From: an uncultured Alphaproteobacteria bacterium
GTDB lineage: Bacteria; Pseudomonadota; Alphaproteobacteria; Micropepsales; Micropepsaceae
Length of the DNA stretch: 47,969 nucleotides
NCBI GenBank assembly: GCA_903837555.1
Contig: CAILUV010000089.1
Location: 1 to 47,969 of the forward strand
Direction: 5' to 3'
This document shows, one piece after another, positions 1 to 47,969 of this stretch. The position numbers and the translations under genes are program-made. The number at the start of each line of letters is the position of its first letter. Position 1 is the first letter of the stretch. The notes below the pieces were generated by a model that searched no databases, had not been told where the DNA came from, and saw only the letters and a list, made by a program, of their open reading frames with translations.

Positions 1-192
1 ATCGCTGGGATATCGACCACCTGCGCCGCAGACTCTTATGCCCGCACCGCCCCATCTGGATCGGACAGCGCCAATGCAGTAGTCTCAATCACGCTGGTAC
101 AAAATATCCGGCAGGCCAATTCCGCGATCACAATCGACCAGTATCCGACACCTCGGTCCGGTCGGATGTCTGATCTTAATCTGTTGGTATGA
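1..192 (+). CDS. Possible C-terminal end of an unknown protein, cut by the window edge
   Basis: A frame open from the first base runs 63 codons to a TGA. It would encode a hydrophilic tail with one Cys, rich in Ser, Thr and Asn. I recognise no family. Codon use is less GC-biased than in the genes to the right, so this may be a foreign gene or simply a chance open frame. No competing frame on either strand looks better. Confidence 0.25.
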   Translation: MAGISTTCAADSYARTAPSGSDSANAVVSITLVQNIRQANSAITIDQYPTPRSGRMSDLNLLV

Positions 193-450
193 TATGAGGT
201 ATTCTTAAAAAGAAGCATGATGACAGGTACTTATATCGTCTTTCGGGTGGCGTGACTTGGCACTATGTCCCGGCTCGCCTGGTCCGCACGTGTCCGAGCG
301 GCTTGCACCCGATTCAATAAAGACACCAACCTAAGTGTCTTGCTGGGACGCCAGTCCTAATGTCGCCCCGCGCAATCCATCATGAACTCTTCGAATATGT
401 GCTTCCCATTTTCCTTTTTGCTGCGCATTGGGATGCCGCCGCGCAAGATC
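193..450. other. Gap with a possible integrase N-terminal remnant
   Basis: No complete gene is seen here. On the plus strand, about 201-320 reads through RYLYRLSGGVTWHYVPARL to a stop. This resembles the start of tyrosine recombinases with a DUF6538-type N-terminus (pattern YLYRR-GGVYY-R). It has no start codon and no catalytic domain, so at best it is a fragment. The base composition is visibly lower in GC than in the flanking genes. Confidence 0.2.
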
Positions 451-1800
451 TTAGCGCTGAGGCCTGACCCACACCGTGATGCGGTCCTGGCCGGTCGAGC
501 CGGTGATGATATTGCCCGCTCCGTCCCAGGTGATGTAGCCGGTCTCCCCGACCTGGCCGATGCCGGGCCCGCGGCCATTACCGATGGCGCCCAGTACCTT
601 GCCATCGCGGTCGATGCGCAGAAGCTGGCCGTCCTGGCCGGTTCCCTGCCACAAATTTCCTTCGGCATCGAAAGCGACATTACAAGTGAGGTTACGCGTC
701 TGCACCGTCTTCACGAATTTTCCATCATCGGTATAGACGACGAAGCGGTATTCTTCCCGGTCGCCGATCCAGATATCGCCGTTGCGCGGATCGACGGCGA
801 TGTCATGCGCCTCGTAGAATTTTCCCGGGCCGACGACATTGCCGTACCATTGGCGGATGAACCTGCCATCCTTGGTCAAATGCAGGATGCGCGAGGCGCC
901 TGAGCGATTGGCCGGATCGGGACCGCCGACATCGTTGGGACTCTCATTGGCGTGGCCTTGGGCGATATAGACCGAGCCGTCCCTGGCGAAGGCGACCGCC
1001 AGTGGTTGCCAGAGCAGGCGCTGGTTCCGGGACTCGTCCCAGTCGCCGCGGCGGCCATGCGTGCCCAGGGTGAAAAGCAATTTTCCCTCGGGGCTGATCT
1101 TGCGCACCGTCGAACCATTGGCATCGGCGACCCAGACGTTGTCTTCCGGATCGACGCGGATGCCATGCGCCTTGTCGGTGTGATGGCCCAGCTCAGTGTC
1201 GTCCAGCGCCAGCTGCAGCTTCCGGTCGGGACCGAACTTGAACAATTCGGGCATGCCGGGCGGGACGCGCTGCAATACCCACAGATTGCCCTTCGAATCC
1301 ATGCTCACCGAGGTGGCGCCGCCGCCGCCCGGCGGTAGCTCATAAGGATAGGTGGGCTTATAGCCCATGTTGAGCGGCGTCGATTTCCACATCACCCGTT
1401 CGACGGTGCGGCCGGCGGCTGCGGGGACGCCCACATTGTTGGCGGGCCTGGGATTGCAGATGATGGAACGGTCGCAAGGCGTCATGCGGGACTGATCGTT
1501 GCCGGCGCCCTGCCAGGGCGCCGCCAGCGCCGTCTGGCAGGCGGGGCTGACACGCGCCTTGTTGGTGGCGAGACATATCCGCAACGCCGAACCGTCGCGG
1601 CCAGCGCAGAGTTTCGCTGCGTCCTCGCGGCAGATCGCGGTATAGTCGCTGCGGATATCGGTGTCCGACACCTGTTCGATCGCCCAGGCGGGAGAGCCGT
1701 TTGCGGCGGGACCGCTGCGCGACACATCGCGGGCGAGGGCCGACATCGCGAGCGAACCGGCGGCAACCCCGATTGTCACGGCCAGATGCATCAGCTTCAT
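451..1800 (-). CDS. Exported NHL-repeat beta-propeller with Cys-rich N-terminal module
   Basis: This 449-residue protein starts with a signal peptide (MKLMHLAVTIGVAAGSLAMS, cleavage near ALA). Residues about 50-115 hold six or more Cys in a pattern like the GLG1-type cysteine-rich repeat (ICREDAAKLC, then ICLATNK, then PACQTAL). From about residue 150 to the end there are repeated NHL-type blades (GNLWVLQR, DNVWVADANG, GDIWIGDREEYR, GNLWQGTG). This is the fold of peptidyl-alpha-hydroxyglycine lyase and of many secreted sensor or lyase proteins of unknown substrate. It is probably periplasmic. No catalytic assignment is possible from sequence alone. It stands alone on the minus strand, and a 15-bp palindrome lies just upstream of its start. 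Confidence 0.8.
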   Translation of the reverse strand: MKLMHLAVTIGVAAGSLAMSALARDVSRSGPAANGSPAWAIEQVSDTDIRSDYTAICREDAAKLCAGRDGSALRICLATNKARVSPACQTALAAPWQGAGNDQSRMTPCDRSIICNPRPANNVGVPAAAGRTVERVMWKSTPLNMGYKPTYPYELPPGGGGATSVSMDSKGNLWVLQRVPPGMPELFKFGPDRKLQLALDDTELGHHTDKAHGIRVDPEDNVWVADANGSTVRKISPEGKLLFTLGTHGRRGDWDESRNQRLLWQPLAVAFARDGSVYIAQGHANESPNDVGGPDPANRSGASRILHLTKDGRFIRQWYGNVVGPGKFYEAHDIAVDPRNGDIWIGDREEYRFVVYTDDGKFVKTVQTRNLTCNVAFDAEGNLWQGTGQDGQLLRIDRDGKVLGAIGNGRGPGIGQVGETGYITWDGAGNIITGSTGQDRITVWVRPQR

Positions 1801-1822
1801 GGATCATCCTCAAATTTCTGTT

Positions 1823-1837
1823 GCGCCGTCACGGCGC
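1823..1837. promoter_or_regulatory. 15-bp palindrome upstream of the NHL propeller gene
   Basis: GCGCCGT-C-ACGGCGC, perfect 7-bp arms around one base, lies 22 bp upstream of the start codon of the minus-strand propeller gene. It could be an operator or a 5'-leader hairpin. Its role is inferred from position only. Confidence 0.35.
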
Positions 1838-2042
1838 GGCTTTCGCAATGTGCTTAACATCACCACTCGAATTTCTCATGTGGCAATAGTATTTTTGTGT
1901 GAAGAGAAATTATTAGTCACCAAAAACGGGGGACATTCAATTGCTTGGGAAGCCCGAACGGCAACAGTGGTCGATCGATGACTGGCTCTGGTGCCTCACG
2001 GCCTTCTCGGATTTAATAGCCGTCTGACGGAAGGGGACAAAA

Positions 2043-3413
2043 ATGAATCGTCGCAAGCTTCTGGGGTGCGTCGCGATGGGGGCCTTGATGGCCCATCCAT
2101 CCGGTTTTGCGGCACCAATACGCAAGAAAAACTTTGTCGTCATCTATTGCGATGATCTGGGGTATGGCGACATTGGCCCGACCGGCAATACTTTGATCCC
2201 CACGCCTAATCTGGACAAGCTCGCCAGTGAAGGCACGATCCTCACAAACTATTATGCGCCGGCCAACCTTTGTACCCCGTCGCGGGCCGGGCTGCTGACA
2301 GGCCGCTATCCTATCCGGGCGGGACAGGCGCTGATGCTGGGGCCCGCCAGCGTGACCGGCCTTCCGCTCACCAATCCTACCATACCAAGGGCGCTGAAAG
2401 CGGGCGGATACGTCAGCGCACAGCTTGGAAAGTGGCATCTGGGCAGCACGGGCGCGTCCTGGCCGCCTACCAATTACGGCTACGATTATTTCTACGGGAT
2501 TCCATTTAGCCATGACATGTGGCCGCTCTCGATATTCGAGGCACGCGCTGGGCAAAGCGAAGTGACGCAGATAAAACCTGACGTCATCACGTTGCAGGAA
2601 CAATTCTATGTCCATGCGGAAAAGTTCATAGAAGAGAATGCGCAAAAGCCATTTTTTGTGAATCTGTGTCTCAGTTCGCCGCATCTGCCATCCTGGGTAC
2701 CGGACGAATTCAAGGGGAAAAGCCGGGCCGGCGACTATGGCGACTCGATCGTCCAGATAGACTCGTTTGTGGGACGGCTGATGAAAAAGCTTGGCGAACT
2801 GAAGATCAGCAACGACACGATGATCCTTTTCACGTCGGACAATGGACCCTGGTACTGGGGCTCTAACGGACCGTTTCGTGATCGCAAGAGCCAGCCCGGC
2901 TATGATGGCGGCTACCGGGTGCCGTTTATCGCCAAGCTTCCCGGCGTTGTTCGGGCAGGCCAGCAGGTTGGCGGGCTGGCTAGCGGCATCGATATTTTCC
3001 CGACCATCTGTCACCTGGCAGGAGTTCCGCTACCTTCCGGGTTGATCATCGACGGCGTGGACATGACGCCGATGCTGACGTCCGGCGCCCCGTCGCAGCG
3101 CAAGGAGCTGTTTCTTTTCATGGCGGAGGATCTGGTCGGGATTCGCACGGATCGCTGGAAATACCTGAAGAACAGGTCCTATTCGCCCAATACGCCGGCA
3201 CCGATCAGGTATGACTATAGCGAATTGTATGACCTGAATCAGGATGTGGCAGAAAACTACAATGTCGCGTCGCAATATCCGGATGTGGCCGCCGGGCTAG
3301 GTGCCCGCTTTCTGAAGGCCAAGCAGACGTTCGACCCCATGCGTACAACCCCGGAAAAGACGGAACCGCCAATACACTTCCTGGGCGACCCACGGCCAAT
3401 CTGGAATGATTAG
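2043..3413 (+). CDS. Exported sulfatase (type I, formylglycine-dependent)
   Basis: This 456-residue arylsulfatase-family enzyme hydrolyses sulfate esters. The RR-containing leader (NRRKLLGC, then AHPSGFAA) suggests Tat or Sec export to the periplasm. Visible motifs are the metal-binding D37-D38 (CDDLGYGD); the signature C77-T-P-S-R, whose Cys is converted to formylglycine, followed by AGLLTGRYP; GKWHLG; SSPHLP; and the DNGP metal ligand. Length and order fit the family. No maturation enzyme (FGE or anSME) is encoded in this window. The natural substrate is unknown; a sulfated glycan is plausible given the sugar-oxidising neighbours. Start ATG is preceded by GGAAGGGGACAAAA. GC content is lower than in the following operon. 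Confidence 0.93.
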   Translation: MNRRKLLGCVAMGALMAHPSGFAAPIRKKNFVVIYCDDLGYGDIGPTGNTLIPTPNLDKLASEGTILTNYYAPANLCTPSRAGLLTGRYPIRAGQALMLGPASVTGLPLTNPTIPRALKAGGYVSAQLGKWHLGSTGASWPPTNYGYDYFYGIPFSHDMWPLSIFEARAGQSEVTQIKPDVITLQEQFYVHAEKFIEENAQKPFFVNLCLSSPHLPSWVPDEFKGKSRAGDYGDSIVQIDSFVGRLMKKLGELKISNDTMILFTSDNGPWYWGSNGPFRDRKSQPGYDGGYRVPFIAKLPGVVRAGQQVGGLASGIDIFPTICHLAGVPLPSGLIIDGVDMTPMLTSGAPSQRKELFLFMAEDLVGIRTDRWKYLKNRSYSPNTPAPIRYDYSELYDLNQDVAENYNVASQYPDVAAGLGARFLKAKQTFDPMRTTPEKTEPPIHFLGDPRPIWND

Positions 3414-3510
3414 CAATTGAGATTCGACGGAAGGGTCTGCGAGTGCGCCTAGTCAGCGCTTTCCAAGAGTGTGGATGCGGGCACTTTGACACTCAGTTGA
3501 TTCCGGTCTG

Positions 3511-3559
3511 ATGTCCGCTCTTGGCGCATAACGGTAATTAAGCCGACCAAAGCGGACAT
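3511..3559. repeat. Long-loop inverted repeat ATGTCCGCT/AGCGGACAT
   Basis: Perfect 9-bp arms are separated by 31 bp in the gap between the sulfatase and the convergent sorbosone dehydrogenase. It resembles palindromic intergenic repeats scattered through alphaproteobacterial genomes. Nothing else was recognised between 3414 and 3660. Confidence 0.4.
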
Positions 3560-3660
3560 AGTGCGGGAAGCCATTCAATATACGCAGGGATGGCCCCGGA
3601 AACTCAAGTACCAGCCGACCCTGATGGCGGTGCCTCGCCGTATGGATCGCATGCGCCCAA

Positions 3661-5196
3661 CTAACTTCCTGGCACCAACCGGATAACAGAGCCGCCCGTC
3701 GCGTCGCCGTTCTGAGTTTGTAGTAGCAGATAGAGATGGCCGTCCGGGCCAGTTTTCACCTCGCGCAGACGCCCATGATCCTTCAGTACATCCTCCTGAT
3801 TGACGATCTGGCGGCCCTTGATCTCCAGTCGGATTAGCTTCTGGCCCACCATGCCGGCGATGAATAAGTTATTCTTCCAGCCGGGAAGGCGGTCACCGGT
3901 ATAGAAACTGTTGCCGCCCGGGCCTATCGACGGCGTGTAATGGGCAACCGGCGGCGTCATACCCACTGCGTGCTGGCGGTTTATGCCCGGCTCCAGGCCC
4001 ATGGTGACCACACCCCAGCCATAATTCTTGCCGGGCTCGATGATGTTGACTTCATCGCCGCCCACCGGTCCATGTTCGGTTTCCCACAACAGGCCGGTTA
4101 CCGGATCGAAGGCGATGCCTTCGGGGTGGCGATGGCCATAGCTCCAAATGCTGGGCAGCGCGCCGGGCGTATCCACGAACGGATTGTCCTTCGGGATTGA
4201 GCCGTCGAGATTGATGCGATGGATCTTGCCCAGAGGCGACGCCAGGTTCTGCGAGGACTGCGCATCCTGCCGGTCACCCATGGTCCAGAAGACATGACCC
4301 CTGCCGTCAAACAGGAACCGCGCGCCGTAATGGCCGGACCAGTTGTTGTAGATTTCGTTGGGCGCCTTGAACAGAACCTGCTCGTCCATCCATTCATGAC
4401 GGGCGTTGATCTTGCCGCGCACAATCATCGTCATGCTGAGGGGTGAGAGATTGGCGAAGATGAAGTCGGCAGGCTGCGCCACATAGCCCGGCAACACTGC
4501 GGAATAAGCCAGATAGATCCAACCGCTGCCATCCGGCGCCACCGCCACATCCAGCATGCCGCCATCCTGTCGTTCAAACACCTTGGGCGTGTTCTTCACC
4601 GGCTCTGAAACTTTGCCGTTCCTGTCGAGCAATCTGAGATTGCCTGAGCGTTCGGTGAACAGCATGTCGCCATTCGGCAGCCAGGCCATGCCCCAAGGCT
4701 GGTTGAAGCCTTTGGCCAGCACCTCGACTTTGAAGGTGGCTTTACTGGTCTTGAATATCTTGCCGGCGGGGTCGGGCGGCGTGCCGACCTTGCGGTTCAT
4801 GATGCCGCCACGGATGCGCATGTAAACCGGAAGCTGGGAAATCTCGTCTGCCGAGAAAGTGGTGACATAAGCATGCGGCTTGCCCGGAATGCCATTGGTC
4901 ACGCTGCTGATGATCTGGTTGTCGGTGTTGCTGGCTAGGAAGCTTTCCGAAAAAAGGCTTTTGGCGGCGGGTCCGGGCTGGACCGTTGTGCCATGGCAGG
5001 CAGCGCAGGTTGCCGTGAAGATTTCGTGGCTGCGGGTCTGCAGCAGCGCCGCCACTGGCGGATGTGCTCGGCGCGCCAGCGGCAGGATGGAAGGCGAATC
5101 CGCCCTCGGCGTGGGCGGCAGCGTGGCGGTCATTTGCTGCGCGATCGCGCCACCGGATATGCATATGGCCAGCGCGGCCAACCAAAAACGGTTCAT
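3661..5196 (-). CDS. Cytochrome c–PQQ sorbosone/aldose dehydrogenase fusion
   Basis: The protein is 511 residues from the ATG chosen because it opens a clean signal peptide (MNRFWLAALAICISGGAIAQ); the frame is open further upstream without such a leader. Residues about 50-140 are a class I cytochrome c domain with one heme site, C64-A-A-C67-H68. From about residue 155 to the end is a six-bladed glucose/sorbosone dehydrogenase domain (GFNQPWGMAWLPNGDMLFTE, SYGHRHPEGIAFD, ETEHGPVGGDEVN, GKNYGWG), the fold of soluble PQQ-dependent aldose dehydrogenases. It probably oxidises a sugar or aldehyde in the periplasm and passes electrons to its own heme. It is divergent from the cytochrome operon at 5394, which is a plausible electron-chain partner. 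PQQ synthesis genes are not in the window. Confidence 0.9.
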   Translation of the reverse strand: MNRFWLAALAICISGGAIAQQMTATLPPTPRADSPSILPLARRAHPPVAALLQTRSHEIFTATCAACHGTTVQPGPAAKSLFSESFLASNTDNQIISSVTNGIPGKPHAYVTTFSADEISQLPVYMRIRGGIMNRKVGTPPDPAGKIFKTSKATFKVEVLAKGFNQPWGMAWLPNGDMLFTERSGNLRLLDRNGKVSEPVKNTPKVFERQDGGMLDVAVAPDGSGWIYLAYSAVLPGYVAQPADFIFANLSPLSMTMIVRGKINARHEWMDEQVLFKAPNEIYNNWSGHYGARFLFDGRGHVFWTMGDRQDAQSSQNLASPLGKIHRINLDGSIPKDNPFVDTPGALPSIWSYGHRHPEGIAFDPVTGLLWETEHGPVGGDEVNIIEPGKNYGWGVVTMGLEPGINRQHAVGMTPPVAHYTPSIGPGGNSFYTGDRLPGWKNNLFIAGMVGQKLIRLEIKGRQIVNQEDVLKDHGRLREVKTGPDGHLYLLLQTQNGDATGGSVIRLVPGS

Positions 5197-5221
5197 GGAA
5201 CCCCCAGCACTTTCCTGCTTC

Positions 5222-5235
5222 CATACAAAAGTATG
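5222..5235. promoter_or_regulatory. Inverted repeat CATAC-N4-GTATG
   Basis: Five-bp arms around AAAA lie 26 bp upstream of the sorbosone dehydrogenase start, inside the divergent promoter region shared with the cytochrome operon. This is a possible operator; it is short, so chance cannot be excluded. Confidence 0.3.
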
Positions 5236-5263
5236 CTGGGAGAAGCGATAGGGCGTCTTGAAG

Positions 5264-5279
5264 TTTCGCAGCTGCGAAA
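5264..5279. promoter_or_regulatory. Perfect 16-bp palindrome TTTCGCAGCTGCGAAA in a divergent promoter
   Basis: A perfect 16-bp palindrome sits near the middle of the 197-bp gap between the divergent sorbosone dehydrogenase and the diheme DUF1553 gene. Symmetry and position suggest the operator of a dimeric regulator acting on both transcripts. The regulator is not identifiable from this window. Confidence 0.5.
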
Positions 5280-5393
5280 TGACTTGCAAACCGAGACAAT
5301 GCGGCATCGGTTTGTTAGGTTCGGGAAGAAGATTTCGCGTGCCAGATAAAAAGACGTGTTGCCCGGCGAAACCGGACATCGAGACAGGCCAGG

Positions 5394-8300
5394 ATGCTAA
5401 AGCCCAAAAGAACGCTGCTGATCGTGCTGGCTGTTTTCGCGGCAACGATGGCCGTTGCTGGTGCTGTTGTCTGGCAGGGCGTTCACTCGAACAGCGCGGC
5501 TGCGCAGACCATTGATTTCAACCGCGACATCCGACCGATCCTGAACGGCAGCTGCATCGCCTGCCATGGCGGGGTAAAGCAGGCGGGTGGAGTCTCTTTC
5601 TCGTACCGTGAACAGGCGCTCGGTATCGGCAAATCGGGGCGTCCGACAGTGATCCCCGGCAACCCGCGCGGGTCTGAGCTGATGGCGCGGGTGACCAGCG
5701 GCAATCCCGAAACCCGCATGCCGCTGCATGCCGCGCCCCTGCCGCCGGAAAAGATCGCGCTGCTGCGCCAGTGGATCAAGGAAGGCGCGGCTTGGGAGAA
5801 TTATTGGGCGTTCGTGCCGCCCAAGGCGCAAAGCTTGCCGCAGGTCCGCCAGGTTTCTTGGGTGCGGCAGCCGCTGGACCGCTTTGTCCTTGCCCGATTG
5901 GAAAAGGAAAAGCTGAAGCCTTCGCCGGAAGCGTCAAAGGTCGCGCTGCTGCGCCGGGTGTCGCTGGATCTGACCGGGCTGCCGCCCACGCCGCAAGAAT
6001 TGACCGCATTTCTGGCCGACACTTCGGCCAATGCTTATGAAAAGCAGGTTGACCGGCTGCTGGCCTCGCCGCGCTATGGCGAGCGCTGGGCCTCGCTTTG
6101 GCTGGACTTGGCGCGTTACGGCGATACCAAAGGTTTTGAGAAGGACCGCGCCCGGCCCGGCGCCTGGGTCTATCGCGATTGGGTGATCGAGGCGCTCAAC
6201 AAGAACCTCCCCTACGACCGTTTCGTCATCAAGCAGCTCGCGGGTGACCTGCTGCCGGGTGCGACGCTGGAAGATCGCATCGCCACCGCCTTTCATCGCC
6301 AGACCCCGGCCAATGACGAAGGCGGGACCGATAATGAGGAATTCCGCCTGGCAGCGGTGATGGACCGCGCTTCAACCACCTTCTCGGTGCTGAATGGCGT
6401 GAGCTTCAATTGCGTGCAGTGCCACTCCCATCCCTACGATCCCATCCGCAACAGCGAATATTACAAGTTCCTCGCGTTCTTCAACACCACGCGCGACGCC
6501 GATATCGCCTTTGACCGTTCGCTGGCGGAAGACTGGCCGGTGCTATCGATCGCCAAGGACAAGTCGCGACGCGGCGAGGCCGAACGCATCGCGAGGCAGA
6601 TCGACGGCTTGCGCAATCAGTTGGTAAGCGCCAGCCGCGCCGCCGCTGATGCAAGTTCCTGGACGATGCTTCCCATCACCCAGGGCTCCGTCAGCGAAGT
6701 GCTCGCGATCGAACGCGCGCTCGCGCTTCTGGAGGGCAAGACGGGTGGGAAAAAAGGCTTGCTGGAGCGTTTGGCGCTGGCCAGGAAGCAGAAGCCGGAG
6801 GCAAGCTTTCGCCTGCAAGCTGGCTTGGCAATCAAGACCGGCACGGTGCCGACCAATTCGGTCTTTGAGCTAACCGCGTCCACCAAGCCCATGACCATGA
6901 CAGCGCTGCGCATCGAGGTCCCGCCGGCCGATCTGGCCAGGGCGCGCCATGTTCCCGAGAAGGGCTTTGTCACCAATCGCATCGATGCCTGGATCGTCAC
7001 GCTGGACGGCAAGGAGGAAAAAATCGCTTTCCGGCTGCTCGCGCCGGACTCGGTAGAAAATCTGGAAGGCGATATGGGGCGGTTGATCCGCAACAGCACT
7101 GGCGCCGCAACCAAGGGGCAGGCTGCCGTGCGGCTGGCCGAATTCAGCGGCGTGATGGCCAATCCTGGCCTGTTCCGTACCCGCTGGGTGGTGGCGGTTC
7201 CCGCCGCGCCGCAACAACTGGCGCCGGGCGCCAGGCTGCGGCTGCAACTGACGCAGAATGAGCCGATCAATGCGGAGGCATCGCCGCCGCCGCGTGTGCG
7301 CCTGCTGGCCAGCAGCGATGCGCGTTGGACCCATTTGGCCGCTGCGCCTGTGACGGAAGAAACCATCGCGCAATTGGAAATCCTGCAACGGCAATTGCAG
7401 GCCATTCCCAGCGTGCCGCTGCCGGTGATGGTGGAGCAGGCCAGCTATGAAAAACGCCAGATGCACGCCTTCGATCGCGGTAGCTTCCTTACCCAGGTCG
7501 GCCCTGCGCTGATGCCCGATACGCCGGCAGTGTTTCCCGCGCTGGATGCCAAGGCGCCGCGCAACCGGCTGACCGCGGCGCAATGGTTCTTCAAGCCGCA
7601 GCAGCCGCTGACGGCTCGGGTGACGGTGAACCGCTATTGGGAAGCGCTGTTCGGAACCGGCATCGTCGAAACGCTGGAGGATTTCGGGAGCGCCGGTGAG
7701 ATGCCTAGCCATCCGGCACTGCTGGACTGGCTGGCGCTGCGCTTTCAGAACGATCTCAAATGGGACACCAAGAAGCTCCTGCGCGAGTTGGTAACGAGCG
7801 CCACCTATCGCCAAGACGCGGCGACTGCGCCCGCTTTGCAGAGCCGTGACCCGCGAAACCGTCTGCTGGCGCGGGGGCCGCAGCAGCGTCTCACTGCCGA
7901 GATGGTCCGCGACCAGGCCTTGCAGGCGAGCGGGCTGCTCAATCCCGCCGTGGGCGGTCCGCCCGTGATGCCGGCCCAGCCCAAGGATGTGTGGAACGTC
8001 GTGGCCAACAATCCGGAACGCTGGGTGGATGCCACGGGGTCCGACCGGTACCGCCGCGCCGTCTACACATACATAAAGCGCACGGCGCTTTATCCCAGCT
8101 TCCTTACCTTCGACGCGGCGGACCGCCAGCTCAGCGCGCCGCGCCGCCTGCCAACCAATACCCCGTTGCAGGCGCTGGTGACGCTGAACGACCCGGTCTA
8201 CCAAGAGGCAGCGCAAGCTTTGGCGGCGCGCATGGGCCGCGAAGGCGGTAAGACTATTCCGTCGCAACTGGATTTCGGCGCCCGCGCCGTGCTGTCACGC

Positions 8301-8408
8301 GATTTGTCGGCGACGGAAAGGGATGTGCTGAACAAGCTATATCAAAAGGCCGGGATGACGGCAGTGGCCAGCGCACTGCTCAACCTCGACGCCGCGCTGA
8401 CACGGTGA
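5394..8408 (+). CDS. PSD1/DUF1553 protein with two c-type heme sites
   Basis: This 1004-residue exported protein has the layout of Planctomycete-type cytochrome proteins. Residues 5-38 are a signal or anchor helix. Residues 41-135 are a PSCyt1-type cytochrome c domain with C54-I-A-C57-H58 and a likely Met ligand in TRMPLHAAPLPPEK. Residues about 155-365 are DUF1549, which holds a second heme motif C340-V-Q-C343-H344. A middle beta-rich part follows, and DUF1553 lies at about 720-960 (VNRYWEALFGTGIVETLEDFG, RLTAEMVRDQALQAS). The biochemical role of these families is not established. It is the first gene of a five-gene operon; the next start lies 4 bp after its stop. In this setting it is likely the periplasmic catalytic or electron-entry component. 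Confidence 0.9.
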   Translation: MLKPKRTLLIVLAVFAATMAVAGAVVWQGVHSNSAAAQTIDFNRDIRPILNGSCIACHGGVKQAGGVSFSYREQALGIGKSGRPTVIPGNPRGSELMARVTSGNPETRMPLHAAPLPPEKIALLRQWIKEGAAWENYWAFVPPKAQSLPQVRQVSWVRQPLDRFVLARLEKEKLKPSPEASKVALLRRVSLDLTGLPPTPQELTAFLADTSANAYEKQVDRLLASPRYGERWASLWLDLARYGDTKGFEKDRARPGAWVYRDWVIEALNKNLPYDRFVIKQLAGDLLPGATLEDRIATAFHRQTPANDEGGTDNEEFRLAAVMDRASTTFSVLNGVSFNCVQCHSHPYDPIRNSEYYKFLAFFNTTRDADIAFDRSLAEDWPVLSIAKDKSRRGEAERIARQIDGLRNQLVSASRAAADASSWTMLPITQGSVSEVLAIERALALLEGKTGGKKGLLERLALARKQKPEASFRLQAGLAIKTGTVPTNSVFELTASTKPMTMTALRIEVPPADLARARHVPEKGFVTNRIDAWIVTLDGKEEKIAFRLLAPDSVENLEGDMGRLIRNSTGAATKGQAAVRLAEFSGVMANPGLFRTRWVVAVPAAPQQLAPGARLRLQLTQNEPINAEASPPPRVRLLASSDARWTHLAAAPVTEETIAQLEILQRQLQAIPSVPLPVMVEQASYEKRQMHAFDRGSFLTQVGPALMPDTPAVFPALDAKAPRNRLTAAQWFFKPQQPLTARVTVNRYWEALFGTGIVETLEDFGSAGEMPSHPALLDWLALRFQNDLKWDTKKLLRELVTSATYRQDAATAPALQSRDPRNRLLARGPQQRLTAEMVRDQALQASGLLNPAVGGPPVMPAQPKDVWNVVANNPERWVDATGSDRYRRAVYTYIKRTALYPSFLTFDAADRQLSAPRRLPTNTPLQALVTLNDPVYQEAAQALAARMGREGGKTIPSQLDFGARAVLSRDLSATERDVLNKLYQKAGMTAVASALLNLDAALTR

Positions 8409-8412
8409 TGCC

Positions 8413-9897
8413 ATGAGCGAGAACATCAAGACGCCCATCGAGTTCGCGCAGATCCAGGCGCAGACCCGCCGCCAGTTTCTTGGCTGGGGCATGGGCGGTC
8501 TTGGCGCGCTTTACATGAATGACGCAATGGCCGCCTCGGGCCACACGCTCGACCTGGCGCGCAATCCGTCCACCCCGCTGTCGGTCCTGCCGCCGCAGAT
8601 CAAGGCGAAGGTCAAACGGGTGATCTATCTGCATATGGGCGGCGCCCCCAGCCAGCTCGAACTGTTCGATCACAAGCCGATGCTGGCGCGGTTTCATGGC
8701 AAGCCTGCGCCCGAAGCCTTCCTGAAAGGCAAGCGTTTTGCCTTCATCTCGGGCATTCCCAAGCTGCTGGGTCCGATGTTCCCGTTCCATCAGGCGGGGA
8801 AGAGCGGCGCCTGGATCACCGACCGCCTGCCGCACTTGGAAAAATCCATCGACGATCTGTGCTTCATCAAGTCGATGCGCACCGACCAGTTCAACCATGC
8901 GCCGGCGCAGCTTCTGGTGCATACCGGCGATCCGCGCACTGGCCATGCCTCGCTGGGTTCCTGGGTAACGTATGGGCTGGGATCGGAAAACCAGAATCTG
9001 CCCGGCTTCATCGTGCTGATTTCGTCGGGCGGCATCACCGCCAATGCGGGCAAGCCGCTCTGGGGATCGGGCTATCTGCCCAGCGTCTATCAGGGCGTGC
9101 AATGCCGCTCGGCAGGCGAGCCGGTGCTGTATCTCGACAATCCCAAGGGCGTCAGCCGCGCCGAGCGCCGTCAGGTGCTGGATGCAGTGGAACAGATCAA
9201 CCGCCAGACCCATCGGGAGTACGGCAACCCCGAAACCGTGGCCCGTATTGCGCAGTATGAAATGGCCTTCCGCATGCAGCTGGAAGCCAGCGAGGCGATG
9301 GATATCCGCCGCGAGCCGCAAAAGGTGCTGGAGCGCTATGGCGCCCAGCCGGGTAAGACCAGCTATGCCAACAACTGCCTGGTGGCGAGGCGGCTGGCCG
9401 AGCGCGGCGTGCGCTTCATCCAGCTCTATCACTGGGGCTGGGATTCCCATGGTACGCCTACCGACGAGGGATTGAATGTGGGCCTGGTGGGGCGCGCGCG
9501 CGAAACCGACCAGCCCACCCAGGCGCTGCTAGCCGATCTGAAACAGCGCGGGCTCCTGGAAGATACGCTGGTGGTGTGGGGCGGTGAATTCGGCCGCACC
9601 CCAATGTGGGAGAATCGCGGCGGCCAGGAAATGGCCTTCATCGGCCGCGATCACCATCCCTCCTGTTTCACCATCTGGATGGCGGGCGGCGGCGTGAAGG
9701 CCGGCCTGACCCATGGCGAGACCGACGAGATGGGTTATGAGATCGTGCGCAATCCCGTCGAGGTGCGCGACCTGCATGCGACTATGCTGTATCTGCTGGG
9801 CTTCGATCACAGGAAGCTCAATTATCCCTACCAGGGGCTGGACCAGAAACTGACCGGCGTGAAGCCGGCCCGCATCGTTTCCGAAGTGCTGGCGTGA
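8413..9897 (+). CDS. Tat-exported DUF1501 protein (alkaline-phosphatase-like fold)
   Basis: This 494-residue protein belongs to the DUF1501 family, which is related to the alkaline phosphatase/sulfatase fold. The leader has a twin-arginine motif, TRRQFLGWGMGG, followed by a short hydrophobic stretch and AMAAS, predicting folded export. Family landmarks are VIYLHMGGAPSQLELFDHKP, FIKSMRTDQFNHAPAQL, YHWGWDSHG, VVWGGEFGRTP and GRDHHP; the conserved Asp and His residues could bind metal. In Planctomycetes DUF1501 genes very commonly sit next to DUF1549/DUF1553 genes, as here, implying a joint function that is still undefined. The start lies 4 bp after the upstream stop, so translation is probably coupled. 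Confidence 0.9.
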   Translation: MSENIKTPIEFAQIQAQTRRQFLGWGMGGLGALYMNDAMAASGHTLDLARNPSTPLSVLPPQIKAKVKRVIYLHMGGAPSQLELFDHKPMLARFHGKPAPEAFLKGKRFAFISGIPKLLGPMFPFHQAGKSGAWITDRLPHLEKSIDDLCFIKSMRTDQFNHAPAQLLVHTGDPRTGHASLGSWVTYGLGSENQNLPGFIVLISSGGITANAGKPLWGSGYLPSVYQGVQCRSAGEPVLYLDNPKGVSRAERRQVLDAVEQINRQTHREYGNPETVARIAQYEMAFRMQLEASEAMDIRREPQKVLERYGAQPGKTSYANNCLVARRLAERGVRFIQLYHWGWDSHGTPTDEGLNVGLVGRARETDQPTQALLADLKQRGLLEDTLVVWGGEFGRTPMWENRGGQEMAFIGRDHHPSCFTIWMAGGGVKAGLTHGETDEMGYEIVRNPVEVRDLHATMLYLLGFDHRKLNYPYQGLDQKLTGVKPARIVSEVLA

Positions 9898-9911
9898 CGG
9901 ACCGGTGATGC

Positions 9912-10853
9912 GTGAGTGATCGGCCGCGGTCTGCCCTCCTGTATTTTGCCTGCGTGATCCTTGTGACGGCGGCGGGCATCGCCACAGCCATGGCGCTTCG
10001 CCCCGCCTTCCGGCATCAGGTGCTGGATGTGGTGGGTCTTGCCGATGTGCCCCAGGCCGCGCCCGGTTCTTTTTACACGGCACGCGTCGCGCCGCTGTTC
10101 GAGGCGCGCTGCAACGGCTGCCATGGCGAAAAAATAGACCGTGGGCAGTTGCGCCTGGACACATTCGCGTTGCTGATGCGCGGCGGCAAGCATGGCGCGG
10201 TGATCGCGCCGGGCAGGGTGGAGGACAGCGAACTGTTCCGCCGCATCACCCTGCCGGAAAGCGACGAGCAGGCGATGCCCCCCAGCGGCAAGCCGCCATT
10301 GACCCAGGACGACATCATCGTGATCCGGTTGTGGATCGCGGCCGGTGCATCGGGGGCCATGCCGGTGCACGCCATCAAGAACGCGCCGAAACCGGTGGTG
10401 GAGATCAAAATCCGGGAAAACGATCCGGTGCAGGTCGCGCGCCAGCGTGCGCCGCTGACGGATACGGTGCGGCAATTGCAGGCGCGGTTCCCCGGGGCTC
10501 TCGAATATGTATCGCGCGACTCCGCCGATCTGGAGATTAGTGCATCGCTGGCTGGCAGTGCCTTCGGCGACGTTCAGCTTAGGGAATTCCTGCCGCTGAA
10601 GGACCGCATCTTGCGCGCCGATTTGTCCCGTACCGCCATTACCGACAATGCCGCGCCGGTGCTGGCGGCCATGTCCCGGCTTGAGGTGCTGCGCTTGGCG
10701 AATACCAATGTTTCCGCCACGACCGTGCAGGCGCTGGCGTCGCTCAAATCCTTGCGATCCCTCACCGTGACGGGAAACGCGGCCCCGCCGGCCGCAGTGG
10801 CGCCTTTGCGTCAGCGTGGCATCGCTGTTTATAGGGTTGATGATGTCCGCTGA
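9912..10853 (+). CDS. Membrane-anchored monoheme cytochrome c with leucine-rich repeats
   Basis: The protein is 313 residues from a GTG start; the only nearby upstream ATG runs into a stop after three codons. Residues 8-29 form an uncleaved anchor or signal helix. A PSCyt1-type cytochrome c domain follows, with C67-N-G-C70-H71 and a probable Met ligand in QAMPPSGKPPL. A linker leads to a C-terminal leucine-rich-repeat segment from about residue 225 (ILRADLSRTAITDNAAPVLA, then LEVLRLANTNVSATTVQALA). This cytochrome–LRR architecture is typical of Planctomycetes and related phyla. It overlaps the next gene, which supports cotranscription. It is a likely electron relay between the DUF1553 protein and the b-type cytochrome. 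Confidence 0.88.
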   Translation: MSDRPRSALLYFACVILVTAAGIATAMALRPAFRHQVLDVVGLADVPQAAPGSFYTARVAPLFEARCNGCHGEKIDRGQLRLDTFALLMRGGKHGAVIAPGRVEDSELFRRITLPESDEQAMPPSGKPPLTQDDIIVIRLWIAAGASGAMPVHAIKNAPKPVVEIKIRENDPVQVARQRAPLTDTVRQLQARFPGALEYVSRDSADLEISASLAGSAFGDVQLREFLPLKDRILRADLSRTAITDNAAPVLAAMSRLEVLRLANTNVSATTVQALASLKSLRSLTVTGNAAPPAAVAPLRQRGIAVYRVDDVR

Positions 10854-11514
10854 TCCGGAAAAGCAAGAGCATGTCCAGGTGTGGGACGCGCCCGTGCGGT
10901 TGTTCCACTGGGCCGTCGTAATCCTGATGCTGGTATCCTGGCTTAGCGCCGACCAGGGCTATATGCGGGTGCATCTGTGGTCCGGCCTAACGCTGCTTGC
11001 CTTGCTCGTTTTCCGTCTGGTCTGGGGCGTGATCGGCTCTTCCACCGCGCGCTTTGGCGACTTCCTGTATCCGCCCCGCAAGGTACTGGCGTATCTGCGC
11101 AGCCTTGCGGGCGCCAACAAGACCTTGTTTGCCGGCCACAATCCGGCTGGTGGCCTGATGGTGGTCGGGCTCATCGCCGTGCTGCTGCTGCAGGCTCTGA
11201 CCGGACTGTTTTCCAATGACGGGCTGCGTTTTCACGGCCCCCTGGCGCTGCTGGTCAGCGAAGAGACCTCGACCGGGATCACCGGCCTGCATGGGATGAT
11301 CTTCAATATAATCCTGGCACTGGTCTGGCTGCATGTGGTGGCAGTAGGCTTCTATCTGTTCGTTAAGGGCGACAATCTGATATTCCCAATGCTGACGGGA
11401 AAGAAGAAGCGTGCGCATGTGCCGGAAGGATGGACCATAAAACTGGTCCATCCTTTGATAGCACTGCTGGTGCTGATAGCCGCTGCCGGGCTGGTTTTCT
11501 GGCTGACTGTTTAG
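10840..11514 (+). CDS. Cytochrome b561 family membrane protein
   Basis: This 224-residue, four-helix integral membrane protein is the bacterial cytochrome b561/Ni-Fe hydrogenase b-type relative. Candidate heme ligands are the His residues in VRLFHWAVV, YMRVHLWSG, ITGLHGMIF and VWLHVVAVG. Such proteins move electrons between periplasmic cytochromes and the quinone pool. Two adjacent ATGs (10840 and 10843) are possible starts; both overlap the end of the cytochrome–LRR gene by 11-14 bp. Its place in the operon makes it the obvious membrane exit or entry point for electrons handled by the two c-type cytochromes upstream. Confidence 0.92.
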   Translation: MMSADPEKQEHVQVWDAPVRLFHWAVVILMLVSWLSADQGYMRVHLWSGLTLLALLVFRLVWGVIGSSTARFGDFLYPPRKVLAYLRSLAGANKTLFAGHNPAGGLMVVGLIAVLLLQALTGLFSNDGLRFHGPLALLVSEETSTGITGLHGMIFNIILALVWLHVVAVGFYLFVKGDNLIFPMLTGKKKRAHVPEGWTIKLVHPLIALLVLIAAAGLVFWLTV

Positions 11515-11526
11515 GAGACGCGGGTA

Positions 11527-12501
11527 ATGAAAAGAACAATGCTTGTCTGTGCCGTGCTTGCCGGCTCGTTGGCGATGACGGGCGCGAGCTGGGCGCAGAG
11601 TTTCACTATGACTTCGCCGGTGCTGACGCCGCCCGCCGGCATGGCCACCATAGGCGATTCCCATGGCGATATCGCGGTATCGCCTGCCGGCGAGATATAT
11701 GTGAGCGTGCAGGGCGGCGGTCATCCCGGCATCCAGGTCTATGGTGCGGACGGCCAGTATTTGCGCAATGTGCCCGGCGCCCCGGCCGACCTGCATGGCT
11801 TCATCATCGCGCGCGCCCCCGATGGCGCCCCCAATATCTATGGCGTCAGCCGGCTGGCGCAGGAGATCATCCAGATCGGGCTGGATGGCCGCAAGATTCT
11901 GACCATCCCGGCCTCCGCCATTCCGGCGCAATACAAGAAAGACGACAAACAGGCCATCAACCTGACCGGCATAGCGGTAGCGGCGGGTGGCGACATCTAT
12001 GTCACCGACGGTTACGGTCTGGATTTCATCCATCGCTTCGACAAGGACGGGAAGTATCTGGCGAGTTTCGGTGGAAAGGGCGCGCCGTGGAATTTCGACC
12101 TATGTCACAAGATCGTCATCGATCCCCGCTTCACCCCGGCTCGGCTGCTGTGCGCCGACCGCCGCAACAATCGCCTTGTGCATATGGAACTGGACGGCAA
12201 GGTTTTGGGGGTGTTCGCGGAAAACCTGCGCCTGCCCAGCGCACTGGCGGTACGCGGCGACGCGCTGGCGGTGGGGGAACTGCAAGGCCGTGTCACACTG
12301 CTGGACAAGGACGGCAAGGTGATCGCCCATATCGGCACCAACGAAAATGTCGATGAGATACGCACCAACAAAGCGCCGCCGGAAATCTGGAAGTCTGACC
12401 GCTTTTACGCCCCCCATGGCGTGGCTTATGATGCGGTCGGTGACCTTTGGGTGACTGAATTCAATCAGTGGGGCCGTGTTGTCAGAATACAAAGGAAGTA
12501 G
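11527..12501 (+). CDS. Exported NHL-type beta-propeller, last gene of the cytochrome operon
   Basis: This 324-residue protein has a clear signal peptide (MKRTMLVCAVLAGSLAMTGA, cleavage after SWAQ) and repeated propeller blades (GDIAVSPAGEIYVSV, GGDIYVTDGYG, HGVAYDAVGDLWVTEF). The start is preceded by AGGAGACGCGGGTA and lies 12 bp after the b561 stop, so it is the fifth cotranscribed gene. The C-terminal blade resembles the peptidylglycine-lyase-like propeller at 451-1800. No catalytic residues can be named. It may bind the substrate oxidised by the upstream cytochromes or act as a lactonase- or lyase-like enzyme; this is inference from context. Confidence 0.8.
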   Translation: MKRTMLVCAVLAGSLAMTGASWAQSFTMTSPVLTPPAGMATIGDSHGDIAVSPAGEIYVSVQGGGHPGIQVYGADGQYLRNVPGAPADLHGFIIARAPDGAPNIYGVSRLAQEIIQIGLDGRKILTIPASAIPAQYKKDDKQAINLTGIAVAAGGDIYVTDGYGLDFIHRFDKDGKYLASFGGKGAPWNFDLCHKIVIDPRFTPARLLCADRRNNRLVHMELDGKVLGVFAENLRLPSALAVRGDALAVGELQGRVTLLDKDGKVIAHIGTNENVDEIRTNKAPPEIWKSDRFYAPHGVAYDAVGDLWVTEFNQWGRVVRIQRK

Positions 12502-12669
12502 TCAACACAAAATAGAGAGTTGGCTTCAGCCACGGCGGTGCAGTAAATGAATTCCGCTGCGACGCGCAGTCTTGGGCTGGCTGGCGGTAGCGGCTGTTTG
12601 CGAAAGGGCGGTTTAAGCGTGAATAAACATGCCCTGTCTGCAGGGGCTGGGAGGCATGCTGCGGTTTTA

Positions 12670-12692
12670 GCACCCGCCAAAATGGTGGGTGC
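12670..12692. terminator. Hairpin between convergent genes
   Basis: A 10-bp stem with one G-U pair (GCACCCGCCA / TGGTGGGTGC) and a 3-base loop lies between the end of the cytochrome operon and the convergent enolase-superfamily gene, just past the latter's stop. No strong U-tract follows on either strand, so it is only a possible terminator. Confidence 0.4.
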
Positions 12693-12706
12693 TGCGTCTA
12701 TATCGG

Positions 12707-13924
12707 TCACACGGCGTACTTTGCTGCGATCTTTTCGTTGATAGAATAGCCTATGCCCGGTTGATCCGGCAGGATCAATGATCCTTGGTCCACTCGCTCG
12801 GGCGGATTGACTAGTTCTGCGCGCCAAGGAACTTCACCGAACGAAAATTCCAGAATCTCGAAATTTGGCGCTGTCACCGCGACATGGGCGGCCGTGGCAT
12901 TGCCGACCGGGCTGGCGGGGCCGTGCGGTGACATCATCAGTCCGGCACCTTCGGCCATGGCCGCTATCTTCTTCAATTCCAGCATGCCGCCGGTGTATTT
13001 GACATCGGGCATCACAATGTCGGCCGCCTTGGCCTGGATATAGGGATAGAAACCGTGAACGCCCTGTATCGATTCGCCGCCCGCAGTCGGCATCTTCGCC
13101 GCATTGTTGATAGCCGCCAGATTTGTCAGCGGCTGGGCCGGGCAAACCTCTTCCAGCCAGTATAAATCCAGCGGTTCGAAACGCTTTGCCAGATCGAGTC
13201 CGTCTTCCAATCCGAAATTACTATGGGCATCCACCAGCAGATCACGCCCGGGGCCGATGACGTCGCGGACGGCTTTTGCGCAATCCAGTCCCAACTGTGT
13301 AGAAGCTTCGCGCTTGGTCCGGTCGGCCGCATCGCGGGGCATACCGTCGAACGATGCCAGCTTTATGGCGTCGAAGCCGGCGTCGACGGCGCGCTGGGCA
13401 TTGGCCGCGAAACCGTCTGGCGAACGCTCGTCGGTTGACCGATTGATGTTAGCATACAAACGAATACGTTGCTGAATACGGCCTCCAAACAGGTCGTGGG
13501 CAGGCAGGCCTAAAGCCTTTCCCTGAAGATCCCACATGCACTGCTCGAATCCGCTCGCTGCGACGACTGCCGGGGTGAGACGGGAAATGCCTCCATTCTG
13601 CGCCCGGATCGAAGCGGCGGCGCGGCGGAACCACTCAATGTCGAAGACGCTGCGGCCACGCATCAAATCCAGATATTGTTTCAGAAAGGCGATGCATTGC
13701 GCATCATTTGGGCTGTGAGAGGCATCGCCCAAACCCGTCAAGCCGCTGGCGGTCTTCAAGCGCGGCAACAGCCAATTTCCCCGGCGATTGACGCGGACAT
13801 GCGTGAGCTCAATGTCGGAAATCGCGAGCCTGGCGTGGTCTTTCTCTGCCGCGCGCACCAAATCGGGCGCCAACATAAACGGCGCGGCAATCATTCCCTT
13901 AAGTGCGGATCGTCTTTGGATCAT
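12707..13924 (-). CDS. Enolase-superfamily sugar-acid dehydratase-like protein with RR leader
   Basis: This 405-residue protein is of the mandelate racemase/muconate lactonizing subgroup. The N-terminal capping domain is followed by a barrel with metal ligands in LLVDAHSNFG, YWLEEVCPA and AGGESI, and a catalytic His in MSPHGPASPVG. The D-x-H after the second barrel strand, and a single Lys in FDAIKLASF where racemases have K-x-K, point to an acid-sugar dehydratase of galactonate or mannonate type rather than a racemase. The leader IQRRSALKGMIAAPFML with AAEK looks like a Tat signal, which is unusual because most family members are cytosolic. It is followed on the same strand by the sequence leading to a bicupin gene, so both may serve sugar-acid use. 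Confidence 0.85.
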   Translation of the reverse strand: MIQRRSALKGMIAAPFMLAPDLVRAAEKDHARLAISDIELTHVRVNRRGNWLLPRLKTASGLTGLGDASHSPNDAQCIAFLKQYLDLMRGRSVFDIEWFRRAAASIRAQNGGISRLTPAVVAASGFEQCMWDLQGKALGLPAHDLFGGRIQQRIRLYANINRSTDERSPDGFAANAQRAVDAGFDAIKLASFDGMPRDAADRTKREASTQLGLDCAKAVRDVIGPGRDLLVDAHSNFGLEDGLDLAKRFEPLDLYWLEEVCPAQPLTNLAAINNAAKMPTAGGESIQGVHGFYPYIQAKAADIVMPDVKYTGGMLELKKIAAMAEGAGLMMSPHGPASPVGNATAAHVAVTAPNFEILEFSFGEVPWRAELVNPPERVDQGSLILPDQPGIGYSINEKIAAKYAV

Positions 13925-13972
13925 GTTTAATCCTAGCCTGAAATGTCGATGGTGATACTCCGCCAGGCTGCG

Positions 13973-14905
13973 TTACTTCGGCTCAAAGTTATGCAGGATA
14001 GGCGGTCTCGGGTTGATGGGTATGCGGGTCGAGATCGGCGAGTTGGGACTGTTGGTGGCGCGATGCCAGCGTCCCTTGGCAGCGGTCACGACATCGCCCT
14101 GATCGGCCTCGAAATAGGGAAAGCCTTCAATCTTGTAGCCCAGCTTGCCTTCCATGATGAACCAGAACTCCGCCGCATCGATGTGAAAGTGGCCCTTCTG
14201 GGTGTCGGGCGGTACCGGCACGCCAGGCCCGCGCACCAGGTTTGCCGTGAAATGATCATCGCGAACGAAGGGGCCGCCAATCTTCTTGCCGTCCGCGACA
14301 TTCTTCAGGAAGTCGAAATAAACGGGGTTGGTGTCGCGGTCCGCCCAGGCGCCGGGTGTGCCTGTGGCCTTGACATAAACCCGGCCAGGCACTGGCGTGG
14401 GTATTTCGGACGCGGGATAGAGCAGCGGCGCGCCAGCCTGGCGGACTTCAAAGCGCAGCGAAGGCGCGTCGCCCACGGTTTCCAGCATGTAGATATGCCG
14501 GGCCGGTACATTGACCATGAAGCCCTTGGAGGCGGTGAAAGGCGCAGTGCCTTCGATCGTCACGCGGATCGCGCCAGACTGGACGATGAAGATCATGCGG
14601 TCATCGGCAAAGAACTGGCGCTTGGTCTTCCCACCAGCTCCCATCGAGATGTAATCGGCTTCCTGATCCTCGTTGCGGACAAGTGGTTGTATCCAGTCCG
14701 GCTTTCCGCGATGTGCGGCCAGAATATCTGAGAGTTTCCAATGGACTTTGTTTGGCGCGATATAGGGCGTGAGCTTTTCGGGCTTCGCCGCCCAGTATTC
14801 CCCAGACATACGCGCGGGTGAGGGAGGCTGGACCGGTGCTTGTGCTGCAGCCGACCCTGAAAGCGCAATTGCTGCAACGCAGAAAAATCGGAAGCTGATC
14901 TTCAT
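13973..14905 (-). CDS. Exported bicupin protein
   Basis: This 310-residue protein has a signal peptide (MKISFRFFCVAAIALSGSAA, cleavage at AQA) and two cupin-like halves. The first half (about 90-160) carries a recognisable beta core but few metal ligands. The second half contains GHFHIDAAEFWFIMEGKL and a later GRWHRATN, the H-x-H, Glu and His set expected for a metal-binding cupin. It is a plausible periplasmic isomerase, dioxygenase or binding protein; the substrate is unknown. It lies upstream of the dehydratase on the same strand with a 48-bp gap and is divergent from the PhoD-like gene. Confidence 0.8.
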   Translation of the reverse strand: MKISFRFFCVAAIALSGSAAAQAPVQPPSPARMSGEYWAAKPEKLTPYIAPNKVHWKLSDILAAHRGKPDWIQPLVRNEDQEADYISMGAGGKTKRQFFADDRMIFIVQSGAIRVTIEGTAPFTASKGFMVNVPARHIYMLETVGDAPSLRFEVRQAGAPLLYPASEIPTPVPGRVYVKATGTPGAWADRDTNPVYFDFLKNVADGKKIGGPFVRDDHFTANLVRGPGVPVPPDTQKGHFHIDAAEFWFIMEGKLGYKIEGFPYFEADQGDVVTAAKGRWHRATNSPNSPISTRIPINPRPPILHNFEPK

Positions 14906-14941
14906 TATATCTCTCCGTAATCTGAAACCGGGTCGTTCAAG

Positions 14942-14961
14942 ACAATATCATTTGCTATTGT
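14942..14961. promoter_or_regulatory. Inverted repeat ACAATA-N8-TATTGT in a divergent promoter
   Basis: Six-bp arms lie in the 87-bp gap between the divergent bicupin and PhoD-like genes. AT-rich symmetry in a GC-rich genome suggests a regulator site or overlapping -10 elements. The call rests on position only. Confidence 0.3.
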
Positions 14962-14992
14962 AACCCATGCGACGGGCAATTGGTGAGGGATC

Positions 14993-16618
14993 ATGACGAC
15001 GCGGCGGGATTTTCTGGCTGGTGCGAGTTCGGCGGGCCTTTCTTCTGCCCTCCCTTCCGGCGCCGCGGCGCAGGCCTCCGCCGCGCAAGCGGGACAGTGG
15101 GATCAGGGCCGGCTCTTGCATCTGTTGCCTACCGTCAGTCACAATCGCTTTCTCCTCAAGGCGTCATTTGATGGCGCTCTCGATTCTGTGCCGGAGCTCA
15201 TGGCGGGAAGTGTTCGGGTGCGCGGCCAGAAGAACACCGCAAGGGGGGACTTCTGGCAGTTCGATGTGCCGGGGCTTGAGCCAGGCACACCTTACCGCTT
15301 GTCCTTGACCGGCGGCGATGGCCGGGCCCTGTGCGAGCCGTGGCAGCTCTCGACCTTTCCGGCCCCCAATGCCTTGCCGTCCCGGTTCAAACTGATGATT
15401 TACACCTGCGCGGGCGGACACGATGCGTTCAATGCCGGCCTGCCCGACGGGAAGACTGCCTTTTTGCCGGCGGCGCTGCGCCGTCGGCTGCTGATGCGCG
15501 GACTGTCTTTCGGGCCCGACGCCATTGTTGCTATCGGTGATCATGTCTATTGGGATTTGCGGGCGCCGCGATTGTCGAAAACGCTCGGCGCGGACCCAAA
15601 AGCCATTGCCTATGCCGGCACCTTTGATCGCGCACAACCTGTGTTCGGTGGCCAGAACGAAGTCACCTTGCGCCGGGCTGCCGGTCCGCAAATCGTGCCC
15701 TTGTATGGCGCCCTGTGCCGCTCGACGCCGGTCTTTTTCATTACGGATGACCACGACTATTTCGACAATGACGAAGCGACGGACGAGGCTGTGACCTTTC
15801 CGCCCGATCCTTTCATGATCAATCTCGCGCGGGCGACCCGCCAGCTCTACTATCCAGAATTTCTTCCCGACCTGAACCGCCCGGCGGGCCTTCCGGGGGC
15901 ATCGGCTGGCGACCGGGCACCGGGCGTGGCGGAGGCGTTTGGAACGCTGCGGTATGGGCGGCTGGCGGAACTGCTGCTCTATGATGTTCGCCGCACCATG
16001 ACCTTGGGGGGCCCCACAGCCGTTTTTCTCCACGACACGACCGAAAGCTGGCTCAAGGCGCGCATGGCGGCACGTGACGTCGTGCATGTTCTGAATGTGC
16101 CCTCAAATCCGCCGGGCTGGAGTGCAGGCAAATGGGGTGAATGGTACCCCGACATTCTGGGGGTCGACGGCAAGCTGACAACCGCCGTAACCAAGCCCTA
16201 CTGGCAGCAAGGCTGGCTCCGCCAGCATGACAGGCTGATGGCCGCCATCTCCGGGATGCCGGGCCGGATACCGCTCATTATCAGTGGAGACCTCCATGCC
16301 ATCGCCGAAGGTCGCATGCTTCGCAGCGGGGCACTGGATCTGAGCAAGAACCCCGTGGTGACGGCGCTTTCGGGGCCGCTTGGCGCCGGCGACATGCTTT
16401 GGCCATCGGCGTTTCGCGGCGTCGGCGCCACGCCGCCGTCGCATCTGACCATGCAGGAGAACCTGAAGCCGCTAGAAGAGCACGGCTTCCTCATCGTCGA
16501 TTTTACGCCGGAGGATATCACGCTCAACTTCTTCCGCTTCAATCCCCATCAGCAGACTCCGAGTGATATCGACGAGCTCAAACCATTTCGCGTGACGAAA
16601 TTGGTGCGGCCGGCCTGA
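14993..16618 (+). CDS. Tat-exported PhoD-like metallophosphoesterase
   Basis: This 541-residue protein has a classic Tat leader (TTRRDFLAGASSAGLSSALP). A fibronectin-like N-terminal part ends at about residue 125. The metallophosphatase core of the PhoD family follows: YTCAGGHDAF, AIGDHVYWD, ITDDHDYFDND and ISGDLHAIAEG supply the Asp, His and Asn metal ligands. PhoD-type enzymes are periplasmic phosphodiesterases or alkaline phosphatases using calcium and iron. Divergence from standard PhoD (GDHVYWD in place of GDYIYE) leaves the substrate open. It is monocistronic as far as can be seen, divergent from the bicupin. Confidence 0.88.
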   Translation: MTTRRDFLAGASSAGLSSALPSGAAAQASAAQAGQWDQGRLLHLLPTVSHNRFLLKASFDGALDSVPELMAGSVRVRGQKNTARGDFWQFDVPGLEPGTPYRLSLTGGDGRALCEPWQLSTFPAPNALPSRFKLMIYTCAGGHDAFNAGLPDGKTAFLPAALRRRLLMRGLSFGPDAIVAIGDHVYWDLRAPRLSKTLGADPKAIAYAGTFDRAQPVFGGQNEVTLRRAAGPQIVPLYGALCRSTPVFFITDDHDYFDNDEATDEAVTFPPDPFMINLARATRQLYYPEFLPDLNRPAGLPGASAGDRAPGVAEAFGTLRYGRLAELLLYDVRRTMTLGGPTAVFLHDTTESWLKARMAARDVVHVLNVPSNPPGWSAGKWGEWYPDILGVDGKLTTAVTKPYWQQGWLRQHDRLMAAISGMPGRIPLIISGDLHAIAEGRMLRSGALDLSKNPVVTALSGPLGAGDMLWPSAFRGVGATPPSHLTMQENLKPLEEHGFLIVDFTPEDITLNFFRFNPHQQTPSDIDELKPFRVTKLVRPA

Positions 16619-16748
16619 GAGGGGGCTCGGGTCGGTAGCGAGGCGGGAGCAACCACCCCGGTGTATAATAATTATGTTTCCAATGAGATAGGGTAGCCCG
16701 CGACGGATAGTTCCATAACGTCACCTTAAAAAAGAAGGATTTGCGGTC

Positions 16749-17498
16749 GTGAAAAAAGCCACCGTTCTTTTCTTGTCCGGCTCCCTCGCAATCACGACGG
16801 CTGCGCCCGTATTGGCGCAGGCCCAGAGATCCGGTCTTGCTCCTGTCCCAGTCTACGAGGTGCATCGCGCCAGAACTGCGCCGCGCATCGACGGCGAGCT
16901 CAACGATGCCACTTGGCAAGCGGCCAAGCCGGTGACCTTCGTCTTCCCCTGGGCCGACCAGACCGGCAAGAAGCAGAAGACCGTTGCCCGGCTGACGTGG
17001 GATAACGACAATCTCTATGTGGCCTACGCGTGTGAAGATAGCGACATTGTCGCGGTGCATACTCAGCCTGACGACCCAACCTACAAGGACGATGCTGTCG
17101 AAATCTTTATTGCTCCGGCGGGTGTCAAGAACTTGTACCTGGGCCTTGAAATGAATGCCCGCGCTGTACTGTATGACTATCTTTACCCGTTTCCCCAGCG
17201 CTTGATAAAGAACTACAACCTGCGGGGCGTGCAAGTGGCCGTTTCGATCAATGGCACGCTCAGCGTTACCGGAGACCAGGACGAAGGCTGGAACCTTGAG
17301 GTGGCGATTCCGTGGCGCGCTTTTTCCGATCTAACAGATAACCCTGTTCCCAGGATCGGCGACCGGTGGATCGCGAATATGAATCGCTGGGATGGCACGG
17401 AGCCCAACCGCCGGCTTTCACAATGGTCGGATTCGGGGATGGTGAAGCCGAACCCGCATTTTCCGGACCGCTTCGGTCAGCTGCTGTTTGTGGAATAG
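16749..17498 (+). CDS. Exported CBM9-like carbohydrate-binding protein
   Basis: The protein is 249 residues from a GTG start with AGGA nine bases upstream. The signal peptide is KKATVLFLSGSLAITTAAPV with LAQA cleavage. The whole mature protein matches the family 9-like carbohydrate-binding/DOMON fold: APRIDGELNDATWQAA, then LTWDNDNLYVAYACEDSDI, DDAVEIFIAP, GWNLEVAIPW and WIANMNRWDG. These proteins bind sugars or hemes; none of the catalytic modules usually fused to CBM9 is present. It probably works with the neighbouring periplasmic sugar enzymes. Confidence 0.85.
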   Translation: MKKATVLFLSGSLAITTAAPVLAQAQRSGLAPVPVYEVHRARTAPRIDGELNDATWQAAKPVTFVFPWADQTGKKQKTVARLTWDNDNLYVAYACEDSDIVAVHTQPDDPTYKDDAVEIFIAPAGVKNLYLGLEMNARAVLYDYLYPFPQRLIKNYNLRGVQVAVSINGTLSVTGDQDEGWNLEVAIPWRAFSDLTDNPVPRIGDRWIANMNRWDGTEPNRRLSQWSDSGMVKPNPHFPDRFGQLLFVE

Positions 17499-17645
17499 AG
17501 TTTGGCTGGTTAGCCGAAGCGTGCCCCTTCACATTCCAGCCGCTGATGATGGAGACGAGCAGCTTGTAACCCTGAATAATGACCTGCCCGGCTCTTTTTT
17601 GTACCAAGCGAATTGATAGAAATTGGCTTGGAAAGTAGCTTTGAC

Positions 17646-17771
17646 ATGCCGAAGAAGAGACCAGCGCCGGAGCAGATTGTGCTTCTGCTGCGGCAGATAG
17701 AGGTTGCGGCGTCCCAAGGTAAATCGATAGCGATTGCGTGACGGGCGTTGGCGTCGCGCTAATTCCGTTGG
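17646..17771 (+). pseudogene. Decayed IS3-family orfA (transposase N-terminus)
   Basis: The reading MPKKRPAPEQIVLLLRQIEV continues AASQGKSIAIA to a stop. This is the N-terminal helix-turn-helix region of IS3-family OrfA proteins (pattern MPKKRHKPEEIVAKLRQV). Past the TGA, which stands where OrfA has a Cys, the frame continues RALASR, a second stop and FRW, still echoing the family's RAL...YYRW. The rest of the element and its terminal repeats are gone. It lies in the 454-bp gap between the CBM9 gene and the binding-protein gene; nothing else was recognised there except the terminator at 17925. Confidence 0.65.
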
Positions 17772-17924
17772 ATCCTCTTCTTAGGAACTTTCGAGCCCAC
17801 AGAGGTGCAGAGCGTACCCCATGCGTCCATCAATGGGAGGTGACCTATCTCGGCGGCTGGCGCGCCTACATCGCGAGCTTGCAGAGAAGTGGATAGTGGG
17901 ATGGTAAGCAAGCTCTCCGCCAAT

Positions 17925-17954
17925 AAAAAAGGCCGTGGTTACAAGGCCTTTTTT
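17925..17954. terminator. Bidirectional rho-independent terminator
   Basis: AAAAAAGGCC and GGCCTTTTTT form a 10-bp stem around a 10-base loop. The stem touches the stop codon of the minus-strand binding-protein gene. The T-runs on both sides allow termination in both directions. Confidence 0.8.
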
Positions 17955-18756
17955 ATTTCGCGCCTTTGCGCGGGTCGATGCCGCGCGAATGCCAGATCGG
18001 GAAGGTGCCCGGCTGGGTGGCGTAGGCGATGAACTGCTCGCCCAGCGACTGGTTCTTGGCTTTGGCCGGTACGGCGGCGACAGCGTCGAGGTAGCGGCCA
18101 AACTCTTCCGGGATCGGTCCGACGACGACCAGATTATCCCATTTCAAGATCTGGCTGATGTTCTGCACCGCCATGTCGCCTTCGTTGCGCGCCAACGCGT
18201 CCCCGCCTTCGCCGTAAAGGCTCGGCGCGTGCTTCACCCCGGCCAATTCCGGCAGGTCGAACAGGCTGCTCAGCATATAAGAAGTGCGGCTGCAGCCGGC
18301 GCTGCCGGGTGTGCCGTTGCAGCGCGAGTGGAGAACAAGGTTCGCCGATTTCAGGGCGGCTATGAACTTCTCCTTGGTGGAGATGTCAGGGATTCTCGAA
18401 CCTTTCCGAACGGCAAGTCCCTGGTACGAACGGCCTATGCGTTTGCGGGTGCCGGCCTTGATGGCGCCCTTGGCGGTAACTTCGTCCATATGATCAGCGG
18501 GCAGGAAGACGGCATCGGCCGCGCCATCGGTGGCGTTGGCCATGACCTGTTCCATGCCGCCGCTCTTGACGATGACCTTGATGCCGGTCTCCGCTTCGAA
18601 TGCCTTGGTGATGATGTCGAGGCCGCCATTGTTGGTGAAGCCGGGCGTGGCCACGATGACCTCACGGGTCTGGGCGTGTGCGGGTGCGGGCAGGACAAGG
18701 AGTGCAACTGCCGTGAAGCCAACAGCCGCCCTGAGCGCGGCCTGAAGAATTCGCAT
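17953..18756 (-). CDS. Orphan periplasmic substrate-binding protein (ModA-like fold)
   Basis: The protein is 267 residues from the ATG preceded by GGGAGG at six bases. The frame continues upstream, but the signal peptide (MRILQAALRAAVGFTAVALL, then PAPAHA) fixes the start. The mature part (VIVATPGFTNNGGLDIITKA, AVFLPADHMDEV, GLAVRKGSRIPDI, GGDALARNEGDMAVQNISQI) matches type 2 extracellular binding proteins of the molybdate/tungstate or thiosulfate group. No ABC permease or ATPase lies nearby. A Cys pair (HSRCNGTPGSAGCSRTSY) is uncommon for ModA. It follows the two FMN oxidase genes on the same strand with a 41-bp gap, so a shared transcript is likely. Confidence 0.78.
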   Translation of the reverse strand: MRILQAALRAAVGFTAVALLVLPAPAHAQTREVIVATPGFTNNGGLDIITKAFEAETGIKVIVKSGGMEQVMANATDGAADAVFLPADHMDEVTAKGAIKAGTRKRIGRSYQGLAVRKGSRIPDISTKEKFIAALKSANLVLHSRCNGTPGSAGCSRTSYMLSSLFDLPELAGVKHAPSLYGEGGDALARNEGDMAVQNISQILKWDNLVVVGPIPEEFGRYLDAVAAVPAKAKNQSLGEQFIAYATQPGTFPIWHSRGIDPRKGAK

Positions 18757-18797
18757 GGAGCCTCCCGGGTTCTGTTGGCGGCGTCGCTCTGCCGCCG

Positions 18798-20015
18798 TTA
18801 CACGAAGTTGGTCTTTACTGTCGACTTGTCGATATCCGACAGCCTGGCGCATCCGGCGGCAGCGGCCACCTGGACCAGTTCCTGCTGCAGGATTTCGATC
18901 AGGCGTTGGGCGCCCGCGGTGCCGAAGGCGCCCAGGCCCCAGCGCGCGGCGCGTCCCAGGCAAACGCCGTCAGCGCCCAGCGCCAGCGCCTTGAAGATGT
19001 CGGCGCCGCGGCGGATGCCGCTATCGAACAGCACGGGGATGCGGCCATTCACGGCGGCGGCGATCTCGGGCAGGATTTCCAGCGTCGAAGGACCATAATC
19101 CATCGAGCGTCCGCCATGGTTGGAGATGATGATTGCATCGGCGCCATGCGCGATCGCCAGCTTGGCGTCTTCGCCGTCCTGAATGCCTTTGATCAGCATC
19201 GGGCCCTTGATCATCTTGCGGCACGTGTCGATATAATCCCATGTGTACCACAGGCGCGCGGTGTTGACCCGGTAGCGCGCCGCGCCGGTCAGAACCGCGG
19301 TGCTGCTGCCGGTGCCGACGCCCGCGGTGCGCACACGCCCGCCCAGATTGCGGTCCATCAGCGAGCGTTCGTAATGGGCCGCCTGCTGATCGACGGTGAC
19401 CGTGATGCCCTTGCAGCCGGCATTCTGATAGGTGTCCATCCATTGCTGGGTCACGGCGATATTCTGCTGCGGATAGAACTGCGCCCACAGCGTGCCGCCC
19501 GGCGCGGCGGGCGCGACCTGGGCGACCGGCGTGCTGGTGTTGGTGCTCAGGATCATCGGCGTGCCGGAAGCCGCGGTCGCGGCCTTGAACATGCCGATCT
19601 CGCCATCGGGATGCAGCGGCACCATCGCCGCGGTTGGCGCAATCAGGATCGGGAATTTCATTTTCACGCCCAGCAGTTCGGACGAAAGATCGACCTGCGA
19701 GGCGGCAATGGGCGTGCGCGCCGCCGGAATGTCGACCCAGTCGAAGGCGTGGCGGTTGCGCTGCAGGTTGAATTCCGACCCGTCGCCATGCGCGGTATAG
19801 TCATAGACCGGCTGGCTCACATTGCCGCGAAACACAAGTTCGAAATCGTAAGAGGTTTGCATCTCGGCTAGGCCCTTGGCGCGATAATGTTCGCTGAAGG
19901 GGCGTGGATCGATCTGCGCCATGGCGGCAGTGACGGGCGCGCCCGCCACAAGACCGGCGACGCGGGCCAGCGCATGGCGCCGGGATGGAAGCTCGAATTG
20001 CTTGATGTCAGCCAC
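18798..20015 (-). CDS. FMN-dependent alpha-hydroxyacid oxidase/dehydrogenase, intact, with RR leader
   Basis: The protein is 405 residues from a GTG at 20015 preceded by CGAGGACCAACC; the longer frame would start inside the upstream gene. It belongs to the glycolate oxidase/lactate dehydrogenase (LldD) family. The active-site set is complete: the Tyr in VYDYTAHG, the Tyr in LWAQFYPQQ, the Asp in TVTVDQQ, the Lys in MLIKGIQDG, and the His and Arg in ISNHGGRSMD; the phosphate-binding DSGIRRG and GRAARWG follow. A leader with SRRHALARVAGLVAGAP and AMAQ suggests Tat export, unusual for this family. It overlaps the end of the paralogue upstream by 8 bp, so the two are translationally coupled. Confidence 0.9.
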   Translation of the reverse strand: MADIKQFELPSRRHALARVAGLVAGAPVTAAMAQIDPRPFSEHYRAKGLAEMQTSYDFELVFRGNVSQPVYDYTAHGDGSEFNLQRNRHAFDWVDIPAARTPIAASQVDLSSELLGVKMKFPILIAPTAAMVPLHPDGEIGMFKAATAASGTPMILSTNTSTPVAQVAPAAPGGTLWAQFYPQQNIAVTQQWMDTYQNAGCKGITVTVDQQAAHYERSLMDRNLGGRVRTAGVGTGSSTAVLTGAARYRVNTARLWYTWDYIDTCRKMIKGPMLIKGIQDGEDAKLAIAHGADAIIISNHGGRSMDYGPSTLEILPEIAAAVNGRIPVLFDSGIRRGADIFKALALGADGVCLGRAARWGLGAFGTAGAQRLIEILQQELVQVAAAAGCARLSDIDKSTVKTNFV

Positions 20016-21138
20016 GGTTGGTCCTCGCCAGGGGCGTGGGCGCATGTATGCGCATCACGCTGGAATCGATGGATGCGATGGAGGGGCGGCCGCACATGCA
20101 CATATAGCGGCCCAGTTCGGTCTGCAGCATTTCGACAACGCCCTGCACGCCTTCGGCGCCATAGGAAGCCAGGCCCCACATCACGGGACGGCCCACCAGC
20201 ACGGCTTTCGCGCCAAGGCCCAGCGCCTTGAGGATATCGGTGCCGCGGCGGAAGCTGCCATCGACCAGTACTGGCACCTGGCCGCCAATCGCCTGCACCA
20301 CAGGCCCAAGCAGCAGCAATGTGCCGGGAAGCGCCGACGCATCGCCGCCGCGCCAGTTCGATACCGCCACGCTCTTTGCCCCGCGTGCGACGGCTTCCTT
20401 TGCGTCTTGCGGGCGCGTGATGCCTTTCACGATCACGGGCAAAGACGTGTTCCTGGTCACGGTGTCGATGGCGGCCCAGTCGATGGGCGTGGCATCGGGT
20501 TCGTTGGCGTTGACGGTCACCACCAGGGCTCTGGCTTTGGCGGCCTCTGCGCCTTCGAGCACATCCTTAAGCTTGGGGCTGTTTGCATAGACCTGCAGCC
20601 ACAAAGGTGAGGTAGCAGCCTGGGCGATCTGCGCCAGCGGCATGCTGGCATCGCTGCTCACCACCATTGTGGCCTTTGCTGCGCCGGCGCCGCGGGCCGT
20701 GGCGATTTCGCCCTCGGCATGGAAGCGTTTTTGATCGGCGATGGGGCCGACGATGATCGGTGTGAAGTGCTGGTCGCCGAACAGCGTGACCGTCAGGTCC
20801 AGATCCCGCGTAGGGATGTTCATGCGCGGGCGCAGGGTGATGCGGTCGGTGACGGTGCGGTCGCTGCCCGTGATGAGCGCAGCTCTGGCCGGTCCCAGCC
20901 GGTTGCGCGCCTCGGCTTCAAACTGGGGCACATTCACAAGGTCGGCACGGGGCGCGGGCAGCGGCGCCGGATTGTCTGCGCGCAGCACCGCCGTCGCCGA
21001 TTGTGTGGCGCCAAGCGCGGGCATCGCCGTCGTCGCCACCAGGCCAGCGGCGGTTGTGCCCATCACGCCAAGCGCCTGGCGGCGTGACGCCCCGCCAGCG
21101 CTTGTTTTCTCGGCCGCAATCGGCCCGTCGTCTGACAT
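20008..21138 (-). CDS. Degenerate FMN alpha-hydroxyacid oxidase paralogue lacking catalytic residues
   Basis: The protein is 376 residues from the ATG that opens a Tat-like leader (ASRRQALGVMGTTAAGLVAT, then PALGA). It aligns with the glycolate oxidase family throughout (FTPIIVGPIADQKRFHAEGE, VPVLVDGSFRRGTDILKALG, GRPVMWGLASYG), so the FMN phosphate site looks kept, as do the Lys in VIVKGI and the Tyr in LWLQVYAN. The residues that do the chemistry are changed: the usual SNHGGR is SNWRGG (His to Trp, Arg to Gly), the TVD Asp is Asn (TVNAN), and the N-terminal YDY is absent (ALITGSD). The open frame and close coupling to the intact paralogue argue for a retained non-catalytic partner rather than a decaying gene. 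Confidence 0.85.
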   Translation of the reverse strand: MSDDGPIAAEKTSAGGASRRQALGVMGTTAAGLVATTAMPALGATQSATAVLRADNPAPLPAPRADLVNVPQFEAEARNRLGPARAALITGSDRTVTDRITLRPRMNIPTRDLDLTVTLFGDQHFTPIIVGPIADQKRFHAEGEIATARGAGAAKATMVVSSDASMPLAQIAQAATSPLWLQVYANSPKLKDVLEGAEAAKARALVVTVNANEPDATPIDWAAIDTVTRNTSLPVIVKGITRPQDAKEAVARGAKSVAVSNWRGGDASALPGTLLLLGPVVQAIGGQVPVLVDGSFRRGTDILKALGLGAKAVLVGRPVMWGLASYGAEGVQGVVEMLQTELGRYMCMCGRPSIASIDSSVMRIHAPTPLARTNRG

Positions 21139-21247
21139 TGTTGTCGAAGTCCTCTGAATCGCCCGCAAGACACTGGCAGCGCAGGCATGCGCGATCATAG
21201 GCCGGAATTTGGGCCGTGTGTAAGGGTCATCGATTTTTTTGCAGTTG

Positions 21248-21345
21248 CTAGCGAACTTGCTGCGCCAGTTGCCGGCTGATGAAGAGCGCACCCAACGTGC
21301 AGGCGACGCCCGACAGCAGATAAAGCCCAACCGATACCGGGGCAG
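21248..21345 (-). pseudogene. Possible C-terminal scrap of an MFS transporter
   Basis: The minus strand reads PVSVGLYLLSGVACTLGALF, then ISRQLAQQVR and a stop. This has the look of the last transmembrane helix and tail of an MFS permease. Nothing upstream on that strand continues it: the sequence changes into a plus-strand SURF1 fragment at about 21330-21345. About 30 codons remain. Confidence 0.35.
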
Positions 21346-21614
21346 GGCAGGTCATGATCAATCGCGGCTTTGTGCCTGCAACGCATAAGGGCGATTACGC
21401 GCGTCCTTCCGGCCGCGTGACGGTTACAGGCTTGATGCGGATGCCCGAACCGGACGGACGCTTCCTTCGGCCCAACCGGCCCGATGCGGATTTGTGGTAT
21501 TCGCGCGATGTTGCCGCCATCGCGCATGCGCGCAAGCTGGGACCAGTGGCGCCCTTATTTTTCGATGCGCAAAAAGCGGCGGGCTATCCGATCGGCGGGC
21601 TGGGTTCACGCTAG
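21330..21614 (+). pseudogene. SURF1 fragment (cytochrome oxidase assembly protein), both ends missing
   Basis: The translation DTGAGQVMINRGFVPATHKG, then VTVTGLMRMPEPDGRFL, DADLWYSRDVAAIAHARKLG and PVAPLFFDAQKAAGYPIGG, is the central-to-C-terminal part of SURF1, about 90 of the usual 230 or so residues. The first transmembrane helix is absent. The frame ends in a stop right after PIGG, where SURF1 normally continues into NNHL-YALTW and the second helix. No cytochrome oxidase genes are nearby. It is a relic joined to unrelated sequence. Confidence 0.75.
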
Positions 21615-21640
21615 GCGGGGACCAAACCGATGTGAAGCCC

Positions 21641-22227
21641 ATGCCCCGCCCGACCGATTACCGACCGAATATCTTATGGCTGCTGCTGGGCATTCCCCTG
21701 GCGCTCATTACCTATTGGTACCTGAACGAGGCGATTTCCTACGGCGAGTATATCCAGCATAGGGGCCGTATCTCCGTCTGGCTGCTGCTGCTGACACTGG
21801 CGGTGACGCCGCTGAGGCTGTCGTTTCAGGGGAGGAGCTGGTCGCGCGGGCTGGTCCAGAACCGGCGCTATTTCAGCGTGGTATCCTTCGCCTATGCGCT
21901 GCCGCATGTCGTCGCCTATCTCATCCGCAAGGAAACGTTCGCGCTGGTGGCGGAGGAGGCGGCCTATCCCGAGATCTGGACCGGTTGGCTTGCGCTGGTC
22001 ATTTTCGCCGCCCTGGCCCTTTCCAGCAACAACTGGTCGATGCGCCGGCTGGGCCACAACTGGGGCATTTGTACCATCTGGTGCATCTGGCGGCATTGCT
22101 GACCTTTGCTCATTGGGTTTTCAGCGCCTTCGATCCCTTGACAGCCTATTTGCATCTGGCTGTTCTTGGCGTGCTGGAAGCCGTCCGGTTATGGAAGACC
22201 CACGGCCCGCGCAAGTTAACGCAATGA
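21641..22227 (+). pseudogene. msrQ: MsrQ-type heme membrane protein with a one-base frameshift
   Basis: The gene starts MPRPTDYRPNILWLLLGIPL and continues through helices of the ferric-reductase-like domain (GRISVWLLLLTLAVTPLRL, FAYALPHVVAYLI, WTGWLALVIFAALALSSNNW). After RRLGHNW the frame is lost at the G-run 22062-22065. One more G would restore HLYHLVHLAALLTFAHWVF and the end WKTHGPRKLTQ. MsrQ supplies electrons to the periplasmic methionine sulfoxide reductase MsrP, which is not in this window. Either the gene is inactivated or this is a sequencing error in a homopolymer. The stop region overlaps the next gene's leader. Confidence 0.75.
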
Positions 22228-22235
22228 GGACAAGT

Positions 22236-22685
22236 ATGGTCTGGAAAAACTGGCTGGCTGCCGCGATCCTGCTGGCATCGGTTCCGGCCGCGGCGCAATC
22301 GGCGCGGCCCGCCTTGCTCAATCCCAACACCGCGACGCAAGCCGAGCTGGTGTCCATGCCGCATCTCAATCCGCAACTGGCACAGACGCTTCTCGCCAGG
22401 CGCCTCTTTGCCGCGCCCAAGGATCTGGACGCCGCACTGGCGGCGAGCCTGAATGAGACCGAGCGCCAGCAACTTTACACCCGCATGTTCGTGCCACTGT
22501 ATCTGAACACCGCCACGGCCGAGGACATCATGCTTATTCCCGGGATGAGCCGGCGTATGAAGGCGGAGTTCCGCGAGTACCGGCCGTACCGGTCCATGGG
22601 CCAGTTCGCCACGAGATCGGCAATTATGTGAGGAAGGACGAGGTGGCGCGGCTCGAGCGCTTTGTCTTCGTGCCGGGAAAATAGC
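22236..22685 (+). pseudogene. Exported helix-hairpin-helix protein with a late one-base frameshift
   Basis: The start ATG at 22236 follows GAGGA at five bases and gives a signal peptide (MVWKNWLAAAILLASVPAAA). Two ComEA-like helix-hairpin-helix units follow (LNPNTATQAELVSMPHLNPQ; LNTATAEDIMLIPGMSRRMK). Near 22609 the frame breaks after MGQFA. One additional C would give GQFAHEIGNYVRKDEVARLE and RFVFVPGK, the family's usual ending. As it stands the product ends at 22631, about 18 residues early. Such small exported HHH proteins are common in Alphaproteobacteria; their function is unknown. Single-base losses in both this gene and the msrQ gene just upstream are notable. Confidence 0.7.
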
Positions 22686-22800
22686 CATCCTTTCGGCTAA
22701 AAATTGATATTTTCCAATTAGTTAGATTCCGGTCACTTGGCAGCGAAAAGCCTCTTGCGGGTGCGATTGCGACTGACTATTGATTTCATCGAATTCTGGG

Positions 22801-23529
22801 ATGAAATCCATCAAGCGCATGAGCATCGCCTATCCCGATTGGTCGCCCCGGCCTGACGACGTCCCCGATGGGCCGCCCGCGCCCGCCGGCATGGCCGCTC
22901 ATCTCCATACGCTGCGCCTGCAGCCGCCGCGCCATAGGTGGAAGTCCTTGACGGTGTCCCTGATCTGGCATGGGGCGCTTATATATGCGCTCGTCTATCT
23001 GTCCTTCGTCGTACCCAGACAGGCGGAGCTGCAGACCATCACCGTATCTATCGCTGCGGCGGAAGTGAGCCAGCCCAAACCGCCGCCGATGCCCAAGCTC
23101 GAGCCGGTGCCACAGGTGGCGCAGCCCAATCTGCCGATCATAGACACTGCCGCGGCGCCCTCGCCGACAGCGATCCGGGCGGTGCCTCCTCCGGCGCAGG
23201 TCGCAACCGATACCCAGGGTGCGGAAGCGGCGCCCATTACGCCGCCGCTTTTCGATGCGGGTTACCTGAACAATCCCGCGCCCGTATATCCGAACATGTC
23301 GCGCCGGCTGCGCGAGGTCGGCGTCGTGCAGTTGCGCGTTCGTGTCAGCGCCGTGGGCGAACCGCAGGACATCCAGTTGTTCAAGTCATCTGGATATGAG
23401 CGGCTGGATGCATCCGCCTGGGCCGCGGTGCAGAAATGGAAATTCCAGCCGGCCAAGCAGAACGGCAACCCGGTGGAAGCCTGGGTGATCGTCCCGATTG
23501 AGTTCAGCCTAGACAAGAACGCGCGATAA
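22801..23529 (+). CDS. TonB-family energy transducer
   Basis: This protein of about 242 residues has TonB architecture: a short cytoplasmic N-terminus, one transmembrane helix (SLTVSLIWHGALIYALVYLS), a Pro-rich periplasmic spacer with QPKPPPMPKLEPVP, and a C-terminal TonB domain (YPNMSRRLREVGVVQLRVRV, DASAWAAVQKWKFQPAKQNG). It would couple the inner-membrane proton gradient to outer-membrane receptors. No exbB/exbD or TonB-dependent receptor lies adjacent. The ATG at 22801 is the first good start; Shine-Dalgarno support is weak, and the next ATG at 22819 is also possible. Confidence 0.88.
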   Translation: MKSIKRMSIAYPDWSPRPDDVPDGPPAPAGMAAHLHTLRLQPPRHRWKSLTVSLIWHGALIYALVYLSFVVPRQAELQTITVSIAAAEVSQPKPPPMPKLEPVPQVAQPNLPIIDTAAAPSPTAIRAVPPPAQVATDTQGAEAAPITPPLFDAGYLNNPAPVYPNMSRRLREVGVVQLRVRVSAVGEPQDIQLFKSSGYERLDASAWAAVQKWKFQPAKQNGNPVEAWVIVPIEFSLDKNAR

Positions 23530-23660
23530 GCCGCCCGCGGCGTGCCCCGCCGCCTCCCCCCCCACACACACAATCTTATGCCATATTGCCGCAAGATATG
23601 GCGGCGAATCCGATGTCGGCACTAGCAGCGGCTATGGCGGGTTGGTGATCTTCAACGGCA

Positions 23661-23819
23661 CCGCTGCCGGCGCCGGGCGCCGCCACGCCGACCACCTATA
23701 TGGACCGGGACGGACGGCAATATGTTGTCATCGCCGCGGGCGGTCATTAGGCGATGGGCAAGGCCGCAAGCGACCAGTTGATCGCTTATGCCTTGCCGCG
23801 CAAGAACAAGCCGGATTGA
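23661..23819 (+). pseudogene. 3' relic of a PQQ-dependent glucose dehydrogenase-type gene
   Basis: The translation LPAPGAATPTTYMDRDGRQ continues YVVIAAGGH, an in-frame TAG, then AMGKAASDQLIAYALPRKNK and a stop. This is the end of membrane-type quinoprotein glucose dehydrogenases (pattern ATP-TY, GKQYVVIAAGGH, D-LIAYALP). Upstream, about 23600-23660, other frames give GGLVIFNGT, another echo of the same family, so indels preceded the stop. Apart from a C8-(AC)n run at 23556 and a small CCATAT/ATATGG hairpin at 23581, I see nothing else in 23530-23660. Confidence 0.65.
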
Positions 23820-23900
23820 TAAAGTCTCAGCGCCTATCCCCCTGATAAAACCGTGTTAAAAGGGCTGAAGACTAGCAGAGCCGGTCAAAAGGGGATCATT

Positions 23901-25181
23901 GTGGCAAGACGCCTGCTGGGGACACTTTATATCCAGGTGCTGATCGGCATCGTGCTGGGCCTGTTGGTCGGCGCGCTGTGGCCGGAGACCGGCGCGGCCC
24001 TCAAGCCGTTGGGCGACGCCTTCATTAAGCTGATCAAGATGGTGATCGCGCCGGTGATCTTCTGCACCGTGGCGCTGGGCATCGCCCAGATGGGCGACAT
24101 GAAGAAATTCGGCCGCATTGGCGGCAAGGCCATCCTGTATTTTGAAGTGGTCTCGACACTGGCGCTGGTCATCGGTCTTGTCGTGGGTCATTTCGTGCGC
24201 CCCGGCGCGGGCTTCAACATCGATCCCGCCACGCTCGATCCGTCAGTCACCGCCGCCTATGTCAGCCGCGCCCAGGCCGACAGCGTCACCGAGCACCTGA
24301 TGCACATTATTCCCGACACCTTTCTGGGCGCCCTGACCAGCGGAGATCTGTTGCAGGTTTTGCTGGTCGCCATCCTGTTCGGCTATGCCTGCACCAAGCT
24401 GGGCGAAGCGGGCCGCACGGTGGCGGGCGGGCTGGAAAAGGTGATTAAGGTCTTTTTCGGCATCATCCATATGGTGGTGCGGCTGGCCCCGATCGGCGCG
24501 TTCGGCGCCATGGCCTTCACTATCGGGCGCTATGGCCTGGAATCGCTGTTGCCGCTAGGGGCGCTGGTCGCCTGCTTCTACATCACCTGTTTTCTGTTCG
24601 TGGCCATCGTGCTGGGGCTCATCACCAAGGCAATTGGCTTCTCGCTGTGGCGCTTCCTGACCTATATCCGCGAGGAATTGCTGATCACGCTTGGTTCGTC
24701 GTCCTCCGAACCGGCGTTGCCCAAGCTGATGGAAAAAATGGAGCGGCTGGGCGCGGCGCCCGCCGTGGTCGGCCTGGTGGTGCCCACGGGCTACAGTTTC
24801 AATCTCGACGGCACCAACATCTATCTGACGCTAGCGATCCTGTTCCTGGCCCAGGCCACCAACACCGATCTCAGCGCCATGCAGATGGTGACCATCATCC
24901 TGGTCGCCATGCTGACCTCCAAGGGCGCCAGCGGCGTGACCGGTGCGGGCTTCGTAACCCTGGCCGCGACGCTCAGCGTGGTGCCCGCCATTCCTATGGT
25001 GGCGCTGGCAACCATCGTGGGCATCGACCGCTTCATGAGCGAGTGCCGGGCCATCACCAACATCATTGGCAACGGGGTCGCGACCCTGGCGGTGGCGCGC
25101 TGGGAAAAGGCGCTGGACATGAACCGGCTGCGCGACGAACTGAAGCGGGGCCCGGCTGCCGTGGAGCAGAATCTGGGCTGA
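23901..25181 (+). CDS. dctA: C4-dicarboxylate:cation symporter DctA
   Basis: The protein is 426 residues from the GTG at 23901, chosen because AAGGGG precedes it by six bases and the family starts at this point ([20 protein letters not shown]). Strong DctA landmarks run along the whole length: [98 protein letters not shown]-type hairpin 2 and [20 protein letters not shown]. It imports succinate, fumarate and malate with protons or sodium across the inner membrane. No dctB/dctD two-component genes are adjacent. Confidence 0.94.
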
Positions 25182-25245
25182 GAACGCTACGCAATTGCCA
25201 CGATCCGCATAGTATTTTTGCATCATTGTTCTCAGGGAGATTTTC

Positions 25246-26133
25246 ATGACGTCCATCCGCCTGGCCCTGCTGGCCGCCGCCGCCAACTTCACCCTGATGG
25301 GCGCCGCCTCGGCTCAGCCCGTGCCGTCCACCGCCGATGTTTCCAAGCAGCGGGTCTTGACCAATCTCGGACTGACCAATTCGGAATGCATCCGCTATGA
25401 CGCGGCCAACGACCGCTACATCATCTCGAACCTGAACACGCGCGGCCCGGAAAATAACGGCTACATCTCGCTGATGTCGCCCGATGGCGCGATCACCAAC
25501 CTCAAATTCATCGAAGGCGGCAAGAACGGCGCCACGCTGATCGACCCGCTGGGCATTTATATCCAGAACGACATGATTTGGGTGGCCGACATCACCCATA
25601 TGCGCAAGTTCGACCTGAAGACCGGCGCGCCGCGCGGTGAGGTCGCCCTGCCGGGCGCCAACCGCCCCAACGATATTTTCGTGACCAAGGATGGTACGGC
25701 TTATATCAGCGACAACGGTGGTACGGCTGGCACCATCATCCGCGTTTCGCCGTCGGGACAGGTTTCGCTGGTGCATCCGCGTGACGACATCATGGAAAAG
25801 CCCAATGGCGTGGCGGTGATGCCTGATGGCACGCTGATCCATGCGGGCCGCGGCGTGAACATTTCGTTCCGCAACGCCCAGACCGGACAGCTCATCAAGG
25901 AAAAGAGCCTGCCGACGGCGCAGTTCGACGCGCTGATCCCGTTGGCGGATGGCAGCATTCTGGCGGCCAGTCAGGTCGGCAAGAATGTCTACAAGGTCTC
26001 GCCCATGGGGGAGATCACCGAGGTCGCCAAGGAAATCGCGATTCCGGCGGCGATCGGTTACGACATCAAGCGCAACCGCCTGCTGATTCCGCAGATCGCA
26101 CCGGGCACCATCACCATGGTGGATCTGCCCTAA
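25246..26133 (+). CDS. Exported SMP-30/gluconolactonase-like propeller
   Basis: This 295-residue protein has a signal peptide (MTSIRLALLAAAANFTLMGA, then ASAQP). The mature part is a six-bladed propeller of the SMP-30/lactonase-like type (DAANDRYIISNLNTRG, MIWVADITHMRKFD, NRPNDIFVTKDGTAYISDNG, PNGVAVMPDGTLIHAG). The Asn and Asp residues in NRPND and in SDNG resemble metal ligands of lactonases, but the match is partial. It is a possible periplasmic lactone hydrolase or sensor. Start ATG has GGGAGATTTTC upstream. Its stop overlaps, tail to tail, the stop of the RND-adaptor fragment. Confidence 0.82.
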   Translation: MTSIRLALLAAAANFTLMGAASAQPVPSTADVSKQRVLTNLGLTNSECIRYDAANDRYIISNLNTRGPENNGYISLMSPDGAITNLKFIEGGKNGATLIDPLGIYIQNDMIWVADITHMRKFDLKTGAPRGEVALPGANRPNDIFVTKDGTAYISDNGGTAGTIIRVSPSGQVSLVHPRDDIMEKPNGVAVMPDGTLIHAGRGVNISFRNAQTGQLIKEKSLPTAQFDALIPLADGSILAASQVGKNVYKVSPMGEITEVAKEIAIPAAIGYDIKRNRLLIPQIAPGTITMVDLP

Positions 26134-26280
26134 CGGGCAGGTTCGATACGCACGCGGTCGCCGTCCTTGAGCTGGGACAGGTCGCCCGCGGCCAGACGTT
26201 CGCCCGCCGAAAGCCCCGACAGGATGGTAACGCCCTGCTGGGTCTGGGCGCCCAGCGTCGTCAGATGGGCGGGGAATGCC
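26130..26280 (-). pseudogene. C-terminal fragment of an RND efflux adaptor (MFP)
   Basis: The minus strand reads HLTTLGAQTQQGVTILSGLS, then AGERLAAGDLSQLKDGDRVR and a stop. This is the membrane-proximal C-terminus of RND periplasmic adaptors (pattern G-V-ILSGL-AGE-V...L-DG-V). Homology stops near 26280, where an extensin-like gene begins on the other strand. About 50 of some 370 residues remain. Confidence 0.65.
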
Positions 26281-26294
26281 GCTTCGACAACGTG

Positions 26295-26720
26295 ATGCGG
26301 GCCACACCCAGCCCGGTCGCGTTCACCCCGCGCGTCACCGCCACCTGTGCCGTGACCGCAGCGCTCTACTGGTATCAGGGACAGCTGGGCGAAGCGGCCA
26401 CTGAGCATATGGGGACAAAGCTCACAGGCATCACACAGCTCGCCACCTATGCCTGCCGCAACGTCAACAATGCCAAGGAGGGAAGGCTTAGCCAGCATGC
26501 CACGACCAATGCCATCAATATTGCTGGCTTTCAATTTGCCAATGGCAAGCGCGTGTCTATGCTGCGCGACTTCGGGAAGGATACGCCGGAGGGCCGTTTC
26601 CTGGACGCCGCGCAGGCGCAGGCCTGCGGCGTGTTCAACGTCGTGCTGGGGCCGCGCTACAACAAGCAGCACGCCGATCACTTTCACCTGGATATGGGCA
26701 ACTTCCTGATGTGCCGTTAG
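26295..26720 (+). CDS. 5'-truncated extensin-like C-terminal domain protein
   Basis: From the ATG at 26295 (141 residues) the product matches the bacterial Extensin-like_C family: TATCAVTAALYWYQGQLGEA, TYACRNVNNAKEGRLSQHAT, INIAGFQFANGK, QACGVFNVVLGPRYNKQHAD and HFHLD. Full-length relatives have about 80-100 more N-terminal residues including a signal peptide; here that part is replaced by RND-adaptor sequence on the other strand. The family's SEHA-NA-D motif reads SQHATTNAIN, so a conserved acidic residue (a candidate metal ligand of this M15-like fold) is Asn. It may be a remnant that is no longer exported. Its stop overlaps the stop of the convergent small gene by 3 bp. Confidence 0.65.
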   Translation: MRATPSPVAFTPRVTATCAVTAALYWYQGQLGEAATEHMGTKLTGITQLATYACRNVNNAKEGRLSQHATTNAINIAGFQFANGKRVSMLRDFGKDTPEGRFLDAAQAQACGVFNVVLGPRYNKQHADHFHLDMGNFLMCR

Positions 26721-26893
26721 CGCGTCGAGCGTGCGCCCTTTTCGGCGCCGCCATCGGGCTTGGTTTTCGACGGCTGCACGAAGCCGTCCTGATCAGACAG
26801 ACGCTGGTCGCCATTGGTGCTGGGCTGATTCTTACGATCCGCCGCGCCCTGCTTTTTGTGGCCGCCGCCGGTGCTGCTGATGGATTGTCCCAT
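26717..26893 (-). CDS. Small hydrophilic protein of unknown function
   Basis: A 58-residue frame (MGQSISSTGGGHKKQGAADR...) is preceded by GGAGG at six bases, good evidence for translation. It is rich in Gly, Lys, Asp, Gln and Ser, without membrane segments or Cys, and probably disordered. I recognise no family. It lies directly behind the terminator of the PRC-barrel gene, so its transcription would need read-through or a promoter inside that gene. Confidence 0.6.
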   Translation of the reverse strand: MGQSISSTGGGHKKQGAADRKNQPSTNGDQRLSDQDGFVQPSKTKPDGGAEKGARSTR

Positions 26894-26908
26894 GATGTCC
26901 TCCAAAGT

Positions 26909-26940
26909 AAAAACCGCCGCCGGATTTCTCCTGCGGCGGT
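26909..26940 (-). terminator. Rho-independent terminator after the PRC-barrel gene
   Basis: On the minus strand ACCGCCGC, a 12-base loop and GCGGCGGT are followed by TTTTT. The hairpin begins 12 bases after the PRC-barrel stop codon. The U-tract ends only about 15 bases before the small gene's start codon. Confidence 0.8.
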
Positions 26941-26951
26941 GGGATCTCAGA

Positions 26952-27323
26952 TTAGTTCCAATCGCGGTCGATCTGGTAATAGTCGTAGGTCTTCTCGCGG
27001 ATGCCGCCCAGGCTGCCGTCATGCTTGACCAGATCCTTCAGGTCGTAGGCGGGCGCGTTCTCGATATTATCCTTGTCGATCGGCACGACATAGCCGCCCT
27101 TGTCCTCATTGTAATCCAGCATGGACCAAGGGACCGGATAGTACTTCTCGCCGACGCCAAACAGGCCGCCGAAGCCCAGCGCGGCGAACATGATCTGGTT
27201 GGACTGCTTGTCCAGCACGATGTCTTCCACCGTGCCGATCTTGTCGCCCGCATGGTTATAAACGGCGGTGCCTTTGACCTTGGATGCGAGAATGGCGCTG
27301 GTATGACCGGTGGGAGTCGTCAT
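26952..27323 (-). CDS. PRC-barrel domain protein
   Basis: The protein is 123 residues from the ATG with GGAGGA five bases upstream; the longer frame has no such site. Residues 10-95 are a PRC barrel (ASKVKGTAVYNHAGDKIGTV, EDIVLDKQSNQIMFAALGFG, YYPVPWSMLDY). These are small beta-barrel domains found in photosynthetic reaction centre H subunits, RimM and many stress-induced soluble proteins. In Alphaproteobacteria stand-alone versions often belong to the general stress response. Its exact partner is unknown. The gene has its own terminator. Confidence 0.88.
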   Translation of the reverse strand: MTTPTGHTSAILASKVKGTAVYNHAGDKIGTVEDIVLDKQSNQIMFAALGFGGLFGVGEKYYPVPWSMLDYNEDKGGYVVPIDKDNIENAPAYDLKDLVKHDGSLGGIREKTYDYYQIDRDWN

Positions 27324-27432
27324 GAGTTCCTCCAAATGGGTGAGAGCTTGTTTGGTGGAAACGCCAATGCCCCCATGACGTTGCCGGAACTTCCGCGATT
27401 TCATCGCAAGAAAAAAGGTCAAGTTGCGGACC

Positions 27433-27867
27433 CTAGGAAGTCAGCTCTTCCTGCAATTCCTTGATGGCGGGGTGGGGGTGATCCTTCCACGTCCGCCATT
27501 CATTGATCACCAGTGCGACGGTAACTGCATCCAGCAGCGCCAGCAGCAGCAGCAGGTTGGACCAGTGCACGCTCAGCTCGTAGCACATGTACAGGATGAA
27601 CCCGACCAGAATGGTGATGGCGAAGGGGAATATCCAGACGCCGCGGCCGCGCAGCAGGCTGATGGTGATCGCCATTTTCAGCCCGCCATGCACCAGCAGA
27701 TACAAGATGATGAAGTTCTGCGACTGAACCAGCACGCCGGCGGCTTCACGCAAAATCGCCGCCAGTTCGGAACGCCCGCCTTGATATAAGGCCGGGTCGG
27801 TCCATTGCAGGATTTTTCCGTGCAGCCGCTGCGATCCCGTGAGCGCGACGATCAGGCCCAGGGTCAC
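27433..27867 (-). CDS. DUF2127 family membrane protein (start uncertain)
   Basis: At least 144 residues are present, with hydrophobic helices around NFIILYLLVHGGLKMAITIS, FPFAITILVGFILYMCYELS and LLLLLALLDAVTVALVINEW. This is the pattern of DUF2127, a small inner-membrane family of unknown function. The listed start is a GTG. Family-like sequence (HIAYFVTIFIKGVFGLVEV) continues in frame about 25 residues upstream to near 27930 but offers no ATG, GTG or TTG, so the true start may be a rare codon or the 5' end may have changed. The C-terminus is charged (WRTWKDHPHPAIKELQEELT). Confidence 0.75.
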   Translation of the reverse strand: MTLGLIVALTGSQRLHGKILQWTDPALYQGGRSELAAILREAAGVLVQSQNFIILYLLVHGGLKMAITISLLRGRGVWIFPFAITILVGFILYMCYELSVHWSNLLLLLALLDAVTVALVINEWRTWKDHPHPAIKELQEELTS

Positions 27868-28027
27868 TTCTACCAGGCCGAATACGCCCTTGATAAAAAT
27901 GGTGACGAAATACGCGATATGAGCGAGTGACTGTTTGTGGCGGGCCAGGGCAGAAGTTCCTAACAGGCGGAACCCACGCGTTCCGGCGAGGTGGTTCTAC
28001 TGGCCCATGCGGCCATAGGCAAATCGT

Positions 28028-28657
28028 CTATTTGGTGAAATCCGCCACGATGGAAACCGGCGCGCCACCCGCGCGCATGTCGTGCGGCGCGGCGCGCTGC
28101 ACGAACATTTCGTTTTCTGGAACCGGTTCGCACAGATAGGTGTGGTCGTCCAGGAAGCATTGGTAGAATTTGATCTCGGCGCTTTTGCGTATCTGCGACT
28201 TCAGGATCAGGTGGGTGATCAGCTCATAGCGGGGAAACCAGACATGGGCATGGCCGTCTTCTGAAAAGCGCACCCGCGCATCGCCTGTGGTGTCGTCGAA
28301 ATACGGCGTGGCCCCCATCAGCAGATCGCCCGTCACCCGGCCGCGCGCGTCATAGATGGAACGGCGCTTGAGAACCGGCGAGCGATAGTCCGGCACGCTG
28401 AGTCGAAAGATCCCGCCCGGTTTCAGCACGCGGTAAATTTCGTCCAGCACAGTAGGGACTTTGTCCAGCGGCAGGTGCTCCAGCACGTCCTGCGCCTGCA
28501 CTTTGGCGATGACGCCATCGGCAAAGGGCAGGGGCGCGATCAGGTCATGCGCCATTTCGCGGTCATGGGCGGGGTTCAGCGCCAGGCCGATGAAATTGGG
28601 TACCTGATATTGGCGCTCGTGCAGCCCCAGGCTGCCGAAGTAGAGGTATTGCTCCAT
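28028..28657 (-). CDS. Class I SAM-dependent methyltransferase
   Basis: The protein is 209 residues from the ATG at 28657, the start that fits the domain (MEQYLYFGSLGLHERQYQVP). It resembles the Methyltransf_11 group: VPNFIGLALNP, an acidic AHDLIAPLPFADGVIAKVQA, then QDVLEHLPLDKVPTVLDEIY and RVLKPGGIFRLSVPDYRSP. The glycine-rich motif I is poorly conserved, as in glycosyltransferase-linked sugar methylases of this type (FVDLALNP-like). The substrate is unknown. It is divergent from the exported cupin, with a 59-bp gap. Confidence 0.82.
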   Translation of the reverse strand: MEQYLYFGSLGLHERQYQVPNFIGLALNPAHDREMAHDLIAPLPFADGVIAKVQAQDVLEHLPLDKVPTVLDEIYRVLKPGGIFRLSVPDYRSPVLKRRSIYDARGRVTGDLLMGATPYFDDTTGDARVRFSEDGHAHVWFPRYELITHLILKSQIRKSAEIKFYQCFLDDHTYLCEPVPENEMFVQRAAPHDMRAGGAPVSIVADFTK

Positions 28658-28716
28658 CCCTGTCCCGCCCGTCCAAGCTGGGTTAATCTTCCGCGCATAA
28701 TCAAGAAGAGGTCCCC

Positions 28717-29109
28717 ATGCGCGCATTGCTGGTTCTGTCCCTATTTGTCGCCGTTTCCCCCGCACTCGCGCAAGAGCCGGCCAAGCCCGCGCCCAAGCGC
28801 ACCGTCCTGCAGCAGACCGATGTCGCCACCAGTCCGGCACAGGAAACAATTTTTGGCATGGTCGACACCCCACCCGGCGCGGGCAATCCCTTCCATACCC
28901 ACTTTGGATCGGAAATGGCCTATGTCGCGCAGGGCCGCATCCGCCTGGATGTTCAAGGGCAGCCTTCGCGCGAGTTGGGACCGGGAGACAGTTTCCTGGT
29001 GACGCGCGGTCAGGTGCACCGCGCCGTGCTGCTGGGCGATCAGCCGGTGAAGCTGATCAACACCTGGACGGTCGACAAGGGCAAGCCGCTGCTGACGCCA
29101 GCACCCTAG
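28717..29109 (+). CDS. Exported single-domain cupin
   Basis: This 130-residue protein has a signal peptide (MRALLVLSLFVAVSPALAQ) and one cupin domain. Metal-binding residues are visible in NPFHTHFGSEMAYVAQGRIR (H-x-H and Glu) and later in TRGQVHRAVLL (His). It is a small periplasmic cupin of unknown substrate. AGAGG lies upstream of the ATG. Confidence 0.83.
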   Translation: MRALLVLSLFVAVSPALAQEPAKPAPKRTVLQQTDVATSPAQETIFGMVDTPPGAGNPFHTHFGSEMAYVAQGRIRLDVQGQPSRELGPGDSFLVTRGQVHRAVLLGDQPVKLINTWTVDKGKPLLTPAP

Positions 29110-29119
29110 GAGAGGGGTA

Positions 29120-29347
29120 CTAGACCATCATGTTCACCGGGCGGTGCAGGCGGAAATCCATACCGCTGTCGAAGGGTTCGTCGGGCAGATGTGACGCCAG
29201 GCGTTCGGCGCGCGCTTCCAGCGCGGCCGCAGCGGTAAGGTACAAATCCTTGTCCGCCCACAACACAGAGTCGTCAGCCAGGCCGCGAAGCTTGGCGGCC
29301 ACCGACAACAGATTGCGCAAGTCTTGGGCACCGGCAAAATATCCCAT
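29120..29347 (-). CDS. Small conserved-looking protein of unknown function
   Basis: The 75 residues (MGYFAGAQDLRNLLSVAAKL..., then ADDSVLWADKDLYLTAAAAL) are mostly alpha-helical, without signal peptide, Cys or membrane segment. Composition and codon use look like a real gene, and the stop lies 11 bp from the convergent cupin's stop. I recognise no family. Confidence 0.5.
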   Translation of the reverse strand: MGYFAGAQDLRNLLSVAAKLRGLADDSVLWADKDLYLTAAAALEARAERLASHLPDEPFDSGMDFRLHRPVNMMV

Positions 29348-29479
29348 GTCTTGCTAACGACAGGACGCACGGCTGGCTCCGGCAAAGCCGATTTCAGGGT
29401 AAAAGTTGGGTAAATGCCGCGATAGCGGGGCACTTGCCTTGTAATTGCTGCACTGCAACATAATATCAGGTGCCGAGTT

Positions 29480-30586
29480 ATGTGGCGTAGATTGGCGGCA
29501 TGGATGCGCATTGATGGTCTAGGGCTCGTTGGAAAGCCCAATCCCCTGAAGCGCAGGGCTGCGCCCGTGCAGACGATCCTGGTCGAAACCGCGTTCAGCC
29601 CCAATCCCGGCAATCTGCGCATGTTCAGCTATGCGCCGCCCGGCCTGAAGAAGGGCGCGCCGCTGGTGGTTGTGCTGCATGGCTGTGGCCAGACCGCAGG
29701 CGGCTACGACTTCGGCACCGGCTGGTCGCAACTTGCGGCGCGCAATGGCTTTGCCGTGCTGGTGGTGGAGCAGAAGTCGCTCAACAATCCCCATACCTGT
29801 TTCAACTGGTTCAATCCCGATGATACGCGGCGCGGCGATGGTGAAGCCGCTTCCATCGCGTCGATGATCAAGACCATGCTCGGAAACCACGCGCTGGATG
29901 CCTCGCGCATTTTCATCACCGGCCTGTCGGCGGGCGGCGCCATGACGGCGGTGATGCTGGCGACGTCTCCGGAAATGTTTGCGGGCGGGGCCATCATTGC
30001 CGGGCTGCCGTTCGGCGCGGCGGGCAATGTGCGCGATGCGCTGGACGCGATGCGCAGCGCGCCGCTGAAAGCGCCGCGCGAATGGGGCGATCTGGTGCGG
30101 GCGGCGTCGCCGCACAAAGGGCCATGGCCGAGGATTTCCATCTGGCACGGCGACCTGGACGCCACGGTGAACCTCAACAACGCCCAGGCGGCCGTGGCGC
30201 AATGGGCCGACCTGCACGGTGTGAAACTGGCGGATGCGGTTCAGGAGACGTCCGGCGGCGTCACCCGGCTTGCCTGGGGCGACCGCCTGGAAGTTGTCAC
30301 CATAGCGGGCATGGCCCACGGCGCGCCGATCGACAGCCGCGATATGGGCGTGCCCGCGCCCTTCATTCTGGAAACCGGAATTTCTTCCACCCGGCGCATC
30401 GCGCAGTTCTGGGGCCTGATCGACGCCGCCCCGGCCCAGCCCAAGCCGGAAATCCGTATCGTGCCACCCGGGCCTGCCTTGCCCACAATGGAAGATGTGC
30501 TGGCGCCGCAGCGCGTCGCCAATGCCCGGATGGAAGGCATTATCCGGCGCGCGCTCAAAGCCGCGGGACTGCTGCCAAAGGGCTAG
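29480..30586 (+). CDS. PHB-depolymerase-family esterase (LpqC-like)
   Basis: This 368-residue alpha/beta hydrolase of the extracellular polyhydroxybutyrate depolymerase/feruloyl esterase family shows an oxyanion motif VVVLHGCGQTAGGYD, the nucleophile elbow ITGLSAGGAMT, an Asp candidate in SIWHGDLDATVN and a His in TIAGMAHGAPID. No signal peptide is obvious, and the N-terminus (WRRLAAWMRIDGLGL) is amphipathic. It may hydrolyse short polyester or aromatic esters. An ester function is well supported; the polymer substrate is not. Neighbouring cupin genes give no further clue. Confidence 0.88.
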   Translation: MWRRLAAWMRIDGLGLVGKPNPLKRRAAPVQTILVETAFSPNPGNLRMFSYAPPGLKKGAPLVVVLHGCGQTAGGYDFGTGWSQLAARNGFAVLVVEQKSLNNPHTCFNWFNPDDTRRGDGEAASIASMIKTMLGNHALDASRIFITGLSAGGAMTAVMLATSPEMFAGGAIIAGLPFGAAGNVRDALDAMRSAPLKAPREWGDLVRAASPHKGPWPRISIWHGDLDATVNLNNAQAAVAQWADLHGVKLADAVQETSGGVTRLAWGDRLEVVTIAGMAHGAPIDSRDMGVPAPFILETGISSTRRIAQFWGLIDAAPAQPKPEIRIVPPGPALPTMEDVLAPQRVANARMEGIIRRALKAAGLLPKG

Positions 30587-30620
30587 CCTCGCACGCCAAG
30601 GGCTGGTGCAGCGGGATTGA

Positions 30621-31049
30621 CTACTTCCAGGGCGTAACCGGCGGCACGGTTTCTGTCGCCGGCGGCGCATCGACCGAACCGAAATCCGCGGGTGACACGA
30701 TCTCCAGATACTCCATGTCGGGCGAATAATCGAACAGGTAGTGCACCATGCCGGGGCGCTGGTGCACCACATCGCCGGCTTCTACCAGCGTGACCTTGTC
30801 TTCATACATGAACTTGGCCCAGCCCTTGGTCATGATCACGATCTGGAAGTCGCAGACGTGATAGTGCCAGCCGGTGCCGTTTTCCGGCGGAAGGTTGGCC
30901 TTGACCAGATGGGCGATGACCTTGCCGTTGGTGGCGCCCGCGATGCCAAGATCGCGATACAGGAAGAAATCGCGCAGCCCGCCCGGCTTGAATTCGGTAT
31001 CGCCCGGCTTCACATGGCTGAAAAAGGTGCTGGTCGGTTCCTGGCCCAT
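30621..31049 (-). CDS. Cytosolic cupin protein
   Basis: The 142 residues carry no signal peptide. AGGAG lies seven bases before the ATG. The cupin core includes GTGWHYHVCDFQIVIMTKGW (H-x-H and the position usually held by Glu) and VVHQRPGMVHYLFDY with the later His. The overall pattern is a single-domain cupin of RmlC type with unknown ligand. It lies convergent to the esterase gene, 34 bp apart. Confidence 0.82.
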   Translation of the reverse strand: MGQEPTSTFFSHVKPGDTEFKPGGLRDFFLYRDLGIAGATNGKVIAHLVKANLPPENGTGWHYHVCDFQIVIMTKGWAKFMYEDKVTLVEAGDVVHQRPGMVHYLFDYSPDMEYLEIVSPADFGSVDAPPATETVPPVTPWK

Positions 31050-31183
31050 GAACGGCTCCTATGATGCGCTGCAACATTAAGGCACCAAATTGGAACCTTG
31101 AAAATAGGTAACATTCACCGGGATAAAACGATCCGCATCCACCAGTCTGGTGAAAAAGTGTGCAGTGCAGCAGTCCGGATGCG

Positions 31184-31219
31184 AAAAAGCCCGCAACCTC
31201 AACAGGATCGCGGGCTTTT
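31184..31219 (-). terminator. Rho-independent terminator after the sugar isomerase-like gene
   Basis: AAAAGCCCGC and GCGGGCTTTT form a 10-bp stem around a 15-base loop; on the minus strand it is followed by a T-run. It lies 26 bp beyond the stop of the TIM-barrel gene. Confidence 0.82.
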
Positions 31220-31245
31220 GCCGTTTGCCGAAGTGAGGTCAGCGT

Positions 31246-32250
31246 TTAGTTGAAGCCGGTCATGTTGGCCTGCATGTCGACCTTCAGCACATCTTCCATG
31301 TACCGCTTTTCGGCATTGAGCAGCGATTCCATCGTGCTGGCGCGGTGGATCATCGAGGCGTCGTAATCCAGCGTGACCCAGCCCGAATAGTTCTTCTCGA
31401 TCAGGAATTTCTGGAGGCTGGGGAAATCCACGCCGCCCGAATCGTGATCGCTCATGGCGCGGAACCAGTAATGGCCGCCGGCTTCCGGGCCGCTGCGCGG
31501 CACCGCCACCTCGCGGTTGTAGCGCAGGCGCGACGGCGCGCTCTTGTAATGGATCGCGGTGACGCGCGGCCAGTATTTTTCGAACAGTTCTTCCACCACG
31601 ATGCCGCCCAGCACCAGATGGGCGAAGTCCGCGCACATGCCGACATAGGCGGGGTCTGTTTCCTTCATCAGCAGGTCGACTTCATGCTGGGTCTGCACCA
31701 GCGAATTGACGTGCGGATGCGGCGCCAGCTTCAGTCCGTCCTTGATGGTTTCCTTGCCGATGCGGTTCATCGCGTCGGCGCAGCGTTTGATCTGTTCGTC
31801 GGTGGTGTCATAGCCCTTGGGGCGCGGGCCCATGTTCATCTTGAAATGCCGGCAATAGCCGAACGGCTTGATGAATGTGCGGGCGAAGGCGATGTGATCG
31901 CTCACCGATTTGTCGACCAGCGCGGGGTCGTAAAAATTGGTGGTGAAGTTGCCGCCGCCGCCATTGGAACAGGTGACCATGCGGATGTTCTGCGAATCCA
32001 TCAGCTTCTTCAATTCCAGCGGACGGTCGAGATAGTTCAGGACGTTGTGGCGGAAGGGCTCAACGCCCGGGAAGCCCAGCTTGGAGCCGATCCGCACGGC
32101 CTCCTCGATATTGGTCCCCCAGGAGATGGGGCTGTAGGCGTATTTGGACGGCAGCTTGCCGCCGGTCTTGACCTGGGCCTGGGCGGGCAGGGCCGTGGTG
32201 GCCGCAACAGCGGCAGAGGTCTGCAGGAAATGGCGGCGGGTAAAAGTCAT
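31246..32250 (-). CDS. Tat-exported sugar phosphate isomerase/epimerase-like TIM barrel
   Basis: The protein is 334 residues from the ATG that opens a classic Tat leader (TFTRRHFLQTSAAVAATTAL, then PAQAQ). It is an AP endonuclease 2/xylose isomerase-like barrel: SPISWGTNIEEAVRIGSKLG, CSNGGGGNF, LAPHPHVNSLVQTQHEVDLL, GMCADFAHLVLGG and VTAIHYKSAP. The His, Glu, Asp and His residues in these motifs can form the metal site. A periplasmic ketose isomerase, epimerase or inosose dehydratase-like activity is likely. It is divergent from the lipoprotein hydrolase, with a 126-bp gap. Confidence 0.87.
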   Translation of the reverse strand: MTFTRRHFLQTSAAVAATTALPAQAQVKTGGKLPSKYAYSPISWGTNIEEAVRIGSKLGFPGVEPFRHNVLNYLDRPLELKKLMDSQNIRMVTCSNGGGGNFTTNFYDPALVDKSVSDHIAFARTFIKPFGYCRHFKMNMGPRPKGYDTTDEQIKRCADAMNRIGKETIKDGLKLAPHPHVNSLVQTQHEVDLLMKETDPAYVGMCADFAHLVLGGIVVEELFEKYWPRVTAIHYKSAPSRLRYNREVAVPRSGPEAGGHYWFRAMSDHDSGGVDFPSLQKFLIEKNYSGWVTLDYDASMIHRASTMESLLNAEKRYMEDVLKVDMQANMTGFN

Positions 32251-32376
32251 CTGGGTCCTTCCCTCATATTTATTGCTGGCAGATTTGCACACGGAACCTG
32301 CCGCTGTCGCCCCAAAACCCCCTTCGCGACTGCCAAAAAACATGAACCAAAGCGGTCTTTGGCGCGTACTTCTGGC

Positions 32377-33234
32377 ATGCCCAAATGGAAAGCGATGATG
32401 TTTGCAGGCCTTGCCACGCTGGGGGCCGCGCTGCTGTCGGCCTGCTCGCCGGTGGGTGCCCTCAACCTGCTGGTACCCAAGTCGGGCTATGACATTCGCG
32501 AGGGCCTGTCCTACGGCCCTGACCCGCGCCACAAACTGGATGTCTACGTTCCGCACGGGCTGACCGGGCCTGCGCCGGTGCTGCTGTTCTTCTATGGTGG
32601 CGCCTGGTCGTCGGGCGATCGGGCGCAGTACCTGGCCTTTGGCCAGTCTTTCGCCAGCAAGGGCATTGTCACGGTGGTGGCGGACTATCGTCTCTATCCG
32701 CAGGTGAAATATCCCGCCTTTGCGCAAGACGCCGCCCGCGCGCTTGCCTGGGTGCATGGCCATGCGCGTGATCACGGCGGCGATCCGGGGCGCATCTTTG
32801 TTTCGGGTCACTCGGCCGGCGCCTATAATGCGGTGATGCTGGCGTCGGAGCCCAAATTCATCGAAGAAGCGGGCGGCAAGCTGGACTGGATCCGCGGCGT
32901 GATCGGCATTGCCGGTCCGTATGACGCCCTGCCGTTCACGGAAGCCCAATATATCGACATGTTCCATGGCGCCAACAACAAGGATTCCATGCCGATCAAT
33001 CATGTCGACGGCAAGCGTCCACCCATGCTGCTGGCTACCGGGACGGCGGACACCACCGTCCTTCCCCGCAACACCGACCGCATGGCGGCGAAGCTGAAAA
33101 GCCATGGCAGCGAAGTCGAGGTGATCAAGTATTCCGACGTTGCCCATGTGGGCATCATCTTGTCGCTGGCGCCGGGCTTTCGCGGCAAGACCACGTTGCG
33201 CGAGGACATGGTGCGGTTTATCCAGTCGCATTAG
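32377..33234 (+). CDS. Alpha/beta hydrolase lipoprotein (carboxylesterase-like)
   Basis: The protein is 285 residues from the ATG that gives a lipoprotein leader (MPKWKAMMFAGLATLGAALL with lipobox LSAC). The frame is open for hundreds of codons upstream, but that part is antisense to the isomerase gene. It is a BD-FAE/HSL-type hydrolase: oxyanion FFYGGAWSSGD, nucleophile VSGHSAGAYNA, acid in ATGTADTTV and His in YSDVAHVGI. It probably deacylates sugars or other small esters at the inner face of the envelope. Its TAG overlaps the GTG of the next gene by one base. Confidence 0.87.
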   Translation: MPKWKAMMFAGLATLGAALLSACSPVGALNLLVPKSGYDIREGLSYGPDPRHKLDVYVPHGLTGPAPVLLFFYGGAWSSGDRAQYLAFGQSFASKGIVTVVADYRLYPQVKYPAFAQDAARALAWVHGHARDHGGDPGRIFVSGHSAGAYNAVMLASEPKFIEEAGGKLDWIRGVIGIAGPYDALPFTEAQYIDMFHGANNKDSMPINHVDGKRPPMLLATGTADTTVLPRNTDRMAAKLKSHGSEVEVIKYSDVAHVGIILSLAPGFRGKTTLREDMVRFIQSH

Positions 33235-33746
33235 TGGCGAAGGAAAAGCACATCCTGCCGGATCGGCTAAGACCGGGCCTGAAGCTGGTGTTCTGCGGCA
33301 CGGCGGCGGGACGGGTGTCGGCGCTTCAGCAGGCCTATTATGCCCACAGTCAGAACAAATTCTGGAAGACGCTGCATGCGGTGGGGCTGACGCCGCGTCT
33401 TTTCGCGCCTCAGGAATATGAACTGCTGTGGGACCATGGCATCGGCCTGACCGACATCGCCAAGAATGTTTACGGCATGGACCACCAACTGCCCCGCGAG
33501 GCGCTGGCTGGCGACGCGGCGGCCGCGCTGCGCGCGCGGGTGCTGAAGGTGCAGCCTGCGATCCTGGCCTTCACCAGTCTCAATGCCGGACGCAAGGTCA
33601 TGGGGCCGCGCGCCATCGCGGGCGAGCAGGCCGCGAAGCTGGGTGAAACGCGGGTGTTTATCCTGCCATCGCCGTCGCCGTTGGCGGCAAACCATTGGGA
33701 TATTGTCCCGTGGCAGATGTTGGCAAAAGCGGTGAAGGCGCTTTAG
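33234..33746 (+). CDS. mug: Mismatch-specific DNA glycosylase (Mug family)
   Basis: The protein is 170 residues from a GTG overlapping the upstream stop. The uracil-DNA glycosylase superfamily pattern is clear: KLVFCGTAAGRVSALQQAYY, NKFWKTLHAVGLTPRL, GIGLTDIAKNVYGMD and VFILPSPSPLAANHW. It would remove uracil or ethenocytosine opposite guanine. The E. coli Mug motif GINPG, whose Asn activates water, reads GTAAG here, so the activity may differ. I recall this variant from other alphaproteobacterial members, so it may be a subfamily trait rather than a defect. Confidence 0.85.
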   Translation: MAKEKHILPDRLRPGLKLVFCGTAAGRVSALQQAYYAHSQNKFWKTLHAVGLTPRLFAPQEYELLWDHGIGLTDIAKNVYGMDHQLPREALAGDAAAALRARVLKVQPAILAFTSLNAGRKVMGPRAIAGEQAAKLGETRVFILPSPSPLAANHWDIVPWQMLAKAVKAL

Positions 33747-33818
33747 GGCGCGGCCGATCTTGTACAGCCGCCCGCGAAAGCCGGTGGGTATGCGCGGCTT
33801 TCGCGCCTCGGACTTGCG

Positions 33819-34127
33819 CTACTGGTTCAGGTTTTCGATCAACGGCTGGTACAGTTCCGGCACGTCGAAGCGCGAAACCGTGCCGCCCTGCGCTTCCACA
33901 GTCTTGCGGGTGCGCAGCAGCAGCCATGCTCCCGCGCTGTCCAGCCGCGAAATCTCGGTCCCGTCGATCGCCAGTTCGCCACCGGACAGCTCAAGGCCGT
34001 CCAGCTCACGGTCCAGCCGGGCGGCCTCGGCAATAGTCCACGCACCGCCCACGGCCAGCGTGCGGCCATCCCGGTCCAGTTTGAGCCAGGCTTCTGGCTG
34101 GGCCGAAGCGCTTTCGATGGAGGTCAT
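33819..34127 (-). CDS. Stand-alone STAS domain protein (MlaB/MlaE N-terminal-like)
   Basis: The protein is 102 residues from the ATG at 34127; a GTG at 34145 is an alternative. The STAS fold is seen in LKLDRDGRTLAVGGAWTIAE, GELAIDGTEISRLDSAGAWL and LLRTRKTVEAQGG. In many Alphaproteobacteria this exact type of domain is fused to the N-terminus of the MlaE lipid-transport permease. Here the protein stops after PELYQPLIENLNQ and no permease follows on either frame. It is either a free MlaB-like regulator or a permease that has lost its membrane part. Confidence 0.72.
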   Translation of the reverse strand: MTSIESASAQPEAWLKLDRDGRTLAVGGAWTIAEAARLDRELDGLELSGGELAIDGTEISRLDSAGAWLLLRTRKTVEAQGGTVSRFDVPELYQPLIENLNQ

Positions 34128-34230
34128 ACAGGCAGGATCCCGCACGGCCAGATAGGGCCGTTGCCTGGAAAGAATGCGTGGGCTCGGTCAAAAGTTCCAT
34201 GAGTTCCCGGATTCTATCCACCGGGTGGGT

Positions 34231-34977
34231 TTATTCCGCCGGGGAATAGAGCGCCTTGGGCGCATGGGGATGGCGGCGGATACCCTTGGCCATCAGCCGC
34301 ACGGCCTCGAAATGGATCGCCACCACCACTTTCAGGGTCATCAGGGGATAGGCAAACAGCATCCGCAGCAGGGTGCGGTCCGTCAGCGGGTGGCGGTCGC
34401 CAGCGAACGATGCGTTGAGGATCGGCTGTCCGGCTTCGTCTTCGTTGATGGCGACGGAGACATTTTCACCGGGTGGCCGGATGCGAAAATTGTAGCGGCA
34501 GTCAGGCGTGAGAAAAGGCGAAACATAAAAGGCCTTGGCGCAGCCGTGCCGCACCAGCGCTTCATCCTCCACCGGCAGCACATAGGCATGCCGCTCATCG
34601 TAAGTGTTGTGCACCTCGTAAATGATGGCTTTCAGCGCCCCGGAGGCTTCGCGGCAGAACCAAACCGACAGCGGGTTGAAGACATAACCAAGGATGCGCG
34701 GATAGCACAGCACCTGCCGTCCCCCATCCGCCGTGATGCCGGCGCCGGTCAGCAGATCGTCCAGCCAGGCTTTCAGATCGGGCCTGTCGCCATGGTCGTG
34801 GTCGTGGAAGCTGAAAAAACCGCGGCGGTTCCAGGCGAAAAGCTTCAGGCTCTTGTCCAGCCGGGGCAGTTCATCCAGGTCCAGCAGCATAGCGAAAACG
34901 CGGTATTTGAACCGGTGATGCCGGGGCCGCAGCCGCCGGTGCATCACCCATCCTTCGTAAAGCGCAGAGTTAGCCAT
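34231..34977 (-). CDS. DUF1365 protein (RpoE-ChrR regulon type)
   Basis: The protein is 248 residues, starting at the ATG that begins the family's own N-terminus (MANSALYEGWVMHRRLRPRH). DUF1365 landmarks follow: FKYRVFAMLLDLDELPRLDK, FFSFHDHDHGDRPDLKAWL, LCYPRILGYVFNPLSVWFCR and HNTYDERHAYVLPV. In Rhodobacter and relatives DUF1365 genes lie with cyclopropane-fatty-acid synthase-type genes and are switched on by RpoE during singlet-oxygen stress; they are thought to modify lipids. Here it is divergent from rpoE–chrR and has its own RpoE-like promoter. With that promoter the transcript would begin almost at the start codon, so it may be leaderless. Confidence 0.88.
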   Translation of the reverse strand: MANSALYEGWVMHRRLRPRHHRFKYRVFAMLLDLDELPRLDKSLKLFAWNRRGFFSFHDHDHGDRPDLKAWLDDLLTGAGITADGGRQVLCYPRILGYVFNPLSVWFCREASGALKAIIYEVHNTYDERHAYVLPVEDEALVRHGCAKAFYVSPFLTPDCRYNFRIRPPGENVSVAINEDEAGQPILNASFAGDRHPLTDRTLLRMLFAYPLMTLKVVVAIHFEAVRLMAKGIRRHPHAPKALYSPAE

Positions 34978-34981
34978 ATCC

Positions 34982-35011
34982 TCACTACGAACCGGGCGGG
35001 CCCGCGGATCA
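34982..35011 (-). promoter_or_regulatory. RpoE-type promoter for DUF1365
   Basis: On the minus strand TGATCC, an 18-bp spacer and TAGTGA stand directly before the DUF1365 start. TGATCC is the -35 type known for the RpoE (singlet-oxygen) sigma factor of Rhodobacter. The -35 faces an identical hexamer on the other strand across 4 bp. Confidence 0.65.
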
Positions 35012-35015
35012 AGCC

Positions 35016-35045
35016 TGATCCAGTTACCTTGCTTTTGCGTAGAAT
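35016..35045 (+). promoter_or_regulatory. RpoE-type promoter for rpoE-chrR (autoregulation)
   Basis: TGATCC, an 18-bp spacer and TAGAAT read toward rpoE and mirror the DUF1365 promoter. The predicted transcript start lies near 35052, which argues against the upstream ATG at 35051 and for translation from 35129. Confidence 0.65.
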
Positions 35046-35128
35046 CCGCTATGTTGGCGCATGTCCAAAGCCCCGATTTTCCTCGTTTTCGCCCGGTGGT
35101 CCTCCGGGCAGCGTTGCCGCGCCTGGCC

Positions 35129-35683
35129 ATGACGCGCGCGCCTGAGGCCCTGGCGATGGATGCTTTGCTGCGGCGCGTGGCCGAGGCCAAGGACCGCGCC
35201 GCCTTTGCCGCGCTGTTCGACCATTTCGCGCCCCGCATCAAATCCTACCTGATGCGGCTGGGCGCGCCCCCGTCCCAGGCCGAAGACCTGGCGCAGGAAG
35301 CCATGCTCAGCCTGTGGCGCAAGGCGCACCTGTTCGACGCTTCCAAGGCCTCGGCGGCCACCTGGCTTTTCACCATCGCGCGCAACCTGCGCATCGACGC
35401 CATCCGCCGCGAGAAGCGCCCGGAACTCGACCCGCAGGATTTCGAGCCTGAGGCCGAGCCCGATGCTGACGCGGTGATAACGCTGGCCGCCGATGAAGTG
35501 CGCTTGCGCGCGGCGCTGAAAACCCTGCCGCCGGACCAGGCCGCGGTGATCGAACAATCCTTTTTCGCCGACAAGCCGCACAGCCAGATCGCGTCGGAGC
35601 AGGGTATTCCGCTGGGCACGGTGAAGTCGCGGCTGCGCCTGGCCATGGCGCGGCTGAAAGCGGCCCTGGGGGATGCATCATGA
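35129..35683 (+). CDS. rpoE: ECF sigma factor RpoE (ECF11-type, ChrR-controlled)
   Basis: The protein is 184 residues from the ATG at 35129. The frame continues to 35051, but that extension would overlap the promoter's start point and lacks sigma homology. Region 2 is DHFAPRIKSYLMRLGAPPSQ, AEDLAQEAMLSLWRKAHLFD and ATWLFTIARNLRIDAIRREK; region 4 is LKTLPPDQAAVIEQSFFADK, HSQIASEQGIPLGTVKSRLR. It directs RNA polymerase to TGATCC-type promoters in response to singlet oxygen when released from ChrR. It shares a 4-bp ATGA overlap with chrR, ensuring equal synthesis. Confidence 0.94.
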   Translation: MTRAPEALAMDALLRRVAEAKDRAAFAALFDHFAPRIKSYLMRLGAPPSQAEDLAQEAMLSLWRKAHLFDASKASAATWLFTIARNLRIDAIRREKRPELDPQDFEPEAEPDADAVITLAADEVRLRAALKTLPPDQAAVIEQSFFADKPHSQIASEQGIPLGTVKSRLRLAMARLKAALGDAS

Positions 35684-36321
35684 ACATTCGCCATCACCCC
35701 GATGAAAGCCTGCTGTTGGCCTATGCCGGCGGCGCCAGCGATGAAGCCATCGGGCTGATCATCGCCACCCACATGGTCTTCTGCGCCCAGTGCCGCCGGT
35801 CGGTGGCGCTGATGGAAAAGATCGGCGGCGGCCTGCTGGACACGCTGCCCGCCGCGCCGCTGTCAGCCGCCGCGCGCGATGCCCTGCTGGCGCGGCTGGA
35901 TGAACCGGCGCCCGCGCCGGCGCGGCTGCCGCCTTCGCGCGACGGCACGCCGGGCGTGCTGCGCCCCTATCTGGGCGGGGATCTGTCGGATGTGCGCTGG
36001 CGCCGGATGGGCCCCAGCCTGGCCTACAAGCCGCTTTTTAAGCGCGATGGCATCAGCGCCAAGCTGCTGCGCGGCGCGCCCGGAACGGAAGTCGGGCACC
36101 ACACCCATCGCGGGCAGGAATCCACGCTGGTTCTGTCGGGGGGCTTCTCCGACATCACCGGCAGCTATGGTCCGGGCGACCTGCAAATCGCCGATGGCAA
36201 CTTGCGCCACAGCCCCATTGCCGATCCGGGCGAGGATTGCATCAACCTGGCTGTCACCACCGCGCCGCTGAAATTCGAGAATCTGATCCAGAAGATTGCG
36301 GGACCATTGTTCGGCTTCTAA
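35680..36321 (+). CDS. chrR: Zinc-dependent anti-sigma factor ChrR
   Basis: This 213-residue anti-sigma factor has an N-terminal zinc anti-sigma domain with H6, H31, C35 and C38 (THMVFCAQCRR). A C-terminal cupin-like domain has H141, H143 and E147 (GHHTHRGQE) and H177 (NLRHSP). To my recollection these are the same positions as the zinc ligands of Rhodobacter sphaeroides ChrR, whose length is also about 213. It holds RpoE inactive and is degraded on singlet-oxygen or organic peroxide stress. All ligands are present, so the switch should be functional. Confidence 0.95.
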   Translation: MNIRHHPDESLLLAYAGGASDEAIGLIIATHMVFCAQCRRSVALMEKIGGGLLDTLPAAPLSAAARDALLARLDEPAPAPARLPPSRDGTPGVLRPYLGGDLSDVRWRRMGPSLAYKPLFKRDGISAKLLRGAPGTEVGHHTHRGQESTLVLSGGFSDITGSYGPGDLQIADGNLRHSPIADPGEDCINLAVTTAPLKFENLIQKIAGPLFGF

Positions 36322-36351
36322 AACCCTTTTTGGTTTTGGAAAGTCGATCAC

Positions 36352-37326
36352 ATGGAATATGCCCGCCTGGGGTCCACCGGCCTGAAGGTCTCACGCATCT
36401 GCCTGGGCACCATGACCTATGGCACGCCCAAATGGCGTGACTGGGTGCTGGAAGAAGAGGCCAGCCGCCCCTTCATCAAGCGTGCCCTGGAAGCGGGCAT
36501 CAATTTCTTCGACACCGCCGACATCTATTCGCAAGGCGCTTCGGAAGAAGTTGTGGGCCGGGCGCTGAAGGATTTCGGCGGCAAGCGCGAATCCTATGTG
36601 CTGGCGACCAAGGTCTATTTCCCGGTCGACGGCCGCCATGGCGGCCTGTCGCGCAAGCATATCCTGTACGCCATCGACGATTCCCTGAAGCGGCTGGGCA
36701 TGGACTATGTCGACCTCTACCAGATCCACCGCTTCGACAATGACACGCCGATAGAGGAAACGATTGAGGCGCTGCATGACGTGGTAAAGGCGGGAAAGGC
36801 GCGCTACATCGGCGCGTCCTCCATGCATGCCTGGCAGTTCGGCAAGTATCTGGCCACCGCCGACAGGATGGGACTGACGAAATTCGTCTCGATGCAGAAT
36901 TTTTACAATCTGGTCTACCGGGAGGAAGAGCGCGACATGCTGCCCTTGTGCCGTGATGCCGGCGTGGGCGTGATCCCGTGGAGCCCGCTCTGCCGCGGTT
37001 TCCTGGGGCGGTCCGCCGCCAGGGCGCTGGAGAAAAGCAGCACCCGCGCCCAGAGCGACAATGTGCTGGATATGCAGTTCTCGGACGCCGATGTGGAAAC
37101 GCTGCGGCGGGTGGAAGAACTGGGCCAGAAGCACGGCCGCAAGAACGCCCAGATCGCCACCGCCTGGATCCTGTCCAAGGGCATCACCGCGCCGATCGTG
37201 GGCGCGTCCAAGATGAGCCATCTGGAAGACGCCATCGCCGCCGTCGAGATCAAGCTGACGGATGATGAGATCAAGTATCTGGAAGAGCCGTATCAGCCCA
37301 AAGCAACGGCCGGAAATCTCCGCTGA
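36352..37326 (+). CDS. Aldo/keto reductase
   Basis: This 324-residue TIM-barrel oxidoreductase uses NADPH. The catalytic tetrad is visible: Asp and Tyr in INFFDTADIYSQG, Lys in YVLATKVYFP and His in DLYQIHRFD. The cofactor-binding C-terminal part has GVIPWSPLCRGFLG and APIVGASKMSHLEDAI. It matches the YajO/general AKR group, reducing aldehydes or ketones in the cytosol. It lies 30 bp behind chrR with no strong terminator between, so it may be read together with the stress operon as an aldehyde-detoxifying enzyme. Confidence 0.92.
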   Translation: MEYARLGSTGLKVSRICLGTMTYGTPKWRDWVLEEEASRPFIKRALEAGINFFDTADIYSQGASEEVVGRALKDFGGKRESYVLATKVYFPVDGRHGGLSRKHILYAIDDSLKRLGMDYVDLYQIHRFDNDTPIEETIEALHDVVKAGKARYIGASSMHAWQFGKYLATADRMGLTKFVSMQNFYNLVYREEERDMLPLCRDAGVGVIPWSPLCRGFLGRSAARALEKSSTRAQSDNVLDMQFSDADVETLRRVEELGQKHGRKNAQIATAWILSKGITAPIVGASKMSHLEDAIAAVEIKLTDDEIKYLEEPYQPKATAGNLR

Positions 37327-37330
37327 AACA

Positions 37331-37358
37331 AAAATGGCGCCGCAATGGGCGCCCTTTT
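37331..37358. terminator. Bidirectional terminator between aldo/keto reductase and efflux gene
   Basis: AAAA-T-GGCGCC and GGCGCC-C-TTTT form a 6-bp GC stem plus four A-T pairs around one mismatch, with a 6-base loop. It lies 4 bp after the reductase stop and 19 bp from the stop of the convergent efflux gene, so it can serve both. Confidence 0.75.
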
Positions 37359-37377
37359 CATATCGATGTGAGTGCGC

Positions 37378-38823
37378 TTAGAGCGGCCACCAGTCCAACT
37401 GGTTTTTATACGTGCCATCGGACGTCTTCTGGTCCCAGCCGCCGCCCAGCGCGTTGTACAGCGCCAGGCTGGTGCGCAGGCGCGCCAGCTTGACCTGCAC
37501 CAGCGAGTCCTGGGCATTGAACAGGAACTGCTGGGCGTTCAGCAGCGACAGGATGTCGATGGTGCCTTCGCGGTACTGCAGTTCGGAAATGCGGAAAGCT
37601 TCGGCGCTGGCGCGCGTCTGAACTTCCACGAAGCGCAACTGTTCGGCGGTGGCCTGAGTCTGGCCCAGCGCGGATTCCACATCGCTGAAGGCGGTGAACA
37701 CGACCTTGCGATAGTTGGCGATCAGCTCCTGCTGCTGCGCCTTGGCGAAGTCGTTCTGGGCGCTGATGCGGCCGCCGCTGAAGATGGTCTGCAGCACGCT
37801 GCCGCCGATGCTCCACACGAAGGTCGAAGGATTGAAGAGGTTCGACAGGGCCGCCACCGGGCCATAGCCGGCGGAGCCGGTCAGCCCCAGCGAGGGGAAG
37901 AAGGCCGCGCGGGCCGCATCGACATTGGCATGGGCGGCATAGAGCGAGGCTTCCGCCTGCGCCACCGACGGATTGCGCAGCAGCAGTTCGGACGGCAGGC
38001 CCGGCTGCACCGCCGGCAACTGGATGCCGTCGAGATTCTGCGCCTTGATGTCGTAATTTTCCGGCGGACGGCCGAGCAAGATCGCCAGCGCGTAACGGGC
38101 TTCGCGTTCCAGCGCGACCAGGCCCGGCAGGCGCGATTCCTGCTGCGCCACGATGGCCTGCTGTTCGGCCAGGTCCAGGTTCGACGACACGCCGCTGGAA
38201 ACCTTGGCTTCGGTGATGGTCAGGATGCGCCGCGCGGCGGCGACGTTTTCCTTGTTGATGGCGATGCGCTCGCGCAGCGACAGGATGGTGAAATACTGGT
38301 CGGCCACCGCGGCGGACACCGAGATGCCGGTGACGGCGGCGGCATAGCGCTGGGCGCGCAGGTTTTCGCGCGCGGCGCGCAGGTTGTGATATTCGCCGCC
38401 GAAGAAGCTCTGCTGATAGCTGGCGGTCAGGCCGGCATTGAAGCGGTTGGTAGCGCGCGGCACGGACGAATTGCCGCCGGCGCGGGTGCCGCCGATTTCT
38501 GCGTTGATGGTGGGGAACAGCGCCGACAGCGCGACGCCGTCATTGGCTTCGGCCTGCAGCACGCGTGCGCCGGCCATGGCGATGTCGAGATTTTCGCGCT
38601 GGGCGGTTTCCTGCAGCGGCGCCAGTTCGTCGGTGCCGTACAGCGTCCACCAGTTAGCCATGGGCCAGACCGGCGCGGTCTTGTCCATCGGCGCGGTGAA
38701 GGTCTGGGGCACGTCGCCGGGACGGTCCAGCGGCTGGGGATTGGCCGTGCAGGCGGCAAGGGTGATGACCAGCGCGCTGACGCTCACGCCCCGCATAAGG
38801 GCGGCAGGAAACAAGGACTTCAT
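37378..38823 (-). CDS. Outer-membrane efflux lipoprotein, NodT/OprM family
   Basis: The protein is 481 residues from the ATG giving a lipoprotein leader (MKSLFPAALMRGVSVSALVI, lipobox LAAC). Two outer-membrane-factor repeats follow (WWTLYGTDELAPLQETAQRE, LDIAMAGARVLQAEANDGVA, LRERIAINKENVAAARRILT; SLYAAHANVDAARAAFFPSL, LVQVKLARLRTSLALYNALG). The ending GGGWDQKTSDG is typical of NodT. It forms the trimeric exit duct of an RND or other tripartite pump. No adaptor or pump gene is adjacent, so it is an orphan here; the only other RND trace in the window is the fragment at 26130. Confidence 0.92.
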   Translation of the reverse strand: MKSLFPAALMRGVSVSALVITLAACTANPQPLDRPGDVPQTFTAPMDKTAPVWPMANWWTLYGTDELAPLQETAQRENLDIAMAGARVLQAEANDGVALSALFPTINAEIGGTRAGGNSSVPRATNRFNAGLTASYQQSFFGGEYHNLRAARENLRAQRYAAAVTGISVSAAVADQYFTILSLRERIAINKENVAAARRILTITEAKVSSGVSSNLDLAEQQAIVAQQESRLPGLVALEREARYALAILLGRPPENYDIKAQNLDGIQLPAVQPGLPSELLLRNPSVAQAEASLYAAHANVDAARAAFFPSLGLTGSAGYGPVAALSNLFNPSTFVWSIGGSVLQTIFSGGRISAQNDFAKAQQQELIANYRKVVFTAFSDVESALGQTQATAEQLRFVEVQTRASAEAFRISELQYREGTIDILSLLNAQQFLFNAQDSLVQVKLARLRTSLALYNALGGGWDQKTSDGTYKNQLDWWPL

Positions 38824-38998
38824 CGAACTCTCTTTGCCAAAATAAATGCGGCCCCGCCGCGAAAATACCGGATGAATGTTAAGGCCCTGATACCCGCTCC
38901 GGCCCAATCCCGCAAATATGGCCGCCCCCTGGCCCGAAAAAAGGCCCTGCGACCTTGATGCCTGGAATGACCCGGTTGGATGCAGGGGGAAGGAAAAT

Positions 38999-39053
38999 GG
39001 ACGGCCGGACTGGTGGCTTTACGTGGGGGGCACCAAAGCCGGTCCGGCCGTCC
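38999..39053. repeat. Long GC-rich hairpin of unknown role
   Basis: A 12-bp outer stem (GGACGGCCGGAC / GTCCGGCCGTCC), an asymmetric internal loop and a 6-bp inner stem (GGCTTT / AAAGCC) close a 14-base loop containing GGGGGG. No T-run follows. It lies about 176 bp upstream of the efflux gene and could be a regulatory leader, a small RNA or a palindromic repeat. Confidence 0.55.
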
Positions 39054-39221
39054 GTAGAGTGGCCTGCGTCCTTAAGGTGGAGCGCCGGACGGACGCGCGG
39101 CCTTGATCAGCTTCCTACCGCACGGGCCGGACGCAAAGCGGGCAGGCTTTCAAATTTGTAACGGAATGTCGCCAAAGGCCGCTTCGTTCAGGCCCGGCGA
39201 AACAATTTTGTGTGACGAAAA

Positions 39222-39249
39222 TTCAGCCGCCCCTTTGGGGGCGGCTGAA
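39222..39249 (-). terminator. Strong hairpin after the PQQ-propeller gene
   Basis: TTCAGCCGCCCC and GGGGCGGCTGAA form a perfect 12-bp stem with a 4-base loop, 57 bp past the PQQ-propeller stop. On the minus strand it is followed by ATTTTCG, a short U-tract, so it is a probable terminator. Confidence 0.65.
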
Positions 39250-39306
39250 CATTGCGCGTCTGAAATGTCTGACTTTTGTGATGATTATTTGCCCAAGCGC
39301 CGAAGG

Positions 39307-41232
39307 CTACTTTCGAAGCCCGAAGGCGATGACTCGGGCGTCATGGGTGACGACATACACCTTGCCCAGCGCCACGACCGGCTCGCTGAAATGCACCCAG
39401 TTGTCCAGCGTCTTGCCGCTGGTCCACAGCCGCTTGCCGGTCTCGGCGTCATAGGCGAACAACTGCATGTTCGTCACCGGCGTCGAGCGCAGCTTGGCGC
39501 TGATGTTGCGCGGCATGCGCGGATCGCCCGGCTTGGCGAAGTTCTGCATCGCCTGTCCGCCGCTGGCCAGCGCATAGAGCACGCCGTTCGCCACCACCGG
39601 CGGGTCGGGCATCACCATGTCGTCCGAGGTCCAGACCGGCACGGCGCTGATCTTGCCATTGTCGTTCTTCATCTCGAACGCCAGCACGCTGCCATTGGGA
39701 CGCGGGCCGTTGGTGATCGGGAAGACCGGCGACTGGGTGGAAGGTTCGCCCAGCATCGGCAAATAGAGGAAGCGACGGCCTTGCGGGTTTTCATAGGTGG
39801 TGATCGCGCCCCACACGCCGCGGCCCGGATCGGTGCCGGTTTCCGCGTCATTGCCCAGGCGCGGCGAGGCCCAGAGCGGCGTCATGTGATTGTCGCCGCC
39901 CAGCTTTTCGGCATCCAGGATGCGCAGCACGCTTTCCTTCTGCGAGGCGGCCACCAGCGTCTTGCCGGCAAAGTTGAACACCACCGGCGAGGCCGAACCC
40001 GACAGGTCCTTAGCCAGGTTGTGGGCGTAGTTGGTGGGGGTGAAGCTGTCCATCAGCCGCGTCGCCTGGGGGGCGAGGCGCAGGATGCTTTCGCTGAAAT
40101 CGCCGGCGGCCGGGTCATAGCGGCCGTTGCTGGTTTCCAGATAGACGCTGTTTCCCGGACCGCGCGCCAGGCCGCCACGGCCCCACGGCGCGGCAGGACG
40201 CGCGCCCGAGGTGTAGAAGCGCGTCACGCGCACATTTTCCAGGTTGCGGGTATCGGCAGCCTGAACCGCCGACGCATCCAGCATCGGACCGGCGGGCACG
40301 CGGCGCAGGCCCGAACGCGCGGCGTCATACATGGGCGAGGTCTTGTCCACCACTTCGCCGCAGGCGCGGCCGCTGGTGGTGTAGACGATGCCATCGATTA
40401 GGTTGAGGCTCCAGGCGCGGCCGAAGGGTGCGATGAATTCCACCGGCTTCATCTTCTCGGCGCCGTCGGCGAGCGAAATGCCGCGCAGCAGGCCATCGCT
40501 GGCCATGAAGAAGATCAGGCCACGCGCTTTATCGATTGTCGGCGTGGCGTTGGGGGTGTTGGGGCACAGCCAGTCCGCGGCCTTGGTCGGCTTGTGCGGA
40601 TTGGGATAGCTCTTCTGCCACAACTGCGCGCCGCTGGCGGCATCGATCGCATACAGAACGTCGTTGGCGCCCAAGATGACCATCACGTCCTTGTTGCCGC
40701 CCGGCATCGGCACGTTCGCGGCGATCACCGGCGCGGTGACGGTGGACAGAACATCAATGTTGGTCGGCACGGACAACTGCGTGCTCCACACCTGGCGCAG
40801 GCCCTTCACGTTTGACTTGGTCAGCGAGGTTTCGGCGCGGTTCCAGCCCGAACGCTCCGGGTCATAGCCCCAGGTCAGCCATTCATTGACGGCGGGGGGC
40901 GGCGGCGCGGCGGCGATCTTGCGCGGTGGCAGCGCCTTGAGGTCGGCGTCCATCGCATCCAGCGCGGAGCGGACAAGGCGGGCCGGCGCCATCTCGCGGA
41001 TTTCCGGCAGGGTGCGGTCGCCCGCGGACCCCAGGCGCTTGTCGGCGGCAACGTCGGGGAAGTGCTTCTGGAAGATCGCCTTGGCCTGGGGGTTGGCCAG
41101 GATGTCGGCGATGGTGCTGTCCTCGACCGACCAGGCCATGGTGCCCTGCGCCAGCACGGGCGCCACCACGGCGCCGCCGCACACCAGCGCGGCGAAAGAG
41201 GCAGCCATCAGCAATTTGGAGAACTTCGACAT
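39307..41232 (-). CDS. Exported PQQ-binding-like beta-propeller protein
   Basis: This 641-residue protein has a signal peptide (MSKFSKLLMAASFAALVCGG, then VVAPVLAQ). Residues about 35-110 form a helical extension (DSTIADILANPQAKAIFQKH, LPEIREMAPARL) of the kind seen in some quinoprotein-like dehydrogenases. From about 125 onward is an eight-bladed PQQ-type propeller (LTWGYDPERSGWNRAETSLT, DVLYAIDAASGAQLWQKSY, LLRGISLADGAEKM, SDGLL, LFAYDAETGKRLWTSGKTLD). No heme motif is present. It may be a quinoprotein dehydrogenase-like or structural propeller; the PQQ ligands cannot be confirmed from sequence alone. Confidence 0.83.
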   Translation of the reverse strand: MSKFSKLLMAASFAALVCGGAVVAPVLAQGTMAWSVEDSTIADILANPQAKAIFQKHFPDVAADKRLGSAGDRTLPEIREMAPARLVRSALDAMDADLKALPPRKIAAAPPPPAVNEWLTWGYDPERSGWNRAETSLTKSNVKGLRQVWSTQLSVPTNIDVLSTVTAPVIAANVPMPGGNKDVMVILGANDVLYAIDAASGAQLWQKSYPNPHKPTKAADWLCPNTPNATPTIDKARGLIFFMASDGLLRGISLADGAEKMKPVEFIAPFGRAWSLNLIDGIVYTTSGRACGEVVDKTSPMYDAARSGLRRVPAGPMLDASAVQAADTRNLENVRVTRFYTSGARPAAPWGRGGLARGPGNSVYLETSNGRYDPAAGDFSESILRLAPQATRLMDSFTPTNYAHNLAKDLSGSASPVVFNFAGKTLVAASQKESVLRILDAEKLGGDNHMTPLWASPRLGNDAETGTDPGRGVWGAITTYENPQGRRFLYLPMLGEPSTQSPVFPITNGPRPNGSVLAFEMKNDNGKISAVPVWTSDDMVMPDPPVVANGVLYALASGGQAMQNFAKPGDPRMPRNISAKLRSTPVTNMQLFAYDAETGKRLWTSGKTLDNWVHFSEPVVALGKVYVVTHDARVIAFGLRK

Positions 41233-41409
41233 CCGCAACACCCTTTTTGTCTAAGCGCTAAAGCGCAATTCCAACCCATGCCGCATCCGCGAAGGCGGGC
41301 GGCTTTTATATTATGGCCGAAGGCTCGGTTTTTACGGACAGTTTGTCAACGCTTGAAGGGGCCTGCGATTTCGCCCGGCGCCTCGCCCAAGCTCGGCGCG
41401 TTCGTCGCT

Positions 41410-41434
41410 CGAAATGGTCCACTGGACCATTTCG
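41410..41434. repeat. REP-like palindrome (ATGGTCCA-C-TGGACCAT core)
   Basis: Perfect 12-bp arms around a single C, beginning CGAAATGGTCC. The word ATGGTCCACTGGACCAT, flanked by TCGCTCG and TTTGCCTTCGGCAAC, is of the type dispersed in many copies in alphaproteobacterial genomes. It lies 23 bp past the stop of the small lipoprotein gene. Other bases of 41233-41456 show no gene. Confidence 0.6.
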
Positions 41435-41456
41435 TTTGCCTTCGGCAACCCGCTCC

Positions 41457-41909
41457 TCACCCACACGCCCAAGGACTGTCGTGAAACTCCGACACGGGGC
41501 GTAGCGGCACCGGCAATGCCTTGTTGGCGCCGATGTAGAGCTGCAGCGTGATCTGGTTCGACTTTTTGTCCCACACCATCTGCGGCGCGATCTTGTCCGG
41601 CCAGCGGAAGGTCTTGCCGTCGAAATCCATTTCGCGCGGGCCGACATCGGCCCAGCCATTGACCAGGTCGGCGGCCAGGCGCTCGCGCAGCGACGGGATT
41701 TGTTCCTGTGTGGCGTTGGTGATGTCGGGCGCCATCACCCGCACCAGGCCGCTGGGCAATATCTCGACCCGCGCCACCACCAGCACGCCGCCGCGTTCGG
41801 TGCCGCCTTCCCACTTGCCGACAGGCGGCGTGGGCTTGGAGCAGGCGGCAAGCGCCAGCACGGCAAAGGCCATCAGCAGGTGAAGGGCGCGCATCCCTGA
41901 GCGACTCAT
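41457..41909 (-). CDS. Small lipoprotein of unknown function
   Basis: This 150-residue protein has a lipoprotein leader (MSRSGMRALHLLMAFAVLAL, lipobox LAAC). The start may alternatively be the ATG at 41894. The mature part (GKWEGGTERGGVLVVARVEI, LRERLAADLVNGWADVGPRE) is soluble and unlike any family I know. The last residues (SPWACG) seem to be encoded by the border of the adjacent palindromic repeat, so the natural C-terminus may have been altered by insertion of that repeat. Confidence 0.72.
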   Translation of the reverse strand: MSRSGMRALHLLMAFAVLALAACSKPTPPVGKWEGGTERGGVLVVARVEILPSGLVRVMAPDITNATQEQIPSLRERLAADLVNGWADVGPREMDFDGKTFRWPDKIAPQMVWDKKSNQITLQLYIGANKALPVPLRPVSEFHDSPWACG

Positions 41910-41931
41910 TATGTCTCTTGCGCAAGCCTAG

Positions 41932-43287
<1,356 letters not shown>

Positions 43288-43788
43288 CTAGATGACGCGC
43301 TCGGTCTTGCCGTCGAGCGCCATCAGGTAAAACTCGCTGGCCAGCTCGGGATGGGCCTTGGCCAGCCGCGCCTTGACCTGCTGCATGACCTTTTTGTGCT
43401 GGGCGGTTTCGGCCGCGCCATCGCCCTGGAAGCTGTCACCGAACGCCACCTTGTAGGCGCCGCAGTCGCGGTGATCGACCACGATCACTTTCTTGATGTG
43501 GTGAAGCTGCTTGGCGATGTTGATGTGGCTCCAGAACGCCCCGTTGGATTCGGGAAACTTGTCCGACACCGCGGCCAGCGCCGCGCCGGCCAGCGACACC
43601 TGGTCGTAATGGCGCGTGAGATTTTTGTCATGAAAGAAGGCGGGCGCGAACTCCACCAGCCGGTAGTCCATGCAGGTGATGCCCAGCGCCGTGATCTCGG
43701 CGGCGCGTCCCACGCCCGGCAGCAGCGTCGCGCCCGCGCCCACCAGCAGCGCGGCGGCCGCGCGCCGGTTCAGATGACATGTGCACAT
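43288..43788 (-). CDS. Exported beta-carbonic-anhydrase-like protein
   Basis: The protein is 166 residues from the ATG preceded by GGGGGAA. The leader NRRAAAALLVGAGATLLPGV with RAAE resembles a Tat signal. The mature part carries the beta-carbonic anhydrase zinc and catalytic pattern: C-x-D-x-R in GITCMDYRLV and H-x-x-C-G in VVDHRDCGAY. It is much shorter than the classic enzyme of about 200-230 residues and lacks the usual N-terminal arm. It may interconvert CO2 and bicarbonate in the periplasm, or be a zinc-binding relative with another task. Confidence 0.78.
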   Translation of the reverse strand: MCTCHLNRRAAAALLVGAGATLLPGVGRAAEITALGITCMDYRLVEFAPAFFHDKNLTRHYDQVSLAGAALAAVSDKFPESNGAFWSHINIAKQLHHIKKVIVVDHRDCGAYKVAFGDSFQGDGAAETAQHKKVMQQVKARLAKAHPELASEFYLMALDGKTERVI

Positions 43789-43996
43789 GGATTTCCCCCG
43801 AAATCGCCCGTCTGCCACCAATATAGCACATCTGGCCGGGCCAAAAAGAAAAGGCCGGCGGCACAGCCTGTTAGGGCGCGCCACCGGCCAGTCTAACCTC
43901 GCTCAAGGGGAGAAGAGCGAAGGTCTTGCCGCCTTCGGGGGGAGAGAAGGCGACTACAGAAGAGATAAGATCGGCAAATCCGATTTCAAGGCCCGG

Positions 43997-44893
43997 CTAA
44001 TACTGCCAATCCTTGGAACTTTTGACGGCAAAATCGCGGAACGCGGCCACGCGCTTGGACTGGCGCAGGGCGTCGGCATAGACCAGATGCACGTCGAAGC
44101 CCGGCGCGTTCACCTCGGGCAGAACCCGTTCCAGCTTGGGATGCTCGGCCGCCACGAAGTCGGGCACCACGCCGATGCCCAGCCCCGCTTCGGTCGCCTG
44201 CAGGATGCCGGTGATGTTGTTGATGCGGATGATCTTGCCGTTGCTGCCGGGCTTGGCGTTCTTCTTGAACGATTCCAGCAGCCAGTTGATGTCGCGGATT
44301 TCCGGCACGGCGGTTTCGCCATAGACGATGATGCTGTGGTCGGCGATCTCTTCCAGCGACTTGGGCGCGGGATGGTCCTTCAGGTAACTCTTGGCCGCGT
44401 ACATGTGATAGTGGACGGTGAAGAGCTTCCTTTGGATCAGGTCAGCCTGAACCGGCGCGCGCATGCGGATGGCCAGGTCGGCCTCGCGCTGGGCGAGATC
44501 CAGTTCCTTGTCGTCCATCACCAGATGAACTTCCACTTCCGGATACTGCGCCAGGAACTGGCCCAGGCGCGGCAGCAGCCAGTAGGCGCCGATGCCGTGG
44601 CTGGCGGTGATCTTCAAGGCGCCGCGCGGCGCGTCATGGACGTTCTTCAGCGCTTCTTCCGCCGCCGCCAGCCGTCCCAGCACGTCGGTGACGGCGCTGA
44701 ACAGCAGCTCGCCTTCGTCGGTCATGGTCAGTCCGCGGGCGTGGCGCTGGAACAAGGGCGTGGAAATCTCTTCTTCCAGTGCGCTGATCTGGCGGCTGAC
44801 CGCCGACTGCGACAGGCCCAGCGTCTGCCCGGCATGGGTGAAGCTGCCCGCCGATGCGACGGCGTGGAAGATGCGAAGCTTGTCCCAGTCCAT
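43997..44893 (-). CDS. LysR-family transcriptional regulator
   Basis: This 298-residue protein has an N-terminal winged helix-turn-helix (LRIFHAVASAGSFTHAGQTL, SQSAVSRQISALEEEISTPL, FQRHARGLTMTDEGELL) and a C-terminal effector domain (GALKITASHGIGAYWLLPRL, ADLAIRMRAPVQADLIQRK). It lies 17 bp behind trxB on the same strand, an arrangement I recall as frequent in Alphaproteobacteria, so the pair may be cotranscribed and the regulator may respond to redox or amino-acid signals. The effector is unknown. Confidence 0.93.
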   Translation of the reverse strand: MDWDKLRIFHAVASAGSFTHAGQTLGLSQSAVSRQISALEEEISTPLFQRHARGLTMTDEGELLFSAVTDVLGRLAAAEEALKNVHDAPRGALKITASHGIGAYWLLPRLGQFLAQYPEVEVHLVMDDKELDLAQREADLAIRMRAPVQADLIQRKLFTVHYHMYAAKSYLKDHPAPKSLEEIADHSIIVYGETAVPEIRDINWLLESFKKNAKPGSNGKIIRINNITGILQATEAGLGIGVVPDFVAAEHPKLERVLPEVNAPGFDVHLVYADALRQSKRVAAFRDFAVKSSKDWQY

Positions 44894-44910
44894 ACGTCCC
44901 CCTCACGCGA

Positions 44911-45888
44911 TTACGCGCTGAGTTGCAGTTCCCCGGAATGCGTGCCCGCCAGGAAGCGTTCGGCTTCCAGCGCGGCCATGCAGCCCATGCCCGCCGCGGT
45001 CACCGCCTGGCGGAACACCTTGTCCTTCACGTCGCCCGCCGCGAACACGCCCGCCACCGAGGTGTGCGTGGAATCCGGCGCGGTCTTGATGTAGCCGCTC
45101 TCGTCCATCTCGAGCTGGCCATTGAACAGCGAGGTCGCGGGCGAGTGGCCGATGGCGATGAACAGGCCATGCACCGCCTGATCGTGCAGCGAGCCGGTGA
45201 CGGTGTTGCGCAAGCGCACGCCGGTGACGCCCTTGGGCTCTTCGCTGCCCAGCACTTCGGCGATTTCGGTGTCGTACAGCACCTTGATCTTGGGGTTGGC
45301 GTTCAGGCGCGCCTGGTTGGTCTTGTCGGCGCGCAGGAAATCGCGGCGATGCACCAGCGTCACCTTGTCGGCGAAGTTGGTGAGGAACATGGCTTCTTCA
45401 ACGGCCGTGTTGCCACCGCCGACGACCGCGACCTCCTTGCCGCGATAGAAAAAGCCGTCGCAGGTGGCGCAGGCCGACACGCCGAAGCCCTGATACTTGC
45501 CTTCGCTTTCCAGCCCCAGCCAGTTGGCGGACGCGCCGGTGGCGATCACCAGCGTATCGGTGGTGTAGATGTCGCCGCTGTCGCCCCACAGCGTGAAGGG
45601 GCGGCGCGACAGGTCCACCTTGGCGATGGTGTCGCTGACGAACTTGGTGCCCAGATGCTTGGCCTGTTCCTGCATCTGGTCCATCAGCCAGGGGCCCTGA
45701 ATGGCGTCCGCGAAGCCGGGATAGTTCTCGACCTCGGTGGTGATGGTGAGCTGGCCGCCCGGCTGGATGCCCGCGATCAGCGTCGGCTCCAGCATGGCGC
45801 GGGCGGCGTAAATCGCGGCGGTGCAGCCGGCGGGGCCGCTGCCCAGGATGATCATTTTGGAATGCTTGGGGGAGGTTTGGGCGGTCAT
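44911..45888 (-). CDS. trxB: Thioredoxin-disulfide reductase
   Basis: The protein is 325 residues from the ATG at 45888 (MTAQTSPKHSKMIILGSGPA); an upstream in-frame extension lacks homology. FAD-binding GSGPAGCTAAIYAARAML, active-site CATC in GVSACATCDGFFYRGKEV, NADPH-binding VVGGGNTAVEEAMFL and the C-terminal GVFAAGDVKDKVFRQAVTAA are all present. It uses NADPH to reduce thioredoxin in the cytosol. It is followed by the LysR gene and divergent from the Lrp-type gene, 231 bp apart. Confidence 0.96.
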   Translation of the reverse strand: MTAQTSPKHSKMIILGSGPAGCTAAIYAARAMLEPTLIAGIQPGGQLTITTEVENYPGFADAIQGPWLMDQMQEQAKHLGTKFVSDTIAKVDLSRRPFTLWGDSGDIYTTDTLVIATGASANWLGLESEGKYQGFGVSACATCDGFFYRGKEVAVVGGGNTAVEEAMFLTNFADKVTLVHRRDFLRADKTNQARLNANPKIKVLYDTEIAEVLGSEEPKGVTGVRLRNTVTGSLHDQAVHGLFIAIGHSPATSLFNGQLEMDESGYIKTAPDSTHTSVAGVFAAGDVKDKVFRQAVTAAGMGCMAALEAERFLAGTHSGELQLSA

Positions 45889-46119
45889 GTTCGTCTTCAG
45901 CTTGCTTTGCGGCATTTGCGGGTCTCGCCATGTCATATTGTTATGGCGGGCCGTCCGGTCAAGCCGCCCAAAAAGCCAAGTCGGTGCATAAGGTTATGAG
46001 CCGTCGCCTGGAGCGCATTGATCTTCCTATAGCCGGGAGATTCGAGAAATATTATTGCGAGGAGCCGGGGGGCTGCGTTATAGGACGCGCCGCCCTTTCC
46101 GCAACGCGCAGGATAATTC

Positions 46120-46599
46120 GTGGACACCCGCAAGCTGGACGCCATTGATCTGCGCATTCTCAGCGAGCTGCAGGCTGACGGCCGCATCACCAATGTCGAG
46201 CTGTCGCGCCGCGCCAAGATAACCGCGCCGCCCTGCCTGCGCCGCATCCGCGCGCTGGAGAAGGCGGGCTTCATCAAGGGCTATCACGCCGATCTGGACG
46301 GCAAGTCGTTGGGCTTTGAAGTCACCGGCTTCGTCTTTGTCGGCCTGTCCAGCCAGAAGGACGGCGACCTCAAGCATTTCGAGGAAAGCGCGCGGCGCTG
46401 GCCGGAAGTGCGCGAGTGCCACATGCTGTCGGGCGAAGTGGATTTCATCCTGAAATGCGTGGCGCGCGACCTGTCGGCCTTCCAGTCTTTCATCACCGAC
46501 ACGGTGACGGCGGAAAAGAATGTCGCCAGCGTGAAAAGCTCGCTGGTGATTCACGCCTCCAAGATCGCGCCGGGCTTTCCCATCGACGTGCCGGCATGA
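46120..46599 (+). CDS. Lrp/AsnC-family transcriptional regulator
   Basis: The protein is 159 residues from a GTG with AGGA seven bases upstream. The N-terminal helix-turn-helix is LDAIDLRILSELQADGRITN, VELSRRAKITAPPCLRRIRA; the C-terminal RAM ligand-binding domain is FVFVGLSSQKDGDLKHFEES and VRECHMLSGEVDFILKCVAR. Lrp-type proteins sense amino acids and regulate their metabolism. It overlaps the next gene by 4 bp (ATGA). Confidence 0.94.
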   Translation: MDTRKLDAIDLRILSELQADGRITNVELSRRAKITAPPCLRRIRALEKAGFIKGYHADLDGKSLGFEVTGFVFVGLSSQKDGDLKHFEESARRWPEVRECHMLSGEVDFILKCVARDLSAFQSFITDTVTAEKNVASVKSSLVIHASKIAPGFPIDVPA

Positions 46600-47300
46600 T
46601 GCTTCGCGGGACAGGCGCTGCGGCGCTGACCATCGCGGCTGTCCTGTCTTTTGCCGCGCCAGCAGACGCGCAGGGCGTGACCAGCCGGGTCAAGGCGCGG
46701 CTTGCCGCGTTTGACGGCCAGACCCTGACCTTGCAGCCCTTGGCCCCCAACGGCACGCCGGCGCCCGGCGATGCTTTGCGCGTGTCCTTGTCGCCGCAGG
46801 CGCGCGTGGTGCAGCAGCAGAAGAGCTTCTTTGGCGTCCTCAAGGCCGGCGACTATGCCGGCGCGGCGGTGACCGAGCGTGGCGGGCGTCTGCGCGCCCA
46901 GAATGTCTATATCTATGCCGAACCGTTGCGCGGCAGCGGCGAGGGGCGTTTTGAGGACAATGGCCGCCTGATGGTCAACGGCACCGTGCGCGAGACCAGG
47001 GCCGCCACCCAGTTCGATGGCACCTTCACCCTGCATTATCGCGGCGCCACCCTGAGCGGCGCCCGCAGCCGCGCGGTGTGCGAAGGCCGCGCCGTGCCGC
47101 CTGCCTATGCCAGCGCCCTGGCCTGCAGCGCCGACGCGACAATTGAGGTCGCGCCAGGCACGCCGGTTTCGGCCTTGACGGTGGGCGACAAGGCCCTGCT
47201 GGTGCCCGGCGCGATCCTGAGCGTGGCGGTGACGCGCCAGCCGGACGGCAGCCAGACCAGCCCCGGCATCATCGTGGAAATGCCGCAATCGCCGCCTTAG
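46596..47300 (+). CDS. Exported DUF5666-like protein
   Basis: The protein is 234 residues from the ATG overlapping the Lrp stop. The signal peptide is MMLRGTGAAALTIAAVLSFA, then APADAQ. The mature part is rich in beta strands with recurring OB-like units (SRVKARLAAFDGQTLTLQPL, ARVVQQQKSFFGVLKAGDYA, FEDNGRLMVNGTV), resembling DUF5666-type periplasmic domains. Two Cys are present (AVCEGR, LACSAD). Function is unknown. Coupling to a transcription factor gene is odd for an exported protein. Confidence 0.7.
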   Translation: MMLRGTGAAALTIAAVLSFAAPADAQGVTSRVKARLAAFDGQTLTLQPLAPNGTPAPGDALRVSLSPQARVVQQQKSFFGVLKAGDYAGAAVTERGGRLRAQNVYIYAEPLRGSGEGRFEDNGRLMVNGTVRETRAATQFDGTFTLHYRGATLSGARSRAVCEGRAVPPAYASALACSADATIEVAPGTPVSALTVGDKALLVPGAILSVAVTRQPDGSQTSPGIIVEMPQSPP

Positions 47301-47330
47301 ACTTTGCGTCTCTCACTTCGGAGAATTCCC

Positions 47331-47969
47331 ATGTCCCGTCGTCTTCCGGCCCTGGTCCTTCTGTGCGGCGCGCTGGCCGCCACCACCGCGCTCGCGCAAA
47401 ATGCCCAGCTGGGCAAGTGGGGCGTCGATCTCAGCTCGATGGATAAGAGCGTCAAGCCGGGCGACAATTTCTTCAACTATGTGAATGGCGGCTGGCTGAA
47501 GACCGCCGAGATTGCCCCCGACCGCGCCAGCGCCGGATCGTTCCAGGATCTGCAGATCCTCAGCGAACAGCGCCTGCGCACCATCGTCGAAGACCTCAGC
47601 AAAAAGCGCCCCAGCCAGATGACCGTCGAGGAGCGCAAGCTGCGCGACCTGTATGACAGCTTCGTCGATACCGACGCGATCGAGGCCAAGGGTTTGAACC
47701 CGGTGCGCAAGGACCTGGATTATCTCGCCGGCCTGCAGACGCATGCCCAGGTCGCCAGCGCCATGGGTTCGATCCGGCTTTCGACCCAGAGCATCTATGG
47801 CATCGGCATGGGGATCGACGACAAGAACCCCGACAATTATTCGGTCAATCTCAGCCAGGCGGGCTTGGGGATGCCCGAGCGCGATTTCTACCTGTCGACG
47901 CAGGCCGACATGGTCAAGACCCGCGAGGCCTATCGCAAGTATCTCGCCGACATGATGGTGCTGGCCGGG
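47331..47969 (+). CDS. M13-family metallopeptidase (neprilysin-like), N-terminal part only
   Basis: The first 213 residues run off the window. The start ATG follows CGGAGAATTCCC. The signal peptide is MSRRLPALVLLCGALAATTA, then LAQ. The N-terminal M13 domain is clear (VDLSSMDKSVKPGDNFFNYV, NGGWLKTAEIAPDRASAGSF, RDLYDSFVDTDAIEAKGLNP, GLGMPERDFYL). The zinc-binding HExxH and the C-terminal catalytic half would lie beyond the edge. It is a secreted or periplasmic endopeptidase acting on oligopeptides. Confidence 0.93.
   Translation, partial: MSRRLPALVLLCGALAATTALAQNAQLGKWGVDLSSMDKSVKPGDNFFNYVNGGWLKTAEIAPDRASAGSFQDLQILSEQRLRTIVEDLSKKRPSQMTVEERKLRDLYDSFVDTDAIEAKGLNPVRKDLDYLAGLQTHAQVASAMGSIRLSTQSIYGIGMGIDDKNPDNYSVNLSQAGLGMPERDFYLSTQADMVKTREAYRKYLADMMVLAG

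Follow-up and report, generated by a model that had tools for sequence, protein, structure and literature searches.

A constrained FMN hydroxy-acid oxidase paralogue with an altered catalytic site, encoded in overlap with an intact twin

The two FMN_dh genes and their predicted proteins

The window, which is the whole stretch of 47,969 nucleotides that was analysed, comes from the genome of an uncultured alphaproteobacterium of the Micropepsaceae (2.46 Mb, 101 contigs, 98% complete). It contains two adjacent FMN_dh genes on the minus strand, called A and B here. Gene A (20008..21138, minus strand) is an open frame of 376 codons plus a stop, and encodes an FMN_dh-fold protein with an altered catalytic site. 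Gene B (18798..20015, minus strand) encodes a paralogue with intact catalytic residues (PF01070, E-value 3.5e-94); it begins with GTG and carries an SRRHALARV motif. An earlier note made from the sequence alone had described an intact paralogue with an 8-bp overlap; B indeed keeps SNHGGR (19107..19124, minus strand; from the translation), TVD, and YDY, and from its GTG at 20015 it overlaps the end of A by 8 nucleotides (GTGGCTGA; 20008..20015, minus strand). The two proteins share 31% identity over 302 aligned columns.

An alternative in-frame ATG for B is located upstream, at 20045. The start at 20015 is favoured, because the identical 8-nucleotide overlap is found in 11 of the 12 pairs compared. 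The overlap is present at 13 of 15 A-B junctions; the remaining two, both in genome G061, have a 2-nucleotide gap. Such a stop/start overlap suggests coupled translation of A and B. A solute-binding protein gene (SBP_bac_11; 17953..18756, minus strand) is a possible third gene of the operon. Its ATG at 18756, chosen by eye, lies 41 nucleotides past the stop of B on the same strand, and the family match (E-value 3.2e-18) was obtained for a longer frame (17953-18963). Beyond this gene, the window encodes cupin-domain and CBM9-like proteins (13973-17498), with a PhoD-like hydrolase, recognized by eye, between them. A ferric reductase-like transmembrane gene (21494-22102), MsrQ-like by eye, is divergent from A.

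The N-terminal twin-arginine signal region of A (21010..21138, minus strand; its end is approximate and set by eye) contains SRRQALGVM from residue 18. Inspection of the N-termini identified the SRR motif in all 13 A rows and all 12 B rows. From these motifs we infer that A and B use the Tat route, by which A would be exported in a folded state together with B.

The profile search assigned A to the FMN_dh family (PF01070) with an E-value of 2.7e-71 and 240.9 bits, compared with a curated cut-off of 24.9. Predicted from the 86-sequence alignment described below, the model of mature A is a β8α8 barrel of the glycolate oxidase type (pLDDT 91.6, pTM 0.91); an earlier model made from 13 A sequences alone was poor (pLDDT 54.7), and was not used. 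The nearest solved structures are human HAO1 and the plant glycolate oxidases (Foldseek E-value 6e-31). In the VIA comparison with human glycolate oxidase (2rdt), the model gave a Z score of 40.1, with 300 residues at 2.1 Å. Annotation at the family level would label A an oxidase. The identities MftD, LldD, L-lactate dehydrogenase, and L-lactate oxidase were all rejected, with scores under the NCBIfam cut-offs. The best NCBIfam match was the pre-mycofactocin synthase MftD (TIGR03966), a family member with other chemistry; A reached 158.3 bits where the cut-off is 470.85, so it is not MftD.

Catalytic and FMN-site residues across orthologues

The alignment contained 14 A, 18 B, and 54 other family proteins. 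These 86 rows were obtained from 184 matching frames, after dropping those that shared the same last 150 residues. Only frames of at least 300 codons and closed by a stop were aligned, so the A fragments of G019 and G043 (contig C234) are outside the alignment counts. The seven catalytic and substrate residues of the family are taken to be Tyr24, Tyr129, Asp157, Arg164, Lys230, His254, and Arg257. A of the window retains Tyr129 and Lys230 of these seven; the column of the loop-4 Arg is unsure.

SNHGGR is replaced by SNWRGG in A (residues 260-265; 20344..20361, minus strand), as seen in both the frame translation and the alignment. At the position of the catalytic base His, A has Tyr in 13 rows and Trp in one, compared with His in all 72 other rows. 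The substrate Arg that follows the His motif is Gly in 14/14 A rows (Arg in 71/72 other rows). The catalytic Asp of TVD, the partner of the His, is Asn in A of the window (TVN, residues 208-210; 20509..20517, minus strand); it is Asn in 11 and Gly in three of the A rows, and Asp in 71/72 other rows. The first substrate Tyr falls in a gap in all 14 A rows. The loss of catalytic residues is fixed across the orthologues (14/14). The G043 fragment reads SNYRGGN, and the G019 fragment stops before the motif. A separate case is a family member from the same class (L127), which has SNHGGN and is without the substrate Arg, with the His kept.

Loop 4 of A is shortened and its lid is mostly absent (20476..20508, minus strand; 86-row alignment). 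Measured from Thr208 to Lys238, the loop has 26-36 residues in the 14 A rows versus 65-111 in the 72 relatives. At the column of the Arg that starts loop 4, one of the 14 A rows has R and the A loop of the window has none; the loop alignment is unsure here, with B shifted by one.

The flavin lysine is kept (Lys238; 20425..20427, minus strand), as K in 86/86 aligned rows. The FMN-phosphate region DGSFRRG...VGRP (residues 290-318; 20185..20271, minus strand) is also kept, with D293, G294, R297, G316, and R317 in all 14 A rows. Using a list of FMN-site residues that we presume from glycolate oxidase, these five positions and P132, A134, S161, Q182, Y184, T208, and K238 were all conserved in 14/14 A rows. 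The FMN-adjacent changes are an Ile or Met at the place of Thr78 and S295 for a Gly. At the Thr78 place, A has I in eight rows and M in six; I or V is frequent in the intact relatives too. The retained FMN positions of A may have a structural role.

The translation bears out the open frame, SNWRGG, TVN, the flavin Lys, and the FMN-phosphate motifs as given in the earlier note. The missing YDY of that note corresponds to a segment of about nine residues; the first N-terminal helix is present in the alignment. Neither the short loop 4 nor the twin-arginine motifs appear in that note. As for the conservation of SNWRGG, the motif is altered in all 14 full-length orthologues, but its Trp is unique to the window genome, the other 13 rows having Tyr. 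An intact SNHGGR in the orthologues, which the note would have taken as a sign of simple decay, occurs in none of the 14. A frame error or assembly artefact can be ruled out, as 13 genomes have the frame uninterrupted.

Several residues near the site are fixed in A: Y262 in 13 rows (W in one), R263 in 13 (H in one), G265, S295, and F296 in all 14, and D163 in 13 of 14. D135 is another conserved A-specific residue close to the site. Compared with PF01070 enzymes such as HAO1, lactate oxidase, Hmo, and flavocytochrome b2, A shares the sequence family, the barrel, the FMN-site positions, the flavin Lys, and the Tyr of QxY. It differs in having no catalytic His, post-motif Arg, Asp partner, or first Tyr, in its far shorter loop 4, and in its own conserved residues at several of the lost catalytic places.

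Selection, distribution, and phylogeny of the pair

The Nei-Gojobori dN/dS ratios, which are simple estimates without codon-bias correction, had a median of 0.21 for A (78 pairs) and 0.23 for B (66 pairs). For the mature part of the 14 A genes, the median was 0.166 (91 pairs), with 0.14-0.19 in every segment; the signal and linker gave 0.58. Column identity averaged 81% among 13 A proteins and 74% among 12 B proteins. A is under purifying selection, and is kept as carefully by evolution as its intact twin. Pseudogene decay confined to one strain would agree with the lost catalytic residues of A. This reading is refuted by the 14 full-length orthologues with shared replacements and by the low ratio in each mature segment, and its probability is close to nil. 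The same ratios answer the earlier note, in which an unconstrained sequence would have meant decay in this strain.

Positions were counted as A-specific when the same residue was found in at least 13 of the 14 A rows and in at most three of the 72 other rows. There were 42 such positions among 303 testable ones, including D135, D163, Y262, R263, S295, and F296. They were weakly enriched at the active face (11/48 versus 42/303 overall, P = 0.045, uncorrected). The enrichment was at least as strong in the N-terminal part (14/61, P = 0.022, uncorrected), so the pocket does not stand out.

These positions bear on the second most likely reading of A, an FMN enzyme with chemistry of its own, in which a rebuilt site would handle a different substrate, which might be what B produces. 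The rebuilt site would consist of Tyr (or Trp)-Arg in place of His-Gly, an Asp at the position of Trp108, a Ser after the FMN-binding Gly, and an almost absent lid. The replacements are uniform in A, which keeps this reading alive; the twelve FMN-site positions are retained, and the active face is weakly enriched in A-specific positions. In this family, one substitution can be enough to change the reaction, as reported for Hmo Y128F (PMC6677016). On the other side, the N-terminal part is equally or more enriched, with so short a lid the site is exposed, the substrate Arg is Gly in every A row, and no reaction can be named. New chemistry is given a probability somewhat under one third. It seems rather improbable that A founds an FMN subfamily with a pocket rebuilt for a new flavin reaction, and forms half of a periplasmic two-FMN complex with an ordinary oxidase.

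Full-length A genes (at least 65% identity) were found as 14 genes in 13 genomes of one alphaproteobacterial genus, of which 69 genomes were searched. Two fragments were also found at contig ends, the N-terminal part of A in G019 and the C-terminal part in G043. Of these 16 A genes, 15 run into B; the remaining one is cut off by its contig end. G061 contains two full A-B pairs; G043 contains one full pair and one pair with A cut by the contig end. The coupling of A to an intact copy, as claimed in the earlier note, is thus confirmed at the gene level.

Both genes were found in 13 of the 69 genomes, A only in one, B only in one, and neither in 54 (Fisher P = 5e-12, with relatedness ignored). 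Co-occurrence, which the earlier note had proposed as a check, holds with two exceptions, and a contig end is near in both. G019 has the A fragment at a contig end. G062 is 58% complete, and its contig opens inside a type-II B, followed by a type-I B with no A between them. G039 was scored as having both genes; its contig breaks off after residue 66 of B.

A quick tree of the 86 rows, which carries a warning of long branches meeting, divided the B proteins into two types; the G041 copy belonged to neither. In the same tree, the A genes paired with type-II B in G066 and G010 grouped together. Type-II B genes without an adjacent A were found alone in G028 (contig C32), behind an A-B pair in G054, and, in G062, preceding another B. 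At the G028 locus (L083, 4441-9498), the gene lies amid genes for a solute-binding protein, a 3-keto-disaccharide hydrolase-like protein, DUF6282, and NHL repeats. The distances among 13 A proteins were correlated with those among their 13 partner B proteins (r = 0.57; as high in 3 of 10000 permutations). Gene linkage and correlated distances would also follow from inheritance as an operon, and are no proof of contact.

In a 36-row tree, A and B each formed one clade (100/100 for each) on long stems. A, B, and two intact single proteins, L086 from the same genus and L088 from the same class, formed one group against 16 others (99/96). With this grouping, the ancestral state was most likely intact, and A was altered on its own stem. 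A and B as sisters gave an AU p of 0.418 in this tree.

No match to A was found at E 1e-40 in the other genera of the family (27 genomes; the search of the order covered the same 96 genomes). In the class (385 genomes, E 1e-32, at most five scored candidates per genome), only its own genome and G295 were recovered, and the G295 protein has an intact SNHGGR. In the phylum (398 genomes, E 1e-45, at most four scored candidates), only its own genome was recovered. Two strict peptide patterns, which could miss divergent kin, identified 13 loci in the contig database, all apparently from the genus of A. The A clade has a fixed loss of the catalytic site, retained cofactor positions, and a gene stitched to an intact twin.

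Possible roles of A and the genes around the pair

That A has lost nearly all catalytic residues and is nevertheless conserved suggests either a helper subunit or an enzyme whose active site was rebuilt. The reading in the earlier note, a pseudo-enzyme subunit or an FMN enzyme with new chemistry in a hetero-oligomer with the intact partner, is thereby supported in part. Oxidation of 2-hydroxy acids by the known route is improbable for A, considering what the loss of the same residues does in relatives. In Hmo, the variants R163A, H252F, and R255A lost activity, and R163L was termed low-activity (PMC6677016). The equivalent Tyr, Tyr, Arg, and His of lactate oxidase hold the substrate in position and accept its proton (PMC4908395). 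A contribution to catalysis is reported for loop 4 (PMC10153336). In a family survey, at least one of the seven conserved residues was absent in 8/10 inactive proteins and in 2/14 active ones (PMC8491902). The two active enzymes mean that such a loss is no proof of inactivity in A. Conversely, a Pediococcus protein with conserved active-site residues showed no lactate activity (PMC7039449); intact residues are therefore no proof that B is an oxidase.

The reading we prefer, with about an even chance, is that A is a constrained subunit which retains FMN, has no hydroxy-acid oxidase activity, and joins B in a complex. A would then be a catalytically rewired paralogue produced along with its intact twin. 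Binding of FMN by A is most likely, and might serve to keep such subunits together. In the proposed mixed oligomer, B would oxidise a 2-hydroxy acid and A would not; the role of A might be in the assembly, stability, or control of B. The residues D135, D163, Y262, R263, and S295 count against this reading, since a silent subunit would not require so much conservation near the site. The changes at FMN-adjacent positions and the type-II B genes that lack a neighbouring A also weigh against it.

Homo-oligomers with an almost invariant active site are the usual form of FMN hydroxy-acid oxidases; the rice GLO1 and GLO4 proteins are an exception. The mixed A-B oligomer is preferred based on the lost site of A and on two precedents. 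The Pediococcus relative is tetrameric through FMN, although its authors judge FMN-dependent assembly to be special to that enzyme (PMC7039449). The rice paralogues GLO1 and GLO4 form hetero-oligomers in which both are active, and an inactive paralogue, GLO5, also exists (PMC5549332). The likeness to A-B lies in family paralogues that share mixed oligomers, which are proposed for A-B, and in the existence of an inactive copy. The rice genes are on different chromosomes, whereas the A and B genes overlap, and GLO5 is not named as an oligomer partner in the available part of that report (PMC5549332).

A function as an assembly or export helper, which would load FMN into B or assist its Tat export and stay outside the final enzyme, is consistent with A preceding B, the SRR motifs on both proteins, and the stop/start overlap that suggests coupled translation. 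It is unlikely, given that each protein has its own motif, and that the FMN-site positions and a complete predicted barrel are preserved in A. The kept FMN-site positions might also mean that the FMN of A passes electrons between B and an acceptor. In glycolate oxidase tetramers, the flavin N5 atoms of adjacent subunits are about 45 Å apart (PMC10153336), which is too far for effective transfer in that arrangement, and a relay is very improbable.

Pairs of a pseudoenzyme and an active paralogue are known in general, with the altered copy retained beside the intact one, as A is beside B. A plant indole case reportedly also has a pseudoenzyme beside its active paralogue. No comparable altered/intact pair in the FMN family was found in the open-access literature, the only literature covered; A-B is the first such pair among FMN hydroxy-acid oxidases as far as that literature shows. 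The A-B pair would be a natural test of the role of FMN apart from hydroxy-acid oxidation.

Besides FMN_dh, no gene family was common to all A-B loci at the clustering used, which gave no clue to the substrate. In the window, a dicarboxylate symporter gene (SDF) lies near the pair, beside that of an SMP-30/NHL-like protein (23853-26133); the match of the latter is weak (24.3 bits, under the Pfam cut-off). By clustering, both families are also near the pair in G059 and G068, and the symporter alone in G066. This neighbourhood may indicate that B acts on a dicarboxylic hydroxy acid.

At three loci, L089 (5531-11317, G068), L090 (9171-14881, G059), and L091 (3754-8687, G060), A and B are followed by an MFS transporter and then a third FMN_dh with SNHGGR. 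The gene order was taken from the clusters, with Pfam run on one member per family. An SDR gene follows next after the third FMN_dh in G068 and G059. In the window genome, the matching third FMN_dh is on a separate contig (C22).
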